A DNA stretch of 64,000 bases. It comes from Actinomycetales bacterium. Lineage in GTDB: Bacteria > Actinomycetota > Actinomycetes > Actinomycetales > Microbacteriaceae. Both the position numbers and the translations under genes were made by a program. Within the stretch, counting starts at the first letter, position 1. Each line of letters begins with the position of its first letter. The notes beneath the pieces are model-generated. The model made no database searches. It saw only the letters and a program-made list of their open reading frames with translations, and was not told where the DNA came from. Below, piece by piece: positions 1-64,000 of this stretch. Location of the stretch: NCBI GenBank assembly GCA_015655415.1, contig JAATFB010000088.1, forward strand, positions 1-64,000. The letters are read 5' to 3'.

Positions 1-2
1 CG

Positions 3-275
3 CCGCCCGAGGAGATCCGGGAATGGTCGAGCGTGGACTTCACCCCCGCATCGGGCTCGTCTGCCGACTGGGGCGTCGATGAGATGAACGGCAACGGCAA
101 CGTCTTGGCGATCGTGGACCTTCTCGATGCTGCACGAGGGGATCGCCCTCCGCTCTCGAGCGGCGAGGGGGCGATGAAGGCGCTCGAGATGATCCACGGG
201 ATCTACTGGTCTCACCTGACCGGTCGGCGAATCAGCCTGCCACTGGCCGATCGGCGGCATCCGTTGCTCGCCTGA
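3..275 (+). CDS. Gfo/Idh/MocA family oxidoreductase, C-terminal fragment (5' end outside window)
   Basis: The reading frame is already open at the left edge and ends in TGA at 273-275; about 90 residues are visible. The tail (ALEMIHGIYWSHLTGRRISLPL, residues roughly 65-86 of the visible part) is typical of the extreme C-terminus of NAD(P)-dependent Gfo/Idh/MocA sugar oxidoreductases, where an alpha helix precedes a short 'V-x-LP' strand. The N-terminal Rossmann fold is outside the window, so the cofactor and substrate cannot be judged. A second, complete member of the family follows after 139 bp on the same strand, suggesting one sugar or inositol catabolic transcription unit. The GTG at 33 is an internal codon, not a start. 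Confidence 0.7.
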   Translation, partial: PPEEIREWSSVDFTPASGSSADWGVDEMNGNGNVLAIVDLLDAARGDRPPLSSGEGAMKALEMIHGIYWSHLTGRRISLPLADRRHPLLA

Positions 276-414
276 GACCGGGCCGCATGGCATTCGGTCA
301 TGCTCGACCCTCCCACGGGGACGTCCCATCTCGCCGGCCGGCGGGACGCTCGCTGAGGGCTGTAGAAGATCGCACGGCCGGATCGGCCGGTGTCCGGCCG
401 GCAGAGAGGTAGAC

Positions 415-1518
415 ATGAGCAAGGTACGGGTCGCCTACGTGGGCGCGGCATCCATCATCTTCACCTTCCACCGGGTGGTGCTGGAACGTGACGACGTCGA
501 GGTCGTCGGCCTCAGCGACATCAACCTTCCCGCCGTGCGAGAGCGAGCCGATGAGATCGGCACCCGGGCGTTCTCCGATCACATCGCGATGATCGATGCG
601 GTCGCACCCGACCTGGTCGTGGTGCTCACACCGCACCCGTTCCACGCGCGCATCGCGATCGACGCGTTGGAGCGAGGCGCTCATGTGCTCACGGAGAAGC
701 CGATCGCCGTCCGCACGTCCGACGCGGATCTCATGATCGAGGCGGCGCGATCGGCCGGACGCCTCCTCGCCGTCAACTATCAGCAGAGGATGCGCTCCGA
801 TGTCCGCACCGTGAAGAGACTGCTCGAGCGAGGCGCGCTCGGCGAGATCCAGAGCATCGACCTGGTGTCGGCGTGGCCGCGCAATGCGTTCTATTACGGC
901 ATGGCGAGCTGGCGCGGCACCTGGGCAGGCGAGGGCGGCGGGGTGCTCGCCAACCAGGCTCCGCACAATCTCGACCTGATCACGCACTTCATGGGCCTGC
1001 CCGAGCAGGTCTTCGCGTGGACACGGACACGGCTGCAGCGGATCGAGACCGAAGACACCGTCCATGGCGTCGCGGAGTGGCGCAACGGCGCCCTGGGATC
1101 GGTGCACATCACGACCGCGGAGGGTCCTCGCCCGGAGCGGATCGAGATCGTCGGCACCAGGGGCCTCGCTCGGCTCGTTCGCGGGGGGCCCCACACGTCG
1201 CAGCGGCCTCGTATCGAGCTCTTCGACGCGGACATGCGTGAGTTCGCACGCTCGCAGACGGAGATCCCGGAACCCGAGGCATCGGTGGTCGAGGTCGATC
1301 CGGTGCCGGGGGAAGGCAGCCATCGCGAGGTGTACGACAACCTCCTCAGCGCCATTCGAAAGGGGACTGCGCTGTTCGCCGACGGCGAGTCCGCAAGAAT
1401 GGCGACCGAGCTCGCGAATGCGCTGGCGCTGTCCAGCCACACGGGCTCACCCGTCGCATTCCCCATGGATCGCGGCGCCTACGATGAGATGCTCGATCGG
1501 CTGATAGCCCAGAGCTGA
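415..1518 (+). CDS. Gfo/Idh/MocA family NAD(P)-dependent oxidoreductase
   Basis: Predicted cytoplasmic dehydrogenase of 367 aa, the usual size for the family. Residues 1-120 form the Rossmann domain (VRVAYVGAAS near the N-terminus, a divergent glycine motif) and include the family hallmark EKP at about 94-96 (HVLTEKPIAV), whose lysine is the catalytic residue. The C-terminal alpha/beta domain has the conserved GGGVLANQAPHNLDLITHF segment around 178-197, with the usual catalytic histidine in APHNLD. An AGAGAGGT-like ribosome site (AGAGAGGTAGAC) precedes ATG. It lies downstream of another family member and is followed by a perfect hairpin. The family oxidises or epimerises sugars, inositols and sugar phosphates; the substrate here is unknown. 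Confidence 0.88.
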   Translation: MSKVRVAYVGAASIIFTFHRVVLERDDVEVVGLSDINLPAVRERADEIGTRAFSDHIAMIDAVAPDLVVVLTPHPFHARIAIDALERGAHVLTEKPIAVRTSDADLMIEAARSAGRLLAVNYQQRMRSDVRTVKRLLERGALGEIQSIDLVSAWPRNAFYYGMASWRGTWAGEGGGVLANQAPHNLDLITHFMGLPEQVFAWTRTRLQRIETEDTVHGVAEWRNGALGSVHITTAEGPRPERIEIVGTRGLARLVRGGPHTSQRPRIELFDADMREFARSQTEIPEPEASVVEVDPVPGEGSHREVYDNLLSAIRKGTALFADGESARMATELANALALSSHTGSPVAFPMDRGAYDEMLDRLIAQS

Positions 1519-1551
1519 ACCGCGTGAGCGCTCGCTGTCGTTCGACGGCGC

Positions 1552-1575
1552 CGTGAGGCGAACGGTCGCCTCACG
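1552..1575 (+). terminator. Hairpin terminator candidate after the oxidoreductase gene
   Basis: A perfect 10-bp inverted repeat (CGTGAGGCGA / TCGCCTCACG) with a 4-nt loop starts 34 bp after the stop codon. No U tract follows, which is common for actinobacterial hairpin terminators. It separates the oxidoreductase unit from the membrane protein gene. Confidence 0.55.
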
Positions 1576-1703
1576 CAGGGGGTCGTTCCGGTGCGGGCCG
1601 ACCTCCCGCCCGCGGGCGCGTCCGGGACGTGCAGCGACCTGTCGGGATCCATCTCGTAGACTCACGGGACACGCCACCATCTCCGACGACTGCGAGGCCG
1701 CCG

Positions 1704-2300
1704 ATGAGCGCTGATCGATCCACCACGCGAACCCGCTGGTACGGCCGCGTCGAGAGCGGCGGAGAACGGTTCCTCTTCGCCAGCCGTTGGCTGCTCGCGC
1801 CCCTCTACATAGGCCTGGTCGTCGGGCTCGTCGCCATCGCGATCAAGTTCTTCCAGGAGCTCTGGCATCTGGTCGCCGGCATCATCGACGCCTCCGGCGA
1901 CGATGTGGTGCTGAGCATCCTCGCTCTGCTGGACCTCGTGTTGCTGGCCAACCTCGTGCTCATCGTGATCTTCGCGGGGTACGAGAACTTCGTCTCCAAG
2001 ATCGCGGCGGCGCGCGGCTCGGAGGATCGGCCGCGCTGGATGGGCCACGTCGACTTCTCCGGCCTGAAGATGAAGCTCATCGGATCGATCGTGGCCATCT
2101 CCGCCATCGGCCTCCTGGCGGACTTCACGGGGCTCTCGGAGAAGAACGAGCCGATCGACGGGCGGGAGCTGACGTGGCGCGTCGTGCTGCACCTCACGTT
2201 CGTGGTGTCTGGCGTGCTGTTCGCCACCATGGACTGGCTCGGTGAGAAGCGCCTCCTGATCACGAAGGAGACGCACGGCCAGGTCGACGAGGGCGACTGA
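1704..2300 (+). CDS. YqhA/UPF0114 (TIGR00645) family membrane protein
   Basis: Inner membrane protein of 198 aa from the ATG at 1704. I preferred this over the longer frame from 1629 because that extension is low-complexity and the YqhA core (RFLFASRWLLAPLYIGLV) starts soon after 1704. The conserved blocks ASRWLLAP, LKFFQE-like IKFFQELWHL, GYENFVSK and SIVAISAIGLL match the E. coli YqhA family closely, with three to four membrane segments (around 24-46, 65-90, 115-140 and 155-175). The molecular function of the family is not established. It converges on the DoxX gene with only 17 bp between stops. Confidence 0.85.
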   Translation: MSADRSTTRTRWYGRVESGGERFLFASRWLLAPLYIGLVVGLVAIAIKFFQELWHLVAGIIDASGDDVVLSILALLDLVLLANLVLIVIFAGYENFVSKIAAARGSEDRPRWMGHVDFSGLKMKLIGSIVAISAIGLLADFTGLSEKNEPIDGRELTWRVVLHLTFVVSGVLFATMDWLGEKRLLITKETHGQVDEGD

Positions 2301-2317
2301 GCCCTCGGGCGCCTCGG

Positions 2318-2899
2318 TCAGGCGTCAGGGGCGTCGGGCACACCGTCGGATCCGGCGGCCGCGTCCTCCGGCTGCTCCTGCGCGGAGGCTCCGCCCGGTG
2401 CTGGATCCGGCACGGAGTCGGATGCGTACCGCTTGCCGGCCTCGATCGCCAAGGTGGAACCGACCGCGCCGGCCAGGAGGGCGAACGCCACACCCGCAAC
2501 GCCCCACCTCGACCGTCCGAAGGCGGCGTCGACGGAGGTCCGGCCCGGTCGCTCCGCGAGCAGCGCCGCCGCGGCGATTATCACCAGATTGAACTCGGAG
2601 CCGCCCCTGGCGTTCCAGAGCCCGTTCTTCGCGTGCACCTTGCGGATGGCCGTCAGCATCGTGGCGATGAGCCCGGCCGATGCCAGCGGGGTGGCGGCCC
2701 CCAGCGCGAGTGCCGCACCGCCCGCCGCCTCCGCGAGTCCCGCGGCCCGGGCCTGGAGCTTGACCGGATGCATGCCGATGGCTCCCATCATCTGCTCGGT
2801 CTGCTTCAGGCCGCCCCCGCCGAACAGTCCGGCGAGCTTCTGCAGTCCGTGTCCCACGAACAGCAGACCGACGACGATTCTCAGGATGAGCGTGCCCAT
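2318..2899 (-). CDS. DoxX family membrane protein
   Basis: 193 aa with the DoxX signature at the N-terminus (LILRIVVGLLFVGHGLQKL) followed by GGGL and four predicted membrane segments across residues 3-150. The C-terminal 40 residues are a disordered, acidic, proline-rich tail (PDPAPGG...DAAAGSDG). GAGGGAAACCGC precedes ATG as a good ribosome site. DoxX-like proteins sit in the cytoplasmic membrane and have been linked to redox homeostasis in mycobacteria, but biochemical roles differ between members. It is transcribed alone, convergent with the UPF0114 gene. Confidence 0.85.
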   Translation of the reverse strand: MGTLILRIVVGLLFVGHGLQKLAGLFGGGGLKQTEQMMGAIGMHPVKLQARAAGLAEAAGGAALALGAATPLASAGLIATMLTAIRKVHAKNGLWNARGGSEFNLVIIAAAALLAERPGRTSVDAAFGRSRWGVAGVAFALLAGAVGSTLAIEAGKRYASDSVPDPAPGGASAQEQPEDAAAGSDGVPDAPDA

Positions 2900-2985
2900 G
2901 CGGTTTCCCTCCGGCTCGGAACTCTGATCTATTTCCTACACTCGGCGCCGGCGATCGTGGCCCGATGCCCGCCATGTCTGTCGGG

Positions 2986-3822
2986 CTAGCGGCGAGTTCG
3001 AGCCTCGAACGCCTCGCGGGCACGGCGCAGATCGTCGCCGACGACCTCGGCGATCGGGCGCTGGAGGTCGTCGTACTGGGCGGTGAGGCAGACGTCTCCG
3101 CGGTAGCCCAGGCGTTCCAGCTCCGAGAACGTCGCATCCCAGTCGGCCATTCCCTCACCGCCGGGCACGAAACGCGGCCGCGAGATGCCGTGCCGTGCGG
3201 CGCCGGGGGCCTCGGCCGTGCAGTCGTATCGGGCGTCCTTGAGGTTGACCAGCCCCAGCTGGCGCGCCAGCTGTTCGAGCGAGAGGTCGACGTCCTCACC
3301 GGACAGGGCGTTGTGCGCTGCGTCCCACACGGCCACAACGCGTTCCGGCGGGTAGTCGTCGATGACGCGGCGCAGGCCGGCCGCCGTGGAGATGTATCGG
3401 CCATGATGCGGCTGGATGCCGATCGCCACGTCGAACTCCTCCAGGACGGGGAGCACGTCATCCAACAGCCTGCGAAGACGGCTCTCACCGGCGGCGTACC
3501 CGTCCGGCCCGATCTCGGCCATGATGCGGACGAGTCCGATGCCCGCCTCCCCGCAGGCCTCGATGATCTGGCGCGTGGGCTCGCCGGCGACGCTGCGGAT
3601 GTCGATTCCGGAGTCGGCGAGCACCGTGCGGAACGGGGTCAACGCCGAGACGCTGGCGGGCTCCACCTGGAAGCCGTCACGAACCGGCAACTCGATGCCG
3701 CCGAACCCCAGCGAGGAGACGAGCGAGCCGAGAGCGGCGCCGTCCAGCGCGGGCCACGGCTTGGTGAAGAGAACCCAGAGCGGCTCCCACGGCGCTCGGG
3801 CGCCCTCGGGCTCATCGGACAC
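2986..3822 (-). CDS. Sugar phosphate isomerase/epimerase (xylose-isomerase-like TIM barrel)
   Basis: 278 aa, starting at GTG 3822 inside the 3' end of the upstream enolase-superfamily gene (11-bp overlap, translational coupling). Barrel-like segments are visible: GFGGIELPVRDG, VRIMAEIG, VAIGIQPHHGRYIST, VVAVWDAAHN, LGLVNLKDARYD and GDVCLTAQYDD. The histidine, aspartate and glutamine/glutamate positions (QPHH, WDAAH, LKD) are those that bind the divalent metal in AP-endonuclease-family-2 isomerases. The family interconverts ketoses and aldoses or epimerises inosose and ketohexose intermediates. As last gene of the leftward operon it probably handles a sugar-acid-derived intermediate; substrate unknown. 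Confidence 0.82.
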   Translation of the reverse strand: MSDEPEGARAPWEPLWVLFTKPWPALDGAALGSLVSSLGFGGIELPVRDGFQVEPASVSALTPFRTVLADSGIDIRSVAGEPTRQIIEACGEAGIGLVRIMAEIGPDGYAAGESRLRRLLDDVLPVLEEFDVAIGIQPHHGRYISTAAGLRRVIDDYPPERVVAVWDAAHNALSGEDVDLSLEQLARQLGLVNLKDARYDCTAEAPGAARHGISRPRFVPGGEGMADWDATFSELERLGYRGDVCLTAQYDDLQRPIAEVVGDDLRRAREAFEARTRR

Positions 3823-4936
3823 GGGACGCCTCGCGTATGGCGTTCTCGTCGACGGTCACGCCCAGCCCGGGAGCGGAGGGCACCGCGACGCTGCCCTCCC
3901 GGATGTCCAGCCCGTCGACGAAGAGCTCGTCGAGCAGCTCGGGGCCGTTCAGCTCGGCCGGAAGGGACAGCTCGAGGGTGGCGAGAACGTGGACGCCGGC
4001 CGCGAAGGCGATCCCGCAGTCCGTGAGACCGCTGCCGAGCAGCTCGATGCCGTTCGCCTTCGCGACGGCGGCCGTGGCGAGCAGTCTGCGCAGGCCGCCC
4101 GATTTGCAGACCTTCAGCACCACGGCGTCGGGGCGGGCGAGCGCATTGAGCTTGGCGAGATCCGACGCGGTGAAGCATCCCTCGTCGACCGCCAGGGGCA
4201 GCGAGACCCTTTCGCGGATGCCGCCCAGCCCGAACCAGTCGGGGCTGGGGACCGGCTGCTCGGCGACCTCGACCATCCGGAGGTCGGCGATCGCAGCGGC
4301 AAGACGCCGGAACGAGAGGGGACGGTAGGCCTGATTGGCGTCGAGCCAGATCGGCTTGTCGCCCGTGACATCGACCACGCGCCGGATCCGCTTCTCGTCG
4401 AGAGCGGGATCGCCGGTGATCTTCACCTTGTACGCGGGGTATGCGCGGCTCTGCACGGCCCGGTCGGCCATGTGGTCTGGAGATGCCGCCCCTATCGCGG
4501 AGCACAGCGGAAGACGTTCGACGATGGCGCCGCCGAGGAGCTTGTGCACGGGCACCCCGGCGAGGATCCCGGCCAGGTCGTGGAGGGCGACGTCCATCGC
4601 GGCCCTGGCGAAGGGGAACCCGTTGGAGACCGAGGGCTTGAGCACACGCTCGGCCCTGGCGTGGAACCTCTCGATCTCGAACGGGTCGGTGCCGATGACC
4701 AGCGGAGCGAGGTCTCGCTCGAGCACGCTGACGATCGTGTCGGCGGTCTCGTAGCTCCAGATCGGCAGCGCGCGCTGCTCCCCCCAGCCGACGGCGCCCG
4801 ACTCCGTCTCCAGCCGAACGAACACGACGTCGCCGGCGGCCGAGGCGCTGCCGACCGTCCCGCTGCCCAACGCGAAGTCGTGCCGGAACGGCACCTTCGC
4901 GTGGAACACCTCGACACGGGCGATCGCGTCGCTCAT
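3812..4936 (-). CDS. Enolase-superfamily enzyme (mandelate racemase/muconate lactonizing type)
   Basis: 374 aa from ATG 4936, which forms an ATGA overlap with the preceding dehydrogenase stop; a longer frame to 4999 is only upstream-gene shadow. The capping domain is residues 1-125, the barrel 140-360. Visible catalytic and metal residues: the K-x-K pair at 170/172 (AYKVKIT), metal ligands D199 (WLDAN), E226 (VEVAEQP) and D251 (LAVDEG), and the opposite-face lysine at 275 (VLKVCKSGG). That K-x-K/D-E-D/K pattern is the muconate-lactonizing subgroup (cycloisomerases, dipeptide epimerases, N-succinylamino acid racemases, some dehydratases). In this sugar-catabolic context a sugar-acid dehydratase or cycloisomerase is possible, but the subgroup does not decide it. 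Confidence 0.85.
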   Translation of the reverse strand: MSDAIARVEVFHAKVPFRHDFALGSGTVGSASAAGDVVFVRLETESGAVGWGEQRALPIWSYETADTIVSVLERDLAPLVIGTDPFEIERFHARAERVLKPSVSNGFPFARAAMDVALHDLAGILAGVPVHKLLGGAIVERLPLCSAIGAASPDHMADRAVQSRAYPAYKVKITGDPALDEKRIRRVVDVTGDKPIWLDANQAYRPLSFRRLAAAIADLRMVEVAEQPVPSPDWFGLGGIRERVSLPLAVDEGCFTASDLAKLNALARPDAVVLKVCKSGGLRRLLATAAVAKANGIELLGSGLTDCGIAFAAGVHVLATLELSLPAELNGPELLDELFVDGLDIREGSVAVPSAPGLGVTVDENAIREASRVR

Positions 4937-5925
4937 GCGCTCACCGCCCACCGCCTGGCATCCACGAACGTGGCGCCGCGGCGGCCGGACTCGAGCCACG
5001 CGGCGACGTCGGCCGCGACCACCATCAAGAGCGCCCGGTGCCCGTCGAGAGTGTCGCCGGCGATGTGCGGGGTGAAGATGGACGTCTTCACGTCGGCGAG
5101 GTCGCGCGGCAGCTCGAACGGCTCGTGCGCGAAGACATCGACGGCCGCGCGGACCCGGCCGTCCGCGATCCGTTCGAAGAGCGCGGCCTGGTCGACGACG
5201 GTGCCGCGCGAGGAGTTGACGAAGACGCCGCCGGGGGGAACCAGGTCGAGCAGCTCGGCCGTGATCATGCCCTCGGTCTCAGGCGTGGAAGACACGTGAA
5301 GCGAGACGAAGCCCGCACGCATCACCGACTCGAGATCGGCGAGCTCCACGCCGAGCGCGTCGGCCTGGGTGCGGTCGAGGTAGGGGTCGAACACCAGGAT
5401 CTTCGCCTCGAAGGGTCTCAGGAGCGCGATCAGCGCTCGGGCCGTGGAGCTGGCGCCCACGATGCCGACGGTCGCCCGATGGAGTTCACGGCCTCGCTCG
5501 CCGCCGGCTCCCCACGTGCCGTTGCGCATGCGGGAATCGAGCGCGGGCAGACGACGGGCGAGCGCCAGCATGGTTGCGAGGCAGTACTCGGCGACCGACC
5601 CGGCGATTCTGGCCCCCGCAGAGAACACGCCGATCCCGCGGTCGAACGCCTCCGGCGGCACCAGGTGTTTGACGCTGCCCGCCGCGTGCGCGATGGCGCG
5701 CAGGTCGGGGGCGGCCTCGAGGGTCTCGGCGTCGAGCGGTGGTGTGCCCCAGCTGGTGAAGAGCACGCGCGCCTCGCGCACGCCCTCTCGGATGGCGTCG
5801 CGATCCGGAGTGGCCTCGAACGGTCCGACGAGCGTGAAGAGCCGGTGCAGCGCCTCCCGGTCCGTCGGCGAGCAGACGTCGTCGAATCGCTCGCGGCTCA
5901 TCGCCAGGAATGCAGTCGGGCGCAT
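4933..5925 (-). CDS. D-2-hydroxyacid dehydrogenase family protein
   Basis: 330 aa, first gene of the leftward operon, with GGAGGAG eight bases before ATG. The catalytic half shows the expected arginine (NSSRGTVVDQ), glutamate (FAHEPF) and histidine (FTPHIAGDT) of NAD-dependent D-isomer-specific 2-hydroxyacid dehydrogenases. The nucleotide-binding turn is unusual: VGIVGASSTARALIALL in place of the canonical GxGxxG. It is paralogous to the dehydrogenase at 10537-11544 on the other side of the same regulator; both share a distinctive TSWGTPPLD/TGWGSPPID and HAAGSVK/HTAGSIR region. Likely interconverts a 2-keto acid or sugar acid. Confidence 0.87.
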   Translation of the reverse strand: MRPTAFLAMSRERFDDVCSPTDREALHRLFTLVGPFEATPDRDAIREGVREARVLFTSWGTPPLDAETLEAAPDLRAIAHAAGSVKHLVPPEAFDRGIGVFSAGARIAGSVAEYCLATMLALARRLPALDSRMRNGTWGAGGERGRELHRATVGIVGASSTARALIALLRPFEAKILVFDPYLDRTQADALGVELADLESVMRAGFVSLHVSSTPETEGMITAELLDLVPPGGVFVNSSRGTVVDQAALFERIADGRVRAAVDVFAHEPFELPRDLADVKTSIFTPHIAGDTLDGHRALLMVVAADVAAWLESGRRGATFVDARRWAVSA

Positions 5926-5951
5926 GGGGCTCCTCCGGTAAAGACAGATCA

Positions 5952-5981
5952 GATCATGATCGAAATGAGCGAATGATCAAT
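5952..5981. promoter_or_regulatory. Candidate operator of the DeoR/LacI-hybrid regulator in the divergent promoter
   Basis: Contains the perfect palindrome GATCATGATC (5952-5961) and, 11 bp on, ATGATCAAT (5973-5981). The same 9-mer ATTGATCAT recurs at 7224-7232 in front of the binding-protein gene. It lies between the leftward operon and the regulator gene, so it could control both. A 14-bp palindrome GGGGCCCGGGCCCC lies nearby at 6032-6045. Confidence 0.5.
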
Positions 5982-6087
5982 ATATGCTCAGTCTAAGCAT
6001 GTGTCGATCCGGAACGGCGTTCGCGGTGCGCGGGGCCCGGGCCCCATCCGAGTGCGAGGATGCTAGCGGCACGGATCGGGAGGAGCC

Positions 6088-7197
6088 ATGCGCATCGACG
6101 TAACGAGCCGGCATGACCGCATCGTCGCGCTGCTCGAGGAGCGCGGCGCGATGCGCATCGCCGAGCTGGCCGACGAGCTCGGCATCTCACCCGTCACCGT
6201 GCGGCGAGACGTCTCGGAGCTCGCCGTGGAGGGCCGCATCGCGCGATCGCATGGCCGGGCGATGCCTCTGAAGGGCGCGAACGCCGTCGTCCGCGCACGA
6301 GACGTCACGCGCTCGGCGCCGCCGCCGTTCGCCGTCGGGGTGCTCGTGCCTCGCACCGCGTACTACTACGGCGACGTGATACGCGCGATCGGCGCAGTGG
6401 TCGCCGACGCGGGCGGGCGAGTCGTCCTCGGCGTCTCGAACGATCGGATCGAGGAAGACGCGCCCCAGCTGCGGGCGCTGCATGACGCGGGGGTCACCGG
6501 GATCATCGCGACGCCGAACTGGCCCGACGGCGGGGCCGACGACGCGGCGGCGGCCGATCTGCTCGGGCTGGACGTGCCCGTCGTGCTGGTGGAGCGCTAC
6601 GGCAGGATCGGAAGCGCCGTGGAGAAGCTGGACCACGTGCGGTCCGACCATGCCTATGGCGCGCGACTGGCGATCGCGCACCTTCACGAACAGGGCTGGC
6701 GAGACATGGCCCTGGTGATGCAGCCGACTCCCACGTCGGTGCAGCTGCGTGTCGGCTACGAGGCCGCGATGCAGCAGTACGGGCTGCCGCTTGACCCGAC
6801 GGCCGTCATCCAGTCGGTCCCCCCTGAGAAGGACCCGGCGGCCGGGGCGCAGATCGCGTCAATGCTCGAGGCGCGCCTGCGCGCATCCGGGCCGTTCGCG
6901 GCGCTGGTGCACAACGACCTGAACGCGATGATGATCATGCAGCGTCTGCAGGGGCGAGGCGTGCGCATACCCGACGACATCGGGTTCGTGGCGTACGACG
7001 ACGAGACCGCCGACCTCGCGGACGTACCGCTGACCGCCGTCGCCCCGCCGAAGTACGCGGTCGGCCGGCTGGCGGCCGAGATCATGCTCGAGCGGCTCCG
7101 GCCGGACGGCGGCGGCGACGATCGCTCGCGTCCGCCGTTGCACGCCCAGCTCCTGCCGTCCCTGAACCCCAGGGCGTCCTCCCGTTTGATCGATTGA
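6088..7197 (+). CDS. Transcriptional regulator: DeoR-type HTH fused to LacI-type sugar-binding domain
   Basis: 369 aa with a GGGAGGAG ribosome site. Residues 1-57 are a DeoR/GlpR winged helix (RHDRIVALLEERGAMRIAELA, then SPVTVRRDVSEL), not a LacI HTH. From about residue 78 the protein is a periplasmic-binding-protein-like type I sensor as in LacI/GalR (FAVGVLVPRTAYYYGDVIRAI, then DVPVVLVERYG, YGARLAIAHLHEQGWRDMALV, FAALVHNDLNAMM, IPDDIGFVAYDDE). It probably represses or activates the flanking operons in response to a sugar. TGATCAAT-like sites occur on both sides of the gene, one overlapping its stop codon. The sensor does not reveal the ligand. Confidence 0.88.
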   Translation: MRIDVTSRHDRIVALLEERGAMRIAELADELGISPVTVRRDVSELAVEGRIARSHGRAMPLKGANAVVRARDVTRSAPPPFAVGVLVPRTAYYYGDVIRAIGAVVADAGGRVVLGVSNDRIEEDAPQLRALHDAGVTGIIATPNWPDGGADDAAAADLLGLDVPVVLVERYGRIGSAVEKLDHVRSDHAYGARLAIAHLHEQGWRDMALVMQPTPTSVQLRVGYEAAMQQYGLPLDPTAVIQSVPPEKDPAAGAQIASMLEARLRASGPFAALVHNDLNAMMIMQRLQGRGVRIPDDIGFVAYDDETADLADVPLTAVAPPKYAVGRLAAEIMLERLRPDGGGDDRSRPPLHAQLLPSLNPRASSRLID

Positions 7198-7215
7198 TCG
7201 CCAAACGATCAATCG
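7191..7215. promoter_or_regulatory. Perfect inverted repeat operator before the importer operon
   Basis: CGATTGATCG (7191-7200) and CGATCAATCG (7206-7215) form a perfect 10-bp inverted repeat separated by CCAAA. It overlaps the regulator stop codon and sits just upstream of a TTGACA element, the place expected for autoregulation-linked control of the downstream importer. Confidence 0.6.
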
Positions 7216-7218
7216 GTC

Positions 7219-7247
7219 TTGACATTGATCATCCGGTCTCGCAAGAT
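7219..7247 (+). promoter_or_regulatory. Promoter candidate for the importer operon
   Basis: A consensus TTGACA (-35, 7219-7224) is followed after 17 bp by CAAGAT (-10, 7242-7247). The -10 is weak (3 of 6). The ATTGATCAT operator-like 9-mer begins at the last base of the -35, so bound regulator would block the promoter. Confidence 0.5.
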
Positions 7248-7294
7248 GATTCGAGGTCGCCGCGGTCGGCGGCTGTCAACTGATCGGAGTTTCA

Positions 7295-8665
7295 ATGTCG
7301 AATCAACGAATCGGCAGTCGGGCACGGCGGTCTCGGCTACGGAGCTGGCTCGCGGCGATCGCCGCGACGAGCGCCGCGCTGCTGCTCGCGGCCTGCAGCG
7401 GTTCCGGCGCGGGGCCGACGCCGGTCGCCAGCACGGCGCCCTCCAGCTTTCTCGTCCACGGAAAGCCGACCGAGCTCAGCTACTGGTCCTTCACGACGGG
7501 CAGTCAGCAGGCGATCGACGAGTTCAACAAGACGCACAAAGACATCCACGTCACGTTCACCGAGATCCCTGCGGGCACGAACGGCGGATACACCAAGCTG
7601 TTCAACGCGTTCAAGGCGGGCAGCGGGCCCGACGTCTTCAACGTCGAGTACCCGTTCCTGCCCGACTTCGTCAGCCAGGGCGACCTCGCGGACCTCACGC
7701 GGTACGTGACGCCGAGCCTGAAGAAGAAGTTCCTGCCGCAGTCGCTCGAGCTGACCACCCTCGGAGGGCACACCTACGGGATCCCCTACGACCTGGGCGT
7801 CCAGGTGCTCTTCTACCGAGCCGACCTCTTCGACAAGTACGGGCTGACCGTTCCGAAGACCTGGGCCGAGTACAAGGCCGACGCGCAGAAGCTCAAGGCG
7901 GCCGACCCCTCCGTGTTCCTCTCGCCGCTCGTCGGTGACGACGGTGTGACGATGGCGGCGCTGAGCTGGCAGGCCGGCGCCCACTGGTTCAGCACCAAGG
8001 GCGACTCGTGGCACGTGAACATCCCTGATGCGCCGACGAAGAAGGTCGCAGGATTCTGGCAGGGCATGATCGACGACGGCCTGGTCTCGCCGACGCCGAA
8101 CAACACCCAGGCGGTCAACGCTGCGATCGCGAGCGGAAACATCATCACCCAGATCAGCGCGTCGTGGAACGCCGCGCACATGCTGGCCAACTTCCCGTCC
8201 CAGGCGGGGCAGTGGAAGATCGCCCCTCTTCCGTCGTGGAACGGCTCGCCGGCGAGCGGCATGAACGGAGGCTCGGCGTGGGCGATCTCGAAGAGCAGCA
8301 AGAGCGTCGCGGCCTCGGCCGTGCTCGCGACCTGGATGAGCACGAACGCCGATGGCGTTCGGGCGCGGGTGAGCAGCGGGCAGTCATCGCCCTACCTGTC
8401 GGTCGGCGCCATGAACGCGATCGCGTCGCAGTACGTGAAGACGGACTACTACTCGGGCCAGGACATCTACAAGGTCTTCGACGCCCAGGGCCACGGCCTC
8501 AAACCCTGGACGTGGGGGCCGACCATGACCGATGCGTTCAACGCGATGAACGATGCCCTCGGCGACGTCGGCAAGGGCGGGTCGATCGTCAAGGGCCTCG
8601 AGGCAGGACAGAAGGCCACCGTGGACGCGCTGCGGTCCCGGGGTGTCAAGGTGACCCAGGGCTGA
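7295..8665 (+). CDS. Sugar ABC transporter substrate-binding lipoprotein
   Basis: 456 aa. A lipoprotein signal peptide (arginine-rich n-region, hydrophobic core about 19-31, lipobox LAAC with Cys34) predicts export and lipid anchoring. The body is a family 1 extracellular binding protein: LSYWSFTTGSQQAIDEFN, GPDVFNVEYPFL, YGIPYDLGVQVLFYRADLF and PKTWAEYKADAQ are the classical motifs. It delivers a sugar or oligosaccharide to the two permeases that follow after one base. The leader GGAGTTTCAATG is identical to that of the binding-protein gene at 14108. Expression is probably set by the hybrid regulator upstream. Confidence 0.92.
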   Translation: MSNQRIGSRARRSRLRSWLAAIAATSAALLLAACSGSGAGPTPVASTAPSSFLVHGKPTELSYWSFTTGSQQAIDEFNKTHKDIHVTFTEIPAGTNGGYTKLFNAFKAGSGPDVFNVEYPFLPDFVSQGDLADLTRYVTPSLKKKFLPQSLELTTLGGHTYGIPYDLGVQVLFYRADLFDKYGLTVPKTWAEYKADAQKLKAADPSVFLSPLVGDDGVTMAALSWQAGAHWFSTKGDSWHVNIPDAPTKKVAGFWQGMIDDGLVSPTPNNTQAVNAAIASGNIITQISASWNAAHMLANFPSQAGQWKIAPLPSWNGSPASGMNGGSAWAISKSSKSVAASAVLATWMSTNADGVRARVSSGQSSPYLSVGAMNAIASQYVKTDYYSGQDIYKVFDAQGHGLKPWTWGPTMTDAFNAMNDALGDVGKGGSIVKGLEAGQKATVDALRSRGVKVTQG

Positions 8666-8666
8666 G

Positions 8667-9635
8667 ATGACTTCCATCCGCTTGACTCAGGACGTGCGCG
8701 CGGCGGGGAACGCCTCTCGCGCGCGCACGTCCGGGGCGCCGGGACGACGCGGGATCGGCCGCGCGGCGCTCGCACTGATCCTGCCGTTCTTCGTCCTGTT
8801 CACGCTGGTCACGATCCTGCCGATCGTGTACTCCCTGTATCTGAGCCTCTTCCGGGAGAAGCAGAACGGGCTCTACGGGGCTGGGGGAACGACGCAGGTC
8901 TTCGTCGGCCTGGCGAACTTCGTCCAGGTGCTCTCCGACCCGCAGTACGTCAACGGGTACCTGAACATCGTGGTCTACGTGCTCATCTACGTGCCCGTCC
9001 TCATGGTCGGCGCCATGGCGGTCGCGCTCTTCCTGGACTCCGCCGTCGCCAGGCTCAAGCGCACGCTCCAGTTCTCGCTGTTCGTCCCGCACCTCGTGCC
9101 GGGCATCGTGGCGTCCCTTCTGTGGCTGTACCTGTACATCCCCCAGATCAGCCCGTTCGCCAAGGCGCTGAGGAGCGTCGGCGTCGAGGGGAACATCCTC
9201 ACACCCGGCGGGGTCTTCCCCTCGATCGCCAACATCGGCATCTGGGCCGGGCTCGGCTACAACATGGTGATCTTCTACGCGGCCCTTCAGGCCATCCCGC
9301 GTGAGCTGATCGAGGCGGCGCGGATCGACGGGGCCGGCGGGTTCCGCGTGGCGATCAGCGTGAAGGTCCCGCTCATCAGAGGATCCGTGGGGCTCGCGAT
9401 GCTGTTCAGCGCGGTCGGCGCGCTCCAGGTGTTCACGGAGCCTCTCATCCTCCATCAATACTCGCCGGGCCTCGTCTCCAGCGGCTGGTCGCCCAACCTC
9501 TACGCCTACACGCAGGCGTTCGGCGGCGGGCACAACTATCCATTGGCCGCATGCGCGTCCCTCGTGCTGGCCGTGTTCTCCGCGCTCCTCTCCTTCCTGG
9601 TCACCCGATTCGCAAAGCCTTGGAGCTCACGATGA
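8667..9635 (+). CDS. Sugar ABC transporter permease (MalF-like)
   Basis: 322 aa integral membrane subunit with a polar N-terminal tail and six predicted membrane helices from about residue 33. The cytoplasmic EAA loop that docks the ATPase is clear at 216-224 (EAARIDGAG). The start lies one base after the binding-protein stop (TGAGATG), so translation is coupled. It pairs with the MalG-like permease that follows. No ATPase gene is present, as is usual for actinobacterial CUT1 importers energised by a shared MsiK-type ATPase encoded elsewhere. Confidence 0.92.
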   Translation: MTSIRLTQDVRAAGNASRARTSGAPGRRGIGRAALALILPFFVLFTLVTILPIVYSLYLSLFREKQNGLYGAGGTTQVFVGLANFVQVLSDPQYVNGYLNIVVYVLIYVPVLMVGAMAVALFLDSAVARLKRTLQFSLFVPHLVPGIVASLLWLYLYIPQISPFAKALRSVGVEGNILTPGGVFPSIANIGIWAGLGYNMVIFYAALQAIPRELIEAARIDGAGGFRVAISVKVPLIRGSVGLAMLFSAVGALQVFTEPLILHQYSPGLVSSGWSPNLYAYTQAFGGGHNYPLAACASLVLAVFSALLSFLVTRFAKPWSSR

Positions 9636-10540
9636 GCGCGAACATCGCCTCAGCCGACACGACCCTGCGGAGACGGCGGTTCCCAACCACCGGGCGGACC
9701 CGACGCTTCTCGTTCTCCGCCATCCCCGTCAACGTCATCCTGTTCCTCGCCGCGGCGTACACGTTCATCCCGTTGCTCTGGATGCTGTTCGCCGGCCTCG
9801 AGAACGCCTCGGCGATCAGCCAGGGCGACGTCTTCTCGTTCGCGCACTTCAGGGTCGCCGGCAACTTCGCCGACCTCTTCGGCCAGGACAACGGGATCTA
9901 CGCGCGCTGGTACGCGAACTCGATCCTGTATGCAGGTCTCGGCGCGGTGGTCTGCGCCCTGGTCTGCCTGGCCGCCGGGTACGCGTTCGACAAGTACGAC
10001 TTCAGGGGAAAGGAGACGCTCTTCGGCCTCGTGCTCATCGGCGTCCTGGTCCCTGCCGCCGCGACGACGCTCCCGCTGTACCTCCTCGCGTCCAAGGTGG
10101 GCCTGGCCAACACGTACCTCGCGGTGTTCATACCCTCCCTCGTCAACCCGTTCGGCGTGTACCTGGCGCGAGTCTTCTCCGCCAGCTACATTCCCGACGA
10201 GGTGATCGAGGCCGCACGGATGGACGGGGCCTCCGAGCTGCAGATCTTCAGGCGCGTCGGGCTTCGCCTGCTGTCGCCCGGGTTCGCGACGATCATGCTC
10301 TTCCAGTTCTCCGCAATCTGGAACGGGTTCCTGCTGCCGCTGGTGATGCTGACGGACAATCGGCTCTTCCCCGTGAGCCTGGGGCTCTACACCTGGAACA
10401 CGCAGGCGACGGTGCAGAACCCCTCCCTCGTCAACGTCGTGATGATCGGATCCCTGCTGGCCATCGTGCCGCTCGTCATCGCGTTCGTGAGCCTGCAGCG
10501 CTTCTGGAAGGCCGGCCTCACGGCAGGAAGCGTCAAGTGA
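9632..10540 (+). CDS. Sugar ABC transporter permease (MalG-like)
   Basis: 302 aa from ATG 9632, overlapping the previous gene by ATGA; the longer frame upstream is a shadow of that gene. Six membrane helices, a NSILYAGLGAVV segment and the EAA loop at about 193 (EAARMDGAS) followed by LRLLSPGFATIMLFQFSAIWNGF mark a MalG-type subunit. The C-terminus ends in the usual LQRFWKAGLTAGSVK motif. Second half of the permease heterodimer. Confidence 0.92.
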   Translation: MSANIASADTTLRRRRFPTTGRTRRFSFSAIPVNVILFLAAAYTFIPLLWMLFAGLENASAISQGDVFSFAHFRVAGNFADLFGQDNGIYARWYANSILYAGLGAVVCALVCLAAGYAFDKYDFRGKETLFGLVLIGVLVPAAATTLPLYLLASKVGLANTYLAVFIPSLVNPFGVYLARVFSASYIPDEVIEAARMDGASELQIFRRVGLRLLSPGFATIMLFQFSAIWNGFLLPLVMLTDNRLFPVSLGLYTWNTQATVQNPSLVNVVMIGSLLAIVPLVIAFVSLQRFWKAGLTAGSVK

Positions 10541-11544
10541 GTCCGCCTCGACCGCACGCGATCGGCCTGATATCGCCGCGGCTGCAGGAGCGTCTCTTCG
10601 CGTCCGAGCTGCTCGACCGGATTCGGGCCGCGGTCGAGCTCGTCGCCGTCGGCGATTCCGTTCCGGCTGCGGTGCCCTCGACCACGCTCGAACGCGTCGA
10701 GATCGCGCTCACGGGTTGGGGAAGCCCGCCCATCGATGAGCGCATGCTGGAGCGTCTGCCCGGCCTGCGCGCCGTCGTGCACACGGCGGGATCGATCCGC
10801 GGGGTCGCCACCGACGCGGCGTGGGAGCACGGCGTTCGCTTCTGCTCCTCGGCCGACGTCAATGCGATCCCGGTGGCGGAGTTCGTGATCGCCATGATCC
10901 TGATCTCCAACAAGAAGGTGCTGCCGCTGCGCGAGCGCTATCGGCGCGCGCGGGCGCCGATGCACGTGCACGACCTCGGCGACGACGTGGGCAACTTCCG
11001 GCGCACGATCGGGGTGGTGGGCGCGTCGATGGTGGGCCGCCGTGTGATCGACCTCCTGCACAGGCACGACTTCGAGATCCTCCTGCACGATCCTTACGTC
11101 GACGGGCCGGATGCGGCGAAGCTGGGGGTTCGGTCCGTCGAGCTGGAGGAGCTCTTCGGGTCCAGCGACGTGGTGACCCTTCATCAGCCGCTGCTCCCCT
11201 CGACCCGGGGGACGATCGACGGGCGTCTCCTCGCGCTCCTGAAGGACGGCGCGACACTGGTGAACACCGCCCGCGGCGGCCTCGTCGACTCCAGGGCCCT
11301 CGAGCGGGAGCTCGTCTCCGGTCGCCTGTACGCCGTGCTCGACACGACGGAGCCGGAGGTGCTGCCCCCCGACTCGGTGCTGTATGACCTTCCCAACGTG
11401 GTCGTGACCCCGCACGTCGCGGGGTCGCTCGGCAACGAGGTCAGGCGGCTCGGGGAAGCCGCCGTGCGGGAGGTGGAGCACTTCGCACGCCATCGCGAGC
11501 TGCGGCATCCCGTTCCCCGCGAGGCCATGGCATACCGCGCGTAG
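10537..11544 (+). CDS. D-2-hydroxyacid dehydrogenase family protein
   Basis: 335 aa, starting at a GTG that overlaps the permease stop (GTGA), so it is the last gene of the importer operon. Catalytic residues are visible: arginine in NTARGGLVDSRAL, glutamate in DTTEPEVL and histidine in VTPHVAGSL. The nucleotide-binding turn reads IGVVGASMVGRRVIDLL, again departing from GxGxxG. It is a paralogue of the gene at 4933-5925 in the divergent operon under the same regulator, suggesting two related oxidation or reduction steps on one imported substrate. Confidence 0.87.
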   Translation: MSPPRPHAIGLISPRLQERLFASELLDRIRAAVELVAVGDSVPAAVPSTTLERVEIALTGWGSPPIDERMLERLPGLRAVVHTAGSIRGVATDAAWEHGVRFCSSADVNAIPVAEFVIAMILISNKKVLPLRERYRRARAPMHVHDLGDDVGNFRRTIGVVGASMVGRRVIDLLHRHDFEILLHDPYVDGPDAAKLGVRSVELEELFGSSDVVTLHQPLLPSTRGTIDGRLLALLKDGATLVNTARGGLVDSRALERELVSGRLYAVLDTTEPEVLPPDSVLYDLPNVVVTPHVAGSLGNEVRRLGEAAVREVEHFARHRELRHPVPREAMAYRA

Positions 11545-11639
11545 CGTGAGGCCGGGATCGGCATACTCACAGCCGGCGCTCGGCTCCGGGGGAACTTACT
11601 CGACGGACCCCGTGTTCTCCCTTATATAAGGAGCACACG

Positions 11640-12156
<517 letters not shown>

Positions 12157-12167
<11 letters not shown>

Positions 12168-12699
12168 GCACGTCATGAGCACTGAGCGAGCCATCCTCGC
12201 GGGCGGATGCTTCTGGGGCGCGCAGGAGCTGCTGCGCCACAAGCCGGGCGTGATCTCCACACGCACCGGATACTCCGGCGATCCGAACACTCCGAACGCG
12301 ACGTATCGCCACCACGGCGACCACGCCGAGTCCGTGGAGATCGTCTTCGACCCCGACGTCATCAGCTACCGGGAGCTTCTGGAGTTCTTCTTCCAGATCC
12401 ACGATCCGACGACGAAGAACAGGCAGGGCAACGACATCGGGCGCAGCTACCGCTCGGCGATCTTCTACACGACACCGGAGCAGGAGCGCGTCGCGCGGGA
12501 GACCATCGCCGATGTCGACGCATCCGGACTCTGGCCGGGCAAGGTCGTCACCGAGGTCGAGCCGGCCGGCGAGTTCTGGGAGGCGGAGGAGGAGCACCAG
12601 GACTACCTGCAGAAGTACCCACAGGGGTACACCTGCCACTGGGTGCGCCCGAACTGGCGGCTGCCGCGCCGGCAGGCGCAGACCGCTCAGCCCGCATGA
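12157..12699 (+). CDS. msrA: Peptide-methionine (S)-S-oxide reductase MsrA
   Basis: 180 aa from ATG 12157, which has GGGAG nine bases upstream; a second in-frame ATG lies at 12175. The catalytic cysteine is in GGCFWG (Cys18). Other MsrA blocks follow: [41 protein letters not shown] and [16 protein letters not shown]. It reduces the S epimer, complementing MsrB. Together the overlapping pair forms an oxidative-damage repair operon unrelated to the sugar genes on either side. Confidence 0.96.
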
Positions 12700-12727
12700 C
12701 GAGCCGGCCCGGGGCCGGGCCGGTGGA

Positions 12728-12768
12728 CCGCGGGACGCGCCTCGTCGAGGGGGCGGCGCGTCCCGTGG
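12728..12768. terminator. Bidirectional hairpin terminator candidate between convergent genes
   Basis: CGGGACGCGCC (12731-12741) pairs perfectly with GGCGCGTCCCG (12755-12765); a G-U pair and two G-C pairs extend the stem to about 14 bp around a 13-nt loop. It lies between the stops of msrA and the leftward epimerase gene. No U tract is seen. Confidence 0.55.
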
Positions 12769-12825
12769 GGCCCAGGCCCGCGGCAGGCCGCACGGCGAGG
12801 TGGGACTGCGCGGCGTGACCGCGCG

Positions 12826-13797
12826 TCAGACGAACTCCAGTCCCCGCGTGAAGGCGCGGTGCTCGTTCAGCCATTCCACGGCCTCGCGCGTCGCCTCGAG
12901 GGAGGTGTGGGCGGGCGAGTAGCCCAGGGTGCGGCGTGCCTTGTCGATGCTCATCACGTGGCTGCGCGAGACGTGCTCGATCGTGGTCTGCGCATGCCGC
13001 GGAGCCGTCACCGACGCGTATTCCGCAAGCGGAATGTATTCGAGGTCGGCGTCCCGGCCGAACCATCCGGCCGCGGCCGCGGCGAAGCCCCGCAGGGTGA
13101 GCGCCCGCTCGGCGACCGCGAAGAACGCGTTGCCCGATGCCGCGTCAGGGTGTTCGACGGCGAGCTGGAACAGCTGGGCCACGTCGTCCGCGTGCACGTG
13201 GTTGAGGAGGCCGAGCCCCTGGTCCGGGAGCACCACGCGGTCTCCGCGAGCAAGACGCTCCCAGACCTCGGGGTCGAGATTGCCCGCGGGATTGATCACA
13301 TGCCAGCCGGGTCCCGAGATGTGCCCGGGATCGATGACGACGCACGGCAGCCCGTCCGGCCGCGCGGACTCCTCGAGGAGGTACGCCTCCAGCTCGGCCT
13401 TCCCAGCGCCGTACTCGCCCCACCCGTCCAGCGGCGAGTCCTCGCGTCCCGGCACCTCGGTGAGGACGCCCCGTGACCAGATCGAGCCGCAGCCGGCCAG
13501 CATCCGCACCCTCCCGCGCAGCGCCTCGACGAGCTGTTGCGCGGATGCCCGGCGAAAGCAGATCATGTCGATCACGACGTCCGGCTCCAGGTCGGCGATG
13601 CGCTCGCCGAAGGTGCCTGCGGCATCCTCGGCCTCGCGGTCCAGATCGACCCGGCGCACCGACCGCCAGGCATCGTCGGCGCGGTATGGTTCGCGCAGCC
13701 CGCGCGAGATCGCGACTACGTCGTGGCCGGCGCGAACGAGCCGGGGAACCAGGTAGCCGCCGACATGCCCGGTGGCCCCGATGACGACAGTTTTCAT
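12826..13797 (-). CDS. NAD-dependent epimerase/dehydratase family protein
   Basis: 323 aa extended-SDR-like protein. The N-terminal glycine motif is GATGHVGGYL, followed by an aspartate-containing strand and VVIDMICFRRASAQQLVEAL. The canonical YxxxK is represented only loosely by YGAGKAELE, so catalysis may differ. PGHISGPGWHVINPAGNLDP and HVHADDVAQLFQLAVEHP are typical of actinobacterial members. GAGAGGAAC precedes ATG. It is divergent from the importer operon at 14108 and is probably co-regulated with it across the 310-bp intergenic region. Substrate unknown. Confidence 0.8.
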   Translation of the reverse strand: MKTVVIGATGHVGGYLVPRLVRAGHDVVAISRGLREPYRADDAWRSVRRVDLDREAEDAAGTFGERIADLEPDVVIDMICFRRASAQQLVEALRGRVRMLAGCGSIWSRGVLTEVPGREDSPLDGWGEYGAGKAELEAYLLEESARPDGLPCVVIDPGHISGPGWHVINPAGNLDPEVWERLARGDRVVLPDQGLGLLNHVHADDVAQLFQLAVEHPDAASGNAFFAVAERALTLRGFAAAAAGWFGRDADLEYIPLAEYASVTAPRHAQTTIEHVSRSHVMSIDKARRTLGYSPAHTSLEATREAVEWLNEHRAFTRGLEFV

Positions 13798-14107
13798 GAA
13801 GTCCGTTCCTCTCGTACGGACCCCATGATGTCAGCGTGACCGCGAGCGCGGTGCCGCCGGGGCGTGACCGTGCCGTCGGCCGGGTCGTGCGCGTGCCGAC
13901 GGTGAGCGGACCGGATCGCGTCCCCCTGGTGGGGCTGGATGCGTCTCTGGGTGCGAGCACCGGGTGCTCGGCCTGCACCCCGTAAGAGGGTAGTCAGATC
14001 GTGCTTGATTAATAACACTCTTGGTTTTATATTTTCGGGAAGTGCCGGACGCACCCCCGCGATCCGGCCGACAGTGCAGAGGCGCACCCCATATCACAGG
14101 AGTTTCA
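13798..14107. promoter_or_regulatory. Divergent intergenic region between epimerase and importer operon
   Basis: 310 bp without a gene. It holds a 7-bp inverted repeat CGAGCAC-cgg-GTGCTCG at 13954-13970 (possible operator), then an AT-rich stretch at 14000-14035 that contains the rightward promoter listed separately. The ROK regulator encoded at the end of the operon is a plausible binder. Confidence 0.4.
14005..14033 (+). promoter_or_regulatory. Strong sigma-70-type promoter candidate
   Basis: TTGATT (-35, 14005-14010), a 17-bp spacer and TATATT (-10, 14028-14033) stand out in an AT-rich island of otherwise GC-rich DNA. The mRNA would have a leader of about 65 nt before the binding-protein start at 14108. 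Confidence 0.6.
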
Positions 14108-15487
14108 ATGAAGAAACGAGCGGCCAAGATCGCCGTGCTGATCGCATCCATCAGCACCCTCGCGGTGCTGACTGCGTGCAGCGGCCCAGGATCGGCGGGC
14201 AACGCAGGCCAGGGCAAGGCGGACCCGAACGCGAAGGTGACCATCACCGTCGGCGACGAGCCCACCGCCGACAAGAAGGCCGACAGGGCCACCTTCCTGC
14301 AGCATGTGCAGGAGTTCGAGAAGGCGTACCCCAACATCACGGTCAAGCCGTCGACCGAGTACTGGCAGGCGCAGACCTTCCAGGCGAAACTCGCCGGGGG
14401 CACCCTTCCCGACACCATGAACGTCTCGCTGACGTACAGCAGGCAGCTCATCGACAACGGCCAGCTTCCGAACATGACTCCGTATCTCAAGCAGATCGGC
14501 CTGCTCGACGATCTCAATCCGCTGGCCCTGAAGAACGTGCAGGACTCCAAGGGCGACGTCTACACGATCCCCTACGGCCTGTTCTCCGTCGGAATCGCCT
14601 ACAACCGCAAGATCTTCCAGGAGGCGGGACTGGATCCGGACAAGCCGCCGGCCACCTGGGACGAGGTACGCGAGTACGCGAAGACGATCCACGACAAGGT
14701 CCCTGACGTCGCAGGCTACGCCCAGCTGACCACCAACAACACGGGAGGCTGGATGCTCACCACCATGACCTACAGCCTCGGCGGCTCGATCACCGACAAG
14801 TCGGGCAAGAAGGCGAGCATGGGCCGGCAGACCCGGCAGGCGCTGCAGTTGCTGCACGACATGCGCTGGAACGACGACTCGATGGGCAGCCAGTTCCTCT
14901 ACAACCAGGACGACATCCGGAAGGCGTTCGCGGCGGGCCAGATCGGCATGGTGCTGCAGGCCCCGGACGTCTACGACCAGGCGACGCACCTGTACGGCAT
15001 GAACCCCGACGACTTCGGCGAGGGCGCCCTGCCCCAGGGGAACGGGCAGCACGGCACCCTGACCGGCGGCACCATCGCCATGTTCAACGCGAAGGCGACG
15101 CCGAACCAGCTGCTGGCGGCGGCGAAGTGGGTGAAGTACATGAACTTCCAGCAGTACTTCGACAAGGACCTCGCGGTGGAGAACGCCAAGTCCTCCGTGG
15201 CCTCCAACACCGCGGTGGGCACACCCTCCCTGCCCCCGGTGAAGGACTCCGTGTACCAGCGCTACCTCGGCTGGATCAAGGACGAGATCAACGTGCCCCT
15301 CGACCACTTCGCGGGATACACGTCATCGAAACTCCCGCTGATACCCGAGCCCGCGGACGCGCAGGGAACCTACGCCGCGCTCGATCCGGTGGTTCAGAAG
15401 GTGCTCACCGACAGGAACGCCGACATCACGCAGCTGCTCGATCAGGCGAGCTCCACCATCGACCGCAACCTGGCTCAGCAGCGCTGA
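14108..15487 (+). CDS. Sugar ABC transporter substrate-binding lipoprotein
   Basis: 459 aa from ATG 14108 (GGAG seven bases upstream); the open frame to 14021 is promoter DNA. Signal peptide MKKRAAKIAV... with lipobox LTAC, Cys24. Family 1 binding-protein motifs include VQEFEKAYPNITVKPST, YTIPYGLFSVGIAYNRKIF, PPATWDEVREYAKT and AFAAGQIGMVLQAPDVY. It should bind a carbohydrate outside the membrane for the two permeases downstream. The neighbouring mannonate-dehydratase-like and NAD-dependent epimerase genes suggest a uronate-, aldonate- or related oligosaccharide ligand; this is inference from context only. Confidence 0.92.
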   Translation: MKKRAAKIAVLIASISTLAVLTACSGPGSAGNAGQGKADPNAKVTITVGDEPTADKKADRATFLQHVQEFEKAYPNITVKPSTEYWQAQTFQAKLAGGTLPDTMNVSLTYSRQLIDNGQLPNMTPYLKQIGLLDDLNPLALKNVQDSKGDVYTIPYGLFSVGIAYNRKIFQEAGLDPDKPPATWDEVREYAKTIHDKVPDVAGYAQLTTNNTGGWMLTTMTYSLGGSITDKSGKKASMGRQTRQALQLLHDMRWNDDSMGSQFLYNQDDIRKAFAAGQIGMVLQAPDVYDQATHLYGMNPDDFGEGALPQGNGQHGTLTGGTIAMFNAKATPNQLLAAAKWVKYMNFQQYFDKDLAVENAKSSVASNTAVGTPSLPPVKDSVYQRYLGWIKDEINVPLDHFAGYTSSKLPLIPEPADAQGTYAALDPVVQKVLTDRNADITQLLDQASSTIDRNLAQQR

Positions 15488-15495
15488 GCCAGCCG

Positions 15496-15533
15496 GGAGC
15501 GGCGGGCCCGGCCCTTCGGGCCCGCCGCGCTCC
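15496..15533 (+). promoter_or_regulatory. Intercistronic GC-rich hairpin between binding protein and permease genes
   Basis: GGAGC plus GGCGGGCCC (15496-15509) pairs with GGGCCCGCC and GCTCC (15518-15533), leaving a 2-nt bulge and an 8-nt loop. It starts nine bases after the binding-protein stop and ends before the permease ribosome site. Such structures stabilise the upstream mRNA segment or partially terminate, making binding protein more abundant than permease. Confidence 0.6.
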
Positions 15534-15547
15534 TCAAGGACGAACGA

Positions 15548-16486
15548 ATGTCTCGAACAATCGATCTCGACGTGGCACCGGTCAGGGCGCGCCGTCGCCG
15601 ACGCAGCATCGTCGACTGGTATCGCTCCGGCGGGCTGACCGCGGTGCTCTTCGCCGTTCCGGTGGTGCTGATCTTCCTCTACTTCAGCTGGGGACCCGTC
15701 GTGCGCGGCGTGCTCATGAGCGTGGAGAAGACCAATCTGATCGGCCCCGCGCTCTGGGTGGGCCTGAACAACTTCACCTACGTGCTCACCGACCCCGGAC
15801 TGCCGCAGGCCGCGCTGAACACCGCCTATTACGCGCTTCTCGGACTCGTCTTCGGGTTCCCCGTGCCCATCCTGATCGCCGTCTTCGTCAACGAGCTGCG
15901 GCGCTACGGATGGATGTACAACCTCCTCGCCTACCTGCCGGCGGTCGTGCCCCCCGTGGCGGGCATCCTGCTGTGGAAGTTCTTCTACGACCCGTCGAGC
16001 GGCGGCATCTTCAACGGCATCCTCGGATGGTTCGGGCTCGGGCCGTTGCCCTGGCTGAACTCCGAGGCGATGGCCATGCCCTCGCTGGTGCTCTACACGA
16101 CCTGGGCCGGTGCGGGAGCGACTGCGATCATCTACCTCGCCGCCATCGGCGGCATCAGCCCGGAGCTCTACGAGGCCGCGGAGATCGATGGCGCGGGCAT
16201 CTGGTCCCGGCTCTGGCACGTGACGATCCCGCAGCTGCGCAACGTGATCTTCATCATGATGCTGCTGCAGCTGATCGGCACGTTCCAGCTCTTCACCGAG
16301 CCCTTCCTCTTCACGGGCGGAGGACCGAACAACGCCACCCAGACGATCATGCTGAAGATCTACAACTACGCCTTCGTCAACGGGGACTACGGGGCCGCGA
16401 CAGCCCTGAGCGTGCTGCTCGCGCTGTTCCTCTGCGTGCTCTCCGTCGTCTACCACTTCATCACCAAGCGTTGGAGTCCGTCATGA
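15548..16486 (+). CDS. Sugar ABC transporter permease (MalF-like)
   Basis: 312 aa. A basic N-terminal tail (ARRRRRS) precedes six predicted helices starting near residue 34 (GLTAVLFAVPVVLIFLYFSW). The ATPase-docking EAA loop sits at about 209-217 (EAAEIDGAG), followed by IWSRLWHVTIPQLRN. AAGGA lies eight bases before ATG. FTEPFLFTGGGPNNATQTIML is the conserved periplasmic loop of sugar permeases. It partners the next gene. Confidence 0.92.
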   Translation: MSRTIDLDVAPVRARRRRRSIVDWYRSGGLTAVLFAVPVVLIFLYFSWGPVVRGVLMSVEKTNLIGPALWVGLNNFTYVLTDPGLPQAALNTAYYALLGLVFGFPVPILIAVFVNELRRYGWMYNLLAYLPAVVPPVAGILLWKFFYDPSSGGIFNGILGWFGLGPLPWLNSEAMAMPSLVLYTTWAGAGATAIIYLAAIGGISPELYEAAEIDGAGIWSRLWHVTIPQLRNVIFIMMLLQLIGTFQLFTEPFLFTGGGPNNATQTIMLKIYNYAFVNGDYGAATALSVLLALFLCVLSVVYHFITKRWSPS

Positions 16487-17454
16487 GTGCAGCAGGTCCG
16501 AGCATCGTCATCGCCCCCGCGGAGCTGAGCGCGATCGAGCCGGTCGTCGGCAGGCGACGCAGGCCGCGCGAGGCGAAGGAGCGCGGTGCCATCTCTGCGG
16601 CGGACCGCAAGCGCCCGATCGTGATGGTCAGCATGTGGATCATCCAGGTGGCCATGTTCGTCGGTCTGCTGGTGGCCGGACTGGGACCGATCGCGTGGTC
16701 GGCTCGCGCCTCGGTCTCCAGCAGCCAGGACATCATCAGCGACCCGATGGGCATCTGGACCGCGCCGCCGCGGTGGGGCAACATCGAGCAGGCCTGGAAC
16801 GGCGCGCTGATCGGATCGTCCCTCGGCAACACGGTCATCGTCGCACTGGGGAGCACGGTCACCACGCTGTTCGTGAGCGCGACGGCGGCCTACCTGCTCA
16901 GCGTGCTGCGTCCCCGATGGAGTGCCCTCCTCTCCGGCGCCATTCTCGCCACCCTGTTCCTGCCCGGTGTGATCAGCCTGGTGCCCCTCTACCTCACGAT
17001 CCTGCACATGCCGGTGCTGAACGTCAGCCTGCTGAACACGTTCTGGGGCGTGTGGCTGCCTGCAGGGGCCAGCGCGTTCAACGTCATCGTGCTCAAGCGC
17101 TTCTTCGACTCGATCCCCCGTGAGCTCATCGAGGCGGCACGCATCGACGGCGCCAGCGCGATGCGCGTGTTCACCACGGTCGTCATCCCGTTGTCGCGTC
17201 CCATCCTCGGCGTCGTCACGCTCCTCACCATCATCGCGTCGTGGAAGGACTACCTGTGGCCGATGCTGGTGCTCGCCGCCCCCAGCCTGCAGCCGGTGTC
17301 GGTCACCCTGGCGAACCTGCCGAACGGCTCCATGCCGTTCGCGGTGCAGATGGCGGCGGTGTTCCTGACCATCATCATCCCCGTCGCGCTGTTCGTCGTC
17401 TTCCAGAGACAGTTCCTCCGCGGGGTGAGCTCGGCGGGAGGTCTCAAGGGATGA
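16483..17454 (+). CDS. Sugar ABC transporter permease (MalG-like)
   Basis: 323 aa from ATG 16483 (ATGA overlap with the preceding stop). About 45 polar residues precede the first helix, longer than usual. The EAA loop is at about 217-225 (EAARIDGAS), followed by MRVFTTVVIPLSRPILGVV, and the protein ends with FQRQFLRGVSSAGGLKG, a normal MalG-type tail. Forms the transmembrane heterodimer with the previous gene product. No ATPase gene is linked. Confidence 0.92.
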   Translation: MSAAGPSIVIAPAELSAIEPVVGRRRRPREAKERGAISAADRKRPIVMVSMWIIQVAMFVGLLVAGLGPIAWSARASVSSSQDIISDPMGIWTAPPRWGNIEQAWNGALIGSSLGNTVIVALGSTVTTLFVSATAAYLLSVLRPRWSALLSGAILATLFLPGVISLVPLYLTILHMPVLNVSLLNTFWGVWLPAGASAFNVIVLKRFFDSIPRELIEAARIDGASAMRVFTTVVIPLSRPILGVVTLLTIIASWKDYLWPMLVLAAPSLQPVSVTLANLPNGSMPFAVQMAAVFLTIIIPVALFVVFQRQFLRGVSSAGGLKG

Positions 17455-18338
17455 CCGGGCTGAGGGGGGCGCGAGTGCTGGTCACAGGCGCCTCGGGCCG
17501 GATCGGCAGCGTCGCCACCGCGCGCCTGGCCGACCGCGGGGCGCTGGTGACGGCCATGTGCGACCTTCGATCCGTGCCCGACGGGGCGGATCGCGCCGTC
17601 GGCGGCGACACGGCGTCGTTCGACGACGTGGCCCGGGCGCTGGAGGGCGCCGAGCTCGTCGTGCACCTGGCGGCGCTCGCCCACCGGGACGCCGGCACCC
17701 CGTACGACGTCTACACCAACAACGTGGTGTCGACGTTCAACGTGCTCACTCAGGCGGCGGAGCGCGGGGTTCGTCGAGCCGTCGTCGCCGGGAGCATCAA
17801 CCGGTACGGGCTGCCACAGGGCGTCGACGCCGATGCCCTGCCCCCTTATCTCCCGATCGACACCGACATGCCCGCCGACGTGTCCGACTGGTACTCCCTC
17901 TCGAAGCTCAACGACGAGAACACGTGCCGCATGGTCTGGCGACGATGGGGGGTCGACATCGTCACGCTGCGCTTCCCGCACGTCAACACGATGGCCGCGA
18001 TCGAGGCGCAGTCGGCCGAGCTCACCGAGCACCCCAGGCGCGGGGTGACCGAGGCATGGGCTTACCTCGACGTCAGGGACGCCGCGCGAGCGATCGAGCT
18101 GGGCCTGACGTCTCCGTCCCGGGGCGCGAACGCCTTCTATCTCGCGGCGCCGACCACCAGCATCCCCTATCGCACGGACGAGGTGCTCGACGCGATCGCT
18201 CCGGAGGTTCCGCGTCGACGGCGATTCGTGGAGCGCGAGGTGCCGATGGACCTCACCGATGCCCGCCGACTGATCGGCTTCGAGGCCGAGCACGTGCTCG
18301 ACCGCCAGGTCCGCGACGTGCCGGCGGGCATCCGCTGA
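17451..18338 (+). CDS. NAD-dependent sugar epimerase/dehydrogenase (extended SDR, uronate-dehydrogenase-like)
   Basis: 295 aa from ATG 17451, coupled by ATGA to the permease. The Rossmann motif GASGRIGS is at about 13-20, VVHLAALAHRD near 70, and the catalytic Y-x3-K is YSLSKLND. RFPHVNTM and AWAYLDVRDAARAIELGL complete the fold. Short extended SDRs of this kind include uronate dehydrogenases, which oxidise hexuronates to aldarolactones. Its position directly before a mannonate-dehydratase-family enzyme supports a sugar-acid route, but an epimerase is not excluded. Confidence 0.8.
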   Translation: MTGLRGARVLVTGASGRIGSVATARLADRGALVTAMCDLRSVPDGADRAVGGDTASFDDVARALEGAELVVHLAALAHRDAGTPYDVYTNNVVSTFNVLTQAAERGVRRAVVAGSINRYGLPQGVDADALPPYLPIDTDMPADVSDWYSLSKLNDENTCRMVWRRWGVDIVTLRFPHVNTMAAIEAQSAELTEHPRRGVTEAWAYLDVRDAARAIELGLTSPSRGANAFYLAAPTTSIPYRTDEVLDAIAPEVPRRRRFVEREVPMDLTDARRLIGFEAEHVLDRQVRDVPAGIR

Positions 18339-18388
18339 CCGGCCGGGACAGGATGCCGCTCTCGCGGCCACGACAACAGAGAGAACGC

Positions 18389-19639
18389 ATGAACACCTTC
18401 GACAACCCGTGGCGTCCGCGCACCGACCTGCGCATCACGTCCGTTCGCGCCATCGTCACCGCCCCCGAGGGCACCCCCCTCGTGGTGGTGCGGATCGACA
18501 CCGACGAGCCGGGGCTCTACGGCCTCGGCTGCGCGACCTTCACCCAGCGCTGGATGGCGGTGCGCTCGTTCGTCGACGACCATGTCGCCCGACTCCTGAT
18601 CGGCCGCTACCCCGGCGACATCGGCGACCTCGTCCGACTGGTCGGCTTCAGCGGCTACTGGCGGGGCGGCCCCGTGACGAACAACGCGATCTCCGGCGTC
18701 GACCAGGCGCTCTGGGACATCGCGGGCAAGCGCGCGGGCATGCCCGTGTACGAGCTTCTGGGCGGGAAGGTGCGCGCTGCGGCAGACACATACCTGCACG
18801 CAGCAGGCCGCACGATCGACGAGGCGCTGGACGATGCCGAACGTCTGATCGAGCGCGGCCAGCGGCACGTCCGCCTGCAGCTGTCCACCCCCGGCGGCGG
18901 CGGATACGGGGCGCCGGCGGTTCCGACCGAGTACCCGGACGCGCCGTACCGGAACGGCTGGAGCGCTCGTGACTACCTGCGTCGCACGCCGGCGCTCTTC
19001 GAGGCCGCCCGAGAACGGCTGCCCGAGCGCATCGAGCTGCTGCACGACGTGCACTCCAGACTGACGCCGAAGGATGCCGTGTGGCTCGCTCGGGCGCTCG
19101 AGCCATACCGGCTGTTCTTCCTTGAGGACGTGCTGCCGCCGGAGCACTGGGACCGGCTGCCGGAGGTCCGCGCCGCCAGCCCCGTTCCGATCGCGGTCGG
19201 CGAGCTGACCACGTCCTTCCAGGACGCCGCGCGGCTCATCCAGCGCGGGGGCGTCGACCTCATCCGCAGCCATCTCTCCGACGTCGGCGGCCTCAGCGCC
19301 GGTCGGAGACTCGCCGACCTCGCCGAGGCCAACGGCGTGCGCACGGCCTGGCACGGCCCGGGTGACACCTCGCCGATCGGCGCGGCGGCCAACGTGACGC
19401 TGGACGTGGTGTCGCCGGCGTTCGGCATCCAGGAGGGACACGTCTACAACGATGCGACGCACGAGGTCTTCCCGGGTACCCTACGTATCGAGAACGGCTG
19501 GCTGACGCCGAACGACGCGCCGGGGTGGGGTATCGACATCGACGAGAGCGCGGCGGCCAGGTATCCGGCCGGTCTCTCGGGGCACGATGCCTGGGCTGCG
19601 GGGGTGCGTCGACCTGATGGCGCGCTGGAGGCCCCATGA
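18389..19639 (+). CDS. Mannonate dehydratase-like enolase-superfamily enzyme (ManD/RspA type)
   Basis: 416 aa from ATG 18389; AGAGAG lies six bases upstream. The capping domain (1-130) is followed by a barrel with metal ligands D220 (LLHDVHS), E246 (FLED) and E272 (VGEL), and the ManD-specific WHGPGDTSPIGAAANVTLD loop. The long insert rich in glycine and proline near 165-195 (STPGGGGYGAPAVP) is also typical. Family members dehydrate D-mannonate or D-gluconate to 2-keto-3-deoxygluconate; several homologues have little activity. A sugar acid from the importer or the preceding dehydrogenase is the likely substrate. Confidence 0.85.
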   Translation: MNTFDNPWRPRTDLRITSVRAIVTAPEGTPLVVVRIDTDEPGLYGLGCATFTQRWMAVRSFVDDHVARLLIGRYPGDIGDLVRLVGFSGYWRGGPVTNNAISGVDQALWDIAGKRAGMPVYELLGGKVRAAADTYLHAAGRTIDEALDDAERLIERGQRHVRLQLSTPGGGGYGAPAVPTEYPDAPYRNGWSARDYLRRTPALFEAARERLPERIELLHDVHSRLTPKDAVWLARALEPYRLFFLEDVLPPEHWDRLPEVRAASPVPIAVGELTTSFQDAARLIQRGGVDLIRSHLSDVGGLSAGRRLADLAEANGVRTAWHGPGDTSPIGAAANVTLDVVSPAFGIQEGHVYNDATHEVFPGTLRIENGWLTPNDAPGWGIDIDESAAARYPAGLSGHDAWAAGVRRPDGALEAP

Positions 19640-20922
19640 CCGATCTGAGCGACGGACCGGCGGCCAGCACTCCCCGGTCCGCGCCGGGCCTGCTGCGACC
19701 GCGCACGGGTCGCCGTGTGCAGAGCGGCGCCAACCAGTACGACCTCGGCTCCTTCAATGAGGCGACGATCATCGAGACCATCCGGCAGGCCGGGGTGATC
19801 AGCCGAACGGAGGTCGCGGAGCGCACGGGGCTCACCCAGCAGTCGGTGTCGCGCATCCTTCGCCTGCTTCTGGATCGCGGACTCGTCGTCGAGGGCGAAC
19901 AGGTGCGCACCGAACAGGTCGGCAAGCCGCGCACGACGGTGAGGCTGCGCCCCGAGGCGGCGCACGCGGCGGGGGTGCTCGTCGACCCCACCTCGCTGAT
20001 GTTCGTCTTGTCGGACCTGGACGGGGGCGTCGTCGCGCGGCGCACCCTCCACCTGGGCGGCGACGTGTCACCGGACGAACTGGTCGACCTGATCGGCGAC
20101 CGCATCGACGAGATGGCGTCAACGGCCGGCATCGAGCGCGAGTCGTTCCTCGGCGTCGGTGTGGCGACGCCGGGACCCATCACGACCGACGGCTCGCTGC
20201 TCGAGCTGCCCCTTTCGCGATCCTGGCGCAATGTGCCCCTGCGCGACCTTCTCGCCACACGCCTCGGCTGCCCCGTGATCGTCCAGAAGGACGGCGAAGC
20301 GGCTGCGGTCGGCGAGCGCTGGGTCGGGCGCACGCAGCGGGCCGGAGACTTCGTGTTCCTCTACTTCGGCACCGGCATCGGCTCCGGCCTCGTGCTGAAC
20401 GGCGACGTCTACCGGGGAGTCAGCTCGAACGCGGGGGAGTTCGGGCAGCTGTGCGCCATCCGCACCGGTCGGGTGGACGCCGACGGGCGGCCGGAGCTCG
20501 TGCGCGAGTGCAATCCGACGGCGGCGCTGCCGCAGATAGCGGCCGAGCTCGGATACACCGGCTCCGCCTCGAGCTACCGCGAGATGTGCGAGGAGGTGGG
20601 CCGCGGCGAGCGTCACGCCGTCGCGGCCGCGGAGCAGATCGCATCCGTCATCGCTCAAGGGGCGGTGGCGCTGATCGACCTTCTGGACCTCTCGCTGATG
20701 GTGGTTGGTGGGCCGGCGTTCGAACCCGAGCTGCAGGATCCCGTCCTCCAGGTCGTCTCGCACGAGGTGAACGCGGTGCCCACGGCCCACTCCGCACGGC
20801 GCGTGCTCGTCGAGCGCTCCGTCCTTCAGGGCGAGGCGGGCGCCATCGGTGCCGCGTCCTCCATCTTCCACAACACGTTCGCCCCGAGAATGGGCAGCCT
20901 GCAGAGGGCCATGCCGCTATGA
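19636..20922 (+). CDS. ROK family transcriptional regulator
   Basis: 428 aa, ATGA-coupled to the dehydratase gene. Residues about 40-95 are a winged helix (IIETIRQAGVISRTEVAERTG, then TQQSVSRILRLLLDRGLV). The rest is a ROK kinase-like sensor: GVGVATPGPI, KDGEAAAVGERWVG and FGTGIGSGLVLNGDVYRGVSSNAGEFGQL. The zinc-binding CxCGxxGCxE motif of typical ROK proteins is not recognisable (CAIRTGRVDADGRPELVRECN instead). Probably controls this island in response to a sugar or sugar phosphate; the regulated promoter is likely near 14005. Confidence 0.88.
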   Translation: MTDLSDGPAASTPRSAPGLLRPRTGRRVQSGANQYDLGSFNEATIIETIRQAGVISRTEVAERTGLTQQSVSRILRLLLDRGLVVEGEQVRTEQVGKPRTTVRLRPEAAHAAGVLVDPTSLMFVLSDLDGGVVARRTLHLGGDVSPDELVDLIGDRIDEMASTAGIERESFLGVGVATPGPITTDGSLLELPLSRSWRNVPLRDLLATRLGCPVIVQKDGEAAAVGERWVGRTQRAGDFVFLYFGTGIGSGLVLNGDVYRGVSSNAGEFGQLCAIRTGRVDADGRPELVRECNPTAALPQIAAELGYTGSASSYREMCEEVGRGERHAVAAAEQIASVIAQGAVALIDLLDLSLMVVGGPAFEPELQDPVLQVVSHEVNAVPTAHSARRVLVERSVLQGEAGAIGAASSIFHNTFAPRMGSLQRAMPL

Positions 20923-20944
20923 CGGGATGCGGTCGCTCGCGTGA

Positions 20945-22141
20945 TCAGCGTGCCAGCACGTCGGCGGCTGCGTTCACGTCCACGGGAACGCCCAGTCTGC
21001 GCAGCGCCGTCGCGTAGGCCAGCACCGAGGTCGCGACCGCGGCGCGGGACGCACGGGCCCCGGTGTGATTCAGGCGCACGAGGTCGCCGGCCGAGGCGCC
21101 GTGTGCGGGAGACACGGTCTCGTCGACCGTGCGGGCGATCGCCAGCAGCTCGTGCCGGGAGACGCCCTCGGGCACCGGCGCGAGCGTCACGAGACGCGAG
21201 GCCGCATCGTCCGCCTCCGGCATCGGGCGTATCGCGCGCGTCGCGCCCCCTCCGGAACCGAGCGCCCGTACCGCCGACCGGGCAAGCGCGGATGCGCGCG
21301 CATGGCGCTCGATCAGCGCGTCGAGTCCCTCGGCGAGCACAGCCTCCACGGCGGCGTCCATCGCCCAGAACGCCAGCGGGTCCGGCATCCCGGGCGGCGC
21401 TGTGCGGCCGGCATCCAGCCAGCCGCGTCTCAGGTCGAGCAGCGACAGCACGGAGGTCGGCTCCACGCGGTTCGGACGGTCGCCCCCGTCCCGCGCGTCG
21501 GGCCCCGCTCCGGGCACCGTACGACCGGGAGTGTCGGCGAGTCGCGCCGGGTCGCCGGTCCCGCGGGCCTCGATCAGCCGCCAGGCCGGCCCCGACACGG
21601 AAACCGCGGACAGGGACGCCGGGCCGCCCAGCGACTTCTGCGCACCGATCACCGCGATGTCGATGCCCCAGGCGTCGACGTGCAACGGATGCCCACCCAC
21701 GGACGCCACGGCATCCACCACCACGAGCGCACCGTGCGAGCGAGCCACCCCGGCAAGCTCCTGCAGCGGGTTGACCACGCCGGTGGCCGCCTCGCCGTGC
21801 GTGATGCACACGACCTCGGCCGGATGCCGAGAGAGCTCGGAGGCCAGGGCGTCGGCCTGGATCGGCGCGATGCCCTCTGAGCGCAGATAGCGCACGTCGC
21901 TCCCGGCGCGCTCCAGCCAGCCGCCGAAGGAGTCGCCGTACGGGCTGGTCACCGCCACGAGCACGCGTCGGCCGGGACGAGCCACCGACTCCGCCACCGC
22001 TTCCAACGCCACGATCGCCTCGGCCTGCACGAACACCACGTCGCCGCTGGTGCGGAGGATGCCCGCGATCCGGTCGGCGAGACCCGCATACCGATCCACG
22101 GGGTAGGGCGGCACGGCGCCCAGGGGACTCCAGTTGCCCAT
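20945..22141 (-). CDS. Class V pyridoxal-phosphate aminotransferase (alanine-glyoxylate/serine-pyruvate type)
   Basis: 398 aa from ATG 22141, preceded by GGTGAG. GTG 22153 is a possible alternative start that would give a GTGA overlap with the upstream permease. The fold-type I core is visible: CITHGEAATGVVNPLQEL, VVVDAVASVGG with the cofactor-binding aspartate, and the Schiff-base lysine in IGAQKSLGGP. Members transfer amino groups from alanine, serine, aspartate or 2-aminoethylphosphonate to keto acids. As the last gene of a polyamine-type import operon it probably deaminates an imported amine or amino acid. The C-terminal domain matches less clearly. Confidence 0.82.
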   Translation of the reverse strand: MGNWSPLGAVPPYPVDRYAGLADRIAGILRTSGDVVFVQAEAIVALEAVAESVARPGRRVLVAVTSPYGDSFGGWLERAGSDVRYLRSEGIAPIQADALASELSRHPAEVVCITHGEAATGVVNPLQELAGVARSHGALVVVDAVASVGGHPLHVDAWGIDIAVIGAQKSLGGPASLSAVSVSGPAWRLIEARGTGDPARLADTPGRTVPGAGPDARDGGDRPNRVEPTSVLSLLDLRRGWLDAGRTAPPGMPDPLAFWAMDAAVEAVLAEGLDALIERHARASALARSAVRALGSGGGATRAIRPMPEADDAASRLVTLAPVPEGVSRHELLAIARTVDETVSPAHGASAGDLVRLNHTGARASRAAVATSVLAYATALRRLGVPVDVNAAADVLAR

Positions 22142-22149
22142 GATCGCGC

Positions 22150-23010
22150 TCACCGAATGCGCCCGCGCAGTCGCAGGGTCGTGCGCAGCAGGGTCGCGGC
22201 CACGGCGAGCACGACGATCGTCGCGAGGAAGACGATCGTCGTCGTCGCGTACACAGCCGGCGTCGCTCCGTACTGGAGGGTTCCGTAGAGATACACGGTG
22301 AGCACATTGACCACGGGAGTGGAGAGGAAGTTCGCGATCACCACGTTGTCGAACGCGAACGTGTAGGCGATAAGGGCCGCCGCGCCGATCGCCGGCACCA
22401 GCTGCGGCAGCACGATGAGACGCAGTGTCGCCAGACGAGACGCGCCCAGGTCGGCGGCGGCGTCCTCGACCGACGGATCGAGCGTGAGCATACGGGCCCG
22501 GACGACGAACGCGACGACCGAGATGCTCGGCGGTGTCAGCGCCGCGACCAGCGTGAACTCGCTGAGCGGGATGCGAGTCTGGGTGTAGAACAGCAGCAGC
22601 GACACGCCGAGCACCGTCTCGGGAACGATCAGAAGGATGTAGGTCAGCCCTGCCAGCAGCCGTCGCACGACGCGGCTCGGGTTCCGCACGAGCTCGAAGC
22701 CGAGGATCGTTCCTATCACGACGGCGATGACGGCCGCCCAGAATGCGACCCGCAGGCTGGTCTCGGTGGCCTGTCGCACCGTCGGATCGGTGAACGCCTG
22801 GGCGTACCAGCTCCAGGAGAATCCGGTGAACGCGGAGGTCTGCTTGCCGGCGACGCCCTCGTTGAAGGAGTACGCGATGGCGGTCGCGATCGGAGCGAAC
22901 AGGAACACCGCAGCCAGGCCGTACCACACCCACAGCGCTACTGCCGTGGCGAGGCGGGCCGCGCGTACGGAGGGACGCCGCACCGGCGCCTGCACGAGGG
23001 GCGCGGTCAT
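22150..23010 (-). CDS. ABC transporter permease (PotC-like)
   Basis: 286 aa with six predicted helices. PFAM BPD_transp_1 features are seen, including an EAA-type loop EDAAADLGASRLATLRLIVLPQL near 175-197 that is characteristic of spermidine/putrescine and related small cation importers rather than sugar importers. GTG/ATG junctions link it to both neighbours: it starts 4 bp inside the upstream permease gene. Second membrane subunit of the importer. Confidence 0.88.
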   Translation of the reverse strand: MTAPLVQAPVRRPSVRAARLATAVALWVWYGLAAVFLFAPIATAIAYSFNEGVAGKQTSAFTGFSWSWYAQAFTDPTVRQATETSLRVAFWAAVIAVVIGTILGFELVRNPSRVVRRLLAGLTYILLIVPETVLGVSLLLFYTQTRIPLSEFTLVAALTPPSISVVAFVVRARMLTLDPSVEDAAADLGASRLATLRLIVLPQLVPAIGAAALIAYTFAFDNVVIANFLSTPVVNVLTVYLYGTLQYGATPAVYATTTIVFLATIVVLAVAATLLRTTLRLRGRIR

Positions 23011-23867
23011 CCCGCTCCCCGTTCCGCGCCAGCGGCGTCGAATCCCCTGGTGAGACGCACCAGGAGGGCGACGATCACTCCCACCGCGATGACCAGCAGC
23101 ACGACCATGGCCGAGCCGAGCGCGTAGTTCTGCGATTGCGCGTACTGGGTCGAGATCGCCTGCGCGAGGAACAGCCCCTTGTTGCCGCCCAGCAGCACGG
23201 GGATCACCAGCTCGCCGAGCATGGGCACCGTGGTGAGCAGCGCCGCCGTGGCGACGCCCGGTCGGCTGAGCGGGACGATCACGGTCCAGAACGTGGAGCT
23301 GGGCCGTGCGCCGAGGTCCTGACTGGCCTCGACGACCTCCGGCGGGATGCGATCCAGCACGACGGTCAGTGCGATCACCGCGATCGGAAGATACACCGCG
23401 AGCGTGCCGATCACCACCGCCGGCAGCGAGTCGAGCACGGTGAGCGGTGAGCGGAGCAGTCCGACGGCCCGCAGGATCCGCTCAAGAGGGCCGCCCTGAG
23501 CGAGCAGGATCTGCCACGACATCACGCGGATCAGCAGACTGGCCAGGTACGGCACCAGGATGAGCGCGAACGCGACGACCGTGAACCTGCCGCTACGCCG
23601 GGCGATCGCGTAGGCGACGGGGTACGCGAACAGCAGGCAGGCGATGCTCGTGCCGACCGCGAACGCGAGCGTGCGGAGGAACGTCTGCAGGTAGAGCGGC
23701 CCGAGCGCCTGCGCATAGTTGTCGAGCGAGAACCCGAGCGTCACCGAGCCGAAGCCGCTGGTGCCGAACGAATACACGAGTGTGAACCCGAGCGGAACCA
23801 GGAAGAGCACGGCGAGCCAGGCGAGCGGCACGGCGGCCAGCACGTGATCGCCCGTGTTGCGTCTCAC
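23007..23867 (-). CDS. ABC transporter permease (PotB-like)
   Basis: 286 aa with six predicted helices, starting in PLAWLAVLFLVPLGFTLVYSFG. The EAA-type loop (VEASQDLGARPSSTFWTVIVPLS) sits near 173-195. SWQILLAQGGPLERIL is a typical PotB-family periplasmic loop. It follows the binding-protein gene after 42 bp and overlaps the next permease gene by 4 bp. The operon lacks a PotA-type ATPase, unlike the usual potABCD order. Confidence 0.88.
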   Translation of the reverse strand: MRRNTGDHVLAAVPLAWLAVLFLVPLGFTLVYSFGTSGFGSVTLGFSLDNYAQALGPLYLQTFLRTLAFAVGTSIACLLFAYPVAYAIARRSGRFTVVAFALILVPYLASLLIRVMSWQILLAQGGPLERILRAVGLLRSPLTVLDSLPAVVIGTLAVYLPIAVIALTVVLDRIPPEVVEASQDLGARPSSTFWTVIVPLSRPGVATAALLTTVPMLGELVIPVLLGGNKGLFLAQAISTQYAQSQNYALGSAMVVLLVIAVGVIVALLVRLTRGFDAAGAERGAG

Positions 23868-23909
23868 CGCGCCTCCTCCCGCCGGTTAGACCCTAGCGGC
23901 CCGGGGCGG

Positions 23910-25049
23910 TCACGCGCCGGCGGCCGCCTGCACCTTGTTCTGGACGTCCTGGAAGGTCGGGTAGGTCTCGGGGTCGACGACGAAGCTGGTGAGCTTGTCC
24001 AGGTCGACATCCGGGCCGCCGAAGATGAGGTCGGATTCCTTCACGTTCGACGGCAGCTTGTCCTTCAAGCCCTTCAGCGACGCCGGATATCCCAGGAACA
24101 CCGTCTCGTTGACCTGCACGGTCGGGGTGAGCTGGTACCTCAGGAACTGGTACGCCCGCTCGATGTCGGGAGCGTTCTTGGCGATCGCGAAGCTGTCCAC
24201 CCACAGTTCGCTCGTCGGGCCGGGCACGACCCACTTCAGCTTCGGATTGAGCAGGATCGCGTTGCGCGCGTACGCCTGGTTGGCCTGCGCCAGCACGATC
24301 GCACCGCTGGCCATCGCGTTCGCGTCGAACGCCGAGAACGTCTTCACGTGCTTCGCGAAGCCGGTGAGGAAGTCCTCGGTGCCCTTGATGTCGTCGAGGT
24401 TCTTGGTGTTCCAGTCCTTGCCCTGGACCCACAGCGCCGGGCCGACCGTCTCCTCGGCTGCGCTGGTCATGCGGATGCGGCCGCTCACCGCGGGCTTCGC
24501 GCCGGCGTCGAAGAAGTCCTGCCAGGTCTTGATCTCGCCCCCCGTGGCGTCAGGGTCGTAGACCACCCCCAGCAGGCCCCAGTCCTTGGGGATCGTGTAC
24601 TTGTTGTGCGGGTCGTAGTTGCGGTTCAGCAGCGACTGGTCGAGGTTCTTCAGGTTGAGACGATCGAGGTCGAGCTCTTCCAGGAGGCCCTTGCCGGCGA
24701 TCTGCTTCACCCAGCCCGACGAGGGCACGACGATGTCGTATCCGGCTCCAGCGGCCGAGTTGAGCTTGGTGAACAGCGTGTTGGAGTCGGTGTACGTGGA
24801 GATCTTCGGGGTCACCCCGTACTTCTTCGCGTAAGCGGCGAGGTCGTCCTTGGAGAAGTAGTCGGGCCACGTGTAGATGTTCAGCTGGCCGGTGAGCTTC
24901 GCGGATGCGGTGGCCGAGGACCCCGATCCGGTCGAGGAGCACGCGGCGAGGAAGGCCGCGACGGGCGTCAGCGCCGCGGCGCCGAGGACGGCTCGGCGGC
25001 TGACGGTGCGGGTGAGGAGGGCGGAATCGACGCCGGTGCGCGTGCTCAT
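23910..25049 (-). CDS. Polyamine-type ABC transporter substrate-binding lipoprotein (PotD-like)
   Basis: 379 aa from ATG 25049 (AAGGAACCGTC upstream); the longer frame to 25139 lacks a ribosome site. The leader carries a twin-arginine motif (SRRAVLG, RR at 18-19) and a lipobox LAAC with Cys37, so a folded, Tat-exported lipoprotein is likely. The body is PotD-like: LNIYTWPDYFSKDDLAAYAKKYGV, FTKLNSAAGAGYDIVVPSSG, YTIPKDWGLLGVVYDP. Ligands of the family include putrescine, spermidine and other small amines. First gene of the leftward operon. Confidence 0.9.
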   Translation of the reverse strand: MSTRTGVDSALLTRTVSRRAVLGAAALTPVAAFLAACSSTGSGSSATASAKLTGQLNIYTWPDYFSKDDLAAYAKKYGVTPKISTYTDSNTLFTKLNSAAGAGYDIVVPSSGWVKQIAGKGLLEELDLDRLNLKNLDQSLLNRNYDPHNKYTIPKDWGLLGVVYDPDATGGEIKTWQDFFDAGAKPAVSGRIRMTSAAEETVGPALWVQGKDWNTKNLDDIKGTEDFLTGFAKHVKTFSAFDANAMASGAIVLAQANQAYARNAILLNPKLKWVVPGPTSELWVDSFAIAKNAPDIERAYQFLRYQLTPTVQVNETVFLGYPASLKGLKDKLPSNVKESDLIFGGPDVDLDKLTSFVVDPETYPTFQDVQNKVQAAAGA

Positions 25050-25324
25050 GACGGTTCCTTCGCTGTGGCGACCGCCGGCGGGCGCTGCCCGGGCGGAACA
25101 GGGGACGGTGGGGGATGCCTCAAGCTCAACGGTAGCCATCGGGCGCCGCGCCCATCTCCGGCGTGGTCACTCGGCGTAACCTCCGCGGCACGTGCGTGGA
25201 CGCGCGAGCGCGTGTTCGCGGCCGCCGGGTCGAGGCCGTGACCTCGGAGGCGTGTGAAGGGTTGACCGGGGCGTCCGCGGGACCGGCACAATGGATCCTT
25301 CGGCGTCTGTCAAGGGAGAACCGC

Positions 25325-25717
25325 GTGTTGAGGACTCTGGCTCAGGTCACGTCGTTGGTGCGCGATCGCCCCGGCGTGCACGTGCGATTCAGTGGCGACA
25401 TCGACGCCGACCTGCGACAGGGCAGCCTCGACGCCGAGAGCGGCATCCGCCTTCCCGGCGTGTCGGTGAACCCGCTGGCACCCGAGGACTGGTGGACGCG
25501 TCCCACCGAGGACTGGGTGGCGCGCCAGCTCTGCCAGTACGCCCACCTGCTCGACGAGGAGCCGGGGCGTCACGCATATCTGCTGGAGGGAACCGTGGTC
25601 GGCCGGGGCCCCGACCGCGAGCCGCTCCTGATGCCAGCCAGGCTCGTCGACCGGCTGGACGATTCCGTGCTACGGGAGGCGCAGCGCGTGTATGAAGAGC
25701 GGTTCCAACGGCGGTGA
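25325..25717 (+). CDS. Conserved hypothetical protein, about 130 aa (DUF6098-like)
   Basis: I chose GTG 25325 because AGGGAG lies seven bases upstream, and the frame further back to 25163 is arginine-rich and looks non-coding. The 130-aa product has no signal peptide or membrane segment. A central block GIRLPGVSVNPLAPEDWWTRP then DWVARQLCQYAHL is compact and tryptophan-rich. It resembles a small actinobacterial family that I recall as DUF6098, without certainty. No function is known. It stands alone between the polyamine operon and a small membrane protein. Confidence 0.6.
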   Translation: MLRTLAQVTSLVRDRPGVHVRFSGDIDADLRQGSLDAESGIRLPGVSVNPLAPEDWWTRPTEDWVARQLCQYAHLLDEEPGRHAYLLEGTVVGRGPDREPLLMPARLVDRLDDSVLREAQRVYEERFQRR

Positions 25718-25766
25718 CGGCAACCTCCTCCGCTGCGACGCCGACGTAGCACGGGCGGGCCGAATG

Positions 25767-25925
25767 TCAGACGTTCCTTCTGATGAACCTCACCAGCCCC
25801 AGGATCACGGCGACGATCAGGATGACGATGCCGATCCAGAGCAGGAACTTGGCGGCGCCGATGAAGACACCCAGGAGCAGGAGCACGATTCCGACGATCA
25901 GCAGGACGAGCGCGAGAGCAATCAT
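25767..25925 (-). CDS. Small hydrophobic membrane protein (52 aa)
   Basis: From ATG 25923-25925 the product is nearly all hydrophobic, with two predicted membrane helices (residues about 2-21 and 27-47) and a basic C-terminus LVRFIRRNV. The frame extends upstream to 26015, but the added part is polar and unlike the rest. The ribosome site is weak (GGAAA, 12 bases upstream). It resembles small two-helix actinobacterial membrane proteins of unknown role. A coding function is likely but not proven. Confidence 0.5.
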   Translation of the reverse strand: MIALALVLLIVGIVLLLLGVFIGAAKFLLWIGIVILIVAVILGLVRFIRRNV

Positions 25926-26073
25926 GGCGGCCACATTTCCGGCCGGGACCATCGGAACGGTAGCCCTTGCGCGAACGCCGCCGGATGTGATCAGGCGTGA
26001 CGCGACCGACGGCATGCCGGCGAGCAGCGCCGTCGGGATACGGCGCCAGAATCCGTCGGCGTCACGAGCAGGG

Positions 26074-26967
26074 TCAGCCGTGTCGCCACTCGTCGTCGTG
26101 GATGACGGCGCCGGCCTGGCTGCCCATCTGCAGCATGCCGCCGTCCACGACCCAGGAGACTCCCGTCACGTACGACGCCGCGGGCGAGGCCAGGAACGCG
26201 ACCACGGCCGCCACCTCGCGGGCATCCCCCGGTCGGCCCAGCGGGATGCCCGCTCGGTGCGTCTCGCGCGCATCCACATCGGTCGCGTCGTTCATCGGCG
26301 TGGCGATCTCGCCAGGGGCAACGCAGTTCGACGTGATGCCCTGGTCGCCGAGCTCGAGGGCGATGGTCTTCATGAGGCCCCCGAGACCATGTTTGGCGGC
26401 GTCGTAGGCGGCGAAGCCGACCAGGGGCTGATGCTCGTGGACGCTCGTGACCGCGATCAGGCGTCCGCCCCGGCCGGCGTCGACCATGCGCCGCGCCGCA
26501 CGCTGGATGCACACGAACGCGCCGTCCAGGTCGGCGAGCACGGTCGTGCGCCAGGTGTCCCAGTCCGTGTCGAAGAATCGGGGACCGCCGTTGATGCCCG
26601 CGTTGTTGACGAACACGTCGACGCCTCCGAGCCGGTCGGCGAGTTCGTCGACGACGTCCGCGCACGAGGGCGCCTCCGTGGTGTCGAGCCGGCTCACCTG
26701 GGCGGCACGACCCTGCTCCCGCACGAGGCGCGCCGTCTCGTCGGCTCCGTCGGCATCCGAGTGATACGTGATCCCGATGTCCATGCCGGCCTGTGCGAGC
26801 GCGACCGCCGTGGCGCGTCCGATCCCGGAGTCGGCACCGGTGACGATCGCGGTGGCCGGACGGAAGTCCTGCCCGGGCACCTCGCTGCGCGGTCCGTCTT
26901 GCGCGACGCCGTCGGCGACGCGACCCGCGTGATCCCCGTCGTGGTGCCGTGGCTCGGGTGTGCTCAT
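26074..26967 (-). CDS. SDR family oxidoreductase (long N-terminal extension)
   Basis: 297 aa from ATG 26967 with AAGGAGGAACC immediately upstream. After a polar 40-residue N-terminal tail comes the classical SDR core: TGADSGIGRATA, NNAG (VFVNNAGINGG), catalytic serine in AVTSVHEHQ and Y-D-A-A-K. The C-terminal PGEIATPMND and VTGVSWVVDGG blocks are standard. The tail plus core resemble the glucose/ribitol dehydrogenase-like general-stress SDRs. It is divergent from the ThDP enzyme gene and may share its promoter region. Confidence 0.88.
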   Translation of the reverse strand: MSTPEPRHHDGDHAGRVADGVAQDGPRSEVPGQDFRPATAIVTGADSGIGRATAVALAQAGMDIGITYHSDADGADETARLVREQGRAAQVSRLDTTEAPSCADVVDELADRLGGVDVFVNNAGINGGPRFFDTDWDTWRTTVLADLDGAFVCIQRAARRMVDAGRGGRLIAVTSVHEHQPLVGFAAYDAAKHGLGGLMKTIALELGDQGITSNCVAPGEIATPMNDATDVDARETHRAGIPLGRPGDAREVAAVVAFLASPAASYVTGVSWVVDGGMLQMGSQAGAVIHDDEWRHG

Positions 26968-27349
26968 GGTTCCTCCTTCGTCCGATGCCACACAACCGCC
27001 TCGCACGGTGGACGCGAAAGGGGTTGCCGAGCCGCCGGGTATCGGGGATGCTTCCGCGGCTCCGCCGCAGTCCTGGGCGCCCGCGAGCCGGCGGCGCAGT
27101 ATGCGCCGCGCCGTCATGTCGCGCAACCGCTGTCCGCCACCGCGGCGAGCGGGTTGAGTGGTCTCGTCGCCGGGCGACGACGGCCGTGCCGGCGCACAGG
27201 GAACGACCGAGGCGGATCGGCCCCGTCCCGACACGGACCCCGAGAGCCAGGAGGACACGGCATCGGGAGGTCCCGCGGACCGACCGCACGAGGCTGGCGA
27301 CTCGACGGCCGCGAGCGCACCGCCGACCGACCATGAAGGAGGAGTCACG
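26968..27349. other. Divergent intergenic region between SDR and ThDP enzyme
   Basis: 382 bp without a convincing gene. A perfect 8-bp inverted repeat GCGGCGCA-gta-TGCGCCGC lies at 27091-27109 and could be an operator or hairpin. An open frame runs in phase into the ThDP enzyme from 27158, but it is low-complexity, and the strong AAGGAGGAGTCACG site marks ATG 27350. No clear -35/-10 pair was found. Confidence 0.4.
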
Positions 27350-29194
27350 ATGGCGACGACCGTCAGCGATGTGATCATCGAGCGGTTGAAGGAGTGGGGC
27401 GTCCGCCGCGTGTACGGGTTCCCGGGAGACGGGATCGGCGCCTTCGACGGCGCCCTGGGCAGGGCCGAGCGACGAGACCGCGAGGCGGGGGCGGAGGGCA
27501 TCGACTACATCCGGCCCACGCACGAGGAGATCTGCGCCCTGATGGCCACGGCGCACGCGAAGTGGACGGGCGAGGTCGGCGTGTGCATCGCCACGTCGAG
27601 TCCCGGCGGCTTCCACCTGCTGAACGGCCTCTACGACGCGCAGATGGACAACCAGCCCGTCGTGGCGATCGTGGGCCAGCAGGGGCTCGACGCGCTGGGC
27701 ACGTTCACCCAGCAGGAGAGCAATCTCGAGCGCGTGTTCCAGGACGTCGCCTGCTACGTGCACACCATCGTCAGTCCGGCGCAGGCGCAGGCCGTCGTCG
27801 ACACCGCGTTCCGCACGGCCAAGGCGCGCCTGCAGCCGGCCGTCGTGATCATCCCGCACGACGTGCAGGCGATGAAGGCGGTGATGCCTCCTGTGGCGCA
27901 CTGGGTCTCGCGTTCGAGCCGGACACCGGTCTCCACCCGCATCACCCCCGATGCGGCCCAGGTGCGCAGGGCCGCCGATGTCATCAACGCGGGACAGCGG
28001 GTCACGTTCCTGGTCGGCGCGGGAGCCCGCGGTGCGACGGACGAGGTGTTGCGGGCGGCCGATCTGGCGGGCGCAGGGATCATCACGGCATTGCGCGGCA
28101 AGGACGTGATCCCCGGCGACGTTCCCCACCACTCCGGGCAGCTCGGCCTGCTGGGCACGCTGCCCAGCCTGCACCAGGTGAACGGATGCGACACCCTGGT
28201 CATGCTCGGCACCAACTACCCGTACGGCGAGTTCCTGCCGAAGAGCGGATCGGCCAGGGGCGTCCAGGTGGACATCAAGCCGGAGCAGCTCGGAATCCGG
28301 TATCCGACCGAGGTGAACCTCTGGGGCGACGTCAAGGCGACGCTGGAGGCACTCCTCCCGCTGCTGGAACCGAAGGAGGACCTGTCGTGGCAGCGCCGCA
28401 TCGCCGATGAGATGCGCGGGTGGGAACGGGAGGAGGAGGCGGAGGCGATGGTCGGCTATCACGACGGCGCGAACCCGCGGCGGTTCTTCCACGAGCTGAA
28501 CAAGCGGCTGCCCGATCGAGCGGTGGTGACGGCGGACGCCGGCACCACCGCCGACTGGTACGCCCACCACCTGCGGCTCAGGCGCGGCATGCGCGGCGAC
28601 CTCTCGGGGCGCCTGGCCACCATGCTCGCCGCCATGCCCTACGCGGTCGCCGCGAAGTTCGCGTTCCCCGACCGGCCGGTGGTGTGCACGATCGGCGATG
28701 GCGCGTTCCAGATGCTCGGCATGAACGAGCTCATCACCGTGAAGAAGTACCTGAGCCGCTTCGAGAACAGGCAGCTCGTCGTCCTGGTGATGCACAACGA
28801 CGATCTCGGCCAGGTCTCCTGGGAGATGCGCACCGAGGACGCCGATCCCGTGTGGCGCACGGCGCAGGACGTGGAGTCGGTCGATTACGCGGGGTACGCG
28901 CGGCTCCTCGGGTTCCAGGGCATCCGGGTGGAGAGGGACGAGGACGCCGCGGCTGCGATCGAGACCGCGCTCACGCACGACGGCGTGACCGTGATCGATG
29001 CGATCGTGAGCCGCAGCATCCCGCCCCTGCCGCCGCACATCACCAAGGAGTACGCGAAGAACACCGCCATCTCGCTGCTGCGCGGCGACCCGTTCGAGCT
29101 CGACGTCATCCGGGGATCGGCGGCGGCGCTGGCGGCCGAGGGGATCGAGCGGGTGAAGGGCGCGCTGCACCTCGGCAAGGACGGCACGGTGTGA
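27350..29194 (+). CDS. Thiamine diphosphate-dependent enzyme, pyruvate oxidase-like
   Basis: 614 aa, the size of pyruvate oxidases and acetolactate-synthase-like enzymes. The N-terminal pyrimidine-binding domain has the activating glutamate E59 (PTHEEICALMATAHAK). The middle domain (about 195-335) is the FAD/ADP-type fold (VTFLVGAGARGATDEV). The C-terminal cofactor domain carries the ThDP motif, GDG at about 449 (CTIGDGAFQML) ending in HNDDLGQ. These place it in the pyruvate oxidase group, which decarboxylates pyruvate to acetate or acetyl phosphate at the membrane or in the cytosol. Acceptor use is not predictable. A long hairpin follows the stop. Confidence 0.87.
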   Translation: MATTVSDVIIERLKEWGVRRVYGFPGDGIGAFDGALGRAERRDREAGAEGIDYIRPTHEEICALMATAHAKWTGEVGVCIATSSPGGFHLLNGLYDAQMDNQPVVAIVGQQGLDALGTFTQQESNLERVFQDVACYVHTIVSPAQAQAVVDTAFRTAKARLQPAVVIIPHDVQAMKAVMPPVAHWVSRSSRTPVSTRITPDAAQVRRAADVINAGQRVTFLVGAGARGATDEVLRAADLAGAGIITALRGKDVIPGDVPHHSGQLGLLGTLPSLHQVNGCDTLVMLGTNYPYGEFLPKSGSARGVQVDIKPEQLGIRYPTEVNLWGDVKATLEALLPLLEPKEDLSWQRRIADEMRGWEREEEAEAMVGYHDGANPRRFFHELNKRLPDRAVVTADAGTTADWYAHHLRLRRGMRGDLSGRLATMLAAMPYAVAAKFAFPDRPVVCTIGDGAFQMLGMNELITVKKYLSRFENRQLVVLVMHNDDLGQVSWEMRTEDADPVWRTAQDVESVDYAGYARLLGFQGIRVERDEDAAAAIETALTHDGVTVIDAIVSRSIPPLPPHITKEYAKNTAISLLRGDPFELDVIRGSAAALAAEGIERVKGALHLGKDGTV

Positions 29195-29198
29195 CGGA

Positions 29199-29229
29199 GG
29201 CCGCGCCCGCGAGGCGGACGGGCGCGGCC
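29199..29229 (+). terminator. Hairpin terminator candidate after the ThDP enzyme
   Basis: GGCCGCGCCCG (29199-29209) and CGGGCGCGGCC (29219-29229) form a perfect 11-bp stem with a 9-nt loop, five bases after the stop codon. No U tract follows. It insulates the enzyme gene from the importer promoter. Confidence 0.6.
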
Positions 29230-29253
29230 GCATCGGCGGACCGCTTATATGAC

Positions 29254-29265
29254 AGAAGCGCTTCC
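29254..29265. promoter_or_regulatory. LacI-type operator AGAAGCGCTTCC before the third sugar importer
   Basis: GAAGCGCTTC (29255-29264) is a perfect 10-bp palindrome with the central CG of LacI/GalR operators, and it follows directly on an AT-rich TTATAT. It lies 93 bp before the binding-protein start. No LacI-family gene adjoins this operon, so the regulator is probably encoded elsewhere. Confidence 0.6.
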
Positions 29266-29357
29266 ACTGACAACCCCTGCACTCTCGCGCCGGAACGCCG
29301 TTGTCTGGATGATGTCCGGCCATTCGCCGGCGCCACCGCGCCACCAAGGAGTTGCCC

Positions 29358-30731
29358 ATGTCCGCCCGTACCCGCGTCGTCGCGGCCGTCTCCGTTCCCC
29401 TGCTCGCCGCCGGGCTCCTCGCCGGATGCAGCTCGGCCTCCACAGGAGGCTCCGACTCGTTCTCCACGAACGCCTCGGGCACGCTGAAGGCGTGGGCGTT
29501 CGACAACGCGGACGACGTCGGCAAGGCCCGGCTCTCCTACGCCAAGAGCCGCCTGAAGGGCGTCGACATCCAGCTCGACCAGACGACGTTCGACGCTCAG
29601 AAGTTCACCACGCGTGTCGCCAGCGGCAACGTCCCCGACGTGGTCCAGATGGACGCTCAGTTCGTCGCGACCTACGCGGCTCAGGGCCTCATCGCTCCGC
29701 TCGACAAGTGCTACGCCGCGCATCACGTCTCGCCGTCGGGCACGTTCTACCCGTCGGTCAAGGACGACGTGACGTACAAGGGCCACATCTGGGCCGTCCC
29801 GCAGTTCTACCAGCCTCCGGCGATCATCCTGAACACCCGCGTCATGCAGAAGGCGGGCGTCACGCCCGAGGACATCGACACCGCGCAGCCGGACCGGCTG
29901 ATCGCAGCCATCAAGAAGATGTACGTCGAACGCGGCGGCAAGCCTGTGACGCTGGGACTGGACCCGGTCGCGTCGGGCCAGCCGGGCCTGTGGATCCTGG
30001 GCTATGGGGGTCAGCTCATCGACGGCTCCGGCAAGCCGACGCTGGACGACCCGAAGAACGTCACGGGCCTTCAGGTGCTCAAGCGCATCTACGACGCGCA
30101 GGGCGGGTACGCGGCAGACAAGAGCTTCACCGACACGTTCGACACCTTCGGAAAGAAGAACCAGTTCGTCACCGATCAGGTGGGCGCACAGGTCGACAAC
30201 CAGTGGTACGTGAACGTGCTCACGCCCTACATCAAGCAGGTGCAGATCAGCGCGGTGCCGTTCCGCGGCCCCGACGGCAAGCCTTTCACCGTCTCCAGCG
30301 GCTCGGCCTTCGTCATTCCCGCCGGCGCGAAGAACAAGGACGCCGCCTGCGCGTGGGCGCTCGACCTGGACGGCATGGGCGCCTGGAAGGCGGCCGCCGC
30401 GGCGAGGGCGAAGACGCTGAAGGCGACGCCCGGCTCGGTGAACACCGGCCTGTTCACCGGCGAGCCCGCCGCCGACAAGTACATTCGGCGCACCTATGTC
30501 GTCCCCAGCGGGAATGCCGGCTTCGACAAGACGATCGACACCTTCTACGACGTGGTCGCAAGCGGCAAGTCCATCGGCACCTCCCCGGCGGGGCAGCAGA
30601 TCCAGACCGAGTTGCAGAACGCGTTGCAGTCCGCCCTCCTGGGATCCAAGTCCCCGGCGGCAGCGCTGAAGGACGCGCAGAGCGCTGCGATGACGGCATA
30701 CCGTCAGGCCGTCAAGGACTCGGGCAAGTGA
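29358..30731 (+). CDS. Sugar ABC transporter substrate-binding lipoprotein
   Basis: 457 aa from ATG 29358, which has AAGGAG seven bases upstream (a TTG six bases earlier is less likely). Signal peptide with lipobox LAGC, Cys24. Family 1 binding-protein features: FDAQKFTTRVASGNVPDVVQMDAQF, LIAPLDKCY, YKGHIWAVPQFYQPPAIILNTRVM. Two extra cysteines in the mature part (in DKCYAAHH and AACAWALD) could form a disulfide. It delivers a carbohydrate to the permeases that follow; the ligand cannot be told from sequence. Controlled by a LacI-type operator. Confidence 0.91.
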   Translation: MSARTRVVAAVSVPLLAAGLLAGCSSASTGGSDSFSTNASGTLKAWAFDNADDVGKARLSYAKSRLKGVDIQLDQTTFDAQKFTTRVASGNVPDVVQMDAQFVATYAAQGLIAPLDKCYAAHHVSPSGTFYPSVKDDVTYKGHIWAVPQFYQPPAIILNTRVMQKAGVTPEDIDTAQPDRLIAAIKKMYVERGGKPVTLGLDPVASGQPGLWILGYGGQLIDGSGKPTLDDPKNVTGLQVLKRIYDAQGGYAADKSFTDTFDTFGKKNQFVTDQVGAQVDNQWYVNVLTPYIKQVQISAVPFRGPDGKPFTVSSGSAFVIPAGAKNKDAACAWALDLDGMGAWKAAAAARAKTLKATPGSVNTGLFTGEPAADKYIRRTYVVPSGNAGFDKTIDTFYDVVASGKSIGTSPAGQQIQTELQNALQSALLGSKSPAAALKDAQSAAMTAYRQAVKDSGK

Positions 30732-31702
30732 TGTCCAGCTCCCAGGCGCTGCGGCGCGCCGCCTCCGCTCGCCGGCTTCCACCGGGCACTCGGGCAACGC
30801 GTCGTTCCTTGCAGCGTCGCAGGGAGGCCGTGGCCGGATACCTGTTCATCAGCCCCTGGATCGTCGGCTTCCTGGTGTTCACGGCCGGCTCGATGATCTA
30901 CAGCCTGGTGATCTCGTTCACGAGATACAACCTGGCGACCGGATCGGTGACTCCTGCGGGCGTCTCCAATTATGCGGAGCTCTTCCAGGATCCGAAGGTC
31001 GCGCAATCCCTGGGCAACACGCTCTTCTACGCTGTGCTCGCCGTGCCGTCGGAGATCGTGTTCGCCCTGCTCCTGGCGCTGCTCCTCAGCAAGGTCGGGC
31101 GCGGGTCGGGGTTCTTCCGCACCGTGTTCTACCTGCCGAAGATGACGCCGGTGGTGGCGACGGCGTCGGTGTTCCTGCTGCTGTTGAACGGGAACACCGG
31201 CGCCATCAACGCCTTCCTGGGGGTCTTCGGCATCCGCGGCCCGCAGTGGCTCGTCGACCCGCACTGGGTCATCCCCTCGATCGTGCTGATGACCCTGTGG
31301 GGCGTCAGCGGCACCATGGTGATCTTCCTGGCGGCGCTCAACGACGTGCCGCGCGACCTGTATGAGGTGGCGTCGCTGGATGGCGCCGGCCCCGTGCGCA
31401 AGTTCTTCGCCATCACGCTGCCGATGATCTCGGGTGCGCTCTTCTTCAACATCGTGGTGCTGACGATCGCTGCGTTCCAGGTGTTCGACCAGGCGTACCT
31501 GCTGTTCTGGCGTGACCAGACGAACGCATCGCCGAGCTCGTCGCTGTTCTACGCCGTGTACCTCTTCCAGCAGGCGTTCCGGCAGTTCGACTTCGGGTTC
31601 GCCTCGGCGATGGCATGGCTGCTGTTCCTGATCATCATGGCGATCACCGTGGTCCAGGTGCGGCTCAGCAACCGGTTCGTGTACTACGAGGAGGGGCGCT
31701 GA
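30731..31702 (+). CDS. Sugar ABC transporter permease (MalF-like)
   Basis: 323 aa from ATG 30731, overlapping the binding-protein stop by one base (TGATG). An arginine-rich N-terminal tail of about 33 residues precedes six predicted helices (first one YLFISPWIVGFLVFTAGSMI). The EAA loop at about 212 is divergent (EVASLDGAG, with Val and Ser in place of the two alanines) but keeps the essential glycine. It is followed by VRKFFAITLPMISG. Pairs with the next gene product. Confidence 0.91.
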   Translation: MSSSQALRRAASARRLPPGTRATRRSLQRRREAVAGYLFISPWIVGFLVFTAGSMIYSLVISFTRYNLATGSVTPAGVSNYAELFQDPKVAQSLGNTLFYAVLAVPSEIVFALLLALLLSKVGRGSGFFRTVFYLPKMTPVVATASVFLLLLNGNTGAINAFLGVFGIRGPQWLVDPHWVIPSIVLMTLWGVSGTMVIFLAALNDVPRDLYEVASLDGAGPVRKFFAITLPMISGALFFNIVVLTIAAFQVFDQAYLLFWRDQTNASPSSSLFYAVYLFQQAFRQFDFGFASAMAWLLFLIIMAITVVQVRLSNRFVYYEEGR

Positions 31703-32646
31703 TGGCCGTCGACCAGGTCGCGCAGAGCGGGGCGACGGCGTCTGCGCTGACCGGGCGGAAGGCGGGCCCGCCGAGACCGGTGAGGTCGCGCTCACCCCTC
31801 CGACCCGGACGGATCCTCGGCAGGGCGTTGCTCTGGGCGCTGTTGATCGGCTTCACGTGCCTGTTCCTGTACCCGTTCGCCTGGCTTCTGGCGGCCAGCC
31901 TCAAGCCGCGCGACGAGGTCTTCGACAACTCGCTGATCCCGGCGACGTTCGTACCCCAGAACTACGCGGACGTGTGGGGGCGGCTGCCGCTCCTGTCGTG
32001 GATCCTCATCAGCATCGTGATCGCCCTCCTGGCGGCGAGCCTCGTCGCGATCTCGAGCTCGGTGGTCGCTTTCGGCTTCGCCTACTTCCGGTTCCCCGGA
32101 CGCGGCGTCCTGTTCGGTCTGGTGCTCGCGACGATGATGCTGCCGACGGCCGTGACGATGGTTCCGCAATACCTCATCTGGCGCAGCATCGGGCTGGTCG
32201 GAACATGGGTCCCGCTGTTCGGCGCCAACCTGTTCGGCTCGGCGTTCTACATCTTCCTGCAGCGGCAGTTCTTCCTCGGCCTGCCGCGCGAGCTCTTCGA
32301 GGCAGCCCGCATCGATGGGGCGAGCTACTGGGGCCTGTTCCGCCGGATCGCGATGCCGTTGTCCGTCCCGTCGTTCATCATCGTGTTCCTGTTCGAGTTC
32401 CAGGCCAGCTGGAACAACCTGCAGGGCTCGTTGATCTACCTGAACGGCGGCAGCCCATCGGGCTTCACCGTGCCGCTCGGCATCTCGTATGCCATGACCG
32501 TGTTCAGCCCGACCAACGGCGGCCACGGCGACTACCAGTACGTGATGGTGGCGAGCCTCCTGGTCACCGTGCCCATGCTCATCCTGTTCGCATTCGGGCA
32601 ACGGTTCTTCGTGGAGGGGGTGGCCACCCAGGCTCGCAAGGGATGA
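31702..32646 (+). CDS. Sugar ABC transporter permease (MalG-like)
   Basis: 314 aa from ATG 31702, again coupled by a one-base TGATG overlap. The first helix lies near residues 38-60 (LLWALLIGFTCLFLYPFAWLL). The ATPase-docking loop is at about 200-208 (EAARIDGAS) followed by YWGLFRRIAMPLSVPSF, and the C-terminus FGQRFFVEGVATQARKG is the normal tail. The gene ends two bases before the stop of the convergent SDR gene, leaving no room for a separate terminator. Confidence 0.91.
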   Translation: MAVDQVAQSGATASALTGRKAGPPRPVRSRSPLRPGRILGRALLWALLIGFTCLFLYPFAWLLAASLKPRDEVFDNSLIPATFVPQNYADVWGRLPLLSWILISIVIALLAASLVAISSSVVAFGFAYFRFPGRGVLFGLVLATMMLPTAVTMVPQYLIWRSIGLVGTWVPLFGANLFGSAFYIFLQRQFFLGLPRELFEAARIDGASYWGLFRRIAMPLSVPSFIIVFLFEFQASWNNLQGSLIYLNGGSPSGFTVPLGISYAMTVFSPTNGGHGDYQYVMVASLLVTVPMLILFAFGQRFFVEGVATQARKG

Positions 32647-32648
32647 GG

Positions 32649-33446
32649 TCAGATCGTGGCGACGGAGCCCCCGTCGACGCGATAGTTCGAGCCGGTGACG
32701 AACGAGGCCGCGTCGGAGCACAGGAAGGCGATCACGGCCGCCACCTCCTCCGGCTCGCCGCGCCGCTTCAGCTCGAGGAACGGTCGCTCCTCGCTCAGGA
32801 ACGAGGCGATCGCCTCGTCGACGCCCACGCCCAGCTGTTCGGCTCGTCTGCGCATCATGGCATCCGTCATCGGGGTGTGGACGAAGGCGGGCGAGACGCT
32901 GTTCACCAGCAGGCCGTCGTCCGCGTACGCGCGTGAGAGCCCCTTCGACAGCGCCAGGATGCCGGCCTTCGCCGCGCAGTACGGCAGCTCGTCGTCGTAG
33001 GGCTGCACGGCATCCTCGGACGCGAGGAACACCAGACGCCCCCAGCCGCGACGCAGATCGGCCAGGAACTCCCGGGTGACCCGCACCGGCGCGAGCAGAT
33101 CCGTCTCCAGCGTCTGCGACCAGCCCTCGTCGTCGATCTCGTGGAACGGCCCCTGTGCGCCCGTGATCCCGGCGGAGTTCACCAGGATGTCGATCTCGCC
33201 GACGGCCGCAGCGGTGTTCGCGTGCAGGCGCGCCACCGCCTCGGGGTCGGTGAGGTCGGCCGCGAAGGCGTGCAGCGAGCCGGCCGGAGCGTCCAGGCCG
33301 GCGGCCGCGGCGTCGAGCGGACCCTGATCGAGGTCGGTGATCACCACGACGGCGCCCTCCCGAAGCAGGGCACGCGCCGTGTGCCATCCGATGCCGGAGT
33401 CGCCGCCGGTGACGAGCGCCTTCTTCCCCGCGATGCCGAGATCCAT
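32649..33446 (-). CDS. SDR family oxidoreductase
   Basis: 265 aa from ATG 33446; the frame continues upstream into the GCC repeat but without a start signal. Classical SDR motifs: TGGDSGIGWHTA (cofactor loop), aspartate after the second strand (VITDLDQG, suggesting NAD(H) preference), ILVNSAGITG, catalytic serine in LASEDA and Y-C-A-A-K. SPAFVHTPMTD and VTGSNYRVDGG close the domain. The substrate is unknown. It is divergent from another SDR gene, with the GCC microsatellite between them. Confidence 0.88.
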   Translation of the reverse strand: MDLGIAGKKALVTGGDSGIGWHTARALLREGAVVVITDLDQGPLDAAAAGLDAPAGSLHAFAADLTDPEAVARLHANTAAAVGEIDILVNSAGITGAQGPFHEIDDEGWSQTLETDLLAPVRVTREFLADLRRGWGRLVFLASEDAVQPYDDELPYCAAKAGILALSKGLSRAYADDGLLVNSVSPAFVHTPMTDAMMRRRAEQLGVGVDEAIASFLSEERPFLELKRRGEPEEVAAVIAFLCSDAASFVTGSNYRVDGGSVATI

Positions 33447-33514
33447 GCGGCAAGCCAACGGCATCCGGGACGCCGACGGCAGTCGTTGCGCGGCCGCACC
33501 GGTTCGTGCACAAT

Positions 33515-33629
<115 letters not shown>

Positions 33630-33715
33630 TCTTGCCGCCCTGTGGGCACCGAGGGCTGCGGACGCCGCCAGCGCAACCCCTTGCGAGCATCCCCCGGCTC
33701 GCGTTTCCTGCTGGC

Positions 33716-34612
33716 ATGATTGACACGCAATACACCTTCGACAACCCCGTGACCCGCTACCCCAAGGTCTCCCCTCCCCAGGATCAGGTGCCCGAGCCGG
33801 GCAGCGACACAGACCTCGTGCCACCCGCCGACCATGGCGAGGACAGCTACGTCGGCACGAACCGGCTGACCGGGCGCAGGGCGCTCGTCACCGGCGGCGA
33901 CTCGGGGATCGGCGCCGCCGTGGCGATCGCGTTCGCCAGGGAGGGGGCCGACGTCGCCATCGTCTACCTGCCCGAGGAGGAGGAGGACGCGCAGCGGGTC
34001 GCGGCCCTGATCCGGGACGCCGGACGCCAGGCGCTCACCCTCCCCGGCGACCTCGTCGATCCCGCCTTCTGCGCCGATGCCGTGCGACGCACGGCCGACG
34101 CCTTCGGCGGCATCGACATCCTGGTCAACAACGCGGGCAAGCAGATCTTCTGCAAGGACATCGCCGAGCTGCCCGACGAGCAGTTCGACCGCACGATGAA
34201 GACGAACGTCTACGCGATGTTCCACCTCACCAAGGCCGCGGTGCCCCGCATGCCGGCGGGATCCACCATCATCAACACCACCTCCGTGCAGGCCTACCTG
34301 CCCTCGGACGTGCTCGTGGACTACGCGACCACGAAGGCGGCGATCAACGCGTTCACCAAGGCCATCGCCGCCCAGCTCGCCCCGCGCGGGATCAGGGTGA
34401 ACGCCGTGGCGCCCGGACCGATCTGGACGCCGCTGCAGCCGAGCGCCGGCCAGCCGCCGGAGAAACTGCCGGACTTCGGCTCGCAGACGGCGCTGGGTCG
34501 CGCCGGTCAGCCCGCGGAGCTCGCACCGGCATACGTCTTCCTGGCGTCGCCGGAGTCCAGCTACGTCGTCGGCGAGACCCTCGCGGTCACCGGCGGGATG
34601 CCGACGCCGTAG
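33716..34612 (+). CDS. SDR family oxidoreductase, general-stress (glucose/ribitol dehydrogenase-like) type
   Basis: 298 aa from ATG 33716. The N-terminal 45 residues (YTFDNPVTRYPKVSPP...) match the extension of the YhdF/YghA-like stress SDRs; the core has TGGDSGIGAAV, ILVNNAGKQ, catalytic serine in TTSVQAY and Y-A-T-T-K. APGPIWTPLQPS is diagnostic of the group. No good ribosome site precedes ATG, and the open frame runs back through a polyproline-encoding GCC tract to GTG 33506, so a much longer N-terminus is formally possible though unlikely. Converges with the hypothetical gene at 34628. Confidence 0.87.
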   Translation: MIDTQYTFDNPVTRYPKVSPPQDQVPEPGSDTDLVPPADHGEDSYVGTNRLTGRRALVTGGDSGIGAAVAIAFAREGADVAIVYLPEEEEDAQRVAALIRDAGRQALTLPGDLVDPAFCADAVRRTADAFGGIDILVNNAGKQIFCKDIAELPDEQFDRTMKTNVYAMFHLTKAAVPRMPAGSTIINTTSVQAYLPSDVLVDYATTKAAINAFTKAIAAQLAPRGIRVNAVAPGPIWTPLQPSAGQPPEKLPDFGSQTALGRAGQPAELAPAYVFLASPESSYVVGETLAVTGGMPTP

Positions 34613-34627
34613 CGGGTGCCGTAGGGC

Positions 34628-35224
34628 TCACTCGCCCGTCAGCGCCTCGAGCTCCGCTCGGAGCGCGGCGATCTCGATGTCGCGGTCCACCGGGTCGAGC
34701 GGCGCCTCGGAGCGCGGCGTGTACTGCAGTGCATGGTCCACGAGAGACGCGCTCACCTCGACCCAGGCATCCCGTCGCGCCTTCTCGATGAGCTCGAGCA
34801 GGTATTCCTCCTCGCCGGCCTTCGCGCGCAGAGCCGTGGCTGCCTCGACGGCGACGGCGAGTCGGTGGCGCACGTTGGCCTCGTCCCCACGGCGGTAGTC
34901 GTGCACGTGCTCGGCCCGGCCCGGGCGTCCGATGACGCGGGCGAGCTCCTCGGTGAGCCGGTCGGCGGCATCCTGCGACTCCGCGGCGAGCTCCTCGAAC
35001 GCCCGCGACGCCCGCTGCAGGTAGTTCCGGGGGTCGTACGAGCGCGGCGAGACCACCGCGTCGACGGCGATGGTGTTCTTCAGCCGGAGGCGCACCGCGT
35101 ACTCGGCGATCATCAGGCCCTCGGCGACGGACTGCTCCACCGTGACCGGCGGCGGCACCACGACGGCGGCGTCGTCGTACGGCTTGAGGATGCGTCGCTC
35201 GCGCCAGCGCCCGAACCAGCCCAC
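34628..35224 (-). CDS. Hypothetical protein (198 aa), helical, cytoplasmic
   Basis: I chose GTG 35224 because GGGAGGAGG lies a few bases upstream and the product begins MGWFGRWRERRILKPYDD; the frame beyond it is a shadow of the overlapping hydrolase. There is no signal peptide or membrane segment. The protein is rich in charged residues and looks mostly helical, with coiled-coil propensity in ASRAFEELAAESQDAADRLTEEL and at the C-terminus (DRDIEIAALRAELEAL). I do not recognise a family. It is divergent from the hydrolase gene with 99 bp between starts. Confidence 0.65.
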   Translation of the reverse strand: MGWFGRWRERRILKPYDDAAVVVPPPVTVEQSVAEGLMIAEYAVRLRLKNTIAVDAVVSPRSYDPRNYLQRASRAFEELAAESQDAADRLTEELARVIGRPGRAEHVHDYRRGDEANVRHRLAVAVEAATALRAKAGEEEYLLELIEKARRDAWVEVSASLVDHALQYTPRSEAPLDPVDRDIEIAALRAELEALTGE

Positions 35225-35323
35225 GCCGCCTCCTCCCGCCTCACCGTGACCCCCGTCGCCCCGGAGGCCGTTGACCACGCTACCGGGGTCGTCGATAGCG
35301 TGGACCGGGACGAGGGGGCGACG

Positions 35324-36181
35324 GTGATCGAACGGGATCTCGAACCGGCGGACGGTCGCACGGTGCGGTGCTGGGACACCGGCACCGGGGGCGCGCCCTC
35401 CCGCCTCACGGTCGTCTGGCACCATGGGACGCCGCAGACGGGCCGGCCACTGCCGCCGCTGGTGGATGCGGCCGCTGCGCGGGGCATCCGCATCGTGTCC
35501 TGTGCGCGTGCGGGGTATCCCGGCACGACCGAGCGCGCCGGGCGATCGGTCGCGGATGCCGCCGCCGACGTGGTCGCCGTCGCATCGGCGCTCGGGCTGG
35601 AGCGTTACGCCACGGCCGGCGCGTCGGGCGGTGGCCCGCACGCCCTGGCGTGCGCGGCGATCGACCCCGAGCACGTCGTCGCGGTCGTGACCTTCGCCGG
35701 CATCGCGCCGTACACCGACGCGTTTCCCTGGTTCGCGGGGATGGCGGCGCCGGGCGGGCTGCAGGCCGCGCGCCACGGGGGGCGCGATGCTCGCCGCCGC
35801 CGGGGCGAGACCGAGGAGTTCGACGAGTCGAGCTTCGTGGATGCGGACTGGGCGGCGCTGAGCGCAGAGTGGGGTTCCCTCGGCGCAGACGCCCAGCGTG
35901 CCTCCGCGCTCGCCAGAGCGGGCGGCGCGACGCCGTGGGGCGAGATCGACGACGATGTGGCGTTCACCCGGCCGTGGGGTTTCGAGCCGGCCGATGTCGC
36001 GTGCCCGGTTCTGGTCGTGCAAGGGGGACGCGACCGTGTCGTTCCGCCCTCGCATGGCCGGTGGCTGGCCGATCGGCTCCCGGCGGCCCAGCTCTGGCTG
36101 CGGCCGTCCGACGGGCATGTCTCCGTGCTCCGGGCGTACCCGGTGGCCCTGGACTGGCTGCTGGACCTGATCGCGGGCTGA
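35324..36181 (+). CDS. Alpha/beta hydrolase
   Basis: 285 aa from GTG 35324 (GAGGGGG just upstream; GTG 35300 is an alternative). The fold is clear: oxyanion HHGTPQTG at 33-40, nucleophile Ser101 in AGASGGGPHAL, acid Asp in VVQGGRDRVVPP near 235 and catalytic His in SDGHVS near 260. The class includes esterases, lipases and C-C bond hydrolases; proline-iminopeptidase-like members share the HHGTP loop. Substrate not predictable. It stands alone before the LCP gene. Confidence 0.82.
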   Translation: MIERDLEPADGRTVRCWDTGTGGAPSRLTVVWHHGTPQTGRPLPPLVDAAAARGIRIVSCARAGYPGTTERAGRSVADAAADVVAVASALGLERYATAGASGGGPHALACAAIDPEHVVAVVTFAGIAPYTDAFPWFAGMAAPGGLQAARHGGRDARRRRGETEEFDESSFVDADWAALSAEWGSLGADAQRASALARAGGATPWGEIDDDVAFTRPWGFEPADVACPVLVVQGGRDRVVPPSHGRWLADRLPAAQLWLRPSDGHVSVLRAYPVALDWLLDLIAG

Positions 36182-36464
36182 GCGGCGTTCTCACCCGACA
36201 CTGAATGTTCTTCCGGCTTTTCCCGAGCCGTGTCGTCTAGCCTGCCACCAGGGCCCGGGCGCCCATTCCGGTCCCGTCGTCTCCCGAGTCGGGCGCGGGA
36301 CGTCCGGTGCGCCGCCGGATCGCGATCGTGTCGGGGACAGACCGCGCACACACGACGGGGTCGGGGGTCCCGCGGCGTCCGGCCGACCGGTGCGACCCGG
36401 CCGACCAATGCGACCCGGGCGAGCAGACATCGAGGGCAGACGGAGACGACGAGAGGCGGTGCAC

Positions 36465-37766
36465 ATGACGGACCGGCACAGCCGTCGCGCGGACGACGCA
36501 TCGCGCGCGACGAGCGCTCGTCACACCCGCGCCGCCGCTCGAGGTGAGCGCTCGCCGGGCGGCATCGCGCGACACGGACGGCTGCGGTCGCATCCGTGGG
36601 CGACGTTCGGCAAGGTCGTGGCATCCGTGGTGGCCGTCGCCGTGGTGAGCGTGCTCGGCATCGCCGGAGTGGCCGCGGTGAACCTCGTGAGCGACACGAA
36701 GCAGTCGATCCACCTCGACGGGTCGCAGAAGGTGCCGGACATCGCCGCACTGAAGGGTGGAGTGAACATCCTGGTCGCGGCGTCGGACACGCGCTCCGGT
36801 CAGGGCGGTGCGTGGGGGACTCTGGACGACAGCTCCGGTGTGGGGAACAACGACGTGACGATGCTGCTGCATCTGTCGGCGGACCACACGCACGCCATCG
36901 TGGTGAGCTTCCCGCGCGATCTGATGGTGCCCGTCCCGGAATGCGGCGACAACGATGCGCGGGAGCTGGCCCAATTCAACACGACCCTCTCCGAGGGCGG
37001 CATGAGCTGCGTCGTCGACACCGTGGAGAGCCTCACCGGCATCACGATCCCGTTCGCCGGCCTCATCACCTTCCAGGGCGTTGTGGCCATGTCGAACGCG
37101 GTCGGCGGCGTGCCGGTCTGCGTCGGCGGCGACGGCATCGACGACCCCGACACCAGCCTCACGCTCTCACCAGGCGAGCACACCCTTCAGGGCCAGGACG
37201 CCGCGGAGTTCCTGCGCACGCGGCACGGGGTCGGCGACGGGTCTGACCTCGCCCGCATCAGCAACCAGCAGGTCTTCCTGTCGTCCCTGGTGCGCACCAT
37301 CTTCAGCGACGGAACGCTCTCCAACCCCGTGAAGCTGTGGGGTCTCGCGAAGGCGACGGTCAGCAACGTGCAGCTGTCCGACAGCCTCAACAGCGTGACC
37401 ACGCTGTACCAGATCGCGCTGGCGATGAAGGATCTCGACTGGAACGACATCACGTTCGTCCAGTACCCCACGGTGGAGGATCCTGACGACCCGAACCGCG
37501 TGATCCCCGACGACGACGAGGCGCAGACACTGGTGGATGCGATCAAGAACGACCAGAACGTGCAGCTCACGGGCGGCACCGGCGACGGATCCGTGACGGC
37601 CGACGGCCAGAGCACGCCGCAGCCGTCCGCTAGCGGCGTGTCGCCGAGCGACAAGGCGGCCAAGCCGGGCTCGACCCCGGCTCCGACGTCCACCCCGGTG
37701 CAGCTCGGCGACAACGTGCACGGTCAGACGGCGGCCACACAGACGTGCTCGAACGGCGCCGGTTGA
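36465..37766 (+). CDS. LytR-CpsA-Psr (LCP) family cell-envelope ligase
   Basis: 433 aa from ATG 36465 (GAGAGG nearby). A basic, disordered cytoplasmic N-terminus of about 45 residues is followed by one membrane helix (about 47-72), so the catalytic domain faces outward. The LCP core shows NILVAASDTRSG, GNNDVTMLLHLSADHTHAIVVSFPRDLMVPVP, the FAGLITFQGVVAMSNAVGGV region and ALRTRH-like FLRTRHGVGDGSDLARISNQQ; the aspartate and arginines are the pyrophosphate- and metal-binding residues. LCP enzymes attach secondary polymers to peptidoglycan. The 100-residue C-terminal tail is low-complexity. Confidence 0.92.
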   Translation: MTDRHSRRADDASRATSARHTRAAARGERSPGGIARHGRLRSHPWATFGKVVASVVAVAVVSVLGIAGVAAVNLVSDTKQSIHLDGSQKVPDIAALKGGVNILVAASDTRSGQGGAWGTLDDSSGVGNNDVTMLLHLSADHTHAIVVSFPRDLMVPVPECGDNDARELAQFNTTLSEGGMSCVVDTVESLTGITIPFAGLITFQGVVAMSNAVGGVPVCVGGDGIDDPDTSLTLSPGEHTLQGQDAAEFLRTRHGVGDGSDLARISNQQVFLSSLVRTIFSDGTLSNPVKLWGLAKATVSNVQLSDSLNSVTTLYQIALAMKDLDWNDITFVQYPTVEDPDDPNRVIPDDDEAQTLVDAIKNDQNVQLTGGTGDGSVTADGQSTPQPSASGVSPSDKAAKPGSTPAPTSTPVQLGDNVHGQTAATQTCSNGAG

Positions 37767-37870
37767 CTGGACCGCGCGGTGGCCCGGCGGCTCGGGCCCA
37801 TGGCGCGGCGTGCGACGACGCGCGCGATGGCCGCGCCTCGTGGTCGAGCGCCCGTGTGCTTTCACGCGGG

Positions 37871-37900
37871 TTCAGGCGGCCCGGGTGCGTCCGTTATGAT
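37871..37900 (+). promoter_or_regulatory. Promoter candidate for the tRNA-Ser gene
   Basis: TTCAGG (37871-37876) and TATGAT (37895-37900) are spaced by 18 bp. The -10 matches 5 of 6 and lies 33 bp before the mature tRNA 5' end, a normal leader length. Confidence 0.5.
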
Positions 37901-37932
37901 GTTGTTCGTGTGTCCGCACCGCGGCCGCACGA

Positions 37933-38024
37933 GGAGACGTCGCATAGTCCGGTCGAGTGCACCACCCTGCTAAGGTGGAGTCCCCGTAAGGGGACCGAGG
38001 GTTCAAATCCCTCCGTCTCCGCCA
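37933..38024 (+). tRNA. tRNA-Ser, anticodon GCU
   Basis: The acceptor stem GGAGACG (37933-37939) pairs with CGTCTCC (38014-38020), followed by G and an encoded CCA (38022-38024). The anticodon stem CCACC/GGTGG encloses CTGCTAA, giving anticodon GCT (GCU), which reads AGC/AGU serine codons. The long variable arm (GTCCCCGTAAGGGGAC) is the class II hallmark of tRNA-Ser, and GGGTTCAAATCCC forms the T arm. No integrase gene or repeated attachment site is visible nearby. Confidence 0.96.
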
Positions 38025-38222
38025 GAGACGCCTGGTATGAGCACGCATTCCATGAGTCGGCTGCTGCCGCGGGTGACCGGTCTGGTCGTTCTGTTTCAGT
38101 GTCTGGCGGCCTACTCGGCGACGCGGTTGTGAACGTCTTCGATGCGAAGCGCGGGGTCACGGTCTAGGGTGTGTCTTCGGGATGGGCCGCTCTGTCTGGG
38201 GCGGGCGGGGGAGGCTGACATC

Positions 38223-38588
38223 ATGACCGAAAAGAGGCCGGGCGGCGAGCCGTTCGCCTACATGAGCTCGTCCAACTATCGGGGCCTGCGCTCGCCCTGG
38301 TCGATCCTGTTGCTGGCGACGGTCATGCTCGTCACCGGTGTTCTCATCGTGGCCGCCCCACTCTTCGCGCCAGGCGCCGGCCTCTGGGTCACCGGCTATC
38401 TGATAGGGGTCGCCGTCGCGCTCATCCCGCTGGGCATCGGGGCAGTGGCCTGCTACATCGGGATCAAGCGGCTCCGGTGGATGCGATCGGTCTCGATGTC
38501 CACGCTTCACCCCGACATACGTGACCAACGCTCGAGCTGGGGGCGGATGATCCCGCCGGACGATCAGCGGCCGGGGCGATCCGGCTAG
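38223..38588 (+). CDS. Small membrane protein (121 aa), function unknown
   Basis: ATG 38223 is preceded by GGGGGAGG, an excellent ribosome site. Two predicted membrane helices (about residues 28-50 and 57-82, WSILLLATVMLVTGVLIVAAP and GYLIGVAVALIPLGIGAVACYIGI) are flanked by a polar N-terminus and a charged cytoplasmic-type C-terminus ending in DDQRPGRSG. I do not recognise a named family. It is alone, downstream of tRNA-Ser. Confidence 0.7.
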   Translation: MTEKRPGGEPFAYMSSSNYRGLRSPWSILLLATVMLVTGVLIVAAPLFAPGAGLWVTGYLIGVAVALIPLGIGAVACYIGIKRLRWMRSVSMSTLHPDIRDQRSSWGRMIPPDDQRPGRSG

Positions 38589-38992
38589 CCGTACTGCCAG
38601 ACCCCGCCGGGACGGCCGGCGTTCCGACACCGCCGACGCAGGGCATGTCGAGGACGCATGTGCCACTCGTCGCATACTGCGTGGAGTGAATGGCGAGCAC
38701 GAAGCCGCCTGCCACCGCCGACGAGACGTCGGCACTGGCCCTCGCCTGATCGCAACGGAACCCGGCGGGTCAGGGCGCCGTGCTGCCGTGGTTCCGAGCG
38801 CGTGCGGACGACAGGCGGTGTCGTGGCTCGAAGGGTCGGTCCGATCGTCGGATGCCCCAGCGGGTCAGAGATCGCGCCAGGGGCCGGTCAGCTCGACGCC
38901 GATGTCTGCGATGTGCCCGACGGTGCGGGCCGCACGGCCGCACGCCGCCTGCTTCTCACCGGTGCGAGCGGCCTTGCGTGGCGAGTGCCGGG
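38589..38992. other. Gene-free stretch between small membrane protein and ketopantoate-reductase-like gene
   Basis: 404 bp. The open frames here are arginine-rich in all phases, lack ribosome sites and look like chance frames in GC-rich DNA. I see no repeat, tRNA, hairpin or promoter that I can support. Confidence 0.5.
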
Positions 38993-39967
38993 CTACCCGT
39001 GGCGTCCGCGCCCGCTGCGTGCGGAGACGAACGTCGGCTCAGCCGCTTCCAGGCGCGGGGCCGGGACGCCCAGGCGTCGTGGCTCGGCGAGGGTGTCGCG
39101 GCAGATCGCGCGTGGTTCTTCTGCGTCGGGATCCGTATGCGCTTGCAGCGAGAGGCCGGCGGCGGGGATGTGAGCCGTCGCCCACGCGAGGGCGGCGGAG
39201 GTCATACGGACCGGTGCGCGGAAGAGGAGCGTGTCTCGGCGGTGCTGTCGCAGGTCGATGCCGCGCGCCGTCAGGAGGGGCAGCAGCTCGCGGGTGGTGA
39301 GCAGCGCCTCACGCAAGCGGGCCGTCGATCCGACCAGTTCGGACAGGGAGCCTGCCTTCAGGCCTTGAGAGTGCATGCCCGCGTCGGCTGCGAAGTGGAT
39401 CCAGAGCCAGCCGCGCAGGTCGGGCTCCTCGCGGATCCGGAATCCGGCTTGGCGAAGCACCCGTCGCACGTCGTGTTCGCGCGTGCTGGGCGGCTCGTGA
39501 AGGGGGCCGAGCACGACGGACCGCAGCAGCACGCCGTGGAGCACGTCGTTCCGGTCGAATCCGCCACCGGCCTGGGGAAAGCCCCAGGCGATCCGCTCGG
39601 CCGGCAGGGCGCTGACCGCCTCGAGCGGCTCGGCCCAGACGTTGCCGAGGACGAGCACGGTGGCGCGACCGGCGCGGGGCGCCAGGAACTCGGCAGCCTC
39701 GGTGAGACGGTGGTGCGCCACGCTCAGCACGACGAGATCGAAGTCGTCGTCCGCCGTGAGCGTCTCGCGGTAACGGACAGGCCAGAGCCGGCGGATGCGC
39801 TTTCCCCGCACGCCGTGCCGCGCATCGATGAGATCGAGGTCGATGGTGTCCCCGTAGATCACGGCGCGCCCGGGGCGAACGTAGAATTCGACGTCGTGCC
39901 CAGCCTCTTCGAGGGCCCAGCCGTAGATCGTCGAGACCACACCGCGTCCGAACATCAGGATCTTCAT
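38993..39967 (-). CDS. Ketopantoate reductase (ApbA/PanE)-like NADPH-dependent oxidoreductase
   Basis: 324 aa from ATG 39967; the frame back to 40021 crosses the operator and is discarded. MKILMFGRGVVSTIYGWALEEAGHDVEFYVRPGRA is the family's N-terminal nucleotide-binding fold. DLVVLSVAHHRLTEAAEFL matches the second half of that domain, and the helical C-terminal domain follows from about residue 165. The canonical catalytic lysine of PanE (usually in a 'KLxxN' context) is not evident: the equivalent region reads GWLWIHFAADAGM, so this is probably not pantothenate synthesis. Divergent from the TetR gene and likely its target. Confidence 0.78.
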   Translation of the reverse strand: MKILMFGRGVVSTIYGWALEEAGHDVEFYVRPGRAVIYGDTIDLDLIDARHGVRGKRIRRLWPVRYRETLTADDDFDLVVLSVAHHRLTEAAEFLAPRAGRATVLVLGNVWAEPLEAVSALPAERIAWGFPQAGGGFDRNDVLHGVLLRSVVLGPLHEPPSTREHDVRRVLRQAGFRIREEPDLRGWLWIHFAADAGMHSQGLKAGSLSELVGSTARLREALLTTRELLPLLTARGIDLRQHRRDTLLFRAPVRMTSAALAWATAHIPAAGLSLQAHTDPDAEEPRAICRDTLAEPRRLGVPAPRLEAAEPTFVSARSGRGRHG

Positions 39968-39991
39968 GGCACGCCTCTCGGTCCCCAAATC

Positions 39992-40010
39992 GTACGAAAC
40001 GGTATCGTAC
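39992..40010. promoter_or_regulatory. TetR-type operator between divergent genes
   Basis: GTACGAAACGGTATCGTAC is a near-perfect 19-bp palindrome: perfect 6-bp arms GTACGA/TCGTAC with one broken inner pair. It lies 10 bp before the TetR start and 25 bp before the reductase start, so bound repressor would cover both promoters. Confidence 0.75.
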
Positions 40011-40019
40011 ACTTGAACC

Positions 40020-40628
40020 ATGCCGAGCGAGCCGTCCCCACGTTCCCGTATGTCGCCCGCACGCCGTGCCGAACTGTTCAGCGTCGTGCACGAACTGCTG
40101 TCGGACGTCGGTTACGAAAGGCTGACCTTCGATGCGGTGGCGGCTCGCGCTCGAACGAGCAAGGCGACGCTCTACCGGCAATGGGGGAGCAAGTCCGGAC
40201 TGGTCATCGCCGCGCTGACTCAGGACGACGCCCGGCACCCGCCCCTCATCCAGAACGCCGGCGCCATCTCCCTCGATGATGCGTTCGCGCAGCTGGCCCA
40301 GGCCGATCGCGTGTCCGATCGCGATCTGCGAATGGCATTCACGCTCCTGCAGGCGGCGTCGAACGACCCGGACTTCGCCGCCGCGCTGCGCAGGGCGATC
40401 ATCCAGCCGCTCGTGGACGAGCTCGTCGCCGTCTTCGAGACCGCCGCCGATCGTGGAACCATCGTGCGTGACTCGCCGCTGTTCGCGCGGTTGGCGCACG
40501 TGATCCTCACCGACCTCGCCTTCCACCCCTTGCTCGACGGCCAGAAGGGGAGCCAGGCGAGCCGGGAGGAGCTGTTCCGGACCGTGATCCGGCCCGCGCT
40601 CAGCTTCGCCGACCGCGAGAATCCGTAG
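40020..40628 (+). CDS. TetR/AcrR family transcriptional regulator
   Basis: 202 aa. The N-terminal HTH (about 12-58) has the TetR pattern: RAELFSVVHELLSDVGYERLTFDAVAARA followed by TSKATLYRQWGSKSGLV. The C-terminal domain (VSDRDLRMAFTLLQAASNDPDFAAALRRAI) is the ligand-binding part shared by many actinobacterial members. It probably represses itself and the divergent ketopantoate-reductase-like gene through the palindrome in the 52-bp gap. Its 3' end overlaps the convergent dehydrogenase gene by 29 bp. Confidence 0.9.
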   Translation: MPSEPSPRSRMSPARRAELFSVVHELLSDVGYERLTFDAVAARARTSKATLYRQWGSKSGLVIAALTQDDARHPPLIQNAGAISLDDAFAQLAQADRVSDRDLRMAFTLLQAASNDPDFAAALRRAIIQPLVDELVAVFETAADRGTIVRDSPLFARLAHVILTDLAFHPLLDGQKGSQASREELFRTVIRPALSFADRENP

Positions 40629-41586
40629 TGTCTTCTTGCGTCGGCGCGGGGCCGAGGTCTGCCAGGAGCCTGGCCATCGCCGCATATGCGCGATTCCGGT
40701 AGTCGATGAGCTCGGCGGTGCGTTCCGCAGGCAGATCGAGGTAGCCGGAGCCGGTCTTCGTGCCCAACCTGCCGGCATCCACCAGCGCCTGGAGCGACGC
40801 CGGGGTCGCGAAACGCTCGGGCCATCTGGTCTGAAGCGACCTGTAGCAGAACGCGTACACGTCGAGGCCGGCCATGTCGGCGACAGCGAACGGGCCGAAG
40901 AACGGAAGCCGGAAACCGAAGGTCGTTCGCACAATGGTGTCGACCTCCTCCGGGGTGGCGATGCCTTCTTCGACGACCTGTGCGGCCTCGTGGAAGAGGG
41001 CATATTGAAGGCGGTTCAGCACGAAACCGGTCGAGTCCTTCACTCGAGCCGACTCCTTGCCGGCACTGGCCACGACGTCCTCCGCGACGGCGACGGCGGA
41101 CTCCGACGTGCCCTCGTGCGGGATGAGCTCGACGCCGGGGATGAAGGGGGCGGGATTGGAGAAGTGCACGCCGAGGAAGCGTTCGGGGTGCAGCACGGCG
41201 GGGGCGAGCGAACCGATCTGAATCGTCGATGTGTTGGAGCCGATCACGGCGTCGGGGCGGGCCGCAGCACTGATTCGCCGCAGCGTCTCCTCCTTGATCT
41301 CGGGCCTCTCGGGGACCGCCTCCTCGATGAAGTCGGCATCGGCGACGGCATCCTCGATCGAGACCGCCGCGTGAAGGTGCGATGCGATGCGCTCGGGCGC
41401 ATCGTCAGGGAACAGTCCGTCTGCGGAGAATTGCGCGGCCTCGGCGAGCAGCCGGTCGTGGCTCGCCTTCGCCACCTCCTCGGAGACGTCGCTGATGCGT
41501 ACGGTGTCGCCTGCCAGCGCGAGCACCTGCGCGATGCCCCCGCCCATGTAGCCGGAGCCGACGATGGCGACGATGGGATGTGTCAT
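40600..41586 (-). CDS. 3-hydroxyacyl-CoA dehydrogenase family protein (possible sugar-acid dehydrogenase)
   Basis: 328 aa, ATGA-coupled to the upstream isomerase. The N-terminal NAD domain has VAIVGSGYMGGGIAQVLALAG and DADFIEEAVPE. The catalytic His-Glu region reads LGVHFSNPAPFIPGVELIPH, and the C-terminal domain GFRLPFFGPFAVADMAGLD is shared with the family. Besides fatty-acid enzymes this family includes L-gulonate 3-dehydrogenase and related sugar-acid enzymes. With a sugar isomerase and a GH39-like importer operon controlled by the same GntR regulator, a sugar-acid role seems more likely than beta-oxidation. Confidence 0.85.
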   Translation of the reverse strand: MTHPIVAIVGSGYMGGGIAQVLALAGDTVRISDVSEEVAKASHDRLLAEAAQFSADGLFPDDAPERIASHLHAAVSIEDAVADADFIEEAVPERPEIKEETLRRISAAARPDAVIGSNTSTIQIGSLAPAVLHPERFLGVHFSNPAPFIPGVELIPHEGTSESAVAVAEDVVASAGKESARVKDSTGFVLNRLQYALFHEAAQVVEEGIATPEEVDTIVRTTFGFRLPFFGPFAVADMAGLDVYAFCYRSLQTRWPERFATPASLQALVDAGRLGTKTGSGYLDLPAERTAELIDYRNRAYAAMARLLADLGPAPTQEDTTDSRGRRS

Positions 41587-42560
41587 GGCATTCCTTCTGA
41601 TCGGTCTTCCGCCGCGATGGCTCGGCCGCGGGGGAGGAGGGTGCGGATGTATCTCTGGTTGGTCGCGCAGACGCCCAGGCTGTCGCCTCCGTACTGCTCG
41701 CAGAGGATGATCCCGTCGAAGCCGAGGGCGACCGCGTCCTTGAACACCCTGCGGTAGTCGATGAGACCCGCCTCCATGGTCGAGGGAACAGAGGTGGCCC
41801 AGCTTCCATCGGCGGCCTCGTCTCGCGTGTAGTTCTTGACGTGCCAGTAATTGGCGTAGGGGAGTGTCTTGGCGTAGAGCTCTCGCCAGTCCTCGACAGG
41901 GCGGTGCAGGCGGATCAGGTTCGCGACGTCGGGGTTCAGTCCCACGTTGTCCAGTCCGACCTCCTTCACGAAGCGGACTGCGCTGTCCGCGGTGCCGAGG
42001 TAGGTGTCCTCGTACAGTTCGAGCGCCATCCGAAGCCCGAGGTCGGCGGCATGCCTACCCAGTTCGCGGATGCGTGACACGGCTTGCCGCCACACCTCTG
42101 GGTCATCCGGGTCGCGCGGCCCCTGAGCCGTCCAGAACCAGAGCGCCCGGCGTTGTGCGGGGCTGAACGGCTGGTGCAGGCCCGTCGAGAAGACCTCCAT
42201 GCCCCACTCGGCGGCGGCGTCGATGGTGCGATGGGCATAATCGAGATTGCTCTCCTCGTGCCCCGGCATGATGACGCTCCTTCGCTGGAGATGCACCGAG
42301 GGGACGCCGATGCCGTGGGATTGGGCGATCGCGAGGAACTCCTCACGTCGTGACGGCTCCAGATCCGCGGGACGGATGTGGCTGTCCGCCAGCTCGATCA
42401 GGGAGAAGCCGACGCCCTCCACCTCGGCGAGCATCGCATCCCAGACCTCGGGCGGGGCGTCGTGCAGGGCGAGGCCGTTCTCGTCGACGGGCTGGAAGCC
42501 GTGCAGACACGTGGCGATCGGCCAGGTGTCCGCGGTGTATTCGGCTCGCTCGATTGACAT
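41583..42560 (-). CDS. Sugar phosphate isomerase/epimerase (TIM barrel)
   Basis: 325 aa from ATG 42560 (GGAG nine bases upstream; GTG 42566 is an alternative). Barrel motifs of the AP-endonuclease-family-2 isomerases are seen: GFSLIELADSHIRP, GIGVPSVHLQRRSVI, LRMALELYEDTYLG with the metal-binding glutamate, VGLNPDVANLIRLH, YWHVKNYTRD and GIILCEQYGGDS. Members isomerise or epimerise ketoses and inososes. It is the middle gene of a leftward operon gntR-isomerase-dehydrogenase. Confidence 0.82.
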   Translation of the reverse strand: MSIERAEYTADTWPIATCLHGFQPVDENGLALHDAPPEVWDAMLAEVEGVGFSLIELADSHIRPADLEPSRREEFLAIAQSHGIGVPSVHLQRRSVIMPGHEESNLDYAHRTIDAAAEWGMEVFSTGLHQPFSPAQRRALWFWTAQGPRDPDDPEVWRQAVSRIRELGRHAADLGLRMALELYEDTYLGTADSAVRFVKEVGLDNVGLNPDVANLIRLHRPVEDWRELYAKTLPYANYWHVKNYTRDEAADGSWATSVPSTMEAGLIDYRRVFKDAVALGFDGIILCEQYGGDSLGVCATNQRYIRTLLPRGRAIAAEDRSEGMP

Positions 42561-42608
42561 GCTCACTCCATTCCGCTGCCGTCGCCGGATGGCCCGGCTC
42601 TCGGTCGC

Positions 42609-43286
42609 CTATTCCTGTGGATGCGTCGCGAGGAGCCGCTGATAGGCGCCCTCGAGATGCGACTGGATCGCCTTCGCCGCCAGCTGGGGATCGTGCTGCA
42701 CGAGCACGTCGCGAAGCTCGGCGTGCTCCGCGTAACCCACCTGGAGGAAATCCCGGAAAGAGTCGTTGCGAGCGTTCAGGAAGAACTCGACCTGGCTCCT
42801 GATGTGCTCCCATGAGTTCTCCAGCCTGCGATGCTGCGCGCCCTTGTACAGAAGATCGTGGAACTCCAGGTCGAGCCGCGTCACGGCCTGAGCCTCGTAT
42901 CCGTCATCGACGCGCTTCATCCGTTCCAGCACGGCGTCCATCTGCGAGAGCAGCTCGGGAGTCATCCGTTCCGCCGTGCGCTCGACCGCCAGTCGCTCCA
43001 ACGCGAGGCGCAGCGTGTAGACCTCGATGATGTCCGAGCGGGTCAGTTCCACCACGAACGCGCCCCGATGCCGCCTCAGTTCGACGAAGCCTTCATTGGC
43101 GAGCTGGATCAACGCCTCTCGGACGGGTCCCCGGCTGACGCCGAGGGCCTGAGCGATCTCCGCCTCCTTGAGGTGCTCGCCCTGCTGGAGACGGCCCGTG
43201 CTGATCATCATCCGCAGGGCGTCGAGCACGTTGTGAGATAAAGCCGGTTGCACCACAGGGGCGATCCCGAACCCGGAAACCGTCAT
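42609..43286 (-). CDS. GntR family transcriptional regulator (FCD/FadR subfamily)
   Basis: 225 aa from ATG 43286 (GGAAGG upstream). The winged helix covers about 18-80: LDALRMMISTGRLQQGEHLKEAEIAQALG and SRGPVREALIQLANEGFV. The FCD sensor (90-215) contains the expected metal-binding residues in DLEFHDLL, YAEHAEL and QSHLEGAY. Ligands of FCD sensors are usually small carboxylates or sugar acids. An ATTGT-AA-ACAAT palindrome 32 bp upstream probably serves as operator for both this operon and the divergent GH39 importer operon. Confidence 0.9.
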   Translation of the reverse strand: MTVSGFGIAPVVQPALSHNVLDALRMMISTGRLQQGEHLKEAEIAQALGVSRGPVREALIQLANEGFVELRRHRGAFVVELTRSDIIEVYTLRLALERLAVERTAERMTPELLSQMDAVLERMKRVDDGYEAQAVTRLDLEFHDLLYKGAQHRRLENSWEHIRSQVEFFLNARNDSFRDFLQVGYAEHAELRDVLVQHDPQLAAKAIQSHLEGAYQRLLATHPQE

Positions 43287-43317
43287 GCCGAAACCTTCCC
43301 ACAAATGCGCTTCGAAG

Positions 43318-43329
43318 ATTGTAAACAAT
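43318..43329. promoter_or_regulatory. GntR-type operator ATTGTAAACAAT
   Basis: A 5-bp perfect inverted repeat ATTGT/ACAAT separated by AA, matching the GT-n-AC core of FCD-type GntR operators. It is located between the divergent gntR gene and the importer operon, and seven bases before the rightward TTGACA -35 element. Confidence 0.65.
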
Positions 43330-43335
43330 TTACCG

Positions 43336-43364
43336 TTGACAGTTAGCAGTCAGCGAGACAGGAT
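43336..43364 (+). promoter_or_regulatory. Promoter candidate for the GH39 importer operon
   Basis: A consensus TTGACA (43336-43341) and a weak -10 CAGGAT (43359-43364) are spaced by 17 bp. Transcript leader would be about 80 nt before GTG 43450. The GntR operator lies immediately upstream. Confidence 0.5.
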
Positions 43365-43449
43365 GGCTTCGCGGGTCCCAGCACCCGCTCGACGCGCCCC
43401 GGTCTGGGTGGATCGCTCAGGCACGGTCTCGAACAAAGGAGTTTCTCGC

Positions 43450-44823
43450 GTGAAGAAGAAGGCACTCATCGCAGCGGTGGGCGTGGCCATCGTGTCCCTG
43501 TTGGCGGGCTGTTCCTCGACCGGTGCTTCATCCGGCTCGACGTCGGCTGCGACGGACAAACCCCAGTCGCAGGCGGACAAGCCGTCGAACTGCGACAACA
43601 AGATCGTGTATCCCTCCGCCACCCGCGTCTCGTTGTGGGGATGGTCGCCGACGCTGCCGGTTGCAGTCGACGCATTCGACAAGGCGCACAAAGACGTGCA
43701 GATCTGCTGGACGAACGCCGGCGCCGGGAGCGCGGAGTACCAGAAACTCTCCACGGCCATCGCGGCGGGCAAGGGCGCGCCCGACGTCGTCATGCTGGAG
43801 ACGGACCACCTCAACAGCTTCCTGATCAAGGGCGCGCTGGTGAACCTCAGCGACTACGGCGCCGACAAGTGGAAGAGCGACTTCTCGGCAGGCACGCTGA
43901 AGGACATCTCGAGCAACGGCGGGATCTACGCCATCCCCGACGACGGCGGACCGGTCGCGCTGATGTACCGCAAGGACATCTTCGACAAGTACGGCCTGAC
44001 GCCGCCCAAGAGCTGGGCGCAGTACGCAGCCGCTGCGGCGAAGCTCAAGAGCGCGGGCGGGCCGGCGATCGGGGACTGGCCGAACGACACACCCGCGTTC
44101 ACACAGGCCATGTTCGCGCAGGCGGGCGCGAACATGTTCGACTACAGCATCGACAAGAAGACCAGTCTCGGTGTCGACATCGACAACGCGGCGAGCCGAA
44201 AGGTGCTCGACTACTGGGACGACCTCGTGCAGAAGGGCGAGGTGATCACGACGGGGCAGTCCTCGACGGACTTCGTCAGCGAGCTCGCGTCGGGAAAGGT
44301 GGCCACCTTCATCGCCGCCTCGTGGGAGCCGGGTCACCTCACCGGGGCGGGCTTCACGCGAGGTCCGGAGAGCCCGTGGCGGGTGGCGATGCTGCCGCAA
44401 TGGAACCCGGGCTCACCGGTCCAGGTGAACTGGGGCGGCTCGACCTACGCGGTCACGACTCAGTCGAAGGTGCCTCACGCCGCAGCCGAGGTGGCGCTGA
44501 ACCTGTTCGGCCACGAGAACCAGCAGACCCTGGGCGCGCACTTCCCGCAACACTTGAAGGCGCAGAAGGCCTCGTGGTTCGTCGACGCCGAAGATCCGTT
44601 CTTCGGAGGACAGCAGGCCAACAAGGAGGTGTGGATCCCGGCGGCACACGGCTACAAGGGACAGGGCTACAGCCCGTTCCAGGATTACTACTACCAGCAG
44701 ATAACGGCCATGCTCACGAAGACGACGAGCGGTGCTGAGACCTCGGCGGCCGGGCTCTCGAAGCTGCAGGCGACAATCGTGTCGTATGCCAAGGCACAGG
44801 GCTTCACGGTCAAGGTCAAGTGA
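43450..44823 (+). CDS. Sugar ABC transporter substrate-binding lipoprotein
   Basis: 457 aa from GTG 43450, which has AAAGGAG nine bases upstream. Short lipoprotein signal with lipobox LAGC, Cys21, followed by a serine/threonine-rich linker. Binding-protein motifs: AYQKLSTAIAAGKG-like EYQKLSTAIAAGKGAPDVVML, IYAIPDDGGPVALMYRKDIF, PKSWAQYAAAAAKL and VATFIAASWEPG. Cys50 and Cys73 in the N-terminal lobe could form a disulfide. With the GH39-like enzyme downstream the ligand may be a short beta-glycoside or xylo-oligosaccharide (inference). Confidence 0.92.
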   Translation: MKKKALIAAVGVAIVSLLAGCSSTGASSGSTSAATDKPQSQADKPSNCDNKIVYPSATRVSLWGWSPTLPVAVDAFDKAHKDVQICWTNAGAGSAEYQKLSTAIAAGKGAPDVVMLETDHLNSFLIKGALVNLSDYGADKWKSDFSAGTLKDISSNGGIYAIPDDGGPVALMYRKDIFDKYGLTPPKSWAQYAAAAAKLKSAGGPAIGDWPNDTPAFTQAMFAQAGANMFDYSIDKKTSLGVDIDNAASRKVLDYWDDLVQKGEVITTGQSSTDFVSELASGKVATFIAASWEPGHLTGAGFTRGPESPWRVAMLPQWNPGSPVQVNWGGSTYAVTTQSKVPHAAAEVALNLFGHENQQTLGAHFPQHLKAQKASWFVDAEDPFFGGQQANKEVWIPAAHGYKGQGYSPFQDYYYQQITAMLTKTTSGAETSAAGLSKLQATIVSYAKAQGFTVKVK

Positions 44824-45764
44824 TGACTGGAATCGGCTCGTACGCCGTGCGGTCGTCGGCCCCTCGGGCGAGGGCGACCGCACGCGGCAGATCGGTACGG
44901 CCCAAGATCACCGGCTGGCTGTTCGTGGCACCGTTCGCCCTTGTGTTCCTGGTATTCCTGGTTGTCCCCCTGGCGTATGCGTTCTGGCTGAGCCTGTTCT
45001 CCAAGGGCCTCGCCACCGGCACGACCTTCAGCGGACTGGCGAACTACGTCAAAGCGTTCAGCGATCCGGAGTTCCTCGGCGGACTGCTGTTCGTCGTGGT
45101 GTTCTCCGTGGTCCTGATCCCGCTTCAGATGCTCGTCTCGCTCGCCGCTGCCCTCGTGCTCGACACCGTGACGACGAAGCTCGCCCGCTTCTCCAGGCTG
45201 ATGATCTTCGTGCCTTACGCGATACCCGCGGTGATCGGTGCGCTCATGTGGGGCTTCCTCTACAGCCCGGGATTCGGACCGCTCGCCCAGGTGTTCGCGC
45301 TGTTCCACGCGTCGGCGCCCAATCTGCTGGGATCCCACGACGTGTTCGGGGCCCTGCTGAACGTGGTGACCTGGCAGTGGAGCGGGTACTACATGATCAT
45401 CATCTATGCCGCTCTCCAGGGCATCGACAGCTCGCTCTATGAGGCGGCCAGGATCGACGGCGCCAACCAATGGCAGATCGCGCTGCGGATCAAGCTCCCG
45501 CTCGTGGCCTCGGCTCTCGTACTGATCCTCGTGTTCGCGCTCATCGGCACGTTGCAGTTCTTCACCGAGCCTCAGGTGCTCGCGCCATCCTCGAACGGCG
45601 TGATCACGCCGTCCTTCACCCCGAACATGTATGCGTACAACCTCGCCTTCGCGAACTCGCAGATCAACTACGCGTCGGCGATCTCGTTCGCGCTCGGACT
45701 CGTCGTGTTCGTGGGCGTCTACATCTTCCTCTTCGCGACCCGTAAGAAGGGACGGATCGTCTGA
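44823..45764 (+). CDS. Sugar ABC transporter permease (MalF-like)
   Basis: 313 aa from ATG 44823, one-base TGATG overlap with the binding-protein stop; the GTG three bases earlier is less likely. Six helices starting at about residue 31 (GWLFVAPFALVFLVFLVVPLAYAFW). ATPase-docking loop EAARIDGAN at about 207, followed by QWQIALRIKLPLVASALV. LQFFTEPQVLAPSSNGVI is the conserved periplasmic stretch. Works with the following gene. Confidence 0.92.
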   Translation: MTGIGSYAVRSSAPRARATARGRSVRPKITGWLFVAPFALVFLVFLVVPLAYAFWLSLFSKGLATGTTFSGLANYVKAFSDPEFLGGLLFVVVFSVVLIPLQMLVSLAAALVLDTVTTKLARFSRLMIFVPYAIPAVIGALMWGFLYSPGFGPLAQVFALFHASAPNLLGSHDVFGALLNVVTWQWSGYYMIIIYAALQGIDSSLYEAARIDGANQWQIALRIKLPLVASALVLILVFALIGTLQFFTEPQVLAPSSNGVITPSFTPNMYAYNLAFANSQINYASAISFALGLVVFVGVYIFLFATRKKGRIV

Positions 45765-46678
45765 TGACGGCCATCGGAATCAAGTCGGCTGACGCCGCCG
45801 TGCGGCCCAGGAGCGGTCGCACGCGAAGGAAGCCCCGGATGGGCGCGCACGTGTTCCTCGTGGTGCTGGTCATCTACTTCCTGCTGCCGCTGTGGTGGCT
45901 CATCGTGGCCAGCACCAAGGATGCGCACGGCCTCTTCTCCGGCACCGGAGGTGCGCTCTGGTTCGACAAGACCTTCGCACTGTTCGACAATCTCGGCCTG
46001 CTGTTCACATACAACGACGGGATCTACCTGAGATGGCTGGGCAACTCGGTGCTCTACGCCGTGAGCGGGGGAGCGGGCGCGACTGCGCTCGCGATCCTCG
46101 CTGGCTACGGATTCGCGAAATTCGCCTTTCCCGGCAGGCGCCTGAGCCTGGCGCTGCTCTTGGGCTCGGTGATGGTTCCCCTGACCGCCCTGGTGATCCC
46201 CACATTCGCGATGCTCTCGCAGGTGGGCATGACCAACACCATCTGGGCCGTCATCCTGCCCTCGCTGCTGAACCCGTTCGGGGTCTACCTGATGATGGTC
46301 TACGCCACCGACGCCATTCCCGACGAGCTTCTGGACGCTGCGCGCGTCGACGGTGCAGGAGAGCTCCGCACCTTCTTCACGGTCGCGTTGCCGCTGCTGC
46401 GCCCGGCAGCGGTGACGGTCCTGCTGCTCTCATTCGTCGGAACCTGGAACAACTACTTCCTGCCGCTTGCCGTCCTCTCATCCAACAACCTGTTCCCCGT
46501 GACCGTAGGACTCGGGCTCTGGGATGGGCTGGCCAACTCGGCGAGCGGCACCGGAACGACCTCGTTGTGGAGCCTCATCATCCTCGGCTCCCTCGTGTCG
46601 ATCATCCCCCTGATCGTGGCGTTCCTGAGCCTGCAGCGATATTGGCGAGGAGGTCTCGCGGTCGGCTCCCTCAAATGA
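45764..46678 (+). CDS. Sugar ABC transporter permease (MalG-like)
   Basis: 304 aa, one-base TGATG coupling. First helix near residues 30-50 (VFLVVLVIYFLLPLWWLIVAS). The EAA loop is DAARVDGAG at about 191, with aspartate in place of the first glutamate, followed by LRTFFTVALPLLRPAAVTV. The C-terminus LQRYWRGGLAVGSLK is typical. It completes the importer; there is no linked ATPase gene. Confidence 0.92.
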   Translation: MTAIGIKSADAAVRPRSGRTRRKPRMGAHVFLVVLVIYFLLPLWWLIVASTKDAHGLFSGTGGALWFDKTFALFDNLGLLFTYNDGIYLRWLGNSVLYAVSGGAGATALAILAGYGFAKFAFPGRRLSLALLLGSVMVPLTALVIPTFAMLSQVGMTNTIWAVILPSLLNPFGVYLMMVYATDAIPDELLDAARVDGAGELRTFFTVALPLLRPAAVTVLLLSFVGTWNNYFLPLAVLSSNNLFPVTVGLGLWDGLANSASGTGTTSLWSLIILGSLVSIIPLIVAFLSLQRYWRGGLAVGSLK

Positions 46679-46756
46679 CCAGCACCCGGCACATGACCAG
46701 CACCGGGCACGACACGACAGGTGTCGACGAGCCCCTCCAACATTGAAAGGATCGGC

Positions 46757-48511
46757 GTGACCACCCAAACTCCCGCCACCGCTCGACGCGACAAGAACCC
46801 CGGGGTGGAGTCCACACCCCTCTTTCCCGATGCCGCACCCCACGACCCAGCGGCCGCTCACGTGCGCAGCGCCTCGATCGAGGTCGATGCAGCGGCATCC
46901 GGTGAACGCATCGAGCCGATCTGGGCCAGCCTGGGATACGACGAGATCAACTGGACCTACACCACCACCGGGCGTCAGCTGCTGGACACCATCGCGAGCA
47001 CGACGCACACCCCGTTCCATGTTCGTCCGCACTATGTCTTCGTGAGCGGCACAGGCTTCGGTCTTCCCCACCAAGGAAGCGGCAACGTCTATCACGAACG
47101 CGACGGTGTGCCGTTCTACGATTTCACCATCGTGGACCAGGCGTACGACGCCATCGTCGGGGCCGGGCATCACGTTCTCGTCGAGCTCGGGTTCACTCCG
47201 CGCGACCTCGTTCCCGAGCGGGCATACGAGGAATATCCACTCGTGGACAGCCCTACGGTCTACAGCGCGTACGAGGCCGGGCACTGGAGCTTCCCGCCGA
47301 AGGACTACGCGAGATGGGGCGCACTGGTTGCAACTCTTGCGCAGCACTGCCTCGAGCGCTACGGCGAGGAAGAAGTCTCCGGGTGGCTCTGGGAGCTGTG
47401 GAACGAGCCGGACATCTACTACTGGCGCGGAACCCGCGAGGAGTTCAACGCGCTCTACGACACGACGGCTCGCGCGGTGCGCAGTGTGCTGCCGAACGCG
47501 TCGGTCGGAGGTCCGACCGTCACCGGCGGTCCCAACGGCGTCGGGTTCCTCCGCCAGTTCCTCCAGCACGTCGCTGACAACGGCCTTCCGCTCGATTTCG
47601 TCTCGTTCCACACGAAGGGCTCGCGTTTCGTGCCATGGCGCACATACGGGCCCATCGGTTCGGAGGCGCCGCAGAAGCAGTCGCCGCAGACCACGAAGAT
47701 GCTCTACGAGATCCGCACGCTCTTGCGTGTGATGGCGGAGTTCCCGCAGTTCGCCGACCTGCCCGCCATCGTCGACGAGTGCGACGCGGGCGTGCCGGCG
47801 CACTGGGGCGTGTACGACAACTCGAACTTCCGCTTCCAGAACACCGAGTACTACCCGGTGTTCCAGGCGAACCTCATGAAGAAGATCCTCGACCTCAACG
47901 CGCTCGAGAAGGCGCAGGTGCGTGAAGCCACGACCTGGAGCTTCTACTTCGAGGGGGAACGCACGTTCGAGGGCACCCGATCCTTCATCACCGCCAACGG
48001 TGTGGAGAAGCCGTTGCTCAACGCCTACCGCATGTTCGGCAGGCTCGGCACCACCCGGCTTCCGGCCGTATCGGACAGCACCTGGAGCGTCTCCGAACTG
48101 GATGCCATCGTGCCCGAGCTTCCACCCGAGGAGGTCGACGCGCTGGCCACGCGCAGCGATGACGGCGAGATCGCGATCCTCGTCTATCGCCGCACCGACG
48201 ACCAATACAGCACCGACGACGTGCCGGCCGAGGTCGCGGTGAAGGTGCGGGGTCTGGAGTCGGGCCCTTACGTCGTCGAGCACTATCGGATCGACGAGCG
48301 GCACAGCAACGCGCATACCGTCTGGACCGAGCTGGGCAGGCCGTGGCATCCGACCGCGCACGAGATCGACCTCATGCATCGCAGGATGGGGCTCGAGGAG
48401 TTCGAGCCGAGGCGGCAGATCGACGCGTCGGCGGGAGTCTGCGACATCCGGCTGAGCCTGCCGCTGCAGTCCGTGTCCCTGCTCGTCATTCGCCGATCGG
48501 TCGCGAGATGA
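46757..48511 (+). CDS. Glycoside hydrolase, family 39-like (beta-xylosidase type)
   Basis: 584 aa from GTG 46757, with AAAGG seven bases upstream. No signal peptide, so it acts in the cytosol on imported oligosaccharides. The (beta/alpha)8 domain carries the clan-A acid/base glutamate E217 in WELWNEPDIYYW and a plausible nucleophile E341 in PAIVDECDAG; HTKGSRF and SWSF-like TTWSFYFEG match GH39 barrel strands. A beta-sandwich follows from about residue 430. GH39 includes beta-xylosidases and alpha-L-iduronidases, so a xyloside or uronide is plausible. The N-terminal 35 residues are disordered. Confidence 0.75.
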   Translation: MTTQTPATARRDKNPGVESTPLFPDAAPHDPAAAHVRSASIEVDAAASGERIEPIWASLGYDEINWTYTTTGRQLLDTIASTTHTPFHVRPHYVFVSGTGFGLPHQGSGNVYHERDGVPFYDFTIVDQAYDAIVGAGHHVLVELGFTPRDLVPERAYEEYPLVDSPTVYSAYEAGHWSFPPKDYARWGALVATLAQHCLERYGEEEVSGWLWELWNEPDIYYWRGTREEFNALYDTTARAVRSVLPNASVGGPTVTGGPNGVGFLRQFLQHVADNGLPLDFVSFHTKGSRFVPWRTYGPIGSEAPQKQSPQTTKMLYEIRTLLRVMAEFPQFADLPAIVDECDAGVPAHWGVYDNSNFRFQNTEYYPVFQANLMKKILDLNALEKAQVREATTWSFYFEGERTFEGTRSFITANGVEKPLLNAYRMFGRLGTTRLPAVSDSTWSVSELDAIVPELPPEEVDALATRSDDGEIAILVYRRTDDQYSTDDVPAEVAVKVRGLESGPYVVEHYRIDERHSNAHTVWTELGRPWHPTAHEIDLMHRRMGLEEFEPRRQIDASAGVCDIRLSLPLQSVSLLVIRRSVAR

Positions 48512-49362
48512 GCCTTCCCTCGAACCGCAACACGCCCTCGGTGCAGCTCGAGGACGGCGTGCGGATCCCGCAACTCGGGTTCGGCGTCTTCCAGATCTCG
48601 CCTGATGAGGTGCAGGCGAGGGTGGAGGAGGCACTCGATGTCGGCTATCGCCACATCGACACGGCCGCCGCCTACAACAACGAGCAGGGCGTCGGACGAG
48701 CCCTGACCGCGTCCGGACTGCCGAGAGACGAGGTGTTCGTCACCACGAAGCTGCGCAACGGCGAGCAAGGCCGCACGTCCGCCGCGGACGCCCTTCGGGG
48801 AAGCCTCGACCGCCTCGGACTGGAGTATGTCGACCTCTATCTCATCCATTGGCCCTCGCCCGCGCGAGACGCCTACGTGGACAGCTGGCGGGCGATGATC
48901 GAGGCCAAGCGGGCGGGTCTGGCTCGCGCGATCGGGGTCTCCAATTTCCTTCCGCACCACCTGGAGCGCGTGATCACCGAGACCGGGGTGGTCCCCGCGG
49001 TCGACCAGATCGAGTTGCACCCATACTTCGCGCAACCCGGGGTGGTCCGCATCCTCGGCGAACGCGGAGTGGCCGTGGAGTCGTACAGCCCCCTCGGACA
49101 GGGCCGGGATCTCGCCGATCCCGTGGTGCTGGAGATCGCGGCCGTTCTCGATCGGGCGCCGGCGCAGGTCATCCTGCGTTGGCATCTCCAGCATGGCTAC
49201 ATCGCCATCCCCAAGGCCTCCGCGCGCCCACGGATGGCCGCCAACCTGGATGTCTTCGACTTCCATCTGACCGAGGAGGACATGCGCAGGATCGACTCGC
49301 TCGACACCGGCGAGCGCATCGGCGGGGACCCGGACACCTTCGAGATCAGCCAGATCCGGTAG
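48508..49362 (+). CDS. Aldo/keto reductase
   Basis: 284 aa from ATG 48508, ATGA-coupled to the glycosidase gene. The catalytic tetrad is intact: D51, Y56 (GYRHIDTAAAYNNE), K81 (VTTKLRN) and H114 (LIHWPSP). AIGVSNFLPHHL and the C-terminal NADPH-binding loop IPKASARPRMAANLDVFDFHLT match AKR5-type 2,5-diketogluconate-reductase relatives. It likely reduces the aldose or keto sugar released by the glycosidase. A strong hairpin follows 72 bp downstream. Confidence 0.9.
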   Translation: MSLPSNRNTPSVQLEDGVRIPQLGFGVFQISPDEVQARVEEALDVGYRHIDTAAAYNNEQGVGRALTASGLPRDEVFVTTKLRNGEQGRTSAADALRGSLDRLGLEYVDLYLIHWPSPARDAYVDSWRAMIEAKRAGLARAIGVSNFLPHHLERVITETGVVPAVDQIELHPYFAQPGVVRILGERGVAVESYSPLGQGRDLADPVVLEIAAVLDRAPAQVILRWHLQHGYIAIPKASARPRMAANLDVFDFHLTEEDMRRIDSLDTGERIGGDPDTFEISQIR

Positions 49363-49433
49363 CGCCGACCCTGGTGCTCGGGACTCCATGCGCTCGCCGC
49401 GTTGCTCCTCGCGAACCGGCATGCGCACCGCGG

Positions 49434-49459
49434 GCACGAGCCGCCTCTGCGGCTCGTGC
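49434..49459 (+). terminator. Hairpin terminator or attenuator between aldo/keto reductase and SDR
   Basis: GCACGAGCCGC (49434-49444) and GCGGCTCGTGC (49449-49459) make a perfect 11-bp stem with a CTCT tetraloop. No U run follows. It may end the importer-glycosidase transcript or lower expression of the two SDR genes downstream. Confidence 0.6.
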
Positions 49460-49494
49460 ATCACTCATCAGCAGTTCGAAAGGAACATCCCCTC

Positions 49495-50265
49495 ATGACA
49501 TCTCGATATCCGCAGTCGCCGACCGTTGTCCTCACGGGGGCTGCCTCCCCGAGGGGGATAGGCCAGGCGACGGCGAACTACTTGGCCGAACGGGGATGGA
49601 ATGTCGGGGTGATCGATCTCGACGACTCGGAATCGAAGACGGTCGCGCAGACCATCGCCGCGACATACGGCGTGAAGGCCTTCGGCGTCGGCGCGGACGT
49701 CGTCGACGACTCGGCCGTACGTGCGGCGTTCGACGTTCTCGAGTCGGAGCTGCCGCAGGTTGTCGCGCTCGTCAACCTCGCCGGGGTCTCCTCGCCCGAC
49801 CCGTACCTCGAGGTCAGCACCGAGGAGTGGGATCGCGTGATCGGCATCAACCTCACGGGGGTTCACCACGTCACGCGGCGGGCCGCGCAGACCATGGCGA
49901 GACACGGTGTCGGGCGGATCGTGAGCCTGTCATCGGTCTCCGCGCAGCGCGGCGGCGGCACCTACAGCAAGGCTGCGTATTCGGCGGCGAAAGCCGGCGT
50001 CATCGGACTCACACGTGCCGCCGCCAGGGAGCTGGGCGCATTCGGAATCACGGTGAACGCTATAGCTCCCGGTCCGATCGACACGGACATCATGGGCGGG
50101 CCGCTCACGGAGGAGCGGAAGCGGAGGATGGCCGCGGACGGTGTGCTCGACAGGATCGGGGAGCCGCGCGACGTCGCGGCGGCCGTCTCGTATCTGATCA
50201 GCGAGGATGCGGGCTTCGTCACCGGCCACACGCTCAACGTGGACGGCGGCCTGTACATGCACTGA
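49495..50265 (+). CDS. SDR family oxidoreductase
   Basis: 256 aa from ATG 49495 (AAAGGA eleven bases upstream). The cofactor loop is TGAASPRGIGQATA, with a proline insertion seen in some sugar dehydrogenases. IDLDDSE after strand 2 suggests NAD(H). NLAG replaces the usual NNAG (ALVNLAGVSSP), the catalytic serine is in SLSSVSAQ, and the pair is Y-S-A-A-K. The C-terminus VTGHTLNVDGGLYMH is standard. Its stop codon lies inside the first copy of a 19-bp tandem duplication. Probably a sugar or sugar-acid dehydrogenase. Confidence 0.88.
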   Translation: MTSRYPQSPTVVLTGAASPRGIGQATANYLAERGWNVGVIDLDDSESKTVAQTIAATYGVKAFGVGADVVDDSAVRAAFDVLESELPQVVALVNLAGVSSPDPYLEVSTEEWDRVIGINLTGVHHVTRRAAQTMARHGVGRIVSLSSVSAQRGGGTYSKAAYSAAKAGVIGLTRAAARELGAFGITVNAIAPGPIDTDIMGGPLTEERKRRMAADGVLDRIGEPRDVAAAVSYLISEDAGFVTGHTLNVDGGLYMH

Positions 50266-50292
50266 GTGCGATGACATGCAATGAGTGCGATG
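50255..50292. repeat. 19-bp tandem duplication spanning the SDR stop codon
   Basis: ACATGCACTGAGTGCGATG (50255-50273) is followed directly by ACATGCAATGAGTGCGATG (50274-50292), differing at one base. The first copy contains the last codons and TGA of the SDR gene. It looks like a recent slippage duplication. Confidence 0.85.
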
Positions 50293-50327
50293 CGGGTGCA
50301 AAAGCGGAGGCTTTCCGCTAAACCTGC
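50293..50327 (+). terminator. Weak nested hairpin downstream of the SDR gene
   Basis: GCGGGT (50293-50298) can pair with ACCTGC (50322-50327, one G-T pair), enclosing AGCGGA/TCCGCT (50303-50308/50314-50319). It may be a weak terminator or attenuator before the next SDR gene. Confidence 0.3.
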
Positions 50328-50468
50328 CGATGTGAACGGGTGCGCGCCCGGGCTCGGGGCCATCGCGGCGTCGTCGACCCGGCATCCGTCGGTCGAGTTG
50401 CCCACGATCGAGTCAGGGACCATGAGCAGGTCGAACATCGGCATCATGAGCAAGCTCGAGGGGAAAGC

Positions 50469-51212
50469 GTGAGTCAGAGACCGAGCCAGGACATCGCCAT
50501 CATCACCGGCGCCGCGAGCGGCATCGGATACAGCACCGCCCGATACTTCGCAGCTCGGGGCGCACGCGTGGTCGGTGTGGACCTGAGCGAGCGGGTTGTC
50601 GAGCTGATGTCCGAGCTTCCCGGTGGCGCACATCTCGGCATCGCACGGGACCTCACCGATCCGACTGCCGCCGACCGCGTCATCGCGCAAGCCGTCGCCT
50701 TCGCGGGGACGCCGACGATTCTGGTGAACTCTGCCGGAGTCGCTCTCCTCGACAGAGCAGTGGACGTCACGCCGGACCGGTGGCAGACGACGCTCGATGT
50801 GAATCTGAGCGCGACCTTCTACATGTCCCAGGCCGCCGGACGGGTCATGCTCGGCGCCGGCTATGGCCGCATCATCAACCTGGCGTCGCAGGCAGCCGTG
50901 ATCGGTCTCGACGAGCACGCGGCCTATGCGGCCAGCAAGGCGGCGATCGTGGGACTCACCCGCGTGCTGTCCAAGGAATGGGCGCCGTCGGGCGTGACGG
51001 TCAATGCAATCTCGCCGACCGTGGTCGAGACGCCGCTCGGCAAGGTCGCCTGGGCCGGGGAGAAGGGTGAGCGGGCGAAGGCCGAGATCCCCGTCGGCCG
51101 ATTCGCGCAGCCGGAGGAGATCGCCTCCCTGATCGGGTACCTCGCCAGCGCGGACGCGGCCATGATCACCGGCACGAATGTGCTCGTCGACGGCGGACGG
51201 ACCGGCGTCTAG
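50469..51212 (+). CDS. SDR family oxidoreductase
   Basis: 247 aa from GTG 50469, preceded by GAGGGGAAA. Motifs: TGAASGIGYSTA, aspartate in GVDLSERV (NAD preference), ILVNSAGVALL, serine in NLASQAAV and Y-A-A-S-K; the C-terminus has ISPTVVETPLG and ITGTNVLVDGG. It resembles 3-ketoacyl-ACP-reductase-like sugar dehydrogenases such as those near D-threitol, L-rhamnose or glucose operons. Last gene of the rightward GntR-controlled group. Confidence 0.88.
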   Translation: MSQRPSQDIAIITGAASGIGYSTARYFAARGARVVGVDLSERVVELMSELPGGAHLGIARDLTDPTAADRVIAQAVAFAGTPTILVNSAGVALLDRAVDVTPDRWQTTLDVNLSATFYMSQAAGRVMLGAGYGRIINLASQAAVIGLDEHAAYAASKAAIVGLTRVLSKEWAPSGVTVNAISPTVVETPLGKVAWAGEKGERAKAEIPVGRFAQPEEIASLIGYLASADAAMITGTNVLVDGGRTGV

Positions 51213-51331
51213 CGTGTGCTCCCCTGCGGCTGAGCCCGAGTGCGACTGCTCGTGGGACGGCACGGCCGCGGCTGGTGCGGGCGAGTTCGTCGTGGGGTCT
51301 TGACCATACGGCAGGGAGGCTGCGCCGGTCC

Positions 51332-51730
51332 TCACCGTCCGAAGCGCTCTTGTGCCTCGCCGGTGGCCGGCGTGAAGAAGTTGACGAGGTTGCCGTCCGG
51401 GTCGCGGAACAGGAGTGAACGGTTGCCCCACGGCATCGTCGTCGGCTCGTTGACGAACGTCTCCACGACGCCCTGGAGCGCGGGATAGACCGCGTCGACG
51501 TCATCGACGAGGAAGTCGAACGTCACGGATCGATTGGCGTGCGCCTCGGCGGCGTTCTCGCCCATCAGCGCGACGGTGGCCGAACTCGCGATCGCAAGGG
51601 TGCCGGAGTCGGTGCGGAGCTCCGCGAACAGAGGATGCAGCCGGACGGCTGTCAGGCCGGTGATCTTCTCGTAGAAGGCGACGAGGTCATCGACATCGTC
51701 GGTGATGATACGGGTGGCTGCGAACTGCAT
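51332..51730 (-). CDS. VOC family protein (glyoxalase/dioxygenase fold)
   Basis: 132 aa, the normal single-domain size. Paired beta-alpha-beta-beta-beta modules are evident: RIITDDVDDLVAFYEKITGL, then ELRTDSGTLAIAS, FDFLVDDVDAVYPALQGVVETFV and the C-terminal SLLFRDPDGNLVNFFTP, whose DPDGN turn is diagnostic. Members are isomerases, dioxygenases or resistance proteins; no catalytic role can be assigned. It is divergent from the WYL regulator around a perfect inverted repeat and is probably regulated by it. Confidence 0.85.
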   Translation of the reverse strand: MQFAATRIITDDVDDLVAFYEKITGLTAVRLHPLFAELRTDSGTLAIASSATVALMGENAAEAHANRSVTFDFLVDDVDAVYPALQGVVETFVNEPTTMPWGNRSLLFRDPDGNLVNFFTPATGEAQERFGR

Positions 51731-51795
51731 GAGCGTCTCTCCTCGGTATGCGTTGCGCCCTCGTGAGCCGGGGCGTGATCCCTTACGCTACGACT

Positions 51796-51822
51796 GATAC
51801 CGGGCGAATCCTGCCCGGTATC
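51796..51822. promoter_or_regulatory. Perfect inverted repeat operator between VOC and WYL genes
   Basis: GATACCGGGC (51796-51805) and GCCCGGTATC (51813-51822), 7-bp spacer, perfect 10-bp arms. It lies 65 bp before the VOC start and 31 bp before the regulator start. The most likely binder is the adjacent WYL regulator. Confidence 0.7.
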
Positions 51823-51853
51823 GGAGGGAGGCTCGGCGCATGGGCTGTGTGAG

Positions 51854-52840
51854 GTGAACACCCCGACGTCGCGTGTGCTGCAGCTTCTTGAACTGCTGCA
51901 ATCCGCGGAGATCCGGAGCGTCGGCGAGCTCGCCGATCGGCTCGGGGTGAACGAGCGCACGGTTCGCCGATACGCGCAGCAGCTGCTGGACCTGGACATC
52001 CCGGTCGAGTCGGTGAGGGGCCGCTACGGCGGCTACCGCCTCGCCGCCGGCTACAGCATGCCCCCGCTGATCCTCAGCGACGAGGAGGCCGTGGCCGTGT
52101 TCCTGGGCGTGACTCGGGCTCAGTCGGCCTCGGACACCCCGGATGTGGCAGCACAGATCGCGCTGGCCAAGATCCAGAGATCACTCCCTGCGAAGTCGGC
52201 CGGCCTGCTCGCCACGCTCCTTAAGACCGCGGCGCTGAGTCCGCCCGCCCTCGACGGCGTTCCGGACGCCGGCATCCTGCTCACGGTCGCCGACGCCGTG
52301 CGAGAACGAAGGCCGCTTGAACTGCGCTACCGCGATGCAGACGACACGCCCTCACGGCGCACGGTGCATCCCTGGGAACTGGTCGTTCACGGTGGCCGCT
52401 GGTATCTGACCGCGCTGGATGCCGATCTGCATGAAGGACGCACCTTCCGCATCGACCGGATCCGGACCGCCCGAGCACTGCCGGGCGCCTTCGTCCCGCC
52501 GGCCACACGAGACGCGCACTCGCGTCTCGTGGACGGCTTCGCGGGCGCGGACTATCCCTGGCGCGTTCGGCTACGCGCGCGCGCCACCGAGGAGCGGATT
52601 CGCACACGCCTTCCGGCGAGCATCGCCGTCGTGGAGCCGCTCGATGCTCCAGACGGCGAGCGCGCGGATGCCTGGCACCGCGTCGAGATCCGCGCGAAAC
52701 GTCTCGACTGGCTCCCCGCCGTCATCGCGGGCCTGGACTGCGATGTGATCATCGACGAGCCTGACGAGCTCCGGGAGCTCTTCAGGGACACTGCGTCGAC
52801 GCTGCTCCGCATCGCCGATGCCGCCGACGGCGGGGCCTGA
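51854..52840 (+). CDS. WYL-domain HTH transcriptional regulator (YafY/PafC type)
   Basis: 328 aa from GTG 51854 (GTGAGG just upstream). Residues 1-60 are a winged helix (TSRVLQLLELLQSAEIRSVGELADRLG, then NERTVRRYAQQLLDL). The WYL domain is centred at about 160-205, containing HPWELVVHGGRWYLTALD in place of the WYL triad, and the C-terminal WCX domain follows. WYL regulators sense ligands or nucleic acid and often control a divergent neighbour, here the VOC gene. The gene ends 39 bp from a truncated enolase-superfamily fragment. Confidence 0.9.
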   Translation: MNTPTSRVLQLLELLQSAEIRSVGELADRLGVNERTVRRYAQQLLDLDIPVESVRGRYGGYRLAAGYSMPPLILSDEEAVAVFLGVTRAQSASDTPDVAAQIALAKIQRSLPAKSAGLLATLLKTAALSPPALDGVPDAGILLTVADAVRERRPLELRYRDADDTPSRRTVHPWELVVHGGRWYLTALDADLHEGRTFRIDRIRTARALPGAFVPPATRDAHSRLVDGFAGADYPWRVRLRARATEERIRTRLPASIAVVEPLDAPDGERADAWHRVEIRAKRLDWLPAVIAGLDCDVIIDEPDELRELFRDTASTLLRIADAADGGA

Positions 52841-52879
52841 TCGCGTCGTGTCCGGTCCGCGGGCCCGCCTCTCGCGCGT

Positions 52880-53071
52880 TCATATTCCGGAGGCAGGCCC
52901 CAGCCGCAGCTCGGAGTGCGGGCCGAGTCCCACACTCTCCAGCCCTGAGTTCGTCTCGAGGATCGGCACCGGCGCATCGGTCCTGGTCCCGGCGATGTGC
53001 CCGTTCGCGTCTCCGATCGCCCGGCCCCAGTCGTGGTGGGTGGTGAGGCTGCGATAGCCGGTGACCTTCAT
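52880..53071 (-). pseudogene. Truncated enolase-superfamily enzyme, N-terminal capping-domain fragment only
   Basis: 63 aa from ATG 53071, with GGGAG upstream. MKVTGYRSLTTHHDWGRAIGDANG and PVPILETNSGLESVGLGPHSE match the start of mandelate-racemase-type sugar-acid dehydratases of about 380-400 aa. The frame then stops, and no barrel sequence follows in any frame before the WYL gene, whose 3' end is 39 bp away. The importer genes lie 60 bp upstream on the same strand, so this was probably the catabolic enzyme of that operon, lost by deletion or rearrangement. The short peptide may still be translated. Confidence 0.6.
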
Positions 53072-53131
53072 CGATGCTCCCGGCGGGACGGGGCGTCGGG
53101 CCGGCCCGCCATCGCGCCGGCCCGCCCTGGC

Positions 53132-54007
53132 CTACTTGACGGCACCACCGGTCACCCCGCTCGCTATGAAGCGCTGCGCTGCGAGGAGGAGCGCGATCGC
53201 GGGGATCGAGGCGAGTCCCGCGGTGGCCATCACCTGGCTCCAGTTCTCGTTCGTGGAGCTGAGGTACTCGAAGATGCCGAGCGTGATCGGCCGCACCTTG
53301 GGTGTCGTCGTCAGCGTCAGGGCGAACAGGAAGTCGCTCCACGCGAACAGGAAGGTGAACAGGCCGGCGGTGACGAGCGCGTTTCGCGACACCGGGATGA
53401 CGACCGACCAGAAGGCGCGGAACGAGCTGGCTCCGTCCACCCACGCGGCCTCGATGATTTCGGTCGGGATGTTCGACATGAACGCCCGCATCAGGATGAT
53501 CGCGAAGGGTATCCCGGCGCTCGCGTCGGCGAGGATCAGTCCGGGTATCGAGTCGAGCAGCCCGAGGTCGTTGAACGCCGGGTACAGCGCGTTGGCCACG
53601 ACGATCCCCGGGATCATCTGGGTGATGAGGATGAGGAACAGCACGATGTCGACCATGCGGCCCGGCGACCGCGACAGCGCATACGCCGCTGGGGTGGCGA
53701 TGGCAAGGCTCAGGACGACGCTCCCGATGGCGACGAGCAGGCTGGTCACGAGGTTCGGTCCCTGTGCGCCGATGACCTCGATGTAGGCGGAGAGCTGCGC
53801 GTTCCACGGGAACCAGTTCGCCTCGATGGCGCCGTTGATCGGCTGCAGCGACACGTTGATCATCCAGTACACCGGGAAGAGCATGACGACCATGATGAGG
53901 ATGCCGATCACCAGGTTGGCCCAGCGCCGGCCCCTCGGCCGCTGCCGGTGCGGCGCGTCGCCGCGCCTCTGCCCGCCGAGCGGACGACTGGCGGTGAGCT
54001 CAGACAT
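53132..54007 (-). CDS. Sugar ABC transporter permease (MalG-like)
   Basis: 291 aa. First helix at about 33-53 (VIGILIMVVMLFPVYWMINVS), six helices in all. The EAA loop is EAAWVDGAS at about 186, with tryptophan in place of the usual arginine, followed by FRAFWSVVIPVSRNALV. The C-terminus AAQRFIASGVTGGAVK is typical. It overlaps the MalF-like gene by 8 bp. Third gene of a leftward importer operon whose promoter region carries the LacI palindrome. Confidence 0.91.
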   Translation of the reverse strand: MSELTASRPLGGQRRGDAPHRQRPRGRRWANLVIGILIMVVMLFPVYWMINVSLQPINGAIEANWFPWNAQLSAYIEVIGAQGPNLVTSLLVAIGSVVLSLAIATPAAYALSRSPGRMVDIVLFLILITQMIPGIVVANALYPAFNDLGLLDSIPGLILADASAGIPFAIILMRAFMSNIPTEIIEAAWVDGASSFRAFWSVVIPVSRNALVTAGLFTFLFAWSDFLFALTLTTTPKVRPITLGIFEYLSSTNENWSQVMATAGLASIPAIALLLAAQRFIASGVTGGAVK

Positions 54008-54959
54008 TGCTGCTCCTGCGGCTGAGTCGGAGATAGATGACGGCGAAGATCAGGCTGACCACTAGCAGCACGTTGCCCATGGCCGACCCCTGCCCGAAGT
54101 CGAACAACGAGAACGACAGCTGGTACGAGCGGGTCGCGATCGTCTGGGTCGCGTTCGCCGGGCCTCCGTCGGTCAGTCCCAGGATGATGTCGATCACCTT
54201 GAGGGTGTAGACCACGCCGAGCACGAGCACGACATCGGTGACGGGGCGCAGCAACGGCCAGGTGACGTGTCGGAACGCCTTCCACCCGGTTGCGCCGTCG
54301 AGTGCCGCCGCCTCGTACAGCTCCGTAGGGATCTCCTGCAGGCCGCCGTAGAGGATCACCGCGTTGAAGGGTATGCCCACCCAGATGCACACCAGGATCA
54401 CCGAGCCGAGGGCGAGGCTGGGACTGGTGAGCCAGGAGACCGGGCCCGGGGTGATGTGGAGACCGACCAGGAACTCGTTCAGCACGCCCGAGTCCTGGTC
54501 GAGGATCCACTTCCACACCGCGCTGGAGACGATGAGCGGCAGCAGCCACGGCAGGAGCAGCAACGAGCGCAGCAGTCCGTTCAGCGGGAACCTCTGCTTG
54601 AAGAAGAGGGCGAGGAGCAGCCCCAGCCCGAACTGGCCGACGATGCACCCGACCGTGAAGATGGCGGTGTTGACGATGGTCGTGCCGAACACCTGCGACT
54701 GGATGACGGCGATGTAGTTGCTCAGGCCCACCCACGGCGCCTCGCCCGTGTAGAACGTCGCTGTCGTGTAGTGCTGGAAGCTCATCGTGATGTTCTTCAC
54801 GATGGGATACCCGAAGAACAGCGCGAGGTAGACGGCCGCAGGCAGGAAGTAGATCCAGCGGACGGTGAAGGTGAGGAGCGTGCGCCGTCGTCGCCGGACC
54901 ACCTCTCGGGGTCCGGCGACGACGCCGTTCACGCCCGCCTGTGCGGTGCCCACCGACAT
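54000..54959 (-). CDS. Sugar ABC transporter permease (MalF-like)
   Basis: 319 aa, starting three bases after the binding-protein stop. An arginine-rich tail (REVVRRRRRTLL) precedes the first helix. The cytoplasmic loop EAAALDGAT at about 216 is the ATPase-docking EAA motif, followed by GWKAFRHVTWPLLRPVTD. DIILGLTDGGPANATQTI is the family's conserved periplasmic stretch. Partner of the MalG-like subunit; no ATPase gene is linked. Confidence 0.91.
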   Translation of the reverse strand: MSVGTAQAGVNGVVAGPREVVRRRRRTLLTFTVRWIYFLPAAVYLALFFGYPIVKNITMSFQHYTTATFYTGEAPWVGLSNYIAVIQSQVFGTTIVNTAIFTVGCIVGQFGLGLLLALFFKQRFPLNGLLRSLLLLPWLLPLIVSSAVWKWILDQDSGVLNEFLVGLHITPGPVSWLTSPSLALGSVILVCIWVGIPFNAVILYGGLQEIPTELYEAAALDGATGWKAFRHVTWPLLRPVTDVVLVLGVVYTLKVIDIILGLTDGGPANATQTIATRSYQLSFSLFDFGQGSAMGNVLLVVSLIFAVIYLRLSRRSSNV

Positions 54960-54962
54960 CCG

Positions 54963-56207
54963 TTACTTGATGCTCTGCGCGGCGCTCGAAAGGGCGTCCG
55001 ACGGCGAGCTTTTCCCGCTGAGCGCCGCCTGGATCGCCTGGAACAGCGCGGCCTCGGTCTTCGGCCACGCGTCGCCCAGCTTGGCGGTGCGGGAACGCCA
55101 CCCGGAGGATCCCTCGGTGAACGACTTCAGCTCGGGGTTGTCATTTCCGAACTTCTCGAGCAGTGCTGTCTTCGCCGGCACCGAGTTCTCGGCCTTGGCC
55201 AGGCTCAGCTGCGTGGTGTCGCCGACGATGCAGCTGACCACCTTGCTGACCGCCTTCTGATTGCCGGTGTCCTTCGTGCGAGGTGCGGTCGCGACGACTC
55301 CGCCGAGCGGCAGCTGCACGGTCTGCCCGGCTCTCGGCGTGGGGATGGGCACGACGCCGTAGTGCAGGTCGGGCTGCTTGGCGAGGACGGGGATGTTCCA
55401 GGCGCCGTTCACCTGCATGGCGGCCTTTCCGGCCATGAACTGGCTGTTCGCGTCCGACTGGCTCCAGTTCACCACGCCCTTCGACGCCGACCCGTCGTCG
55501 ACCAGGTCGGTCCAGTACTGCAATGCCTGCACGACCTGCGGCGAGTCGATCTTGGTCTCGCTCCCGCCGTTGGTCCACATGAAGGGCAGGAACTGCCACG
55601 GCGCCTCGGTCTGGGTGCCGCCGGAGAACGCGACCCCGTAGGTCGACCCGTTGGTGAGCTTCTGGGCGTCGGCCTTCAGCTCGTCCCAGGTCGTCGGCGG
55701 CTGCAGGCCCGCTGCGCTGAACAGGTCTTTGTTGTAGAACAGCGCGATGCTGGCCGCCGTGGGCTGCAGCCCGTAGACCTTGCCTTTGTATGTTCCGGTG
55801 GAGAGGATCCCCTTGGGGTAGCCGGAGGTGCTCACTCCGAGGTCGGTGAGCGGCTGCAGCGCACCGGCTGCGGCAACCTGCTGCAGCGTCGGGTTGTCGA
55901 GCATCAGGATGTCGGGGAGGGTCTTGGCAGATGCCTGCTGCAGCACCTTCTGGATGATGGAGGTGGGTGCGACGGCGGTGCGCTTGATGGTGACCCCGGC
56001 CTTCGCGCCGCAACGCTTCATGATGTCGTCGTAGGCGGTGTTGTCGGGATCGGCGGTGAAGTAGTCCTCCTCCGTGAGGGTCACCTTTCCGCCCGAGGAG
56101 CCGCCGCTGCCTCCGGACGACGAGCACGCCGTGAGCAGGCTGGGCAGCATCAACGCCGCCGCAGTCACCACCACGAAGCGCGTCGTCTTCCTGCTTCTAC
56201 TCATCAT
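54963..56207 (-). CDS. Sugar ABC transporter substrate-binding lipoprotein
   Basis: 414 aa from the tandem ATG at 56207/56204. Signal peptide MMSRSRKTTRFVVV... with lipobox LTAC, Cys28, and a serine/glycine linker. Family 1 features: DILMLDNPTLQQVAAAGALQPL, GKVYGLQPTAASIALFYNKDLF, PPTTWDELKADAQ and FMAGKAAMQVNGAW. Two further cysteines (in KRCGAKAG and SCIVGD) may pair. It is the first gene of the leftward importer. A 14-bp palindrome identical to the one in front of the CoA-transferase operon lies 105 bp upstream. Confidence 0.92.
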   Translation of the reverse strand: MMSRSRKTTRFVVVTAAALMLPSLLTACSSSGGSGGSSGGKVTLTEEDYFTADPDNTAYDDIMKRCGAKAGVTIKRTAVAPTSIIQKVLQQASAKTLPDILMLDNPTLQQVAAAGALQPLTDLGVSTSGYPKGILSTGTYKGKVYGLQPTAASIALFYNKDLFSAAGLQPPTTWDELKADAQKLTNGSTYGVAFSGGTQTEAPWQFLPFMWTNGGSETKIDSPQVVQALQYWTDLVDDGSASKGVVNWSQSDANSQFMAGKAAMQVNGAWNIPVLAKQPDLHYGVVPIPTPRAGQTVQLPLGGVVATAPRTKDTGNQKAVSKVVSCIVGDTTQLSLAKAENSVPAKTALLEKFGNDNPELKSFTEGSSGWRSRTAKLGDAWPKTEAALFQAIQAALSGKSSPSDALSSAAQSIK

Positions 56208-56311
56208 TGGGTAGATCTCACTTTCTCTCGGTACGAGAGCGCTGACGATGAACCGATCCGGGGGAATCGATCCGCGCGAACGGACGACCAGCCCGGTGGG
56301 CGACATCGCGG

Positions 56312-56325
56312 TGGCAGCGCTGCCA
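56312..56325. promoter_or_regulatory. LacI-type operator TGGCAGCGCTGCCA, copy 1 (importer operon)
   Basis: A perfect 14-bp palindrome with the central CG of LacI-family operators, in the 203-bp gap between lacI-type gene and importer. The identical 14-mer occurs at 57594-57607. Confidence 0.85.
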
Positions 56326-56410
56326 TCTGCGATGAGGCTACTTCTCGCCCTGTGGTTCGTCAAGAGAAGACATCCGATGAAAGCCGTCCCCATCGGCGCG
56401 CCCGGCATGC

Positions 56411-57499
56411 TCACGCGCTCTGGCGCAGAACGACCTCGAAGCCCACGTCGATGCGCTGCGGCATGAAGTCGGGCTCGGTCATCCCGCGCAGTAGCAGGCG
56501 CCCGGCCTCCGTCCCGATCGCACGGTTGGGAACGGCGACGGTGGTGAGCGCCGGCGAGATGTGCCTGGCGATCTCGAAGTCCCCGAAGCCGGTGACCCCC
56601 AGCTGCTCCGGCACCTTGACGCCCGATTGCTGGAACTCGAAGAGGGCGCCCGCGGCGAAGATGTCGCTCGAGAACATCAGCACGTCGGTCTCCGGATGCT
56701 CGGCCAGCACTCGGCGCGAGAGCTCTCTGCCCGTCTCGAACTCGACCTCGCGTGCGCCCGCGTTGACGATGCGCACGGGCTCGCCAGGGAGGAGTTCTCG
56801 CACGGCGAGCTCGAAGCTCTTGCTGCGCTCGACCGCCCGGGTGTCGCCCTCCCGGATGGAACCGGCGAAGGTCGGATGACGATAGCCCTTCTCGACGACC
56901 GCCTGCGTGATCGCGTGGACCGCCGCGATGTTCGAGAACCCGACGACGCTGCCGATCGGGTTCGGCGTGAGGCTCCAGCCCTCGACCACGGGTATCGCCG
57001 ACTGCAGCAGGAGGTGAGTCGTCGTCTCGGTGTGCGCCGTGCCGACGATGAAGAAGCCGTCCGGCCGACGTCCCAGGAACGTGCGGGTCAGCTGCTCCTC
57101 CTGGTCGAGGTCGTAGTCCGTCGATCCGATGAAGAGGTGGTACCCGTGAGGGCTCAGCACCTCGTCGAGGCCGTGCAGGACATCGGCGAAGATCGAGGTC
57201 GAGATCGCCGGGATGAGCACCGCGACCGTCATCGAGCGGTTCGATGCGAGGCTGCTCGCTGTGAGGTTGGGCACGTAGCCCGTGGCGGCGATTGACCGTT
57301 GCACGCGCTCGTAGGTCTCTCGCGAGACGAGGTGCGGGGTCCGCAGCGTTCGTGAGACCGTCTGGGGTGCGACGCCGGCGTGGCGCGCCACGTCCGACAT
57401 CGTCGGCCGCAGCGTCGACCTGCTGGTCAGCCGCCGTCGGTCGCCGGCCTCGCCGTCCGACGAAGGCGCGCCGTGCGGTCCCTCGCCTCTTCCGGTCAC
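56411..57499 (-). CDS. LacI family transcriptional regulator
   Basis: 362 aa. A disordered 30-residue N-terminus precedes the LacI HTH: MSDVARHAGVAPQTVSRTLR, hinge region ending in NLTASSLASNRSMTVAVLIP near 80-97. The effector domain is a type I periplasmic-binding fold (ISTSIFADVLHGLDEVLSPHGYHLFIG, FFIVGTAHTE, TDVLMFSSDIFAAGALFEFQQ, LGVTGFGDFEIARHISPALTTV). It probably represses the leftward importer, the rightward CoA-transferase operon and itself through the two identical palindromes. Ligand unknown, presumably the imported sugar or a product. Confidence 0.93.
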   Translation of the reverse strand: MTGRGEGPHGAPSSDGEAGDRRRLTSRSTLRPTMSDVARHAGVAPQTVSRTLRTPHLVSRETYERVQRSIAATGYVPNLTASSLASNRSMTVAVLIPAISTSIFADVLHGLDEVLSPHGYHLFIGSTDYDLDQEEQLTRTFLGRRPDGFFIVGTAHTETTTHLLLQSAIPVVEGWSLTPNPIGSVVGFSNIAAVHAITQAVVEKGYRHPTFAGSIREGDTRAVERSKSFELAVRELLPGEPVRIVNAGAREVEFETGRELSRRVLAEHPETDVLMFSSDIFAAGALFEFQQSGVKVPEQLGVTGFGDFEIARHISPALTTVAVPNRAIGTEAGRLLLRGMTEPDFMPQRIDVGFEVVLRQSA

Positions 57500-57593
57500 G
57501 AAACCCCCTCTGCGACTCGCCAGCCCACTCCGGCTTGGGGAGAGGATACTGCCCGGTCCGCCTTCCTCTGCGACCAGAAAAGTACGCGACCCA

Positions 57594-57607
57594 TGGCAGC
57601 GCTGCCA
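57594..57607. promoter_or_regulatory. LacI-type operator TGGCAGCGCTGCCA, copy 2 (CoA-transferase operon and lacI-type gene)
   Basis: Identical to the palindrome at 56312-56325. It lies 95 bp before the LacI start and 24 bp before the Gfo/Idh/MocA start, directly upstream of a TAGATT -10-like element (57617-57622). Confidence 0.85.
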
Positions 57608-57616
57608 ATTTGTGGC

Positions 57617-57622
57617 TAGATT
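57617..57622 (+). promoter_or_regulatory. -10 element TAGATT, possible leaderless start
   Basis: TAGATT fits the TAnnnT core of actinobacterial -10 elements and ends eight bases before ATG 57631, where transcription would begin at or next to the start codon. No good ribosome site precedes that ATG. Confidence 0.4.
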
Positions 57623-57630
57623 GAAGCCCT

Positions 57631-58782
57631 ATGGCACGCGAAGAAGCGCATCGGCCGCCCGGCCAGGCCACCGGACTCGTTCCCGAGCCCGACCCGCCGG
57701 TGCGGGTGCGCTCGCATGCCATCGGGTGCATCGGTGCCGGCATGATCATGGCGGACGTGCAGCTGGTGGCCTACCGCGAGGCCGGATTCCCGGTCGTCGC
57801 CATCGCGTCCAGGAACCCGGCGCACGCGTCCGCCGTCGCCGCGCGACACGGGATCGGGACCGTGCACCGCACACCGCGCGAACTCATCGCCGACGAGCGC
57901 GTGGAGATCGTCGACATCGCCTTCCCGCCCGATCGGCAGCCCGAGCTGGTCCGGCTGGCCCTGCGTCAGCCGCACGTGAAGGCGGTGCTCGCTCAGAAGC
58001 CCTTGGCCCTGACCCTCGCTGAGGCCGTGGCCCTGAGGGATGAGGCGGCTGCGACCGGCACCGTGCTCTCGGTGAACCAGAACATGCGCTACGACCAGTC
58101 GGTGCGGGTGCTGGGGCAGCTGCTGGAGGCGGGCATCCTCGGGGATCCGGTGTTCGCGAGCATCGACATGCGCGCCGTCCCGCACTGGCAGGGCTTCCTG
58201 GCCGGGTACGAGCGCCTCACCATCGCCAACATGAGCGTGCACCACCTCGACGCGCTGCGGTACCTGTTCGGCGAAGCGGTCGAGATCTCCACCATGGGAC
58301 GTCCTGATCCGCGCACGGCGTTCCCGCACAGCGACGGCATCGTCGTCTCCTCCATCCGCTTCGCCAGCGGCGTTCTCGCGTCGTCGATCGAGGACGTGTG
58401 GGCGGGGCCGAGGTCAGGACGAGCGGCCCCGGCCGACTACATCCGCTGGCGGGTGGAGGGCACGGACGGCATCGCCGAAGGCACGCTGGGCTGGAGCGCC
58501 GACGCGCCGTCCACGCTGCGCTACATGTCGCCGACCGCCACCGTCGGTGAGTGGATCACGCCGACGTGGACGGGCAAGTGGTTTCCGCAGGCGTTCATCG
58601 GCGTCATGGAGCAGCTGCAGTTCGCCGTCGAGACGGGTCGGGAACCGGCCCTGAGCATCGACGACAACCTGCGGAGCCTGGCTCTCGTCGAGGCGGCCTA
58701 CCGGTCGCTTCGCGAGGCCCGGGTGGTGCGGTTGAGCGAGTTCGACGATGCGGTGGGTGCCGTACGAGGAAGGGATCGATGA
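57631..58782 (+). CDS. Gfo/Idh/MocA family oxidoreductase
   Basis: 383 aa, first gene of the LacI-controlled rightward operon. After a 30-residue polar extension comes the Rossmann domain (HAIGCIGAGMIMADVQ, a GxGxxxxxxV motif). The family lysine lies in LAQKPLALT near 130, where AQKP replaces the usual EKP. NQNMRYDQSVR, NMSVHHLDALRYLFGE with the catalytic histidine, and TDGIAEGTLGW complete the fold. It probably oxidises the imported sugar or polyol. ATG may be leaderless; an internal start at MIMADV is unlikely because it would remove the cofactor motif. Confidence 0.87.
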   Translation: MAREEAHRPPGQATGLVPEPDPPVRVRSHAIGCIGAGMIMADVQLVAYREAGFPVVAIASRNPAHASAVAARHGIGTVHRTPRELIADERVEIVDIAFPPDRQPELVRLALRQPHVKAVLAQKPLALTLAEAVALRDEAAATGTVLSVNQNMRYDQSVRVLGQLLEAGILGDPVFASIDMRAVPHWQGFLAGYERLTIANMSVHHLDALRYLFGEAVEISTMGRPDPRTAFPHSDGIVVSSIRFASGVLASSIEDVWAGPRSGRAAPADYIRWRVEGTDGIAEGTLGWSADAPSTLRYMSPTATVGEWITPTWTGKWFPQAFIGVMEQLQFAVETGREPALSIDDNLRSLALVEAAYRSLREARVVRLSEFDDAVGAVRGRDR

Positions 58783-58786
58783 GGCG

Positions 58787-59563
58787 ATGAGCGCGATCGA
58801 CGATGGCAGCAGGGCCGGCATGGCACGAGGGACCGTCCTCGTGACGGGCGCCGGAGGCTCGCTGGGGCGGGCGATCTGCCGGCGTCTCGGCGCCGACGGA
58901 TATGCCGTCGCGGCCCTGGGGCGCCCGAGCGCGCAGCTCGAGGCGACAGCGCAACTGCTGACGGACGCGGGCGTGCGCGCGACGAGGCTCGATGTCGACC
59001 TTCGTGACGCCGATCGAATCCGGTGGGCCGTGTCCGAGGCCGAGAGCCGGCTCGGCGCTCTGGAGGCCGTCGTCAACAACGCCGCCATCTACCCGCCGAC
59101 GCCCTTCCTTCGCATTCCCCTCGAGGAATACGAAGACGTCGTCGCCGTGAACCAACGCGCCTACTTCGTCGGCTCGCAGGCGGCAGCTGCGCTGATGGCG
59201 CCGCGCGGCCGCGGAAGCATCGTCAACGTCGGATCGATCACGTGGCACGGCGGGTGGTCCAACCTGGCCAGCTACGTCTCGACGAAGGGCGCGGCGGTCG
59301 GCCTGACCAGAGCCCTCGCACGCGAGCTCGGACCGGATGGCCTGCGCGTCAACGCGGTGTCTCCTGGTGCCTTCCCGACGAAGGCGGAGGAGATTCAGGG
59401 CGACCCCGAGGAGTACACGCGCTTCGTGCTCGACCACCAGGCGGTGAAACGGCGGGGCCGACCCGACGAGCTCGCCGCGGTGGTCTCCTGGCTGATCGGG
59501 CCCGATTCGAGCTTCGTGACAGGGCAGACCATCAACGTCGACGGCGGATGGATCATGGAATGA
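58787..59563 (+). CDS. SDR family oxidoreductase
   Basis: 258 aa from ATG 58787, four bases after the upstream stop; ATG 58820 is an alternative that begins closer to the core. Motifs: TGAGGSLGRAIC, VVNNAAIYPP (NNA present), serine in NVGSITWHGG and Y-V-S-T-K. SPGAFPTKAEEIQGDPEEYTRFV is characteristic of sugar and polyol dehydrogenases in this family, and VTGQTINVDGGWIM closes it. Likely performs a second oxidation on the same substrate as the Gfo/Idh/MocA enzyme, or acts on a lactone-derived acid. Confidence 0.88.
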   Translation: MSAIDDGSRAGMARGTVLVTGAGGSLGRAICRRLGADGYAVAALGRPSAQLEATAQLLTDAGVRATRLDVDLRDADRIRWAVSEAESRLGALEAVVNNAAIYPPTPFLRIPLEEYEDVVAVNQRAYFVGSQAAAALMAPRGRGSIVNVGSITWHGGWSNLASYVSTKGAAVGLTRALARELGPDGLRVNAVSPGAFPTKAEEIQGDPEEYTRFVLDHQAVKRRGRPDELAAVVSWLIGPDSSFVTGQTINVDGGWIME

Positions 59564-60690
59564 GCGACGAAAAGCTCCTCGTCGCCGGGCGCCGCCTCAC
59601 CAGAGCTCAGCTCGAAGAGCGCACCGGCGACCTCGCCTCGGTCGCGGGAATCCGCACCGTCGTGTTCGACGACGGAGTCGAGCGCGGTGTGAGGGCGATC
59701 GTCGTGCGCACGTCCTCCGGCCTCGAGTTCGAGGTCCTGGCAGACCGCGCCTTCGACATCGGCTCCGCTCGATACCGTGGTCGCCCGTTCGGATGGCGGT
59801 CGGGTAACGGATTCCGTCACCCGGGCCTGCACGACAACTGCGACGAGGACGGCCTCTCATGGCTCAGGTCGCTCGACGGCCTGCTGGTGACCGGAGGGCT
59901 CGACCATACGCTGTTCGGGGCGACCGTCGACGCCAGCGGCTACCACTACCCGCCGAAGCCCACGGTCACGCACGGACTCCACGGAAGGCTCACCGGAATC
60001 CCCGGCCGGATCCTCGAGGCCCGGGAGGTGAGCGTGGACGGGAGGCCGGTGCTGCGGGTGGTCGGCGAGGTGACGCAGGCGACCTCCTTCGGAGAGCATC
60101 TGAGGCTCACCCGGACCATAGAGGCGGATCTGGACGGCACCGAGATCCGGTTCAGCGACGAGGTCGAGAATCTCGGCTTCGAGTCGACGCCGCACATGCT
60201 CCTGTATCACCTCAACGTCGGCTGGCCGTACCTCGACGAGGGGGCCGAGCTGGTCGCACCGATCCGCTCGCACCTGTGGCGGTCGGACTCGGTCGTCGAG
60301 CAGGGCGTGGGATACCGGGTCATGCCCGGCCCACGGAAGGGGTTCGTCGAGCAGGTCACCGAGCATGAGCTGATCGCCGCCGATGACGGAAGGCACCGCG
60401 TCGCGCTCGTGTCGGCGGACCGCCTCGACGGGGTGGAGATCTCCTGGGACGCGGCGGGGATGCCGTGCTTCTTCCAATGGCAGAACCTGCGCTCCGGTCA
60501 GTACGCTCTCGGCTTCGAGCCGTCCACTCACCACGTCGGCGGGGATCAGACGGCGCGCGACGACGGCTCGATGATCTGGCTCGAACACGGCGACACGGCC
60601 TCCTACCGCACGACCGTGGCCGTGCTCGACGGCGAGAGCGAGACGGCGTCCGCGGTGGCGCGCATTCGCGCCGTGGGAGATCAGCCGTGA
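59560..60690 (+). CDS. DUF4432 family protein (aldose 1-epimerase-like fold)
   Basis: 376 aa, ATGA-coupled to the SDR. The family is a beta-sandwich related to galactose mutarotase: LEFEVLADRAFDIGSARYRGRPFGWRS, GLLVTGGLDHTLFGA, THGLHGRLTGIPGRIL with a histidine typical of the active site, and LYHLNVGWPYLDEGAELVAP. Members accompany sugar-catabolic genes and are thought to act on anomers of sugars or sugar derivatives; direct biochemistry is scarce. Here it would feed the dehydrogenases with the right anomer. Confidence 0.8.
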   Translation: MSDEKLLVAGRRLTRAQLEERTGDLASVAGIRTVVFDDGVERGVRAIVVRTSSGLEFEVLADRAFDIGSARYRGRPFGWRSGNGFRHPGLHDNCDEDGLSWLRSLDGLLVTGGLDHTLFGATVDASGYHYPPKPTVTHGLHGRLTGIPGRILEAREVSVDGRPVLRVVGEVTQATSFGEHLRLTRTIEADLDGTEIRFSDEVENLGFESTPHMLLYHLNVGWPYLDEGAELVAPIRSHLWRSDSVVEQGVGYRVMPGPRKGFVEQVTEHELIAADDGRHRVALVSADRLDGVEISWDAAGMPCFFQWQNLRSGQYALGFEPSTHHVGGDQTARDDGSMIWLEHGDTASYRTTVAVLDGESETASAVARIRAVGDQP

Positions 60691-60733
60691 CGGAGGTCCG
60701 CGACGGCATCGGCCCGGCGGAGAAGGGCCGGCG

Positions 60734-61966
60734 ATGAACGACGACGAGCGCACGCAGCGCGGGATCCTCGACGGGGTCAGGGTGATCGACTGCTCGATCG
60801 CGATGGCCGGACCGTTCGCCGCGCAGCGGCTGGGTGACCTCGGCGCCGATGTGATCAAGGTCGAACCGCCGCAGGGCGAATGGCAGCGGTATTCCGCATC
60901 AGGGGGAGCGACGGGCAACCGCATCAACGTCTCGTTCCTCTCCCTCAACCGCAACAAGCGATCCATCGCGATCGACCTCAAGAGCGAACGCGGACGATCG
61001 GTGCTGCTCGAGCTGGTGAAGTCGGCTGACGTGTTCCTCCAGAACTACCGGCCGGGCGTCGCGGCCCGCCTCGGGATCGACTACGACGCGCTGCGGGCGC
61101 AGCGGCCGGACATCGTGTACGCCTCCATCTCGGGATACGGCGAGGACGGCCCCTATCGCGACCGGCCTGGCCAGGACCTGCTGCTGCAGGCCATGAGCGG
61201 CGCGATGCTCTCGGCCGGGCGAGCGGGCCAGCCTCCGCAGCCGGCCGGCCAGTACCTCGTCGACGCCGTCACCGCCTCGACCGCGTTCGAGGGCATCCTC
61301 GCCGCGCTGTTCCACCGTGAGCGGACCGGCGAGGGCCAGTTGGTGACCGTGAACATGCTCGACGCGATCACCACCCTGCAGATGCAGGAGCTGTCGGTGT
61401 TCACCGTGGGGCACGTCCCGCAGGTGCGCAGCGCCGAGCCGCACGCCCACGTCTACATCCGCGCGCCGTACGGGGCTTTCGCCACCACGGACGGCTTCAT
61501 CGTCGTGGCCATGCCGAGTCTTCCCGAGCTCGGTCGGGCCATCGGCGAGCCGAGCTTCCTCGAGATGGACGCTGAGGTGCACGGCTGGACCCATCGCGAC
61601 GAGATCTACCGCAAGACCGCCGCTCGGCTGAAGGCCGAGACGACCGAGCACTGGCTCGGGCTGTTCGCCGGCACGTCGATCTGGGCCGGTCCGGTCTACG
61701 ACTACGAGCGGCTGCTGAACGATCCGCAGATCAAGCACAACGGGACCTTCGTCGAGTACGAGCATCCGACTGAGGGGGTCGTGGTCACGCCGGGATTCCC
61801 CTACGGGTTCTCGACGACCCCGCCCAGGGTCTACCGCGGGGCTCCGCTCGCCGGGGAGCACACACGCGAGATCCTCGCCTCGATCGGTCTGTCCGATAAC
61901 GAGGTCGATGACCTGGTCGCGTCCGGCGCGGTCGTCGAGGGCGAGCCCGCCGTGCTGGACGAGTGA
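60734..61966 (+). CDS. CaiB/BaiF family CoA-transferase
   Basis: 410 aa, the standard single-domain length. The N-terminus GVRVIDCSIAMAGPFAAQRLGDLGADVIKVEPP is diagnostic of class III CoA-transferases, and the catalytic aspartate is D148 in YRDRPGQDLLLQAMSG. NRNKRSIAIDLKSERGR and RPGVAARLGIDYDAL follow the family closely. The enzyme moves CoA between acyl-CoA and a carboxylic acid through a covalent aspartyl anhydride. In this operon it presumably activates a sugar-acid-derived carboxylate, an unusual step for sugar catabolism. The 43-bp upstream gap has GAGAAGGG as ribosome site. Confidence 0.92.
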   Translation: MNDDERTQRGILDGVRVIDCSIAMAGPFAAQRLGDLGADVIKVEPPQGEWQRYSASGGATGNRINVSFLSLNRNKRSIAIDLKSERGRSVLLELVKSADVFLQNYRPGVAARLGIDYDALRAQRPDIVYASISGYGEDGPYRDRPGQDLLLQAMSGAMLSAGRAGQPPQPAGQYLVDAVTASTAFEGILAALFHRERTGEGQLVTVNMLDAITTLQMQELSVFTVGHVPQVRSAEPHAHVYIRAPYGAFATTDGFIVVAMPSLPELGRAIGEPSFLEMDAEVHGWTHRDEIYRKTAARLKAETTEHWLGLFAGTSIWAGPVYDYERLLNDPQIKHNGTFVEYEHPTEGVVVTPGFPYGFSTTPPRVYRGAPLAGEHTREILASIGLSDNEVDDLVASGAVVEGEPAVLDE

Positions 61967-61978
61967 GACGAGGTCGGA

Positions 61979-63100
61979 ATGGCTCTTAAAGGACTCACCT
62001 GGGACCACCCGCGCGGCTGGGCCAGCCTGCGCGAGGCGTCCCGCCTGCCCGAGTGGTCCGACCTCGGGCTCACCTGGCAGGCTCAACCCCTCGAAGGCTT
62101 CGAGTCCGCATCTCTGGAGGCGCTCGCGGAAGAATACGACCTGCTCGTGATCGACCATCCCCATCTCGGCGAGGCCGACTCGAGCGGGGCGTTGCGTCCC
62201 CTCGACGGGCTGTTCGATCCGGCCACGTCGTCAGCGTGGCGCGTCGGGACCGTGGGCGCGTCGTACGACTCCTACCGCCTGGGCGGCCGGCAGCTGGCGC
62301 TCCCGATCGACGCGTCGGCGCAGGTCGCCGCGTACCGGCGCGACCTCGTCGCCCGTGACCAGCTGCCCGCGACGTGGGACGAGGCCGTCGTGTTCGCAGG
62401 GACGCATCGCGTCGCGCTCTCCCTCGCCGGCCCGCACGCGCTGCTCAGCTTCGCCTCCATCTGCGTCGCCCTCGGCGAGCGCCCCGGAGGCGATCCTGAG
62501 CGGTTCATCTCTCGTTCGATGGCGCTCCACGTGCTCGGACTGATGCGATCGCTGAACTCCGCCACGGAGGCCATCGACGACAACCCCATCGGCCTCCTCG
62601 AGCGCATGTCGCGTGACCCGTCGCCCTCCGGCATCTCCTACTGTCCGCTGGTCTTCGGGTACGTGGGCTACAGCCGCGGGCGCCTGCGATTCGCCGATGC
62701 TCCGGCCGGGGCCGGCGGTGGTCGTGGCTCGACGCTCGGAGGCACCGGCATCGCGCTGTCGCACCGCTGTGATCCGACGCCGGCGCTCCTAGGGTTCCTG
62801 AGCTGGCTCATGGGCGATGAGGCCCAGGTGGGCTTCATCCCTCGGCACGAGGGACAGCCGGCATCGCGAGCGGCATGGGATGACGACCTGGTCAACCGGG
62901 CCGCGCACGGCTTCTACCACGACGTCCTCAGCACGGTCGAGGACGCCTGGGTGCGGCCGCAGTATGACGGCTTCGTGCGCTTCCAGTCCGCCGCCTCGCA
63001 GGTGATCCGCGCCCACCTGTGCGATGTGATCGAAGCCGACCGCGCGGTGGAATCCATCGAGTCGGACTATCGCCGGTCTCGCAAGGGGGTCATCTCATGA
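61979..63100 (+). CDS. Solute-binding-protein-like protein without signal peptide (cytosolic)
   Basis: 373 aa. The sequence is recognisably a family 1 ABC solute-binding-protein fold: YDLLVIDHPHLGEADSSGALRPL, LALPIDASAQVAAYRRDLV and LPATWDEAVVFAGTHRV correspond to the PDVV, ALPLDxxxxxLYYRKDLF and PKTWDEL motifs. But it begins MALKGLTWDHPRGWASL with no signal peptide, lipobox or membrane segment. It is between a CoA-transferase and an enoyl-CoA-hydratase gene, coupled to the latter by ATGA. The role is unknown; a cytosolic ligand carrier or sensor is possible. Similar signal-less proteins, as far as I recall, occur near CoA-transferases in other bacteria. Confidence 0.75.
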   Translation: MALKGLTWDHPRGWASLREASRLPEWSDLGLTWQAQPLEGFESASLEALAEEYDLLVIDHPHLGEADSSGALRPLDGLFDPATSSAWRVGTVGASYDSYRLGGRQLALPIDASAQVAAYRRDLVARDQLPATWDEAVVFAGTHRVALSLAGPHALLSFASICVALGERPGGDPERFISRSMALHVLGLMRSLNSATEAIDDNPIGLLERMSRDPSPSGISYCPLVFGYVGYSRGRLRFADAPAGAGGGRGSTLGGTGIALSHRCDPTPALLGFLSWLMGDEAQVGFIPRHEGQPASRAAWDDDLVNRAAHGFYHDVLSTVEDAWVRPQYDGFVRFQSAASQVIRAHLCDVIEADRAVESIESDYRRSRKGVIS

Positions 63101-63891
63101 ACGGCGTCGCGCTGCCCGACCACCCCGTCGAGCTCGGCATCGAGGTGGACGGCGCCGTCCTCACGATCACGCTCAACCGTCCGCGGAAGCTCAACTCCGT
63201 CACCGAGGAGATGTCGGCCGCGCTCGTCGCGGCCGCGACCTGGGCGAACGAGCACGACGCGATACGGGCGATCGTGCTCACCGGGGCCGGGGATCGAGCC
63301 TTCTGCGCCGGCTCGGACATCGCCGGGCTCGATGGATACGAGACGCCATGGCAGTTCGACCGACGACACGACTACTGCGACGCGTTGCGACTCGTCACCA
63401 AGCCGATGATCGCGGCGGTCAACGGCTACGCCTTCGGCGGCGGCCTGGAGACGGCGCTGTGCTGCGACATCCGGCTCGCATCGGAGACCGCGAGCTTCGC
63501 GGCGTCCGAGATCAAGCTCGGCTGGATCGGCGGAGGCGGGGTCTCGTCGTTGCTCGCCCACTCGATCGGCCCGAGCAACGCGGCGCTCATGCTCATGACG
63601 GGGGACCCGATCGACGCCAGACGCGCTCTCGGCTGGGGACTCGTCACCGAGATCGTCCCGCCGCAGCGGCTGCGGGCCAGGGCCGCGGCACTCGCCGCGA
63701 CGATCGCGTCTCGCCCGCCGATAGCCGCAGAGATGGCCAAGGCCAACCTGCGCGCGGCGTTCAACATGCCGCAGAGCCAGGCGCTCGAGTTCGAGCGGCA
63801 CCTGCAGACCGTCGCGTTCGCCACACAGGACGCCACGGAGGGCCGGCGAGCTTTCGCGGAGCGGCGCGACGGTGTCTTCACGAAGCGTTGA
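63097..63891 (+). CDS. Enoyl-CoA hydratase/isomerase family protein
   Basis: 264 aa from ATG 63097, ATGA-coupled. The crotonase fold is clear: ITLNRPRKLNSVTEEM, oxyanion hole residues in DRAFCAGSDI and NGYAFGGGLE, and CDIRLASETASFAASEIKLGWIGGGG with one likely catalytic glutamate (SEIKLG). The second glutamate of true hydratases, expected in the SLAMEMVLTGD region, is replaced (NAALMLMTGD), so hydrolase, lyase, decarboxylase or isomerase chemistry is more likely than simple hydration. It would act on the thioester formed by the adjacent CoA-transferase. Confidence 0.88.
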   Translation: MNGVALPDHPVELGIEVDGAVLTITLNRPRKLNSVTEEMSAALVAAATWANEHDAIRAIVLTGAGDRAFCAGSDIAGLDGYETPWQFDRRHDYCDALRLVTKPMIAAVNGYAFGGGLETALCCDIRLASETASFAASEIKLGWIGGGGVSSLLAHSIGPSNAALMLMTGDPIDARRALGWGLVTEIVPPQRLRARAAALAATIASRPPIAAEMAKANLRAAFNMPQSQALEFERHLQTVAFATQDATEGRRAFAERRDGVFTKR

Positions 63892-63920
63892 GCAGCGTTC
63901 CACCACCCCGGGAGCAGACG

Positions 63921-64000
63921 ATGGCAGTGCATGAATGGTTCGGCGATCCGGCCGACGCCCTCCCCGATGACCGATTCGCGGGCACCCTCGTGGGGCGGGC
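63921..64000 (+). CDS. Start of an unidentified gene (cut by window edge)
   Basis: ATG 63921 follows a GGGAG site and 29 bp after the hydratase-family stop on the same strand, so the operon continues. Only 26 residues are visible (MAVHEWFGDPADALPD, then RFAGTLVGRA). A 'LPxD...GTLVGR' start is reminiscent of fumarylacetoacetate-hydrolase-like sugar-acid dehydratases, but so little sequence is present that this is a guess. Confidence 0.5.
   Translation, partial: MAVHEWFGDPADALPDDRFAGTLVGR

Follow-up and report, generated by a model that had tools for sequence, protein, structure and literature searches.

A Conserved CoA-Transferase, Binding-Protein and Hydratase Module in a Bacterial Sugar Operon: A Candidate CoA-Dependent Route from Sugar Acids to 2-Keto-3-Deoxypentonate

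Operon Organization

In the known non-phosphorylative routes of sugar breakdown, the free aldonate loses water through the action of an IlvD/EDD, enolase-superfamily or altronate-type enzyme. The operon at the end of the window (the whole 64,000-nt stretch of DNA analyzed here) combines genes of probable sugar oxidation with a coenzyme A (CoA) transferase and a hydratase. Its genes and their neighbors are listed below (KDP, 2-keto-3-deoxypentonate).

53132..54007, minus strand: ABC permease 2 (profile search)
54000..54959, minus strand: ABC permease 1 (profile search)
54963..56207, minus strand: exported sugar-binding protein of an ABC importer, lipobox-like LLTAC signal
56411..57499, minus strand: LacI-family regulator, nearest to GntR-type, divergent, upstream of the operon
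57631..58782, plus strand: GFO1, Gfo/Idh/MocA dehydrogenase, probable sugar oxidation (profile match)
58787..59563, plus strand: SDR1, SDR dehydrogenase, start inferred (the open reading frame as listed begins at 58748)
59560..60690, plus strand: DUF4432, aldose-1-epimerase-like protein (DUF4432 profile, 1e-84), ATGA overlap with SDR1
60734..61966, plus strand: CoAT, family III (CaiB/BaiF) CoA-transferase (CoA_transf_3, 1.2e-106)
61979..63100, plus strand: SBP, signal-less sugar-binding-protein fold (SBP_bac_1, 9e-8), N-terminal TWDHPRG motif
63097..63891, plus strand: ECH, crotonase-fold hydratase/dehydratase (ECH_1, 1.1e-60), ATGA overlap with SBP
63921 to about 65105 of the contig (L035:7922-9106), plus strand: FAH, KDP-dehydratase-type protein, crossing the window end at 64000
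L035:9151-10665: ALDH, aldehyde dehydrogenase, next after FAH, beyond the window

All six genes from GFO1 to ECH are confirmed, and they make up a compact operon. They are consecutive, all on the plus strand, and belong to the families named in the preliminary description (open reading frame list and profile search). Its remark that they are mostly coupled by ATGA was overstated: only two of the five junctions are such overlaps (SDR1/DUF4432 at 59560 and SBP/ECH at 63097), and at the other three the genes stand about 4, 43 and 12 nt apart, with the SDR1 start taken as 58787. The operon runs past position 64000 on the 176-kb contig, where FAH and ALDH are joined by a second Gfo/Idh protein, a TIM-barrel isomerase and a second SDR; the regulator, the exported binding protein and the two permeases lie upstream and divergent.

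No IlvD, altronate-type or enolase-superfamily dehydratase was found among the operon proteins scanned, and the reading of the locus as an ordinary sugar-acid dehydratase operon was therefore rejected. Inositol, carnitine and oxalate readings were likewise set aside, the Gfo/Idh protein and CoAT scoring well under the cut-offs of the NCBIfam models concerned. The same genome does have an IlvD gene accompanied by a short FAH gene, located elsewhere than the operon, which speaks against the pathway proposed below.

Catalytic Residues and the Downstream Enzymes

CoAT spans the full CoA_transf_3 domain (profile positions 1-366 of 366). It carries Asp177, present in 89/89 aligned rows, which from its alignment position we take to be the catalytic aspartate bearing the acyl intermediate. 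ECH is a crotonase-fold hydratase/dehydratase that may act on the acyl-CoA proposed below; both catalytic glutamates are present, Glu118 and Glu138 occurring in 91/91 aligned rows and presumably corresponding to the Glu144/Glu164 pair of the rat hydratase.

Dehydration and hydration of CoA thioesters are common to the crotonase and MaoC folds, and a MaoC-type hydratase occupies the ECH slot in other clusters. Among 20 loci collected by searches with SBP, ECH is present in 6, a MaoC hydratase in 10, neither (by the queries used) in 4, and both in none. In Streptomyces ITFR-6 (L044), a window-type SBP, FAH and CoAT stand beside a MaoC dehydratase and ALDH, with no match to ECH on that plasmid.

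FAH aligns over its whole length with PDB entry 9kkt (418 bits) and also matches 2q18, a 2-keto-3-deoxy-D-arabinonate dehydratase, at 3e-16. Its residue E185, invariant in at least 98% of 57 rows, aligns with E114 of 2q18, which we take to be the specific glutamate of that enzyme. By full-length similarity and this glutamate FAH is of the KDP-dehydratase type, and the corresponding activity is predicted. The accessible part of PMC6336799 describes a COG3970 FAH protein demonstrated to be a KDP dehydratase producing the semialdehyde, and gives the role of the specific glutamate in FAH-type KDP dehydratases. For ALDH the nearest entries are 3v4c and 1eyy; the protein falls well short of the cut-offs that NCBIfam sets for 2-oxoglutarate-semialdehyde enzymes and reaches no curated cut-off.

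Proposed Pathway

Because the genes that follow ECH encode a KDP-dehydratase-type FAH and ALDH, the CoA-dependent step most likely yields a 2-keto-3-deoxy acid by dehydration. The preliminary description had set this locus apart from routes through 2-keto-3-deoxy acids, a contrast that is probably wrong in view of these two genes directly beyond the window, and had the CoA-activated acid cleaved or rearranged, where dehydration now appears most likely. Its central idea, that a sugar-derived carboxylate is activated with CoA, is supported, in a conserved gene set, and the acid concerned may be an aldonate. We hypothesize, at slightly better than even confidence, that CoAT and ECH convert an aldonate via its CoA thioester to KDP, standing in for an IlvD/EDD or enolase-type dehydratase.

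The imported sugar would most likely be either a pentose or another sugar that is converted to a pentonate. Its oxidation to the aldonate would fall to the Gfo/Idh and SDR enzymes together with the DUF4432 protein, and CoAT would turn the aldonate into an aldonyl-CoA thioester, acidifying the C2 proton. ECH could then eliminate water by taking off the hydroxyl at C3, which would leave 2-keto-3-deoxypentonyl-CoA in its enol form. Transfer of CoA to another acceptor, such as a fresh aldonate molecule in the manner of carnitine CaiB/CaiD, would release KDP. FAH is expected to dehydrate KDP to 2-oxoglutarate semialdehyde and ALDH to oxidize the latter to 2-oxoglutarate, so that the module would do what an IlvD/EDD or enolase-type sugar-acid dehydratase does in the Weimberg route.

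Conservation across Related Loci

Conservation was assessed in 80 related loci, the best 80 of 398 CoAT relatives, by counts that rest on tblastn and Pfam (a simple gene caller breaks down on loci that are AT-rich or very high in GC). CoAT, SBP and ECH are consecutive in 61 of these 80 loci, FAH directly follows ECH in 48, and FAH and ALDH are both present in 36. GFO1 matches, 61-69% identical, occur in 31. The six-gene grouping is more than chance, since all six genes are matched in 28/80 loci and the gene order of the window, with a TIM-barrel gene inserted, recurs in 18/80. This order is kept across Actinomycetota and Pseudomonadota; the preliminary description had named lack of conservation as evidence against its reading, and conservation in two phyla is therefore the opposite of that outcome.

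The set also varies, which speaks against the proposal. FAH (at least 50% identity) is missing within the stretch read in 30 of the 80 loci, as it is in the Sinorhizobium type shown, and SBP is absent within the stretch read in 16. The notion that SBP is dispensable was rejected: in 6/6 searched genomes of those 16 SBP-lacking loci, SBP is found elsewhere, beside a CoAT of its own.

A Signal-Less Binding Protein Tied to CoA-Transferases

As an independent test, a search with SBP only gave 14 strong matches besides that of the window (weaker short matches of up to 25.7 bits were left out), and CoAT lies nearby on the same strand in 14/14. Six further SBPs, found in genomes with no SBP in the main cluster, likewise have a CoAT on the same strand, bringing the total to 20/20 loci. 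Natural SBP-CoAT or SBP-ECH fusions were not noticed among the 75 matches listed (lengths 339 to 439).

The predicted model of SBP (pLDDT 96.4) has the full sugar-SBP fold, with a best VIA Z of 35.9 (359 residues, rmsd 3.1) and a Foldseek TM of about 0.8. No enzyme with an SBP-like fold is among the structure-library matches listed, which says nothing on SBP function. As first described, the protein is signal-less: no signal peptide was found, its start is preceded by only 4 open codons, and the first predicted strand already comprises residues 4-8. At the chosen starts, 85 of 90 SBP relatives have at most 12 residues before the motif Trp; these start codons were chosen nearest that of the window, and only 19/90 have 20 or fewer open codons upstream. 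Hydrophobicity reaches 1.9 in 0/90 relatives and in 4/11 exported controls, evidence that is weak by itself (12 control proteins, less a regulator-like one at L038, 2695-4455). SBP probably remains in the cytosol, where its likely part is to bind the sugar acid on behalf of the transferase and hydratase.

Other Dehydratases near the Clusters and Alternative Roles of the CoA Enzymes

Canonical sugar-acid dehydratases occur within the stretch read in 3/50 loci with FAH and CoAT (drawn from the best 80 of 398 CoAT relatives) versus 8/16 FAH loci without this CoAT, a contrast that is descriptive only because the comparison loci (15 plasmid loci picked by hand plus L194) were also the source of several dehydratase queries. 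As a point against the proposal, enolase-superfamily genes are present in 33 of the 80 loci, in several of them within the same gene run as CoAT; 28 of these 33 have neither the Asp nor the His of the dyad that canonical dehydratases carry. Dyad-bearing FucD-like dehydratases share the stretch with CoAT-SBP-MaoC in L200, L201 and L202, and L235 has a FucD homologue (identified by homology, dyad aside); in these four loci the CoA module is therefore no simple replacement.

Canonical or enolase-type enzymes adjoining some clusters would suit a different role, in which the CoA thioester is a handle for epimerization: CoAT and ECH would reversibly dehydrate and rehydrate, or deprotonate, an aldonyl-CoA, altering C2 or C3, and a canonical dehydratase would then make KDP. 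The IlvD gene of the operon's own genome could supply that enzyme, and IlvD-family genes were found in 8/8 genomes examined, although amino-acid synthesis also draws on this family. We consider epimerization unlikely, as FAH immediately follows ECH in 48 of the 80 loci and so few of the 50 FAH loci have a canonical dehydratase in the stretch read.

The CoA enzymes might instead have a different, small acid as their substrate, either a by-product or a co-substrate, and owe their place in a sugar operon to something else. Fucose-type enzyme sets beside CoAT-SBP-MaoC in L200 and L201, two loci whose sugar route looks complete with no CoA step, point in this direction, as do the best-scoring named CoAT relatives, which act on dicarboxylic acids, all scoring far below their cut-offs. 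Yet the FAH/ALDH tail leaves no such acid over, and a binding protein with the full sugar-SBP fold stands beside CoAT in all 20 loci of the SBP searches, making this quite unlikely.

The crotonase family includes members with hydrolytic or retro-aldol/retro-Claisen cleavage chemistry. C-C cleavage by ECH of a CoA-activated 3-keto acid made by Gfo/Idh or SDR, in line with the cleavage that the preliminary description allowed for, would account for two dehydrogenases in the cluster and recalls the Klebsiella deoxyribonyl-CoA proposed to be oxidized and then thiolytically cleaved (accessible part of PMC6365646), but it is highly improbable given both hydratase glutamates in every ECH row, MaoC-fold enzymes in the ECH slot and a FAH/ALDH tail that requires an intact five-carbon chain.

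Wider Occurrence and Significance

L212 (Peteryoungia), with genes for FAH, Gfo, a family I CoA-transferase, ECH and ALDH, was considered as a separate occurrence of the entire pathway proposed here and rejected. Its relatives L225 and L226 keep the run of CoA-transferase, ECH and ALDH with a Gfo/Idh gene, but a search of about 9 kb around it finds no FAH, and by the query used a window-type SBP is absent from L212, L225 and L226 alike; L212 is for these reasons only a parallel sugar-CoA module, in which FAH may be accidental.

More tentatively, and as less likely than not, CoA-dependent sugar-acid dehydratases may be widespread and assembled from unrelated parts, a family III (perhaps also family I) CoA-transferase and a crotonase or MaoC hydratase; a cytosolic signal-less SBP would then assist the family III versions, in cis or in trans, as a dedicated substrate-holding subunit or as an enzyme itself. 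If the pathway proposed above is right, bacteria of at least two phyla dehydrate sugar acids by the chemistry of fatty-acid and carnitine metabolism, and sugar operons with a seemingly missing dehydratase are explained. It would also provide a dehydratase without an iron-sulphur cluster, usable in biotechnology, and the conserved signal-less SBP would show one of the largest bacterial protein families in a function new to it.

Comparison with Known Systems

In the open-access literature searched by title and abstract (subscription journals mostly lie outside its coverage), no description of this gene set was found, nor any paper on xylonyl-, arabinonyl-, gluconyl-, ribonyl-, pentonyl- or aldonyl-CoA. 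In the carnitine CaiB/CaiD system, CoA is passed from product to substrate and a 3-hydroxy acid is dehydrated; the module resembles it in pairing a family III CoA-transferase with a crotonase-fold dehydratase that would act on a 3-hydroxy acid. It differs in its sugar operon, KDP-dehydratase-type FAH, ALDH and additional SBP, and CoAT scores 145.8 bits against the L-carnitine CoA-transferase CaiB model, below the NCBIfam cut-off of 413.

MalE/SmoF-type binding proteins of ABC importers share their whole fold, as predicted, with SBP, which differs from them in lacking a signal peptide, in its TWDHPRG-type start and in its genetic tie to CoA-transferases. A precedent for an SBP fold turned enzyme is cyclohexadienyl dehydratase, named in the accessible part of PMC7683729 among the enzymes evolved from solute-binding proteins; its substrate is different, and the comparison is by description, not homology.

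With the Weimberg, or non-phosphorylative pentose, route the operon shares a sugar dehydrogenase head and, probably, a tail of FAH-family KDP dehydratase and ALDH, whereas CoAT-SBP-ECH takes the place of the IlvD/EDD, altronate-type or canonical enolase-type aldonate dehydratase (as far as the accessible part of PMC6336799 describes that route). A parallel for a sugar acid as a CoA thioester is the deoxyribonyl-CoA proposed in Klebsiella michiganensis; that route, in the accessible part of PMC6365646, starts from a deoxy sugar and uses a CoA-synthetase, a hydroxyacyl-CoA dehydrogenase and a thiolase, with no SBP or KDP named there.

Operon Structure and Conservation

All six genes of the preliminary description are present, at 57631–63891: a Gfo/Idh/MocA dehydrogenase, a short-chain dehydrogenase (SDR1), a DUF4432 protein, a family III CoA-transferase (CoAT), a signal-less sugar-binding-protein-fold protein (SBP) and a crotonase-fold hydratase/dehydratase (ECH). 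Their coupling "mostly by ATGA" was overstated, as this overlap is found at only two of five junctions, with gaps of at most 43 nt. The contig is 176 kb long, with the window as its first 64 kb, and the operon extends past the window's end:

60734–61966 (+), CoAT
61979–63100 (+), SBP
63097–63891 (+), ECH
start 63921, FAH-superfamily gene (FAH) continuing the operon beyond the window
after FAH, in order: aldehyde dehydrogenase (ALDH), second Gfo/Idh, xylose-isomerase-like TIM barrel, second SDR
divergent from the operon: LacI-family regulator, exported SBP with a lipobox-like signal, two permeases

A CoAT scan of one genome each from 84,980 species returned 398 relatives, and the best 80 (69–78% identical; full flanks in 65) were retained. 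They come mainly from Actinomycetota and Alphaproteobacteria, plus one Burkholderia. Conservation of the gene set elsewhere, on which the preliminary description had staked its reading, is borne out within these best 80 of 398: the complete set occurs in 28 loci, and the window order with a TIM-barrel gene after Gfo/Idh in 18. In the same best 80, CoAT, SBP and ECH are adjacent in sequence in 61 loci, and CoAT stands next to ECH without intervening SBP in 18; SDR1 and DUF4432, in either order, immediately precede CoAT in 43, and a close Gfo/Idh match accompanies 31. FAH immediately follows ECH in 48 and is co-present with ALDH in 36; no FAH at 50% identity was found in the stretch read for 30 loci, so the tail there differs or lies elsewhere. 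One of these 80 loci, L061, carries CoAT with no match to ECH, SBP or FAH.

Such gene sets are found on annotated plasmids of Sinorhizobium, Rhizobium, Pararhizobium, Pseudosulfitobacter, Variovorax and Streptomyces. Sinorhizobium plasmids with the cluster include pSymA from one S. medicae strain and pSINMEB01 from S. meliloti BL225C (L040 and L132); in L040 a sugar ABC importer directly follows the cluster. Between Actinomycetota and Alphaproteobacteria, CoAT identity (~69–74%) is far above that of SBP from the same operons (~42–47%), reflecting either horizontal transfer or unusually strong constraint.

Linkage of the Binding Protein to CoA-Transferase

When SBP alone was used as query against 296 genomes of the class, 14 strong long matches were obtained in addition to that of the window, many short weak ones being left out. 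A family III CoAT lies on the same strand in all 14, at a distance (match edge to match edge) of at most 130 nt in nine and 1.8–2.4 kb in five. For the 16 loci without SBP in the main cluster, six genomes were searched and all six encode SBP elsewhere, each time with an adjoining CoAT; two control genomes were also positive. An amidohydrolase lies upstream of CoAT in five of these six added loci (L236–L240), a RhaM-type mutarotase is present in four and Gfo/Idh in four; the amidohydrolase and mutarotase queries were taken from L202 (Pfam PF04909 and rhaM). We take amidohydrolases of this sort to be sugar lactonases; if so, the added loci contain aldonate-making enzymes.

The SBP–CoAT gap is ~1.8–1.9 kb in L204, L205 and L208, and in L204 it is occupied by a family I CoA-transferase. 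In two actinobacterial genomes (L204:7752–9515 and L205:10762–12530), SBP, family I and family III CoA-transferases stand in a row, plus an SDR; the family I assignment was Pfam-tested in L204 and made by eye in L205, and the queries used detected no hydratase in either locus.

Hydratase Chemistry and Its Exchange

The two hydratase glutamates of ECH, Glu118 and Glu138, are retained in 91 of 91 rows, the window's among them, and its polar stretch R90, D92, Y93 and D95 is conserved in at least 98%; CoAT aspartate 177 is kept in 89 of 89. We take the glutamates to be equivalent to the rat hydratase residues, and Asp177 to that of formyl-CoA transferase.

Six of the 20 SBP-search loci carry ECH (L195–L197, L199, L206, L207) and ten a MaoC-type hydratase (L198, L200–L203, L235–L237, L239, L240); no locus of the 20 has both, and neither was detected by the queries used in four (L204, L205, L208, L238). 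The MaoC match lies within ~100 nt downstream of SBP, the place of ECH in the window, in L198, L200–L203, L235, L236, L240 and L069, the last being among the best-80 CoAT loci. PF01575 was assigned to four scanned MaoC proteins at or near SBP or CoAT (L044, L069, L198, L202) and to a second, farther one in L202. The D-x-x-P-x-H motif is present in seven proteins examined; no such motif was seen in the second-type MaoC of L202 or L203. Crotonase and MaoC proteins have unrelated folds and share the addition or removal of water on a CoA thioester. Their exchange therefore speaks for (de)hydration at the CoA-linked step.

For the window's own type, the strongest example comes from a Streptomyces ITFR-6 plasmid (L044), where SBP (48% identical), FAH (60%) and CoAT (60%) are accompanied by a MaoC dehydratase and ALDH; this example stands alone, and its plasmid is rich in transposase genes. 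ECH has no match within this 251-kb plasmid record, an empty search that by itself weighs little.

The FAH/ALDH Tail

The window FAH matches PDB 9kkt across 382 residues (418 bits) and 2-keto-3-deoxy-D-arabinonate dehydratase 2q18 at 3e-16, with the EIF(T/F)KA and PEPE motifs in common. Watanabe and co-workers demonstrated (PMC6336799) that a COG3970 FAH protein of Herbaspirillum huttiense dehydrates D-2-keto-3-deoxypentonate, and less well its L-form, to 2-oxoglutarate semialdehyde; a specific glutamate is named there. E185 of the window FAH sits at the motif of that glutamate and, like E214, E216 and D235, is invariant in at least 98% of 57 FAH rows. The closest ALDH structures are 3v4c and 1eyy; since ALDH reaches no curated cut-off, we infer its substrate from gene position.

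Sugar-Acid Dehydratases in Related Loci

Sixteen FAH loci lacking this CoAT served for comparison: 15 hand-picked among 60 listed of 321 plasmid records, and L194. A sugar-acid-dehydratase-type gene was recognized by annotation or match in eight.

Table. Genes found in the 16 comparison FAH loci
Enolase type: L210 (dyad incomplete in alignment), L219, L220
L-fuconate dehydratase: L213
Altronate type: L214
DHAD type: L215, L217, L222
Family I CoA-transferase run: L212 (1 of 16)
No such dehydratase by queries used (7 of 16): L194, L211, L216, L218, L221, L223, L224

Such a dehydratase occurs in three of 50 FAH loci with CoAT (L067, L100, L106; from the best 80 of 398), and the contrast (Fisher p 2.5e-4; 1.1e-3 without L210) is descriptive only, because the loci were hand-picked, flanks are shorter in 11 of the 16 and several queries came from comparison loci.

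Plasmids of Peteryoungia, Roseibium and Ciceribacter carry a parallel run of Gfo/Idh, family I CoA-transferase, ECH and ALDH (L212:8488–13346, L225:7989–12856, L226:8000–13000), possibly another sugar–CoA module; the Roseibium annotation also shows LacI and sugar ABC genes.

Other observations speak against simple replacement of these dehydratases. Enolase-superfamily matches occur in 33 of the best 80 of 398 loci. The FucD-type Asp-His dyad, presumably the catalytic pair of these dehydratases, is complete in four (L066, L067, L101, L106) and reduced to one residue in L119; the other 28 are probably not classical dehydratases, since both residues are missing. L078 and L099, for instance, have a dyad-less gene within the CoAT run. 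At about 6800–7950 in L061, L070, L071, L078, L099 and others, the enolase-superfamily gene upstream of CoAT keeps KxK and lacks the dyad; it is followed by a metallo-beta-lactamase-fold protein in L099 and by Gfo/Idh in L078. Two more enolase-superfamily genes lie in the window, ~38–54 kb from the operon (3842–4468 (−) and 18977–19549 (+)).

A dyad-bearing FucD homologue with a fucose-type set accompanies CoAT–SBP–MaoC in L200 and L201, and FucD-like genes are also found in L202 and L235. Two epimeric sugars with a common tail could explain this co-occurrence. On another contig of the window's genome, an IlvD gene lies beside a short FAH, with an ALDH match (G000:C40:28911–31598, L209), likely a canonical non-phosphorylative route.

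The Signal-Less Binding Protein

Only four open codons precede the start of the window SBP, and the first strand of its predicted structure spans residues 4–8, leaving no room for a signal peptide. The exact motif TWDHPRG is found in 77 of 90 SBP relatives, the window's included, and W-x-x-P-R near the start in 88; the motif is altered in L055 and L064. At the starts we chose, at most 12 residues precede the motif Trp in 85 of 90, and 22–26 in L050, L051 and L053. On the Kyte-Doolittle scale the N-terminus is strongly hydrophobic in none of the 90 (highest value 1.63); by itself this measure discriminates poorly, as 11 exported SBP controls (one of 12 dropped) range from 1.31 to 2.61.

An AlphaFold2 model built from 43 sequences (mean pLDDT 96.4) aligns best with 5iai (VIA-align Z 35.9, 359 residues, rmsd 3.1), MalE, LpqY and SmoF types being tied; the protein as modelled is a complete sugar-binding-protein fold. 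Invariant residues include W8, R12, D54, D59, D111, W133, Y228, Q283, Q293 and R326, several of which we read as lying on ligand loops. Our first guess is a cytosolic substrate-holding subunit, and our second an SBP-derived enzyme, for which cyclohexadienyl dehydratase offers a precedent (PMC7683729).

Comparison with Known Systems

No description of this gene set was found in searches of an open-access library. The sole sugar-acid CoA thioester precedent found is the deoxyribonyl-CoA proposed in Klebsiella (PMC6365646). The proposed route resembles the Weimberg route, its dehydration step would be like that of CaiB/CaiD, and the signal-less SBP comes in addition.
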